From a virus: a DNA stretch of 24,714 nucleotides. Position 1 is the stretch's first letter, and each line of letters begins with the position of its first letter. Positions 1 through 24,714 of this stretch are shown one piece after another. The translations under genes were made by a program, and so were the position numbers. The notes under the pieces are model-generated. The model worked only from the letters and a program-made list of their open reading frames with translations. It was not told the DNA's origin and made no database searches. The stretch spans positions 1 through 24,714 of the IMG/VR virus record IMGVR_UViG_3300044957_000705; one strand, given 5' to 3'.

Positions 1-88
1 TTTTTTGCGCGGGAAAGTGTCTCCAAAAGCGTCTCTTTTCCTGACTCTTGCTGAACTTTGCCCAGTTTGTCAGCGTTCTATCATGCGC

Positions 89-142
89 CTTAAAATCTGC
101 TGCCGCGCAAGCGGCTTACGGGTTCAAGTCCCGTCATCGGCA
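89..142 (+). other. Phage attachment-site core: 3' fragment of a tRNA-Leu(UAA) gene
   Basis: This stretch reads as the 3' part of a leucine tRNA from the anticodon loop onward. It has an anticodon loop CTTAAAA with anticodon TAA, the 3' anticodon stem TCTGC, a long variable arm (GCCGC paired with GCGGC around GCAA), a T arm (ACGGG, loop TTCAAGT, CCCGT), the 3' acceptor strand CATCGGC and discriminator A. No CCA is encoded. The matching 5' half is absent: the bases before the anticodon loop (TGCGC) do not pair with TCTGC, and no GCCGATG acceptor strand lies in 1-88. Tyrosine integrases often use tRNA 3' ends as att sites, and an integrase lies just downstream, so I read this as an att core rather than a working tRNA. 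Confidence 0.8.
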
Positions 143-206
143 CTTCATCACACTGGGGAAATGGGTGGTTCACGAGGGGAAATCCCTGTTTGAGCCTCGG
201 GCCGCG

Positions 207-255
207 TTTGGTGAATCGGGTGTTTTCTTTGGTGGCGTTTGGTGGTGTTTGGTAT
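207..255 (+). repeat. Phased TTTGGTG direct repeats between att core and integrase
   Basis: TTTGGTGA (207-214), TTTGGTGG (228-235), TTTGGTGG (238-245) and TTTGGTAT (248-255) lie on the same strand, 21, 10 and 10 bases apart, close to whole helical turns. Their position between the tRNA-derived core and the integrase gene fits arm-type integrase or excisionase binding sites. That role is inferred. The rest of 143-294 shows nothing else I recognise. Confidence 0.45.
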
Positions 256-294
256 TGACGAGTGTCCCTGATGGTGTCACCTGATGGGAACACT

Positions 295-1569
295 ATGAAA
301 TCCGCTGATTCTACCATTGCTGTTTCTCCCCCGTCGTCTGCTGCTGATTCGAAGTCGTTTTGGGCGGCGCGGAAGGTGCGCCAGATCCGAGGGGTGACGT
401 GCTCGTTTTATAAGCGCTACGGGGCGTTTCTTTACATGGATTTCAAGGTGAAGAGGTGCCGCGTGAAGGAATCAACGAGTTGCACGACGCTGGATGATGC
501 GGCGCGTGTGGCGGAGCGGCGCATCCAGGCGATGCAGGAGGCGGGCAACGGGCTGGCGGAGATGAGGGCCTTTTCGGCTCGACAGCGGGCGGCGGTGGCG
601 ACGGTGGCGGAGGTGCTGGCCTGTCTGGATGGTGGAGACAAGGTGATGACGGATAACAGTCTGCGGACCTACAAGAGCGCTCTGCTGAGGCTGGCACGGG
701 TGGCGGCGGACGATGCGGAGGCGGCGCGGCTGGATGTGGTGCTTTGCAAGGAGAATTTGGAGCGCTTTTATGCGCAGGGGCAGGGCCGCGAGGGCAAGGG
801 GGTGAACTGGGTGAACCGGCTGCCGTGCAATGGCGGGCTGAATTCGACGATTCGGAATGCGCGGGCGCTTTTTAAACCGAAGATGCTGGAGCTGAAGTTT
901 GCGGCTTTGAAGCTGCCGCCGCTGGATGATCTGAAGCGGCTGCCAAAGCTGCCGCAGCAGCGCGGGGGGTTTGTGCCGTGGCCGGCGGGTGTGTATGAGC
1001 GGATGGTGGCAGCAGCGGAGGGGCTGCGGGAGTCGGAGCCTGATTTGTGGCTGGTGAATGCGATGCAGCGCTTTTTGGGGCTGCGTAATTGCGAGCTGCT
1101 GGCGGCGCGGCGGGAGTGGATCACGATGGGCGAGGACGGCCGGGCCTGGCTGAACATTGATGACCACCGCGGTGATGACCTGGAGGATGATGAGGAGAGT
1201 GATTTCGAGGTGGCGAAGCATGGCCGCGCCCGGAGGCTGGAGCTGAATGCGGTGCTGAAAAGTGTGCTGCTGGAGCGGACGGGCTGGCTGGTGGCACCGG
1301 AGCTGGCGAGCGATGAGCGGACGGTTTGTGAGGATGCGCGGCATGCGCTGATTTACCGGCGGCATAGCGAGTGGCTGAGGCAGTTTATCCCGGACCGGCG
1401 GAAGAGCTGCCACGAGCTGCGCATGTATGCGGGGAGCCTGGTGGCACGCGATCACGGGCTGGAGGCGGCGTGTTATTTCCTGGGCCACACGACGATTGTG
1501 ACGACGCAGGCGTTTTACTGGGCGTGGATGAAGGAGAGCCCGATGCTGGGAGCGAAGGCGCTGGCGTGA
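295..1569 (+). CDS. int: Tyrosine recombinase / phage integrase
   Basis: This is a site-specific recombinase expected to integrate and excise the element at the adjacent tRNA-Leu core. Counted from ATG 295 (424 residues), the full catalytic set is visible: Arg264 in GLRNCE, a lysine in the following VAKHGR hairpin, His373 and Arg376 in HELR, His398 in LGH, and nucleophile Tyr408 in QAFY. Residues of about 25-90 look like a basic arm-binding region and about 100-230 like a helical core-binding domain. The length is normal for phage integrases. An in-frame GTG at 262 would add 11 residues; I prefer 295 because neither start has a clear ribosome site and 295 is an ATG. The gene converges on a leftward operon across a short repeat array. 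Confidence 0.93.
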   Translation: MKSADSTIAVSPPSSAADSKSFWAARKVRQIRGVTCSFYKRYGAFLYMDFKVKRCRVKESTSCTTLDDAARVAERRIQAMQEAGNGLAEMRAFSARQRAAVATVAEVLACLDGGDKVMTDNSLRTYKSALLRLARVAADDAEAARLDVVLCKENLERFYAQGQGREGKGVNWVNRLPCNGGLNSTIRNARALFKPKMLELKFAALKLPPLDDLKRLPKLPQQRGGFVPWPAGVYERMVAAAEGLRESEPDLWLVNAMQRFLGLRNCELLAARREWITMGEDGRAWLNIDDHRGDDLEDDEESDFEVAKHGRARRLELNAVLKSVLLERTGWLVAPELASDERTVCEDARHALIYRRHSEWLRQFIPDRRKSCHELRMYAGSLVARDHGLEAACYFLGHTTIVTTQAFYWAWMKESPMLGAKALA

Positions 1570-1613
1570 GTCAGTGAGTCAGTGAGTCAGTGATTCACTG
1601 ATTCACTGATTGG
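1566..1613. repeat. 8-bp tandem repeat array spanning two convergent stop codons
   Basis: Six 8-base units are present: GTGAGTCA three times, GTGATTCA, CTGATTCA and a degenerate CTGATTGG. The integrase stop TGA (1567-1569) is in the first unit and the stop of the convergent small gene (TCA at 1587-1589, TGA on the minus strand) is in the third. The left and right halves are partly complementary, so an RNA could fold into a long imperfect hairpin, and it may act as a bidirectional terminator. Confidence 0.75.
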
Positions 1614-1835
1614 CAGGAGTTGGGCGGCGTGCTCGATGGCGTCGGCGAGGTAGAGATCGTGGCGGGCGGCGTAGGCGGTGAGGCGTGCGTGCGTGGCTTC
1701 GCTGACGCGGGGGAGGTTGCGGAGGCGGGGAATTTGGCGCTTGGGCTTGCCGGGGCCGCGTTTGGGCTTGGCTTTGGCGGGTTTGGTGGCAGGCTGGGGC
1801 ATTGAACTGGGGCCGCGAGGCGTCGGGGATTTCAT
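1587..1835 (-). CDS. Small basic protein, ribbon-helix-helix-like C-terminus
   Basis: An 82-residue protein whose first 40 residues are Pro/Lys/Arg-rich, with an AT-hook-like KRGPGKPKR stretch. Residues of about 42-75 (VSEATHARLTAYAARHD and following) resemble the strand-helix-helix pattern of Arc/CopG-type DNA-binding proteins. A DNA-binding role is likely but the target is unknown; it could be a local regulator or an excision accessory factor for the neighbouring integrase. It is the last gene of the leftward operon. The frame is open further upstream to 1952, but that would cross a strong hairpin (1851-1878) and overlap the preceding gene, so I chose the ATG at 1835. Confidence 0.6.
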   Translation of the reverse strand: MKSPTPRGPSSMPQPATKPAKAKPKRGPGKPKRQIPRLRNLPRVSEATHARLTAYAARHDLYLADAIEHAAQLLPISESVNH

Positions 1836-1850
1836 GGCTTGTCTGTCATG

Positions 1851-1884
1851 GCGGGCGCGGTGTGAAGACCGCGCCCGCGTTTTT
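1851..1884 (+). terminator. Intrinsic terminator-like hairpin facing rightward
   Basis: An 11-bp GC-rich stem (GCGGGCGCGGT paired with ACCGCGCCCGC) with a GTGAAG loop is followed on the plus strand by GTTTTTGTTG. The T run is on the plus strand, so it would stop rightward transcripts reading out of the integrase before they run antisense into the leftward operon. On the minus strand it is a hairpin between two operon genes with no T run. Confidence 0.6.
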
Positions 1885-1903
1885 GTTGTGGGGTGGTCGA
1901 GGG

Positions 1904-2293
1904 TTATGAGGCGAGGATTTTCAAGCTGAAGATTCCACGCTGATAGTCCCACACGGAGGCGTCATTGCCGTGCATGGTGGTGATCCAATCCTGTTGGCCG
2001 GACTGATAGGCGAGCACTTCACGACGTGAAGCCACGCGGCGCAGGGAACGCCGCGCTTGTTTGAAGCGGCGGGTGATTTGCACGACAACGATGTCTTGAC
2101 GGGTCATGCCGCGCGCTATGGCGGCGAGGTCTTCGATGTGCTCGATCTCGGGGCAGTGCTGGCGAAGAATGTCTTCGGCGCGGTCAACGGCGACTTCGTG
2201 AAGCTGCTCGTGCAGGTAGTCGTTGGAATCGGTTTCTCCGGCTTCGGTGATGGCGGCGCGGATTTGAGCGAGTTTTTCAGGGGAAAGTTTCAT
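1904..2293 (-). CDS. Unknown 129-residue protein
   Basis: I do not recognise this protein. It begins MKLSPEKLAQIRAAITEAG and has an acidic, mostly helical first half (about 1-65) and a basic middle (FKQARRSLRRVASRRE, about 78-93). There is no signal peptide, membrane segment or cysteine motif. The start is preceded on the minus strand by a long pyrimidine run, not a Shine-Dalgarno sequence. It sits 60 bases after the DUF932 gene in the same leftward operon, so it is probably expressed in the lysogenic state. Function unknown. Confidence 0.7.
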   Translation of the reverse strand: MKLSPEKLAQIRAAITEAGETDSNDYLHEQLHEVAVDRAEDILRQHCPEIEHIEDLAAIARGMTRQDIVVVQITRRFKQARRSLRRVASRREVLAYQSGQQDWITTMHGNDASVWDYQRGIFSLKILAS

Positions 2294-2353
2294 AGAAGGA
2301 GAAAGGAAAGAGTTTGCCCGCGTGTGGGATGCGCGGCCCCCGTGGGGGTGGTT

Positions 2354-3268
2354 TTAGGCTTTGAGGGCTTTCATTTGCTCGGCAAGGTGCCAGAGCGCTT
2401 TGTTGAGGCTGATATTGCCGTCGATGCCCTTCACGGCGCGGGTGCGAGGCATGCGGGAACCGTCCGCTTTGCGCTTGCCAAAGTCTTTCTGGCCGCCTTT
2501 GACGATGTTTTCCTGAATCGTGTTGAAGGTATTCCAAAGGGTGGGCTTGGCGTCTTCGGTGCGCTTGATGGTGAGGAGCTTATCAGCACGGACGGGTGCG
2601 GCGGCGAGGTCTTCCCAGCGTGCGAGGGTGGCGGCTTCGGCGAACACCTGGCGCTCGCCTTCGGTGAGCTGCACGGCTTTCATTTCGTCGATGCCGTTCA
2701 TGAGCTGCGGAATCTCGCGGACGATTTCCACGCTGGCCTCAATGACTTTGGACGGATCGAATCCGGTGTGGATGATGGAGCGGCGGGCAAAGGTGGCATC
2801 GCAGACGACGAGGCCATTCAGGCAGTAGGTCCGAAAGATGCCGCAGTGAAGCTGGTAGGCGCTGCTGCGGTCGTGCGCATTGATGAGCACGATCTCGGGG
2901 CGCTCGGTGCTGGCGAGCTGCAAGTCGTCACGATGGGCGAAACGGATCATGTGTTTTTGGAAACCTTCGCGGCTTTCGTCGCGGACGTTTTGCTCTTGAA
3001 CGAGGGTTGGCACCCAGCCCTCGGCCTCCATGCCGTCCAGAATGGAGGCGGTAGGCAGGAAGGAATAGCGCTGGCTGGTGCGGCTGTGGGCGGCATCGGC
3101 GAAGATGGACGGGGCGCACTGCATGAGTTGCTGGCGTGTGAGTGCTTGCGTGCCGTGGCCGATGTTGCCAAGGGTGCGGTATTTGCCATCCTGCCAGATG
3201 CGGCCGCTGTGGCGGGCGTCGATGGTGGTGGCGCGGGTGACTTGGGGGATGTTGGCGATGATGTTCAT
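2354..3268 (-). CDS. DUF932 family phage/plasmid-like protein
   Basis: A 304-residue protein matching the DUF932 (phage/plasmid-like, YfjQ-type) family. The recognisable signature is the central PEIVLINAHDRSSAYQ stretch followed by GIFRTYCLNGLVV, at about residues 124-155, which is the best conserved part of the family. The biochemical role of DUF932 is not established; the family is common on phages, plasmids and genomic islands. The length is typical. It is the second gene of the leftward operon behind the repressor gene, and it has its own promoter/operator candidate at 3341-3374, leaving an untranslated leader of roughly 65 bases. Confidence 0.88.
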   Translation of the reverse strand: MNIIANIPQVTRATTIDARHSGRIWQDGKYRTLGNIGHGTQALTRQQLMQCAPSIFADAAHSRTSQRYSFLPTASILDGMEAEGWVPTLVQEQNVRDESREGFQKHMIRFAHRDDLQLASTERPEIVLINAHDRSSAYQLHCGIFRTYCLNGLVVCDATFARRSIIHTGFDPSKVIEASVEIVREIPQLMNGIDEMKAVQLTEGERQVFAEAATLARWEDLAAAPVRADKLLTIKRTEDAKPTLWNTFNTIQENIVKGGQKDFGKRKADGSRMPRTRAVKGIDGNISLNKALWHLAEQMKALKA

Positions 3269-3340
3269 GGCGTGATGATGTGTGTCTGTCGTTTGGGTTT
3301 GCCGTGGTGAAGCACGGGCCGCCGGGTGGCGACGGGGGGA

Positions 3341-3374
3341 GTTTTAGCACGGGGAATATTTGCGTGCAAATATT
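3341..3374 (-). promoter_or_regulatory. Promoter with overlapping 20-bp palindromic operator for DUF932 operon
   Basis: On the minus strand a -35-like TTGCAC (plus 3364-3369) is 17 bases from TAAAAC (plus 3341-3346), which is preceded by TGC as in an extended -10. The -35 element lies inside a palindrome with 9-base arms, AATATTTGC and GCAAATATT (3355-3374). This is the classic arrangement of a repressed promoter. The likely ligand is the HTH repressor encoded at 3466-3882. Confidence 0.6.
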
Positions 3375-3401
3375 ATTTTCGATTTTTTTGAGGCATGAAG
3401 A

Positions 3402-3426
3402 AGGCCGCGCTTTTTGGGCGCGGCCT
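3402..3426 (-). terminator. Hairpin after the repressor gene
   Basis: A 9-bp GC stem (AGGCCGCGC with GCGCGGCCT, 7-base loop) is followed on the minus strand by TCTTC. It lies about 40 bases past the stop of the leftward repressor gene. It looks like a moderate terminator for the repressor transcript, though its U tract is weak. Confidence 0.45.
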
Positions 3427-3434
3427 GGAGGTGG

Positions 3435-3462
3435 GTGATGAGTGATGAGTGATGAGTGATGA
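3435..3462. repeat. GTGATGA tandem repeat, four perfect copies
   Basis: Four perfect 7-base units lie directly beside the stop codon (3466-3468) of the leftward repressor gene. It is similar in style to the array at 1566-1613 and the GAATGAG array at 19127-19147. Confidence 0.85.
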
Positions 3463-3465
3463 GGG

Positions 3466-3882
3466 CTATGGCCTCCATCCGGCTTTGCGGGTGATGGCGG
3501 CGAAGATGTGATCTAGCTCGTCATCAGCGGCGAGTTTTTGCGCCCAGAAGCGGAGCATGCTTTGCTGCTCGATCGTGAGGCCGAGGGTGAAGGTGGTGAC
3601 GGCTTCGTTGAGGCGGTTGCTGGTGGGCTCCAAGACGCGTTCCTGGACGCTCTGGGGCAGCACGTCCTGGAGCCAGGCGGCGAGGAGATCGCGCTGCTCT
3701 GGTGCGTCGAGGCAGGGCAGGTAGGCGGCGAGGTGGTCATCGCGGATGGGGCGATTGCCGGTGATGTGATGCGAGACCGTGGGGATTGCGATGGATGCAG
3801 CCTTGGCGAGATCGCTCTGTGTCCAGTTGTGCATCATGAGGCAATTGGAGAGCATTTTGGCTGCTTTTGGGGTGGTTTCCAT
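3466..3882 (-). CDS. Cro/CI-like HTH repressor
   Basis: A 138-residue protein with an N-terminal XRE-type helix-turn-helix at about residues 19-46 (NWTQSDLAKAASIAIPTVSH), followed by a helical C-terminal region with no visible LexA-like protease motifs. It is transcribed leftward and divergently from the first rightward gene, the usual place of a lysogeny repressor. A 17-base palindrome overlaps its own start codon (3879-3895), which suggests autoregulation. The C-terminal half probably serves for dimerisation. I infer it is the master repressor of the rightward early promoter. It could instead be a Cro-like or antirepressor-regulated protein. Confidence 0.82.
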   Translation of the reverse strand: METTPKAAKMLSNCLMMHNWTQSDLAKAASIAIPTVSHHITGNRPIRDDHLAAYLPCLDAPEQRDLLAAWLQDVLPQSVQERVLEPTSNRLNEAVTTFTLGLTIEQQSMLRFWAQKLAADDELDHIFAAITRKAGWRP

Positions 3883-3895
3883 GTTAGCAACATGG
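3879..3895. promoter_or_regulatory. Palindromic operator over the repressor start codon
   Basis: CCATGTT (3879-3885) and AACATGG (3889-3895) form a perfect inverted repeat around AGC. The repressor's ATG on the minus strand is within the left arm. Binding here would block both transcription and ribosome loading of the repressor gene. Confidence 0.5.
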
Positions 3896-3900
3896 ACGAA

Positions 3901-3956
3901 TTAGCAAAAAAGTAAATTTAAACTTGCGTAGCTCAATGCATATTGCTAAATATTGC
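3901..3956 (+). promoter_or_regulatory. Rightward early promoter with TTAGCAA/TTGCTAA operator repeats
   Basis: TTAGCAA occurs at 3884-3890 and 3901-3907 and in inverted form, TTGCTAA, at 3943-3949. TTGCGT (3924-3929) and TAAATA (3947-3952), spaced 17 bases, form a plausible promoter for the gene at 3960. The -10 would overlap the inverted operator copy. The transcript start would fall at or within one or two bases of the ATG, so the first message may be leaderless. Confidence 0.5.
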
Positions 3957-3959
3957 GCC

Positions 3960-4196
3960 ATGGAAACGAACACGACGACCGTTTTTGACCTGAATGACCT
4001 CGCTGACGCGCGGGCGCGGGCGCTCGCGGAGCTGGAGGAGCAGTGCACGACGTTTGCGAGCACGGCGCCGGAACCCATCGAGCGGGCCGCGCTGGCGGAG
4101 CTGGCGGAGGAAATGCGCAATCTGCGTCACCGCTGGCAGGTGAAGGGACTGATCAAGCTGGAGGGCGCGGGCCGCGAGGCTGCGAGGGCGGCGTGA
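3960..4196 (+). CDS. Unknown small Ala/Glu-rich helical protein (first rightward gene)
   Basis: A 78-residue acidic protein starting METNTTTVFDLNDLADAR, with an uninterrupted Ala/Glu/Arg-rich helix of about residues 14-60 that could form a coiled coil. No family is recognised. As the first rightward gene, divergent from the repressor, it occupies the cro-like position, but it shows no HTH. The ATG at 3960 is chosen because it lies just behind the candidate -10; an upstream in-frame ATG at 3924 would lie inside the promoter. Confidence 0.6.
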   Translation: METNTTTVFDLNDLADARARALAELEEQCTTFASTAPEPIERAALAELAEEMRNLRHRWQVKGLIKLEGAGREAARAA

Positions 4197-4339
4197 GTGT
4201 TTCCTCGCGAATTTCGCGCCTACTGACCGGGGCTGCGAAGGGCTGCGGGGCCCCTGCCTCTTTTTTTGTGCCTGTCACGCGGACTGATGGCGCGGTGATG
4301 AGCTGGACGGAGTTTGCTCCGCTTTCGGAGCCTGTTTGA
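4193..4339 (+). CDS. Possible 48-residue small protein
   Basis: A GTG at 4193 overlaps the preceding stop in the pattern GTGA, as in several other gene pairs here, and opens a short frame ending just before the strong terminator at 4342. The product (ending TEFAPLSEPV) has no recognisable domain. Support is only the coupled start and the fit between upstream gene and terminator. It may be untranslated leader or spacer sequence. Confidence 0.3.
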   Translation: MSVSSRISRLLTGAAKGCGAPASFFVPVTRTDGAVMSWTEFAPLSEPV

Positions 4340-4341
4340 CC

Positions 4342-4386
4342 AGCGGCCCACCCTGCCTCCGCAGGGCGGGCCGCTTTCTTTTTTTT
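4342..4386 (+). terminator. Strong intrinsic terminator directly before a gene start
   Basis: AGCGGCCC-a-CCCTGC-ctcc-GCAGGG-c-GGGCCGCT forms 14 base pairs with one mismatch, followed by TTCTTTTTTTT on the plus strand. It should stop transcripts of the first rightward gene. The next start codon is at 4390, only three bases beyond the T run, so downstream genes would need read-through, antitermination or another promoter. Confidence 0.8.
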
Positions 4387-4389
4387 ACC

Positions 4390-4674
4390 ATGAATTCGGA
4401 ATCGACCTCCACATCGACCAAGGGCGGCAGCTTTTGCGGATTTGCCGCCTGCCCTGCCTGCGGTTTTCCTGACCTGCCCGGCATCGAGCCGGAGACGCTG
4501 CACCAACTCGTGGGTATCGAGGCCTGCGCCGGCCACCTGCTGCCAGATGGCCGTTTGCCGGTGTATGCGGGCGGCAGGGTCTATCTGATGCCGCAGGAGG
4601 CTTGGACGCGCTACAAGACGCTGTGTGCGTCAACAGCGGCGACTGAGCGGGCGATGCAGCAAGCGGCGGCGTGA
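4390..4674 (+). CDS. Unknown 94-residue protein with a CPAC motif
   Basis: The protein begins MNSESTSTSTKGGSF and carries Cys16, Cys21, Cys24 and Cys47; CPAC at 21-24 looks like half of a zinc knuckle, but no second CxxC pair is seen. The middle (GHLLPDGRLPVYAGGRVYLM) looks like short beta strands. No family is recognised. The ATG at 4390 directly follows the terminator T run; upstream in-frame codons would lie within the hairpin, so the short start is preferred. It is 24 bases ahead of the double-HTH gene. Confidence 0.6.
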   Translation: MNSESTSTSTKGGSFCGFAACPACGFPDLPGIEPETLHQLVGIEACAGHLLPDGRLPVYAGGRVYLMPQEAWTRYKTLCASTAATERAMQQAAA

Positions 4675-4675
4675 T

Positions 4676-4698
4676 GCCGCGCCACCTTCTTTTTTCCG
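4676..4698 (-). repeat. A-tract/G-tract motif, reverse copy 1
   Basis: Read on the minus strand, CGGAAAAAAGAAGG is followed by TGGCGCGGC. It lies between two genes and directly abuts the ATG at 4699. It shares layout with the forward copies at 5858, 8383 and 8642. Confidence 0.5.
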
Positions 4699-5070
4699 AT
4701 GCCGAAACGTGAAACAACTCCTAATGCTGTCGATGCTCTCTCAAAGGGTGTCTGGACGGCTGCGGAGGTGGCAACGCTGCTGGATGTGCCGCTGGTGCTC
4801 GTGGAGCGTTGGTGCCGGCTGCAAATCTTGCCTGCCCGGTGGCGCGGGGATCAGTGGTGGATCGAGGGCCGCGCCCTTTTTCTTTTTTGCCACCGCCGGA
4901 TCGAGCCGCATTACAAGCCGGAGACCATCGCTGGGCTGTTGGATCGGAGTGTTGAGACGGTGTATTCTTGGATCAAGTCGGGCCGACTGAAGACGATCAA
5001 ACTGGGCGCGGCGAAGAGTGCGACGGTGCTGGTGGCTGAGTCTGAACTGCGGAGGTGGATGGCTCTATGA
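4699..5070 (+). CDS. Tandem excisionase/MerR-like HTH protein
   Basis: A 123-residue protein with two copies of a winged-helix HTH of the excisionase/MerR N-terminal type. The first is at about 18-58 (WTAAEVATLLDVPLVLVERW) and the second at about 72-120 (YKPETIAGLLDRSVETVYSW, then RRW near the end). Single-domain versions are typical excisionases or regulators; two in tandem suggest binding to paired sites. It could be the excisionase, an early activator or a packaging-site binder. The linker between the domains is encoded by a CTTTTTCTTTTTT tract. Its stop overlaps the next start as ATGA. Confidence 0.75.
   Translation: MPKRETTPNAVDALSKGVWTAAEVATLLDVPLVLVERWCRLQILPARWRGDQWWIEGRALFLFCHRRIEPHYKPETIAGLLDRSVETVYSWIKSGRLKTIKLGAAKSATVLVAESELRRWMAL
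4869..4890 (-). repeat. A-tract/G-tract motif, reverse copy 2 inside HTH gene
   Basis: Read on the minus strand, GCAAAAAAGAAAAAGGGCGCGG has the same layout as the forward copies. It lies in frame in the double-HTH gene, exactly between the two DNA-binding domains. Confidence 0.5.
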
Positions 5071-5762
5071 AGCGCGGCCGCAAACGCAAGCCGGAGCCGC
5101 TGGCGGATGGCGAAGGCCTGATGGGTGAGCTTTTACCGGCTGCCCATCCGGTCGAGATCGAGGCCAAGGCCACGAGGCAGTGCAGCGGTGCACTGCTGCG
5201 CAATCGCGAGCCTATCATCTATGCCGAGGTCGTGAAGTGCCTGGCTGCCGGTTTCAGCGTGCGCGAGTTGATGCGAATGTATGGGCTGGGCACGCACACG
5301 GTGCTGGCGATCGCGCGCGTGGAGAAATTAAATGTAGCAACGCGGAAGGGGCAGTTGGCAGATGTCATGCTCCTCGGTGCTGAGGAGTTTGCACGTCGCG
5401 CTATCGAGCTGGCGGAAAGCTGCGACTCGGCGTTTGAGGCTGCGGGCACCGCGAAGAGCCTAGCGGAGACTGGCAACCTGATGCGAGGCCAAGCTACGCA
5501 GATTATCGAAAGCAGGGTGCTCACGGTCGATGCAAACAAGATGGCTGAACAGATGGCTCGCGAGGCTCAGGAAATGGGTTTTGAGCGGCGGGAAAATCTG
5601 GCATTGGACGCCGATGCGGCGCGGATCGACCTGGTGGCTGTCCCTGCGGATATTAAATCCGCTGTCATACAGGGAGATTCATCAAAAGGGACACCATTGG
5701 AGACACATTCAGACGAATTGGCAGCTTCAGTTTCAATAGGGGAGGGGGGGCTGCCGAGCTGA
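5067..5762 (+). CDS. Unknown 231-residue protein with homeodomain-like HTH
   Basis: The protein starts MKRGRKRKPEPLADGEG, a basic tail. At about residues 60-85, FSVRELMRMYGLGTHTVLAI reads as a helix-turn-helix of the resolvase/small-terminase kind. A long helical region follows (about 95-175). This layout, basic tail plus HTH plus helical oligomerisation region, resembles phage small terminase subunits, but the gene is 8 kb from the large terminase, so a regulatory or replication-origin role is equally possible. The ATG at 5067 overlaps the previous stop (ATGA) and has GGAGG at 5051-5055. The gene is rather low in recognisable conservation. Confidence 0.7.
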   Translation: MKRGRKRKPEPLADGEGLMGELLPAAHPVEIEAKATRQCSGALLRNREPIIYAEVVKCLAAGFSVRELMRMYGLGTHTVLAIARVEKLNVATRKGQLADVMLLGAEEFARRAIELAESCDSAFEAAGTAKSLAETGNLMRGQATQIIESRVLTVDANKMAEQMAREAQEMGFERRENLALDADAARIDLVAVPADIKSAVIQGDSSKGTPLETHSDELAASVSIGEGGLPS

Positions 5763-5804
5763 ACTCCTGTGTGTCCATTTAATCCGTTTCCAGAAACAAC
5801 TTTT

Positions 5805-6143
5805 ATGCCCATTGCCACGCACCAGCCCCGGAAGCATTCCAGCGCAGTTCTGTGCCCGCAAAAAAAAGAAGGGGGGCGGGTGGCTGTCATTGCGATCGCG
5901 GCGGCGGGGCGATCCATGAAAACTCGATTTGTTCTTGGTCGGGAACTGGGCAGCGGGCGCATCACTTGTGTGCATCTCACCGGCCGTGGCTGCCAAGCTC
6001 GGCAGCTTGCCTTCCCTGCCCTTCTTGACTGCCGGCCTCATGAGGATGGCACCTGCAGCTTTGAGCACGCCACCTCTCCGCTTTTGAGCCTTCAGCTCAA
6101 CTCTGGCCACGTCCCCAGCAATGGACGCCGCATTCCACACTAA
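5805..6143 (+). CDS. Unknown 112-residue protein
   Basis: An open frame starting MPIATHQPRKHSSAVLCP, interrupted after 18 residues by the A-tract motif read as QKKEGG, then continuing VAVIAIAAAGRSMKTRFVLG. No family is recognised. It fills an otherwise gene-free 390-base gap, ends 10 bases before the exonuclease start, and is preceded by AACTTTT. Codon third positions are moderately GC-rich. The opposite strand is also open over this region, so the call is uncertain. Confidence 0.45.
   Translation: MPIATHQPRKHSSAVLCPQKKEGGRVAVIAIAAAGRSMKTRFVLGRELGSGRITCVHLTGRGCQARQLAFPALLDCRPHEDGTCSFEHATSPLLSLQLNSGHVPSNGRRIPH
5858..5880 (+). repeat. A-tract/G-tract motif, forward copy A
   Basis: GC followed by A8, G, AA, G6 and CGGG. 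In the local frame it reads Gln-Lys-Lys-Glu-Gly-Gly. It is nearly identical to the copy at 8642-8663. Confidence 0.7.
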
Positions 6144-6153
6144 CACCAGCACC

Positions 6154-6735
6154 ATGCCCAACGAACACTTCATCGCGCTCGACACCGAGACCGGCGGATT
6201 GAACGCCGCCGAATGCGCCCTGCTCTCCATCGCCGCCGTTCCTTCGTGGGATGCGCCGCCGTTCTCCGTTCACATCCTTCCCGTGGGCCGCATGGATGCG
6301 TCCGCGTTGAAAGTCAATGGCTACACGCCCGAGTTGTGGGAGCAGGGCGGAGCCATGACACCCAAGAACGCGCTTTTCGAGTTCCAGCGCTGGCTATTCC
6401 AAGTGCGGGGCGAGCGCCGCTTTGACATGGCCGCGCACAACGCTGGCTTTGACCTGCTCTTCATGGCTGCCATCCAGCAACGCACGGGGATTGACTTGGA
6501 GCTGCCCGGCATCTGGCACTGCACCAAGATACTCATGCAGGAGCACCGAGAGAACGGGCACAGCTACTGGCCGAAAAACTGCAAGCTCGATGACCTTGGC
6601 CTTGTATCGGGCTTCTGGAAACAGGAGCCGCGATCTGCTGCGCACGATGCCTTGCAGGACGCCCGATGCTGTGCGCACGGGCTGCAGTGGCTGCGTCATC
6701 TCAGCGAAAAAAAGGAGGGCCGGACCGATGGGTGA
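6154..6735 (+). CDS. DEDDh 3'-5' exonuclease (DnaQ-like)
   Basis: A 193-residue exonuclease of the DNA polymerase III epsilon/DnaQ fold. All catalytic residues are present: Asp10 and Glu12 in DTETGG, Asp100 in HNAGFD, and His164 and Asp169 in HDALQD. It should remove nucleotides from 3' DNA or RNA ends with two metal ions. Stand-alone phage copies may proofread, process recombination ends or degrade host nucleic acid; no polymerase is encoded in this window. I chose ATG 6154 over 6121 because DTETGG normally lies about ten residues from the start. It overlaps the next gene by 8 bases. Confidence 0.92.
   Translation: MPNEHFIALDTETGGLNAAECALLSIAAVPSWDAPPFSVHILPVGRMDASALKVNGYTPELWEQGGAMTPKNALFEFQRWLFQVRGERRFDMAAHNAGFDLLFMAAIQQRTGIDLELPGIWHCTKILMQEHRENGHSYWPKNCKLDDLGLVSGFWKQEPRSAAHDALQDARCCAHGLQWLRHLSEKKEGRTDG
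6712..6718 (+). promoter_or_regulatory. Shine-Dalgarno AAGGAGG
   Basis: This ribosome site lies nine bases before the ATG at 6728 and fixes the start of the chimeric methyltransferase remnant. It is part of an A7GGAGGG tract related in composition to the A-tract motif. Confidence 0.7.
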
Positions 6736-7105
6736 GAACTCCAACATCGAATGGACGAAGCACACTTTCAACCCTGTGCGCGGCTGCATCCAGTTCGAAG
6801 GCGAGTTCGCCACCGTGGGCGGCTTTGTCATCGTGGACATCGGCATGCGGATGCTCACGCCGCGTGAGCTCTACCGCGCCCAAGGCTTCCCAGAAGGCTA
6901 CATCATCGACCGCGCCACGTTCTACGATCCGGAGACGGGCGAGACGACCACCCGCGCGCTGACGAAGGAAGAGCAAATCCGCATGTGCGGGAACAGCGTG
7001 TGCCCGCCGGTGGCCGAGGCGCTGGTGCGAAAAAACTGCCCGGAGATGGCGATTCGCACACCGAGCCGCTGGCAACTACCTGAGAAACAAAGGAGGGCTG
7101 CATGA
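6728..7105 (+). CDS. Chimeric remnant: DUF5131 N-terminus fused to C5-methyltransferase C-terminus
   Basis: The first 20 residues (MGENSNIEWTKHTFNPVRGC) match the start of phage Gp37/Gp68-type DUF5131 proteins. From about residue 36 the sequence becomes the end of a C5-cytosine DNA methyltransferase: DIGMRMLTPRELYRAQGFP (motif IX region) and QIRMCGNSVCPPVAEAL (motif X). The cofactor motif, the PCQ nucleophile loop, ENV motif and target domain are all missing, so it cannot methylate DNA alone. The radical-SAM-like cysteine cluster of DUF5131 is also lost. The frame is intact over 125 residues with a good ribosome site, and the gene overlaps both neighbours, so it is probably still translated. 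Confidence 0.8.
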   Translation: MGENSNIEWTKHTFNPVRGCIQFEGEFATVGGFVIVDIGMRMLTPRELYRAQGFPEGYIIDRATFYDPETGETTTRALTKEEQIRMCGNSVCPPVAEALVRKNCPEMAIRTPSRWQLPEKQRRAA

Positions 7106-7332
7106 CACCGGCCATGCAATCAGCGCTTTTGCGGCGGGGCTGTGAGAGGCTGCGGATGGCGCTCGAGATGTGCACGGATCTGCCGGCGGGGGAGGTGCTG
7201 ATGGCCCGCCTCAACAACTTCGCTGTCATCAACATGGTGAACCGCGGCCCGATGCTGGCCTTGCCTTGGCGTCCGCAGATGCAGCCGGATCAAAAAATGA
7301 AGGCGGCCCACGACGACACTTTTGAACCATGA
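7102..7332 (+). CDS. Unknown 76-residue protein
   Basis: A small protein starting MTPAMQSALLRRGCERLRMA with a predicted helical first half. No family is recognised. The start is well supported: AAGGAGG at 7090-7096 and an ATGA overlap with the previous stop. Its stop again overlaps the next start as ATGA. It belongs to the run of coupled small early genes. Confidence 0.7.
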   Translation: MTPAMQSALLRRGCERLRMALEMCTDLPAGEVLMARLNNFAVINMVNRGPMLALPWRPQMQPDQKMKAAHDDTFEP

Positions 7333-7577
7333 GCAACCCCGCACACATCATCATTTACGTGGCTGAGCGCCGCGATGACGGCTCGATCTGGCCGATCAAC
7401 ACGCTTGAAGGCGTGCTGTCTGACAGCCCAATCTACACCGGCCGCAAGTCAGCGCAGATTGCGTTGCCTCATCTTGAGGCCGCACTGGCGCGCGTTCGCG
7501 CGCAGGCTGCGGTCAACGTCGGCCAGGCCAATGCGGATCACCTGAAACTGCTGCTCACCAACGACGATGCCGCATGA
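7329..7577 (+). CDS. Unknown 82-residue protein
   Basis: The protein begins MSNPAHIIIYVAERRDDGSI, a strand-rich start, and ends in an amphipathic helix (about 45-75). No family is recognised. Both ends overlap neighbours by ATGA. No ribosome site is visible, so it probably depends on translation of the gene before it. Confidence 0.65.
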   Translation: MSNPAHIIIYVAERRDDGSIWPINTLEGVLSDSPIYTGRKSAQIALPHLEAALARVRAQAAVNVGQANADHLKLLLTNDDAA

Positions 7578-7852
7578 AGCTGACAACGTGGATTTCTTTG
7601 AGCGCGCAGCAGATGCGCGTGAGCAAGTCCGCCGTGCGGATGGCGCTGTATCGCGGGCGGATTCCGCGGCCGGAGTGCAGCAAGCTCAACCAGCGCGTGA
7701 TCGAGGTGCTGGAGCCGCCCTTGCAGTCGGCAGCCGATGCCGGGGCTTGGACTCCACGGAGATCCAAATCACCCAAATCGACCGCGAGTTTGTGCATTGG
7801 CTCAATCGCGGCAGCCAAGGCCACGGGCGGATGCTCCGCGCTCATTTCCTGA
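7574..7852 (+). CDS. Small HTH-like protein, frame disturbed in its 3' half
   Basis: Residues 5-45 (WISLSAQQMRVSKSAVRMAL and after) look like an excisionase-type HTH with a following strand. The ATG overlaps the previous stop (ATGA). After about residue 56 the reading frame loses its GC-rich third positions and becomes Ser/Ala/Lys-rich, while the -1 frame gains strong coding character and runs to 7884, where its TGA overlaps the next ATG. The natural product is therefore probably about 103 residues, made by joining the two frames near 7742. Either the sequence has an indel or error at the G run, or a frameshift occurs. Confidence 0.55.
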   Translation: MKLTTWISLSAQQMRVSKSAVRMALYRGRIPRPECSKLNQRVIEVLEPPLQSAADAGAWTPRRSKSPKSTASLCIGSIAAAKATGGCSALIS

Positions 7853-7884
7853 ACTTTTTCACTCTCATTTCACCCACAATCTGA
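7742..7884 (+). other. Continuation of the HTH gene in the -1 frame
   Basis: This frame reads GLDSTEIQITQIDREFVHWL and continues to a stop at 7882-7884, overlapping the DUF1376 start as TGATG. Codon third positions are mostly G or C, unlike the nominal frame here. It best explains the spacing and coupling to the next gene. Confidence 0.5.
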
Positions 7885-8846
7885 TGCACTATTTCACCTG
7901 GAATATCGGCGATTATTTGAAGGACACCGGAGGTCTTTCTTTGATCGAACACGGCGCTTACTCGCTGCTTCTACAGTGGGCCTACGCGAACGAAAAACCG
8001 CTGCCTTTGGAGCAAGAACGGCTTTTTCGGATCGCCTCGGCTGTCACGAAAGCCGATCAACGGGCGGTAACGGCTGTTTTGGATCAGTTTTTCCAGTGTC
8101 AGGACGATGGTTTCCACCATAAACGGGTGATTTCAGAGATTCAGAAGTTTTATCGTCGCTCGGAGGCTGGAACCAAAAACATAGGAAAGCGATACGAAAC
8201 GCCTACCAAATCGCTACCAAATGACGACGAGGCGGCTACCAAACAGGCTGACAACCATAACGCGCGTAAAACCAATACCTCAGAAACCAGTAACCATCTC
8301 TTGGAGGCTGCCGCCTCCGAGTCAGCGCCGGAGCTCGATTCATCCGATGTTCCACCATCCGACTCGCCGAGTGGATGGACCGCGAAAAAAAAGAAGGGGG
8401 GCGCGGTGCGTGAACGGAATGCGGTGCTGGATGCGCTGGCGATTGTGGGCGGCGGGGCGTTGGAATCGGTCACGAGGCCGATGTGGGGCGAGGCGGCAAA
8501 GGCTTTGAAAGACATCCGGCAGGTTTGCCCGGAGGTGACGGCGGAGCAGATCACGGCGGCGGCGGCGGCGCATCGCGCGGAGTGGCCGAAGGCGAGCTGC
8601 AGCCCTTCGTCGCTGGCGAAGCATTGGGCGAAGTTTGGGCCGCAAAAAAAAGAAGGGGGCGGGAATGGCAAAAGTGTGGAGCCAGAATGGAACTGGCGGG
8701 ATTTTGCGGCGTTCAAGTGCGGGATCGAAGTGGGCTGCCTGGCTTGGCGAGACGTGCTGGAGCGATTGCGAGAGCAGATTCTGGACGCGTGGAAACGCGC
8801 CGCGCCGGAGGTGTTGAAACTTTACTCCCAGGAGGTGCCGCGATGA
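7884..8846 (+). CDS. DUF1376 phage replication protein
   Basis: A 320-residue protein whose first 90 residues match DUF1376 (YdaU-type): YFTWNIGDYLKDTGGLSLIE, HGAYSLLLQWAY and the KPLP segment. In phages this domain begins replication-initiation or helicase-loading proteins. The rest has low-complexity linkers (about 115-165) and a helical middle (about 175-250). Two A-tract/G-tract motifs flank the middle part and read KKKKGG (about 168-173) and QKKEGG (about 254-259). It precedes two helicases and no other loader is visible, so I infer it acts with DnaB at the origin. Starts TGATG-coupled and ends ATGA-coupled. Confidence 0.82.
   Translation: MHYFTWNIGDYLKDTGGLSLIEHGAYSLLLQWAYANEKPLPLEQERLFRIASAVTKADQRAVTAVLDQFFQCQDDGFHHKRVISEIQKFYRRSEAGTKNIGKRYETPTKSLPNDDEAATKQADNHNARKTNTSETSNHLLEAAASESAPELDSSDVPPSDSPSGWTAKKKKGGAVRERNAVLDALAIVGGGALESVTRPMWGEAAKALKDIRQVCPEVTAEQITAAAAAHRAEWPKASCSPSSLAKHWAKFGPQKKEGGGNGKSVEPEWNWRDFAAFKCGIEVGCLAWRDVLERLREQILDAWKRAAPEVLKLYSQEVPR
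8383..8407 (+). repeat. A-tract/G-tract motif, forward copy B
   Basis: GCG is followed by A8, G, AA, G6 and CGCGG. It is in frame as Lys4-Gly2 within the DUF1376 gene, at the end of a low-complexity linker. Confidence 0.7.
8642..8663 (+). repeat. A-tract/G-tract motif, forward copy C
   Basis: GC, A8, G, AA, G5 and CGGG, read as Gln-Lys-Lys-Glu-Gly-Gly. This is almost identical to the copy at 5858-5880 in both DNA and reading frame, although the surrounding proteins are unrelated. Confidence 0.7.
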
Positions 8847-10237
8847 AATACGAAAACTTTTTGGATGCAAAGCGTCATTTGAGCGGAGACGCGGGCTTTG
8901 AGCCTGTGTTTTTACCAGATCGCCTGTTTCCGTTTCAACGTGCCCTGGTGGAGTGGGCTGTGCGCAAGGGGCGGGCGGCGTTGTTTGAGGACTGCGGACT
9001 GGGAAAGACGTTTCAGCAGCTTGTGTGGGGGCAAAACGTGGTGATGAAGGTGAACCGGCCAGTTTTGTTTTTGACGCCGCTGTCCGTGGGTTTTCAGACG
9101 GTGGAGGAGGCGAGGAAATTCGGCCTGTCCGCCGTGATGAGCCGCGATGGCAGGGTGAAGGGTGATCTGGTGGTGACAAACTACCAGCAGCTGCATAAGT
9201 TTGACTGGCAGGATTTCGGCGGGGTGGTGTGCGATGAGTCGAGCATCTTGAAAAGTTTCGACGGGCAGATCAAAGCTCAGGTCACGCTGTTCATGCGGAA
9301 GATTCCCTTCCGGCTGCTCTGCACGGCGACGGCCGCCCCGAATGATTTCATCGAGATAGGGACATCAAGCGAGGCGCTTGGCGAGCTGGGTTTCATGGAT
9401 GTGGTGAACCGTTTTTTCAAACAAGACAACGGTGTGAAGTTTGCGGCAACAGACCGGCGACGTTCGGACGGGCGGGCAGATGTGGGATGTTTTGGGAAAT
9501 ATCGTTTTCGCGGCCATGCGGAGCCGATGTTCTGGCGGTGGGTGTGCTCGTGGGCGCGCGCGGTGCGGAAGCCTTCGGACATGGGATTTTCAGACGATGG
9601 ATATGATCTCCCGAATTTGATCCTGCGCGAGCATGTGGTGAGCGCGATGATGAAACGTGATGATTTTCTATTTGAGATGCCCGCACATGGTTTGCAGGAG
9701 CAGCGTGAGGAACGCCGCCGGACGATCCGCGAGCGATGCGAGACGGCTGCCGCCCTGCATGTGGCGCATCCGGGCGCGGGCGTGGCGTGGTGCCATCTGA
9801 ATGACGAGGGGAAAATGTTGGCGGAGATGATTCCTGGCGCGGTGGAAGTGTGCGGCGACGACAGTGACGAGGCGAAGGAGGAGAAGTTCGCGGCGTTCGC
9901 GACGGGGGAATTTAAAAAGCTGGTGACGAAGCCGGTGATCGCGGGATTCGGGCTGAACTGGCAGCATTGCGCTCATCAGACGACGTTTCCGAGCCATAGC
10001 TACGAGCAGTTTTACCAGAGTGTGAGGAGGAGCTACCGCTTTGGACAGAAAAGTGATGTGGTGGTGGATGTGGTGGCAAGCGAGGGCGAGGCCGGGGTGC
10101 TGGCGAACCTGAACCGCAAGGCGGAGCAATCGCAGCGAATGTTTCAGCGGCTGGTGGAGCTGATGAACGATGAATTGAAAATACGCCGCGTGGAGCGGCA
10201 CAACCAAAGAACAGAATTACCAACATGGCTATCATAA
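8843..10237 (+). CDS. SNF2-like superfamily 2 helicase
   Basis: A 464-residue ATP-dependent DNA translocase or helicase. Visible motifs are Walker A GLGKT (52-56), Walker B DESS (131-134), motif III-like TATAAP and motif VI QSVRRSYRFGQ (392-402), the SNF2-type arginine-finger segment. The length matches compact phage SNF2-like helicases. It could remodel protein-DNA complexes or restart forks. Start 8843 is fixed by AGGAGGTG at 8830-8837 and an ATGA overlap with the DUF1376 gene. It overlaps the methyltransferase gene by 13 bases; such helicase-methyltransferase pairs recur in phage replication modules. Confidence 0.9.
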   Translation: MKYENFLDAKRHLSGDAGFEPVFLPDRLFPFQRALVEWAVRKGRAALFEDCGLGKTFQQLVWGQNVVMKVNRPVLFLTPLSVGFQTVEEARKFGLSAVMSRDGRVKGDLVVTNYQQLHKFDWQDFGGVVCDESSILKSFDGQIKAQVTLFMRKIPFRLLCTATAAPNDFIEIGTSSEALGELGFMDVVNRFFKQDNGVKFAATDRRRSDGRADVGCFGKYRFRGHAEPMFWRWVCSWARAVRKPSDMGFSDDGYDLPNLILREHVVSAMMKRDDFLFEMPAHGLQEQREERRRTIRERCETAAALHVAHPGAGVAWCHLNDEGKMLAEMIPGAVEVCGDDSDEAKEEKFAAFATGEFKKLVTKPVIAGFGLNWQHCAHQTTFPSHSYEQFYQSVRRSYRFGQKSDVVVDVVASEGEAGVLANLNRKAEQSQRMFQRLVELMNDELKIRRVERHNQRTELPTWLS

Positions 10238-11208
10238 ATCAAAGCATTCAAGAGATGTTCGCGCTGTATCACGGCGACTGTGCGGAGGTGATGCGCGACA
10301 TGCCTGACGCGAGCGTGGATCTTTCGATCTACTCGCCGCCGTTTTGCGGCCTTTACCAGTATTCGAGTGACGAGCGTGATCTGAGCAACTGTGAGAACTA
10401 TCAGGAGTTTTTCGAGCATTACAGCTACATCGTCGAGGAAGTGGCCCGGCTGACCAAGCCGGGACGCATCACGGCCGTGCATTGCATGGATGTCCCTGGC
10501 ACCGGGAACGGGATGACGGCGAAGATGGGCTGCGGCGCGAACGCCGGGACAGGAGTGATTGATTTTCCTGGTGACATCATCCGCCTGCATGAGATGCACG
10601 GGTTTCAATTCATGGGGAGACGGGCGATCTGGAAGGAGCCGCTGGGGGTGAGGCTGCGGACAATGGCGAAAGGTCTGGCTCATGCGCAGATCGTGGCGGA
10701 TTCGACATTGTGCGATGTGGCAGGCGCGGACTATCTCTTGTGGTTTCGCAAGGCTGGCGAGAACGCGGTGCCCGTGGCGCATCCGCACGGACTGCTGAGT
10801 TATGCCGGGGAACGGGTGATGCCTGCGGATTTGCAAGCCTATCGTGGATGGAAGGGGAAGCAGACAGAGAATCGTTACTCGCACTGGATATGGCGGCAGT
10901 ATGCGAGCTGCTTTTGGGATGACATTCGCATTGATCGAGTGCTGCCCTATGAGGCGAGCCGGGAGGTGGACGATGAGCGGCATGTGCATCCGCTGCAACT
11001 GGATGTGATCGAGCGAGCATGTGTGCTTTGGAGCAATCCGGGCGACGTGGTGCTGACGCCGTTCATGGGGGTGGGGAGCGAGGTGTATGGCGCGGTGATC
11101 AATGGCCGTCGCGGAGTGGGCATCGAGCTCAAAGATGCCTACTACAAGCAGGCTGTGCTGAACGTGCAGGCCGCGGCGGAGCATCGGAATCAGGATTTTT
11201 TACTTTGA
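10225..11208 (+). CDS. DNA N4-cytosine/N6-adenine methyltransferase
   Basis: A 327-residue amino-methyltransferase. The catalytic motif IV is SPPF (37-40), more often seen in N4-cytosine enzymes, and the S-adenosylmethionine-binding motif I appears later as FMGVGS (280-285), which gives the beta-class order. The region between would hold the target-recognition domain. No restriction endonuclease is visible beside it, so it is probably an orphan used for self-protection or regulation of replication or packaging. An internal ATG at 10255 gives a start typical of this family (MFALYHGDC), so the first ten residues are uncertain. Confidence 0.9.
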   Translation: MAIINQSIQEMFALYHGDCAEVMRDMPDASVDLSIYSPPFCGLYQYSSDERDLSNCENYQEFFEHYSYIVEEVARLTKPGRITAVHCMDVPGTGNGMTAKMGCGANAGTGVIDFPGDIIRLHEMHGFQFMGRRAIWKEPLGVRLRTMAKGLAHAQIVADSTLCDVAGADYLLWFRKAGENAVPVAHPHGLLSYAGERVMPADLQAYRGWKGKQTENRYSHWIWRQYASCFWDDIRIDRVLPYEASREVDDERHVHPLQLDVIERACVLWSNPGDVVLTPFMGVGSEVYGAVINGRRGVGIELKDAYYKQAVLNVQAAAEHRNQDFLL

Positions 11209-11212
11209 AACC

Positions 11213-12757
11213 ATGATCTCAGCTGACATCAGCCCGGAGGAACTGCTGGCGCGCATCAACCGGGCGCTGCCGGAGTCGCTGGAGGCGGAGAAGGGGGTGA
11301 TTTCCTGCTTGTTGCAGTCGCCACAGGAGCGGCTGGCTGATGCACGAATCCAGATTCCGCCGGAGGCGTTTTACCGCGAGCACCTGCGCACGATCTACCT
11401 GCTCATGCTGGAGATGGCGGATAAAAGCTTGCCCGTGGGGCCGGTGGAAATCACGCACCTTTTGCGGGAGCGTGATTTGATCGACAAGGTGGGCGGCGCG
11501 GCGGAAATCAGCGATCTGTTTGGATTCACGCCGATACCGGCGCACTGGCCGTTTTATGTGCGCATCCTGCGGGAGAAGCTGACCTTGCGCCAGCTCATCG
11601 CGGCCAATTTGCGCAGTGCGTGGATGGCTTTCGAGCATGGGAAAGAGCAGGACGATGTGGACGTGGCGCAGGTGGTGAGCGTGTCGCAGGAAATGGTGTT
11701 TGCTGTCAACAGTGAGGCAGCCACGGGAGACGGAGGCGTTGAATACCGCGAGTGCATCATGGATGTGTTGGAGTCTGTGGAGCGTCAGCTCAACCATCCG
11801 GCGGAAATCCCGGCGGAGCGTGTGCCTTTTGGCTTCACGGATCTGGACCGGCGCGTGTGGGGCTTTGTGCGCGGTCAGTTGGTCATTCTCGCGGCCCGCC
11901 CGTCGATGGGTAAGAGTGCGCTCGCCAAGGACATCTACGGCAACGTAGGCCGAGGCGAGGGGCATTACGATGAATGGAACGGCCAGCGCTGGCCCCATCG
12001 CGTGGCGAAGCGCGTATGCGTGTTCAATCTCGAAATGACGAATGAGCAAAGCGTCACGCGTGATCTGGTGGGCGGGGCTGGGCTTGATTTACAAGCGACT
12101 CGCTACGGCCTGCGGGTGGATCGCGAGTGGCATGAAAAGCTCGGCGCTCGCACGCGTGATCTGGCGCGCAGCAACATCCGCATCTACGACCGCCCCGGCA
12201 TGAGCATCCAGCGGATGCGCGCCATCTGCCGGCAGCAGAAGCGCAAGCACGGGCTCGACCTGGTGGTGGTGGATTATCTCCAACTTATGAGCAGCGAGAC
12301 CAAACGCGCCCAGCAGAACCGGGAGCGTGAGATTGCGGAAATCAGCGCGGGCTTGAAGGAGATGGCGAAGGAGCTGGACTGTGTGGTGCTGGCGCTGGCG
12401 CAGCTCAATCGCAGCGCCGAAGAGCGGAAGGAGAAAAAGCCGACACTGGCCGACCTGCGCGAATCCGGGACCATCGAGCAAGACGCGGATGTCGTGATGA
12501 TGCTCATGCGCCCGCACTACTACGACGAGAACCAGCCCAAAGACCTAGCCTTGCTCATCCTGGCGAAGGGTCGCGATGTGGGCATCGGAGAGATTGAGCT
12601 CAGTTTTGACGGGCCGCGCACCACGTTCAGCAGCGGCACGCGCAAATTGCTGAGCAACAACGAGGAGCAGCGGGAGCGCCGCTATCAGAGCAAGCCGCAA
12701 CCGAGCAAACAGTCACGGCGGCAGCAGGCCATCCTCGATGAAGATTTCCCGGATTGA
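11213..12757 (+). CDS. dnaB: Replicative DNA helicase DnaB
   Basis: A 514-residue hexameric 5'-3' fork helicase. The N-terminal helical domain (about 15-140) includes the family pattern EAEKGVISCLL. The RecA-like core has Walker A ARPSMGKS (228-235), Walker B VVDYLQL with Asp354, the ALAQLNR motif and DLRESGTIEQDADVV. All key residues are present. The enzyme indicates theta-type replication controlled by the phage. No primase is found in the window, so host DnaG is probably used. The C-terminus ends in an acidic DEDFPD tip. It follows the methyltransferase by four bases. Confidence 0.95.
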   Translation: MISADISPEELLARINRALPESLEAEKGVISCLLQSPQERLADARIQIPPEAFYREHLRTIYLLMLEMADKSLPVGPVEITHLLRERDLIDKVGGAAEISDLFGFTPIPAHWPFYVRILREKLTLRQLIAANLRSAWMAFEHGKEQDDVDVAQVVSVSQEMVFAVNSEAATGDGGVEYRECIMDVLESVERQLNHPAEIPAERVPFGFTDLDRRVWGFVRGQLVILAARPSMGKSALAKDIYGNVGRGEGHYDEWNGQRWPHRVAKRVCVFNLEMTNEQSVTRDLVGGAGLDLQATRYGLRVDREWHEKLGARTRDLARSNIRIYDRPGMSIQRMRAICRQQKRKHGLDLVVVDYLQLMSSETKRAQQNREREIAEISAGLKEMAKELDCVVLALAQLNRSAEERKEKKPTLADLRESGTIEQDADVVMMLMRPHYYDENQPKDLALLILAKGRDVGIGEIELSFDGPRTTFSSGTRKLLSNNEEQRERRYQSKPQPSKQSRRQQAILDEDFPD

Positions 12758-12783
12758 ACCGGGCAAACCAAACCACACACACT

Positions 12784-13176
12784 ATGCCAAACAAAATCAG
12801 TGCTTACATTGACCTTGCCAAGTTGCAGGGTGCTCACCGTCTGCTCCTCAAGGGCAAAGACTGCATCGTCATAAATCTGGAAGCCTCGCGTGCGAAGGTT
12901 TCGGAGCGCAATTCGGAGCGCGTCAACCTCTCGCTGAGCCTCGTGCCCAATCGCGAGGGCAGAGACGAATTTGGGCAGACGCATTGGATCTGCGAGCCGA
13001 CCACCAAAGACGAGCGCGAAAGTCCGAACCCGCCCAAGTTGCCGATTTTGGGCAATGGGCGGGAGTATGAAGACGGCGGCCAGCGCGCGGCGCGGCCGGC
13101 GCCGGGCAAGCCTGTAACATCAACGCAGCCCGAGAGCGTGGCCGAAGGTTTGGAAGACGATGAGATTCCATTTTGA
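12784..13176 (+). CDS. Probable single-stranded DNA-binding protein analogue
   Basis: A 130-residue protein. It has a strand-rich first part (about 5-75, with KDCIVINLEASRAK and RVNLSLSLVP), a Gly/Pro-rich disordered linker (about 85-118), and the C-terminal tip EDDEIPF. That acidic tip ending in Pro-Phe is the signature by which bacterial and phage SSBs recruit partner proteins. The N-terminal part does not obviously match the classical SSB OB-fold sequence. Position directly after DnaB supports an SSB role. I chose ATG 12784 over 12754 because it gives the better-formed N-terminus. Confidence 0.65.
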   Translation: MPNKISAYIDLAKLQGAHRLLLKGKDCIVINLEASRAKVSERNSERVNLSLSLVPNREGRDEFGQTHWICEPTTKDERESPNPPKLPILGNGREYEDGGQRAARPAPGKPVTSTQPESVAEGLEDDEIPF

Positions 13177-13201
13177 AGCCATGAACACCCAAGGTCAGGC
13201 G

Positions 13202-13216
13202 CGGCCCGAAGGGCCG
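13202..13216. other. Small hairpin between SSB-like and Dam genes
   Basis: CGGCCC and GGGCCG flank GAA. There is no T run after it on either strand, so it is more likely an RNA processing or regulatory hairpin than a terminator. A 21-codon frame (13181-13246, starting MNTQGQARPEG) crosses it, with no other support. Confidence 0.35.
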
Positions 13217-13250
13217 TTGCCTGAACCGCCTTGTTCGCCTTCTTGATTTT

Positions 13251-13646
13251 ATGGCCGACTTCGACACCAGATTCAAAAGCAACACCGTAGAATGGGCTAC
13301 GCCGCCCGAGGTGTATGACCCGCTCAACCGTGAGTTCGGGTTCACGCTCGATGTGGCGGCAACGCCCGAGAATGCCAAGTGTCCGCGCTACTACACCCGC
13401 GAAGATGACGGGCTGGCGCAACCGTGGGACGGTGTGTGCTGGATGAATCCACCCTACGGGAAAGATGTCCCGAAGTGGCTCGCCCGTGCGTTGGATGAGA
13501 GCAAGCGCGGGGTGACAACCGTGTGTCTGATTCCGGCTCGAACGAATACCAAGTGGTTCCATGACTTGTGCCTGTCCGTGGCGGAAGTCCGCTTCGTGAA
13601 GGGACGCCCTAAGTTTGGGGACGCCGATCATGGTCTGCCTCTGTGA
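13251..13646 (+). CDS. Phage-type DNA N6-adenine methyltransferase (Dam family)
   Basis: A 131-residue protein of the phage DNA N-6-adenine methyltransferase family. It shows WATPPEVYDPLNREFGF, then TLDVAATPENAKC, the catalytic NPPY (66-69) and the LIPARTNTKWFH segment. It transfers methyl from S-adenosylmethionine to adenine in DNA. The end FVKGRPKFGDADHGLPL stops early; family members usually continue about ten residues in a hydrophobic strand. The loss is small and activity may remain. The start follows TGATTTT, without a ribosome site. Confidence 0.88.
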   Translation: MADFDTRFKSNTVEWATPPEVYDPLNREFGFTLDVAATPENAKCPRYYTREDDGLAQPWDGVCWMNPPYGKDVPKWLARALDESKRGVTTVCLIPARTNTKWFHDLCLSVAEVRFVKGRPKFGDADHGLPL

Positions 13647-13673
13647 GTAAACCCGAAATCAGAAAGGTTACTG

Positions 13674-13913
13674 ATGAAACTCGATGAAATGCTGGAACAA
13701 GTGCGCGTGACCTGCCGCATGCGTCGGTTGTCGCGACACACGGAAAACACGTATGCTGGCTGGATCGCTCGCGTTGCCCGGCATGTGAGGATGTGTGGGC
13801 AGCTTTCACGCGAGGAGCGGGTGAGGAGTTACCTGGAGAAACTGGCTCCGAGGTGCGCGGCATCGACTCAAAATCAGGCGTTTGAGATGGAAACGGGAAG
13901 GAGGGCGGCGTGA
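13674..13913 (+). CDS. Truncated integron-integrase-like core-binding domain
   Basis: A 79-residue protein resembling only the N-terminal SAM-like core-binding domain of integron-type tyrosine recombinases. It has LEQVRVTCRMRRLSRHTENT, then YAGWIARVARHVR and the family signature STQNQAF at about 64-70, where the sequence leaves the family and ends EMETGRRAA. The catalytic domain is absent. It could be a decayed gene or a stand-alone DNA-binding domain. Its last codons contain the ribosome site of the terminase gene and the stop overlaps the terminase GTG, so its translation may set terminase expression. Confidence 0.72.
   Translation: MKLDEMLEQVRVTCRMRRLSRHTENTYAGWIARVARHVRMCGQLSREERVRSYLEKLAPRCAASTQNQAFEMETGRRAA
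13898..13904 (+). promoter_or_regulatory. Shine-Dalgarno AAGGAGG deciding the terminase GTG start
   Basis: It lies five bases before GTG 13910 and fourteen before the alternative ATG 13919, so GTG is the better start. It is embedded in the coding sequence of the integrase fragment. Confidence 0.65.
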
Positions 13914-16015
13914 TCTGGATGCGTGACATCACTGCGCGTTATCCGCGGGCGCTGGAGGCGCATTCGCGCATCGCGCCGCTGGATGCGGAGAGGGTGGAGG
14001 CGTTGATCGCGGCGGAGGATGCGGCGGGGCTGGAGACGCTGGCGCAGTCGCGGGTGCGGGAACTGTGGCTGGACGATCAGTTTGTGAAGGCGGGCACAGA
14101 GCGGGCGCTGGAGCCGCATCCACGCCTGGCGCTGCTGCCGCTGGAAGTGATGTGGAGCATGGCGCAATCGCCGGAGCGCGTGGCGAAGTTGCTGGCGTGG
14201 GGCGCGTCGCGGCATGAGGAGATCGAGCTGGAGGCGGGCGACCGCTACCGCTACGGCTGGCGCGGCGATCCGGGGCGCAGTCGCGAACTGGGCGGAGGCT
14301 GGAAGCGGGCGGTGGAGGCGATCGCGGCCGTGAAGAAGGCGAATCCGCGCTCGATTCCGAAGATCCTCTGCATGGGTGGCAATGGTTCATCGAAGTCGGA
14401 GTTTGCGGCGTGGTATGCGATGAAGCTGATGGTGGAAAAGCCGCGTGCGCAGGTGGCGGTGCTGTGTCCCTCGCAAACGCAGGCGCGGAAGGTGCTGATG
14501 GAGCGTTTGTTTGACAATCTGCCGGCGGAGTGGCGGCCGGCGGAGACGGGCAAGGCGAAAAGCGGCATCACGGGGAACATTTCCTACACGCGGAAGATGG
14601 GCTTCACGGAGAATATGTTTCTGCTGCCGAATGGGAGCCGGTGCACGTTTTACTTCTACCTGGAGGGCGACCCCAAAAGCATCGAGGGCGACCAGCTCGA
14701 CCTGGTGATCGCGGATGAAGAGGTGCCGGCGGAGTGGCTGGAGGCCTGCGAGTTCCGACTGGCGCGAACGGCGGGCACGCTGATGGCGATGTTCACGCCG
14801 ATCAGCGGCTACATCCCGGCGGTGACGTGGTTTCGCGGCGGGGCGCGAGTCATCGAGCAGCGCGAGGCTCCGCTGCTGAAGAACGTGGTGAGCGTGCAGC
14901 GCGACGAACGCGGTGAGCTGAAAGAGACGCGCTTTGAGATGGCGGCCTGGCATGAGAGTCCGCCGGGAACGATCCGCGAGGAGCCGGTGATGATGCCGCT
15001 GCTGGAATACGGCGCCGATCCGACGAAGCGCGTGATTTATTTCTGGACGCAGGATTGCTGCTATCCGGCGTTTGGTTACGAGACGCTATCCGAGCTGCTG
15101 CGCAGCAAGCGGGCCACGGTGGCGATGGTGAAGACGCGGGCCTATGGCTGGCCTTCCAAGGTGCGTGATGCACGCTTTCCGATTCTGGATGAGAAGGTGC
15201 ATGCGATCGCGCCCGCGGCAGCGAGGGCCGGGGAGATTCCGAAGGATGCGACGTGGTATATGTTCCTCGATCCGGCGGAGGGTCGTAACCACGTCATGCA
15301 GTGGTATGCGAAGACGCGGGACGGGCGGGAAATCCTGGCGCGGGAATGGCCGCAGCAGGATGACTTCATTCCGGGCTTTGGCCTGGTGGGGCCGTGGGCG
15401 GTGGATGCCACGCGCGGCAAGGCGCTGGATGGCGTGCCTGGACCGGCGCAGCAGCCGATGAACCTGACGCCTGCGCAGTATGTGGCGGAGATGGATCGCG
15501 TGGAGGCGGAGCTGGGGAAGGATTACACGCACGAAGGCCAGCCGATCCACGTCACGCGCCGCATCATGGACTCGCGCGGCGGGGACAAGATGGTGGCGGG
15601 GCGCAGTTACTTCACGGAATTTGCGGCGCTGAAGAATGCCGCCGGACGGCATTGCGTGTTTGAGGATGCGAGCGGCAAGGAACTGAACCCGCGCAGCAGC
15701 AATCCGGACGCGGTGTGTGGTGTGAGCCTCATTGACGGCGCGCTGGGCTACGACACGCAAAAGCCGGTGGGACCGAGCAATCATCCGCGCCTGATGGTGG
15801 TGTATGCGCCGCCGGATGTGGACGCGGGCGAGGAGGTGCCGCACGGCTGCGCGAACTCCTGGGACAGCCTGAAGCACTGGACGGGTGCCGATGGTCTCAA
15901 AGGAGCGCGGAAAGATTTCATTGACCTGTTCCACTACGCGCAGCGCGAGGAGATGGAGTGGGAGGATACCACGCCGAGGCCGCTGACAGGCATGACTTTT
16001 GGAACCAAACTATGA
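13910..16015 (+). CDS. terL: Terminase large subunit
   Basis: A 701-residue DNA-packaging motor. The ATPase has Walker A GGNGSSKS (156-163), Walker B DLVIADEE (Asp269, Glu270, Glu271) and the coupling segment MFTPISG. The nuclease domain has Asp454 in YMFLDPAEG, Asp554 in DSRGGDKM and an acidic C-terminal helix (KDFIDLFHYA). Walker A sits about 100 residues later than in many terminases, so there is an N-terminal helical extension of unknown role. No certain small subunit adjoins; the HTH genes at 5067 or 16012 are candidates. The GTG start is coupled to the previous gene and the stop to the next (ATGA). Confidence 0.9.
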   Translation: MIWMRDITARYPRALEAHSRIAPLDAERVEALIAAEDAAGLETLAQSRVRELWLDDQFVKAGTERALEPHPRLALLPLEVMWSMAQSPERVAKLLAWGASRHEEIELEAGDRYRYGWRGDPGRSRELGGGWKRAVEAIAAVKKANPRSIPKILCMGGNGSSKSEFAAWYAMKLMVEKPRAQVAVLCPSQTQARKVLMERLFDNLPAEWRPAETGKAKSGITGNISYTRKMGFTENMFLLPNGSRCTFYFYLEGDPKSIEGDQLDLVIADEEVPAEWLEACEFRLARTAGTLMAMFTPISGYIPAVTWFRGGARVIEQREAPLLKNVVSVQRDERGELKETRFEMAAWHESPPGTIREEPVMMPLLEYGADPTKRVIYFWTQDCCYPAFGYETLSELLRSKRATVAMVKTRAYGWPSKVRDARFPILDEKVHAIAPAAARAGEIPKDATWYMFLDPAEGRNHVMQWYAKTRDGREILAREWPQQDDFIPGFGLVGPWAVDATRGKALDGVPGPAQQPMNLTPAQYVAEMDRVEAELGKDYTHEGQPIHVTRRIMDSRGGDKMVAGRSYFTEFAALKNAAGRHCVFEDASGKELNPRSSNPDAVCGVSLIDGALGYDTQKPVGPSNHPRLMVVYAPPDVDAGEEVPHGCANSWDSLKHWTGADGLKGARKDFIDLFHYAQREEMEWEDTTPRPLTGMTFGTKL

Positions 16016-16242
16016 GCACCCTGACACCTCAAGAACCGCTGTTGACTTCTGGCGAAGTCAAACGCAAAATTGCAGCCTGCATCGGAGGCACGGGCATCGG
16101 TCCATTCAGGAAGTGGACGCGGTGTGACCCGCCGGTGCTGCCCCGGCAGTATCTTCCCGAATACAAGCAGCCGAGGTATCGCCTCTCCGATGTGAACGCG
16201 GCCTGCGCCTGCTTGAACCCTTCACCGAAAGCAACCGTATGA
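16012..16242 (+). CDS. Small HTH-like protein between terminase and portal
   Basis: A 76-residue protein. LLTSGEVKRKIA at about 10-21, followed by a wing-like YKQPRYRLSDVNAA at about 51-64, resembles the excisionase/MerR-type DNA-binding fold, with a longer loop than usual. Both ends overlap neighbours by ATGA, so it is made together with terminase and portal. A DNA-binding protein here may help choose the packaging site or act as a small terminase-like factor. The resemblance is modest and it may be something else. Confidence 0.6.
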   Translation: MSTLTPQEPLLTSGEVKRKIAACIGGTGIGPFRKWTRCDPPVLPRQYLPEYKQPRYRLSDVNAACACLNPSPKATV

Positions 16243-18512
16243 GCGACCGTGATCCGAAACGAATGGCAAAGCTGGAGCCGCGTGAGAAGCCAGACCCGAA
16301 GTGCATGCTGGCGGAAATCCGGGCGTCCATCCTGGCGGCGCAGAGCCACGGGCTCCAGTCAAAACTGGAGATCGCCCACAAGGTCATGCACTGCCTGTGG
16401 AGCGGGCAGAATGTGGACGGCACGAAGAACAGCCCCTGGCCGAATGCGATTGATTCGCGGGTGCGGGAGGCGTCGAAAATCATTGATGACACGGTGCGGC
16501 TGATGATGCGCAGCGTGCGCAGCGGCGTGGTGAGCATCGGCCCCGAGGAGATTGACGACACGGTGAAGGCACAGATGTGGAACCGGGTTCTGCGGAAATT
16601 CCAGCACAAGGCGAAGCGTCCGATCAATGCGGCGTTGAAGTTGTTTTTCCAGTGCGTGCAGGCGCTGGGGTATGGAGTCTTGCATGTGGACTGGCGGGCG
16701 CGGCGGCAGCTGGTGCCGACGAAGATCACGGCGGATGATGTGCGCCGTTTCCTCTACCATCTCAACGCCACGGAGATGCTGGCTGCCAATGCGGCAGATG
16801 AGATGCTGCCGCCGGGGGAACAAAGCCTGCCGCAGGAGATGGAGGAGCTTTTGACGGAGCAGGTGGCTTTGACAGTGGAGGCGATGCTATTGGGAGAGGA
16901 CAAGGAGGGCTTGATCGAGGTGCTTCAGCAAATGGACGCCGACATGCCGCCGAGCGAGGCCAAGGTGGCCGCAAAAGAGCTGAGCAAGAAGGGCGAGGCG
17001 GTCTATTACACGCCGCGATCGACGGGCGGCATGCCCGCGATCAGCGCGAAGGTGCCGATGGTGAACTGCGTGCATGGCATGGACATGACGGGCACCAGTT
17101 GCGAGACCTGGATAGGGCTGCCGGAAAGGCTGAGCGAGGCCGGGCTGCGAGAGCGGGCGGCGCTGAACGGCTGGAAGGTGGATTTGGAAGAGCTGTTGAA
17201 GCATCCGAACGAGGGCTTGGCGGAGCTCGAGACGATGAGCGGGTTGACGAATTGGGACTGGCTGCTGAATGGCGTGGGAATGGGCCTGCAAACGACGCGC
17301 GACCCGGATGCGCCGTGGTTTGAGGTGGTGACGCTTTACCGCGTGGCCTGCAATGAGGCGGGCGTGCCGGCGGTGTATGAGAGCGAGATTTTCCCGGCGC
17401 TGCCGGAGGTGCTGCTGAGTCATGAGGTGCTGCCCATCATGCGGGACGGCGAGGCCGCGATGCCGTTTGTGGTGATGGCGCGGAAGCCGGTGCTGCTGGC
17501 GGTGCAATCGACCGGCATGGCGCAGGAGTTGCTGACGGATCAAATGGGGATGAAGCGGATCATTGACGGCAGCATGGCGGCTGCGGAGCTGGCAGCCTAT
17601 CCGCCGACGCTGCGCACGAAGGACGATGATCAAATCGTGATGCCGGGCAGCACGCTCGTTCACCTCGGGCGCAACACGGGCACGGCGGGAGCGCAGTCGC
17701 GTTTTGTGGAGACGCCGGGCGTGGATGCCGGGGCGTTGAAGTTTCTCGAAATGATCAAGGCCGAGGTGCGGGAGCGGTATCATCGCGGCCAGACGGATCC
17801 CGATCTGCGGCAGGCGTATGAAGAGGATCTGGGGCAGGAGGCAGTGATGGCCTACACGGAGGTGATCGCGCTGATCTGGGCGCATGTGCAGGCGTATGTG
17901 GATGAGGTCACGGCGTCGCGGATCGCGGGCAAGGCGGTGAGCTTGAGGGCCACGAAGGACGATCTGATGGGCACGGCGGACATCGAGGTGGACTTTTCCG
18001 CCACGTCCCTGAACCGCGAGCGTGCCAAGGAGTTCAGCGAGGTGGGCAAGACGCTGCTGCAGCTTGGCAGCCGGAACGTGGATGTGGATGCGCTGGCGGA
18101 GACGATGGCCCGTGCCTACGACATGCCACTGGCGGAACGCATCATCATCCCCGGCGAGCAGGGTGCCGCGACGGCGCTGAATGACGAGCGGCAGGCCATT
18201 CTGGAAATGCAGGGCGGCTTCGAGGTGAGCGGGAGGCAGAACATGCCAGAAACGCGCTTGATGGCCTATGACGACTGGCTGCGGAATCCTGCCAATGTCG
18301 ATCGCTGCGTGTATGATCCGGGCCTGCTGGAGCTGGTGGTGCTGCGCATGCAAGGGCTGGAGATGCAGCAGCAGCAGCACAGCGAGAACGTGCTGACCGG
18401 CCAGACCGGGCAAAAGCCGCCGGAGTGGCAGCAGCAACAGAAACGCAGCGAGCGCCTGCTGCTCCTGGTGGAGCAGCGCAGGCAGCAGTTGCAGTCATCA
18501 ACCCCAGCCTGA
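16239..18512 (+). CDS. Portal (head-tail connector) protein
   Basis: A 757-residue protein directly after the large terminase and before the scaffold and capsid genes, the standard place of the portal. The helical N-terminal part contains HGLQSKLEIAHKVMHCLW and SRVREASKIIDDTVRLMM, of the kind seen in the portals of short-tailed phages. The Gln-rich C-terminus (about 700-757, LEMQQQQHSENV and WQQQQK) suggests a helical barrel as in P22-like portals. The large size also favours a podovirus-type portal. The ring of twelve subunits would hold the packaging motor and later the tail. Confidence 0.78.
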   Translation: MSDRDPKRMAKLEPREKPDPKCMLAEIRASILAAQSHGLQSKLEIAHKVMHCLWSGQNVDGTKNSPWPNAIDSRVREASKIIDDTVRLMMRSVRSGVVSIGPEEIDDTVKAQMWNRVLRKFQHKAKRPINAALKLFFQCVQALGYGVLHVDWRARRQLVPTKITADDVRRFLYHLNATEMLAANAADEMLPPGEQSLPQEMEELLTEQVALTVEAMLLGEDKEGLIEVLQQMDADMPPSEAKVAAKELSKKGEAVYYTPRSTGGMPAISAKVPMVNCVHGMDMTGTSCETWIGLPERLSEAGLRERAALNGWKVDLEELLKHPNEGLAELETMSGLTNWDWLLNGVGMGLQTTRDPDAPWFEVVTLYRVACNEAGVPAVYESEIFPALPEVLLSHEVLPIMRDGEAAMPFVVMARKPVLLAVQSTGMAQELLTDQMGMKRIIDGSMAAAELAAYPPTLRTKDDDQIVMPGSTLVHLGRNTGTAGAQSRFVETPGVDAGALKFLEMIKAEVRERYHRGQTDPDLRQAYEEDLGQEAVMAYTEVIALIWAHVQAYVDEVTASRIAGKAVSLRATKDDLMGTADIEVDFSATSLNRERAKEFSEVGKTLLQLGSRNVDVDALAETMARAYDMPLAERIIIPGEQGAATALNDERQAILEMQGGFEVSGRQNMPETRLMAYDDWLRNPANVDRCVYDPGLLELVVLRMQGLEMQQQQHSENVLTGQTGQKPPEWQQQQKRSERLLLLVEQRRQQLQSSTPA

Positions 18513-18515
18513 TTC

Positions 18516-18791
18516 ATGAGCAAGAAAGCACCTCCCCCACAAGACGCCCGGCAGGCGATCATTGACGGCACCGCGCCGCGAGCGGTGCAGCCGGACTTTA
18601 TCTGCATCACGGAGCGGCACGGCAGGCGACATCTGCGACTGGCTGCCATCACGCAGATGGTTCACGATTCTGGCCAGGTGGGCGGGCCGTGGTTTGTGCG
18701 CTGCGACGGGCAGCAGCTCCCGGTGAGCGAGGAAAACTTTCGGCTGATCGCGGGCTTGTTGGGCTTGAGCATCGGGGAGGTAAAGTCATGA
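18516..18791 (+). CDS. Unknown 91-residue protein
   Basis: The protein starts MSKKAPPPQDARQAIIDGTA. Its middle (FICITERHGRRHLRLAAITQM and the HDSGQVGGPWFVRCDGQQLP region) looks like a small all-beta domain. No family is recognised. It follows the portal by three bases and overlaps the next start by ATGA, so it is part of the head assembly operon. Confidence 0.65.
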   Translation: MSKKAPPPQDARQAIIDGTAPRAVQPDFICITERHGRRHLRLAAITQMVHDSGQVGGPWFVRCDGQQLPVSEENFRLIAGLLGLSIGEVKS

Positions 18792-19096
18792 GCTGGCGTT
18801 CCCTTTTCCGGCGGAAGCCGGTGGTGATTGATGTGGAGTCGTTTGGCCCGCGGCTGCCATTCGTGGAGCTGGAAAGCCTGCTGAAGGCCAGCCCGGAGGT
18901 GGTGCGGGCGATGCAGCAGGTCTGCGTGTTTCGCCGGGAGCAGTGCCAGCGAGCGGTGGAGGACAAGAGCAACACGTTGCACGGCCAGACGGCGTTTGAG
19001 GCCGGGGCTGCCGCAGGCATGACCGATTTGCTGGCGACGCTGGATGGCATCCGCCAGGGGAAGGCGGATGGGCCGCTGAGGGCGTGGTTTAAGTGA
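18788..19096 (+). CDS. Unknown 102-residue protein
   Basis: The protein starts MSWRSLFRRKPVVIDVESF and has a helical C-terminal two-thirds (about 25-95). No family is recognised. The start is set by GGGAGG at 18775-18780 and the ATGA overlap. It may be a minor head protein or a scaffold helper by position. It is the last gene before a 258-base gap. Confidence 0.65.
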   Translation: MSWRSLFRRKPVVIDVESFGPRLPFVELESLLKASPEVVRAMQQVCVFRREQCQRAVEDKSNTLHGQTAFEAGAAAGMTDLLATLDGIRQGKADGPLRAWFK

Positions 19097-19126
19097 AAGG
19101 GCCGCCGGAGGGGAATGACGAAACCA

Positions 19127-19147
19127 GAATGAGGAATGAGGAATGAC
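19127..19147. repeat. GAATGAG tandem repeat, three copies
   Basis: GAATGAG, GAATGAG and GAATGAC follow the end of the gene at 19096. The related GGAATGACGAAACC precedes them at 19112-19125. The stretch resembles short AATGA-type repeats seen between genes in some bacteria. A CCCTG-TGA-CAGGG hairpin lies a few bases further on. Confidence 0.7.
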
Positions 19148-19270
19148 TTTATTGACCTGAGTGACCCTGTGACAGGGCTGTGGTCGGTGGTTTTTGGGTA
19201 AGGGGCAGGGGCTGGTTTGGTGTGGCGCGGGCGGGGATGGTGGACTGATGGCGGAGCCATGTCCTGAACC

Positions 19271-19310
19271 AAACGGGACGAAACGGGACGAAACGGGACC
19301 AAGCGGAACC
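19271..19310. repeat. 10-bp tandem repeat AAACGGGACG, four units
   Basis: Units at 19271-19280 and 19281-19290 are identical, 19291-19300 differs by one base, and 19301-19310 is degenerate (AAGCGGAACC). The 10-base period places each copy on the same face of the helix. It lies 45 bases before the scaffold gene; a protein-binding site is possible. The rest of the gap 19097-19354 holds nothing else clear. Confidence 0.75.
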
Positions 19311-19354
19311 TGCAGGCTGTGGGCAGTGATTCTGTGCGGGGGTTGAATGCGGGC

Positions 19355-20515
19355 ATGGCTGCCCCTACTCAATCCGCTGCCCCTGCCGCAGCAGATGCTG
19401 CGAAGCCCGCCGGTTCTGGCGCTTCGCAGGCATCGACGACGACACCCACCGCGAAGCCTTCATTGGCGTCCTTGCCTCCCACGGCTGCTTTTGACGTGGA
19501 AGACATGCTGGCTGATGCAGCGCCTGACGCGCCGGAAGCGGAGTCAAAACCCGATGAACCGAACAGCGATGAAGATGCCAACCCGGATGCCGATGAGGCG
19601 AAGGGAGACGCCGCAGAAGCCAAGCCCGATGATGAAGGCAAGGCTGCCGAGGAGCACGAGCATGAGGAGCCTGAAGTGGTGGAGGATCAAGACGGCAAAC
19701 GTCTTGTTTCGGCCAAACACCTCGAGCGGGCGCTGAAGCAGCGTGCCACCGCCAAGACCGCCGAGCGTGAAGCTCTGGCGCGTGCCGAGGCCGCCGAGAA
19801 ACAAGCGGCGGAGCTCAAGGCCCAGATCGAAGTGAGCACGGAACCCCGTGCCGCCACTGCCACGCCCCTGTCCTACCTGACGCGGGATTTGCAGGTGGAT
19901 CTGGAGAATGCCGAGCACCTGGAAAGCTTGGAGGCGCATGCGCGTAGCTGGCAGGCATGGTGCCGCCGTCATCCGACAGGCGGGACGCCGTCAAAGGACG
20001 GTGAGGAATGGACGCCGGAGCAGGTGGTGAATCAACTGGAGTGGGCCGAGCAGGTGCTCGAAGCGCTCCCGAAACACCGCGAGTTCAAAGCCGGTTTCCA
20101 GACAGAACGTGCCAAGGTGAAAGCGGAGCTGCCGAGACTGTTCCAAGCGGGAACGGAGGAACAGAGGGCCTTTGCGGCCGAGCAGCGGCGCGTCCTGAAC
20201 GCGGCAAGCGCGAAGGATCAGGACACCATCATCGCCCGCCAGGTGCTGACGAGGGACATCCCTCTGGCTGAACTGGCGAAGCTGGCTGAACGGTTCCGGG
20301 AGGAGCGCGATGGTGTCGCGTCCTATGCCCGCGTGCCGAAGAAGTCTGCAACCGGAGGCGCTGCTGCCCCGGACAAACCGAAACCGAAGCTGACTCTGGT
20401 GACGACGCGCCCTGTGGGTGCGGTGAAGCCGGCGGCGGAAGGTTCCCGCAAGACGCTGGCCGAAAGGCTGGCCGCTGGTCCGCAGGACGTGGAGGCCCTG
20501 TTCGACGTGGCGTGA
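19355..20515 (+). CDS. Scaffold-like acidic coiled-coil protein
   Basis: A 386-residue protein just before the major capsid gene. The first 60 residues are Ala/Thr/Pro-rich and probably disordered; 60-125 are strongly acidic (SDEDANPDADEAKGD and EEHEHEEPEVVEDQDG); then comes a coiled coil (about 130-165, LERALKQRATAKTAEREALA). A helical region and a Lys/Pro-rich tail follow. Acidic and coiled-coil composition with this position is typical of internal scaffolds that guide capsid assembly. ATG 19355 is preferred over the GTG at 19319. Confidence 0.75.
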   Translation: MAAPTQSAAPAAADAAKPAGSGASQASTTTPTAKPSLASLPPTAAFDVEDMLADAAPDAPEAESKPDEPNSDEDANPDADEAKGDAAEAKPDDEGKAAEEHEHEEPEVVEDQDGKRLVSAKHLERALKQRATAKTAEREALARAEAAEKQAAELKAQIEVSTEPRAATATPLSYLTRDLQVDLENAEHLESLEAHARSWQAWCRRHPTGGTPSKDGEEWTPEQVVNQLEWAEQVLEALPKHREFKAGFQTERAKVKAELPRLFQAGTEEQRAFAAEQRRVLNAASAKDQDTIIARQVLTRDIPLAELAKLAERFREERDGVASYARVPKKSATGGAAAPDKPKPKLTLVTTRPVGAVKPAAEGSRKTLAERLAAGPQDVEALFDVA

Positions 20516-20564
20516 GTTCATTCATGCCCTCCTGTTTCAACCCTTTTTCCAATAGACCTATTTT

Positions 20565-21590
20565 ATGAGCGCAGCCTCTACCACTGACACATCTGCCACC
20601 CATACCGAACGCCAAGTGCTTTCGGGCTTTCAGACCCTCATCGCGATGAAGACTCCTCTTCGCGCGAAGATCAAAACCGGCCCCAAGCCGCTGACGACGA
20701 CTCCTGAATGGGAGTGCCGCACCTACCACGACCCGAGCACCTCTGGCTACATCGAGGGCCAGATTCCCGCCGTGGCGGACGCCCAGAACAACCTCGACAC
20801 GAAGACCATGCTGAAGGGGCGCTTCATCAAGCAGCTCCGCCATGTGGCGGTGACGAAGGAAATGAAGCTGATGGGCAACCAATACAACGAGAACGATCCG
20901 CTCGGCGCGAACATCAAGCAGGCGACGGAAGAGCTTTACGTGGACGTGGAGGCTACCATCGCCTCTGATGATGAGGCGGTGGTTCCTGCCTCCGGCACCA
21001 CGGCGAGCGAGACACGCTCCCTCTTCCGCTGGCTCTCGAATGCGGACGCCCGCATGACGGAGACGACCACCCGCCCCACTGCCGCCTACCGCACGCCTGC
21101 CGCGCACATCGTGGTGAGCAAGGCCACCGCGGCGGACATCACGGAGGTGGATGTGCGCGGCCTCATCACCCAGGTGGCGAAGAGCCGCAAGGATGACGGT
21201 CTGCGTTTCCTCGGTGTATGCACGCCTGAGATGCGGGATCGCTTTGACGACTTCAGCCGCACGGGCACCGGGGAGACCACGGACACGCGGGAGGACCAGA
21301 TGGTGTATCGCTTTGCGCAGCAGCAGGGCACGGTGAACCGTGAGATCACGCTCTACAAGTCCAGCAATGGCCGCATCGAGCTGATGACCTGCCACCGCCT
21401 GCACAGCACGGTGCACTTTGGCCTGCTGACTCCGGACCACCTGGAGCTGGGCTATGCGCAGGGCGTGATGGTGAACCCGGAGTCGAGTCCTTCGGCTCAG
21501 GTGAACCACCGTGAGATCGACGTGATCTACGTGCTGATGCCGCGCTGCCTGAACAGCCACGGCAAGATCATCACGGGCGCGACGGCCTGA
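20565..21590 (+). CDS. Major capsid protein, SU10-like (DUF5309-type)
   Basis: A 341-residue HK97-fold capsid protein by family resemblance. Characteristic parts are KTGPKPLTTTPEWE (37-50), the following region with GYIEGQ, RFIKQLRHVAVTKEMKLMG (86-104) and KQATEELYVDVEATI (118-132), which match the layout of SU10-like or DUF5309 capsids. It comes directly after the scaffold candidate. The region 20516-20564 before it holds no hairpin; the start follows CTATTTT rather than a ribosome site. High expression is expected, though I see no clear own promoter. Confidence 0.82.
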   Translation: MSAASTTDTSATHTERQVLSGFQTLIAMKTPLRAKIKTGPKPLTTTPEWECRTYHDPSTSGYIEGQIPAVADAQNNLDTKTMLKGRFIKQLRHVAVTKEMKLMGNQYNENDPLGANIKQATEELYVDVEATIASDDEAVVPASGTTASETRSLFRWLSNADARMTETTTRPTAAYRTPAAHIVVSKATAADITEVDVRGLITQVAKSRKDDGLRFLGVCTPEMRDRFDDFSRTGTGETTDTREDQMVYRFAQQQGTVNREITLYKSSNGRIELMTCHRLHSTVHFGLLTPDHLELGYAQGVMVNPESSPSAQVNHREIDVIYVLMPRCLNSHGKIITGATA

Positions 21591-21630
21591 TTTCATCGTT
21601 GGTGCCAGGAACCCTCTGCTTCTGTGACCC

Positions 21631-22077
21631 ATGCTCTTCGAGACCACCCACGGCCCTGCGGATGTCATCAATGCCTACACCGAGCTCTTCGGTGACGGGC
21701 GGGTGATGGACGCGATGCGGCGGCTGCTGACGAAGGAAGAGAAGGAGCAGGAGCAGAGGGAGCGCCGCGAAATCCGCCGTCTGGCCTGGAAGGTGAAGCG
21801 GCATAAAATCCGCCGCTATTTCATGGGAGACCTGGGCATCGTGCCGGAGTGCGAGGTGCCGGATTTCCATTATCACCGCTATGCCGGGGCCTTTGAGATG
21901 AAGGCGCGGGAGTGCGGCATGGAACTGCCACAGAAGGGCTATGAGTGCTGGCAGGATGAGGACTTTCTGGCGTGGTATCGGCGGAAATACCCGGAGCTGT
22001 TCTATGACGAGGCTCCGCGCAACGCCCGCATTTTGGTGAACGAACACGGCCACCTGCCGCTGGTGGCTGCTGCCTGA
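21631..22077 (+). CDS. Unknown 148-residue protein after the capsid gene
   Basis: The protein starts MLFETTHGPADVINAYTELF, followed by a strongly charged helix (about 30-60, KEEKEQEQRERREIRRLAWK). The second half is aromatic-rich (YHRYAGAFEMKARECG and WYRRKYPELFYDE). No family is recognised. Its place between capsid and connector-like genes suggests a head-decoration, head-completion or regulatory role. Confidence 0.65.
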   Translation: MLFETTHGPADVINAYTELFGDGRVMDAMRRLLTKEEKEQEQRERREIRRLAWKVKRHKIRRYFMGDLGIVPECEVPDFHYHRYAGAFEMKARECGMELPQKGYECWQDEDFLAWYRRKYPELFYDEAPRNARILVNEHGHLPLVAAA

Positions 22078-22082
22078 CGATC

Positions 22083-22766
22083 ATGCGCACACCCCTGCCA
22101 TTCCGCACCGTGTTTGAGACCGCCTGCCTGGTGGCCTCCGGGGTGGTGCCTGCGACGGGCGGCGAGGCGGAGAGGCTGGCGCTGATCGACTTCAACCGTA
22201 GCTACGCCGTGGGCTATGGGGAGGGTGGCGCGGATGGCTGGACGGATGCCCGCACGGGCGCGACGGTGACGCCGGTGGACCGGCTGATCTCGTTCGCGAG
22301 CATCGGGGACGGGCGTTTGTTTGAGGTCTTCGATGCCGATCCACGCGGGAATGACAACGCGGTGGAACTGGCTTTCACGGAGAATCAAGCTGGCATCCTG
22401 CTGAATGAGGCGGCTTCGACGGTGTGGATGACGTGGGTGCCGGAGACGGTGAAGTTCAGCAATGCGAGCTGGCTGACGGCCACGACCTACGCGGTGGGGG
22501 ATGCGCGGGTGAACCCCGCCACGGGCCACTGCTACCGCTGCCTCACGGCGCACACAAGCGGCACCTTTGCCACGGATTTAGCAGCGAACAAGTGGCTGCT
22601 GATCCCGGTCCTGGCGGTGCTCGAGGAGTTCCTCTACGCGCATGTCCAAGGATGCCACCTGCTGCGCACCGGGCAGGAGCAGACTGGCTTTGGCATGCAG
22701 CAAAAGGCCATCGATGCCCTCGCGGTGGTGGCAGGCAAAGAGATCAAAAACCGACTTCAAACCTAA
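22083..22766 (+). CDS. Connector/neck-like protein with chitin-binding-like module
   Basis: A 227-residue protein. Residues of about 125-175 contain TYAVGD, GHCYRCLTAHTSGTF and a trailing Trp, the pattern of CBM5/12-like (chitin-binding type 3) modules. The flanking parts (1-120 and 176-227, the latter with EEFLYAHVQGCHLLRTGQEQ) appear to be one domain interrupted by the module. Gene order suggests a head-completion, neck or short-tail adaptor protein. The module may be displayed on the virion and bind surface glycans. I cannot name the base domain. Confidence 0.62.
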   Translation: MRTPLPFRTVFETACLVASGVVPATGGEAERLALIDFNRSYAVGYGEGGADGWTDARTGATVTPVDRLISFASIGDGRLFEVFDADPRGNDNAVELAFTENQAGILLNEAASTVWMTWVPETVKFSNASWLTATTYAVGDARVNPATGHCYRCLTAHTSGTFATDLAANKWLLIPVLAVLEEFLYAHVQGCHLLRTGQEQTGFGMQQKAIDALAVVAGKEIKNRLQT

Positions 22767-22772
22767 CTTTTT

Positions 22773-23036
22773 ATGCCAAAGCTCACTGTAACCACCTCCC
22801 CCACGCCTGTGCCTGAAAAGGTCGGGCGCAAGCAGCTCTTTGTCCGCGCCTATGGCGATGTGCGTTTCGCTTGGCGCAGTGATGTGACGTTTTCCACGGC
22901 AGGCACGCAGGGCGTGCTGCTGAAGGAGGCGGACGGCATCATGGCGCTCGGCGGCCGGGAGCTGGATTTGAGCGCGGAGCTTTATTTCATCGCGGGATCG
23001 GGAACCGTTGACCTGGAATGGGAGGAAAAGGCATGA
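22773..23036 (+). CDS. Unknown 87-residue beta-rich virion protein
   Basis: A small protein (MPKLTVTTSPTPVPEKVGRK start) with alternating strands, ending SGTVDLEWEEKA. The composition and place before the tail spike suggest a small structural adaptor or decoration protein. No family is recognised. Its start follows AACTTTTT; its stop overlaps the spike start (ATGA). Confidence 0.65.
   Translation: MPKLTVTTSPTPVPEKVGRKQLFVRAYGDVRFAWRSDVTFSTAGTQGVLLKEADGIMALGGRELDLSAELYFIAGSGTVDLEWEEKA
23021..23025 (+). promoter_or_regulatory. Shine-Dalgarno GGAGG for the tail spike gene
   Basis: It lies seven bases before ATG 23033, favouring that start over the in-frame ATG at 23018, which would precede the ribosome site. 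Confidence 0.6.
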
Positions 23037-24448
23037 GCGCGATCGCGTTTTCCAAGCCTTCCAGCGGCGGCAGTTTCGGCGACCTTGGCGGATCGCCGGG
23101 GGATAATGCCGCGCTGGCGGCGGCGTTGGCGCTTAAGTTTGACAGTTCTTCCGTTCCAATTTTAAACGGCGTGAATGTCATGCAATACGGCGCTACGGGA
23201 ACCGCCCGAAAAGTGACGGATGGCGTCATTAACGGCACAACAACATTCACCAGCGCCACGGCGGCCTTTACTGCGGCGGACGTTGGAAAAAGCATTTGGG
23301 GCGTGGAGGTGGCAACCGGGCTGGCGAGGCTGCCGGTGCGAACAATTACAAGCGTGACCAATTCCACCACGGTTGTATTTAGCGGCACATCATCAGGCAT
23401 TGGTTCTTATTCAGGTTTGCAAGTGGTGATCGGAACGGATGACAGCACGGCGATTTTGAACGCCTTCACTGCTGCTTTTGCGACCACGCCAGCTAAATCG
23501 CTGCATCTTCCTGCCGGGGGCTATGTTATTAGCGAACGACTTTTTAACATGGCTGGCGGCAGCGGTATTAAGGGCTGCATGATTTTTGGCGATGGCAGTC
23601 GTAGCACGTTCCTCTATCCGTCTCCCTCGTTCAATGTGGCGGGCGTCTCTGCGGGGCAGGGGCTTATCGCTCATTTGGATGGAGCCACGAAGCACGGCGG
23701 GTTGAGCGGGATGACCATCGACGGCAGCTACTACAACTTTGCCGCAACCGGGAATTACGTTCTCTGCGACCTTGGCGCGGCCAATCTTTACCAAGACGTG
23801 AAACTCCAATTCTTCAAGGGGGTGAACACGGGACTGCTGTGCAGTGGCAGTTTCACCCTGCTGAAGGGCTGCAGTTTCGAGGGCTTTAATTACAACGCGC
23901 TTTCAATCGTCGAGGGGCATACTCATGCTCAAGATTGTTACTGTGGGAACGCGGGCAACTACAGCCTCTACATCGCCTCCATTGCCGGAGAATCGAACGG
24001 AGGCGCTCGCGTGACATGGGTGGGTGGGACTGTCGATGAATCAACGTCCGGCGGTCTGGATGTAAACACCGCAAGCACGGATATTGTTTTCCTCGGTGCC
24101 ATCTTGTTTGGCCCACCGGGCCAGTATGCGGCGCGAATCGGCAATGCCTGCAAGGTCCGCTTCATTGGCTGTCAAATTGTCCCGTTTGGTACGGGTAATC
24201 GCGGTGGCCTCAAAGTGCTATCTGGCGGCACGGCATGGCTTGTGGGCTGCCGTGTGGCAGGCAGCGGCACATTGTATGCAATGGATAACGCCGGAACGGT
24301 TTATGATGGCGGCGGTAATGTGATCGGGTCCATTACGGGCAGTAATTCGCTGACTTGGATGGATTATGACCGTCTGCCCACAAGCGATCCTGTCAACAAG
24401 GGCGTGCTTTGGCGCTCGGGTACAGCCCTTCAAATTTCAGCAGGTTAA
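23033..24448 (+). CDS. Tail spike with pectate-lyase-like beta-helix
   Basis: A 471-residue receptor-binding protein. After a Gly/Ser-rich virion-attachment region (about 1-45), a conserved block leads into the right-handed beta-helix: GVNVMQYGATG at about 46-56, then DDSTAILNAFTAA and KSLHLPAGGYVIS. Many short Gly/Asn-rich coils follow to about 430. The C-terminal LPTSDP...GVLWRSGTALQISAG ending is a tip found in many phage tail proteins. It may bind or cleave host surface polysaccharide; no catalytic residues can be assigned by eye. The DNA is visibly less GC-rich than upstream, which suggests separate acquisition. Confidence 0.85.
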   Translation: MSAIAFSKPSSGGSFGDLGGSPGDNAALAAALALKFDSSSVPILNGVNVMQYGATGTARKVTDGVINGTTTFTSATAAFTAADVGKSIWGVEVATGLARLPVRTITSVTNSTTVVFSGTSSGIGSYSGLQVVIGTDDSTAILNAFTAAFATTPAKSLHLPAGGYVISERLFNMAGGSGIKGCMIFGDGSRSTFLYPSPSFNVAGVSAGQGLIAHLDGATKHGGLSGMTIDGSYYNFAATGNYVLCDLGAANLYQDVKLQFFKGVNTGLLCSGSFTLLKGCSFEGFNYNALSIVEGHTHAQDCYCGNAGNYSLYIASIAGESNGGARVTWVGGTVDESTSGGLDVNTASTDIVFLGAILFGPPGQYAARIGNACKVRFIGCQIVPFGTGNRGGLKVLSGGTAWLVGCRVAGSGTLYAMDNAGTVYDGGGNVIGSITGSNSLTWMDYDRLPTSDPVNKGVLWRSGTALQISAG

Positions 24449-24484
24449 ATATGCTGATGCAAACCACCGCTCCGCAATGAAACA

Positions 24485-24714
24485 ATGCCGTATAATGAAC
24501 TGGATAACCTCGACCCACAATGGCTGCGCTGCCTTTTTGAGAAGGCTCCCGTGCCGTTGGCCGTTGTTGCTCCTAACCATCGTTTCTTGCGATGCAATGA
24601 CGCATATTGCAAGCTCTTGGGCTATGCCAGGGCAGAACTTCTTGCCCGAACCTGGAAGAGCATCACGCACCAAGACGACATTGACGGCTATGCAGCCGGT
24701 GCGGGAGAACTCAA
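24485..24714 (+). CDS. PAS-domain protein, 3' end outside the window
   Basis: The visible 76 codons start MPYNELDNLDPQWLRCLFEK and read APVPLAVVAPNHRFLRCNDA, then YCKLLGYARAELLARTW and ITHQDDIDGY, a good S-box/PAS domain (about residues 16 to the end). PAS domains sense small ligands, light or redox state and usually control kinases, cyclases or transcription. Because the frame runs off the window, the output domain is unknown. It follows the tail spike by 36 bases. It may be a phage gene or the first cargo or host gene after the late region. ATG 24485 gives the PAS frame; ATG 24478 is in a different frame. Confidence 0.78.
   Translation, partial: MPYNELDNLDPQWLRCLFEKAPVPLAVVAPNHRFLRCNDAYCKLLGYARAELLARTWKSITHQDDIDGYAAGAGEL

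Follow-up and report, generated by a model that had tools for sequence, protein, structure and literature searches.

A PAS-domain gene directly behind the receptor-binding gene of two otherwise unlike phages

We observed a PAS domain in a fixed slot behind the receptor-binding gene of two otherwise unlike phages, and found the domain to be complete in one of them, L002. The other phage is the window analysed here, the whole of an IMG/VR virus record of 24,714 bp, where the PAS domain lies at the very end of the contig. This is a real phage PAS gene, most likely encoding a small stand-alone sensor in a late operon, through which the virus may sense the condition of its host. Phage PAS sensors have been little described. 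The finding of a stand-alone PAS protein in the late operon of two unlike phages, next to a receptor-binding module that can be exchanged, suggests that host state is sensed late in infection, and provides a testable idea of how temperate phages choose the time of lysis.

The first 76 codons of the PAS-domain gene are present in the window (24485..24714, + strand), as seen from the ORF list and the profile matches, and the continuation is carried by L002. The ORF (24485..24712) begins with an ATG and has no stop before the contig end. As the window is the whole 24,714-bp record, the ORF is cut by the end of the contig. The first-pass annotation had placed a PAS sensor domain here, immediately after a tail spike, and the profile searches upheld the domain. 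Four Pfam models scored above their curated cut-offs, PAS_8 (E 3.7e-7, 30.3 bits against a cut-off of 21.8), PAS (E 1.4e-6, 28.7 bits against 22.6), PAS_3 (E 7.5e-6) and PAS_4 (E 7.7e-6), while PAS_9 fell under its own; the NCBIfam model TIGR00229 sensory_box matched at E 3e-10. About half of a PAS domain is in the window (PF00989 profile positions 6-55 of 113), and other open frames compete over the same DNA. The immediate adjacency also held, since the PAS ORF starts 36 nt past the stop of the spike ORF (23018-24448). A sigma-70 consensus scan of 22000-24714 (poor evidence outside proteobacteria) showed no promoter-like site upstream of the PAS gene. The short gap, together with the lack of a promoter-like site, fits co-transcription with the spike gene. 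PADLOC, run on P0001 and P0002, returned 0 families, and no known defence system was recognised.

The name 'tail spike' is weaker than the adjacency. The gene (23018..24448, + strand) is a probable, pectate-lyase-like tail-spike gene with a PF12708 match (E 2.6e-4) under the curated cut-off; NCBIfam gave no match for it, and no relatives were found in phage records. Its N-terminal anchor segment (23084..23144, + strand) matches the L002 tail-fibre gene at 85% DNA identity and is similar in three further records (L005, L006 and L011), the anchor motif of the receptor-binding gene being GDNAALAAALALK. The label thus leans on a sub-threshold pectate-lyase match and on an N-terminus that appears tail-anchor-like and is common to other phages.

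L002 (IMGVR_UViG_3300044956_000694, 10,617 bp) was the sole relative obtained from the viral-contig search, with a protein that is 91% identical. Viral contigs were scanned again with a DNA pattern, with the longer protein and with the C-terminal part, and L002 was again the one contig found. Three DNA matches connected the window with L002: 266 bp at 93% (24449-24714), 61 bp at 85% (the N-terminus of the spike) and 46 bp at 83%. When the ORFs were compared one by one (stop-to-stop frames of at least 50 aa, E up to 1e-3), five matches were obtained: a weak antisense match, and four in various frames across the PAS region. The DNA homology starts right behind the spike stop, in the spacer (24449..24484, + strand), which lines up with the final codons of a 61-aa gene present in full in L002 (9811-9996). 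The two spikes are unlike beyond the anchor, whereas the PAS gene is conserved, and the shared flanks of the receptor-binding gene suggest that this module was exchanged long ago.

The last mismatch between the window and L002 is at 24587, and the 127 bases thereafter (24588..24714) are identical up to the contig end. Metagenome assemblers commonly use 127 as their largest k. From these two observations we infer a k-mer break, likely a break in the assembly graph, with the window probably ending at a graph branch common to an L002-like phage. In the window, the PAS gene probably runs on as it does in L002. Circular closure was rejected: blastn did not place the L002 continuation at the start of the window, and the last 15, 20 and 30 bases of the window never recur in it.

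The window carries genes for a terminase large subunit (13910..16015, + strand; phrog_2 E 5.4e-14), a DnaB helicase and an SU10-type major capsid protein (20565..21590, + strand; PF17236 E 5.8e-13); no relative of the capsid protein was found in viral contigs or phage records. A repressor-like gene (3466..3882, - strand; phrog_4583 E 9.7e-5) gives a temperate-lifestyle context, and there are also an excisionase-like gene and a tyrosine-recombinase-like integrase gene (262..1569, + strand). The integrase had a weak profile match (phrog_216 E 0.0046), with what we take, by eye, to be the catalytic-residue pattern. Owing to these three genes the phage looks temperate, which makes readings in terms of the lysis-lysogeny decision or of cargo possible. 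L002 codes for a terminase that differs from that of the window, a portal, other structural genes and a Mom-like protein, and its PAS gene sits behind its own tail-fibre gene. The presence of the gene in this second virus contig, with different terminase and structural genes, supports the earlier proposal that it is phage-borne, and led us to reject the opposing case, in which the right end of the window would be ordinary host chromosome. Since L002 otherwise has almost nothing in common with the window, the PAS gene is phage cargo beside the receptor-binding module.

From this placement we tentatively propose that the PAS gene encodes a small, stand-alone, late-expressed sensor that tunes lysis or the late state of the host. 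The gene would belong to a temperate short-tailed phage and be transcribed with the late genes, flanked by the receptor-binding module on one side and a probable lysis or auxiliary region on the other. On the cytoplasmic side, the PAS domain would bind a small molecule or respond to redox or energy state. The protein would be positioned at the inner membrane, or on a partner protein, by its hydrophobic C-terminal tail, and its signal would tune the timing of lysis late in infection, from the slot that a small, weakly releasin-like membrane protein occupies in related phages.

It is possible, though on the unlikely side, that the protein is instead lysogenic cargo or a decoy of host signalling, which would be produced either in the lysogen or in the course of infection, and would alter host signalling by pairing with the PAS sensors of the host or by buffering their ligand. 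The repressor, excisionase-like and integrase-like genes that mark a temperate phage would suit such a role, as would the location of the gene, since the integrase lies at one end of the window and the other, right end is a usual place for cargo genes. Bacteria also have stand-alone single-PAS proteins. The closest small relative that we saw is of this type, a stand-alone PAS protein of 138 aa from a Deinococcus plasmid (WP_273991031), which has one PAS domain and little else, and aligns at 36% over 131 aa including the Ala/Pro-rich end. However, it lies beside nitrite-reductase genes, without phage context, and shows no hydrophobic tail in the alignment. Typical cargo genes carry their own promoter, whereas the PAS gene follows the spike gene closely and the consensus scan, with its limits outside proteobacteria, pointed to no promoter of its own.

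The wider searches fit the view of the first-pass annotation that PAS domains are uncommon in phages. The 50,697 phage records were searched by tblastn with the L002 protein at E up to 1, and with a second PAS stretch at E up to 0.01, and gave 0 matches to either; in the 72,556 plasmid records the L002 protein matched 177. For PAS, however, tblastn is a blunt tool and profiles would be more sensitive: these queries missed VqmA of vibriophage VP882 even though VP882 is in the collection. A longer PAS-kinase query matched 57 phage records, among the matches listed mostly over the C-terminal part of the query. Among genome contigs, 28 pattern stretches were obtained and 0 were confirmed as PAS relatives. 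The plasmid match with the widest coverage, from Spirosoma, was set aside as an ordinary host PAS protein beside a response regulator.

The PAS protein of L002 was read over 173 aa and is still open at the end of that contig. Its PAS domain is complete and single (residues 17-123, PF00989 positions 6-111 of 113; sensory_box E 5.1e-12), and is followed by a Pro/Ala-rich linker and a hydrophobic tail. Reading the C-terminus by extending the contig had been suggested as a check; L002 completed the domain in this way, but did not reach the stop codon. It had also been assumed that a separate output domain lay outside the window. In L002, the 50 residues read beyond the PAS domain gave no Pfam or NCBIfam match to an output domain, be it a kinase, a cyclase or a DNA-binding domain, and H-box, GGDEF and HTH signatures were not found in them. 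The assumption is so far not supported, although L002 ends before the stop. A 19-residue stretch of the tail, which includes R and D, has a Kyte-Doolittle mean of 1.40, as compared to 1.42 for a stretch within the PAS domain itself; the tail thus appears marginally hydrophobic, and a membrane anchor is possible. An AlphaFold2 model built from the two sequences was of low confidence (mean pLDDT 37.1), too poor to search for related folds. As two sequences exist, and 7 of the 10 codons changed between them alter the amino acid, purifying selection is not demonstrable.

We consider it unlikely that these residues form the N-terminus of a longer, host-derived sensor, in which PAS, linker and membrane segment would be followed by a signalling domain, a kinase or a cyclase. 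The order of the PAS protein does resemble that of the aerotaxis receptor Aer (PAS, linker, hydrophobic segment), and the end of L002 before a stop codon is compatible with a longer protein. The names point the same way: the best full-length NCBIfam names over the PAS stretch are cyclases and kinases, and the plasmid relatives, among the matches listed, were mostly annotated 'PAS domain S-box protein', with one diguanylate cyclase. However, none of the three signatures appears within 50 residues past the PAS domain, and a long host sensor would be improbable in the late operon of two phages.

We also compared the slot behind the receptor-binding gene with that of the three further records, L005 and L006 having been recovered through the anchor segment and L011 through the 79- and 61-aa genes of L002. 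In L002 the receptor-binding gene is followed by the 79-aa gene, the 61-aa gene and the PAS gene, and in L011 by a 99-aa gene, a 60-aa gene and an 88-aa protein. The stretch LIPDKPTLADV is common to the 61-aa protein of L002 and the 60-aa protein of L011 (score 126 vs a shuffled mean of 23.6). In L005 and L006, the receptor-binding gene and a 112-aa or 107-aa gene are followed by a 105-aa protein related to the 88-aa one of L011; the two 105-aa proteins are identical to each other, so that these records are close to one lineage. No PAS match was seen in L005, L006 or L011 (0 of 3 records). Searches of phage records with the DUF2730-like and 60-aa proteins gave no useful relatives, the one match (E 0.04) being in an unrelated gene. 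L012 was rejected as a relative, being a chance pattern match within a longer reading frame of another contig.

The 88-aa protein of L011 is a small membrane protein with a DUF2730 match (E 8e-4) that is under the cut-off and partly coiled-coil. The prototype of DUF2730 is Mu gp25, described in the available text of PMC9239132 as membrane-tethered and required for the release of the Mu endolysin. This role and the weak DUF2730 likeness in the related phages make the slot a candidate lysis slot. The PAS protein resembles Mu gp25 by slot only, in that related phages hold a weakly DUF2730-like small membrane protein there; unlike the PAS protein, Mu gp25 has no PAS domain, and the PAS protein's tail is without similarity to the DUF2730-like proteins, scores against the small membrane proteins of L005, L006 and L011 being no better than shuffles. 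PF10805 (DUF2730) itself did not match the PAS protein at E 1, which leaves it outside the releasins, and no lysis gene was found in the window or read beside the PAS gene. We regard as improbable a lysis timer with a built-in sensor, in which a PAS domain and a membrane-directed tail in a releasin-like slot would tune lysis by a host metabolite, redox or energy state, the sensor moving between phages beside the receptor-binding gene.

A role as an accessory of the tail spike is very doubtful. The protein would be an assembly helper or a virion part, with the PAS fold acting as a dimerisation module only. This would be consistent with the location of the PAS gene directly behind the receptor-binding gene in both phages, and with the DNA homology at both borders of the exchanged spike; however, L005, L006 and L011 have a similar anchor segment and lack a PAS match, and the PAS gene is conserved between phages with spikes that differ beyond the anchor.

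When we searched the literature on PAS domains and phages, VqmA of VP882 was the sole phage PAS sensor found; the main text of a Shewanella prophage paper from the same search makes no mention of a PAS domain. According to the available text of PMC8284805, VqmA is a receptor with a PAS domain and a LuxR-type HTH that launches the lytic programme, and as a phage-encoded PAS sensor of a temperate phage it provides a precedent for PAS sensing in a life-cycle decision. As a control, we confirmed that VqmA matches PAS_4 and GerE (E 7.9e-11, residues 157-212), its HTH starting ~30 residues past the PAS domain. That the PAS protein is likewise a transcription factor, reading a host signal and triggering the lytic programme, is the least probable reading: its sequence is not clearly of the VqmA kind (BLASTP E 0.019 as a single pair, 17% identity over 95 positions, with no full-length similarity), no GerE HTH was seen in the 50 residues past its PAS domain in the L002 protein, cut at residue 173, and its gene lies in the late region behind the spike, away from the repressor.

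Some further features of these contigs were recorded. Just before the integrase-like gene, positions 121-143 of the window resemble a tRNA 3' end (TTCAAGTCC T-arm, by eye) and are a possible attachment site; Aragorn found no whole tRNA in the window. The 46-bp match between the window (13201-13246) and L002 (4072-4114) is GC-rich, with an imperfect inverted repeat by eye, and has the look of a dispersed repeat; it was discarded as a host marker, as one exact pattern gave 0 matches in the genome collection. Three genes past its 88-aa protein, L011 encodes a YaeF-type permuted papain-like enzyme (9212-9763, E 1.2e-5), possibly a cell-wall enzyme, which PHROGs names enoyl-CoA hydratase-like (phrog_1128 E 6.8e-25), perhaps a misnomer. 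Another L011 gene (11560-12648) joins, in one phage protein, a Methyltransf_24 match (E 5.9e-10) with a match to the sialyltransferase family GT29 (E 1.1e-15). The small contig of the window has two DNA methyltransferase genes (10225-11208 and 13251-13646; N6_N4_Mtase and Dam), and the Mom-like DNA modification protein of L002 (1816-2679; PF25680 E 8.8e-69) is encoded between the terminase and portal genes.
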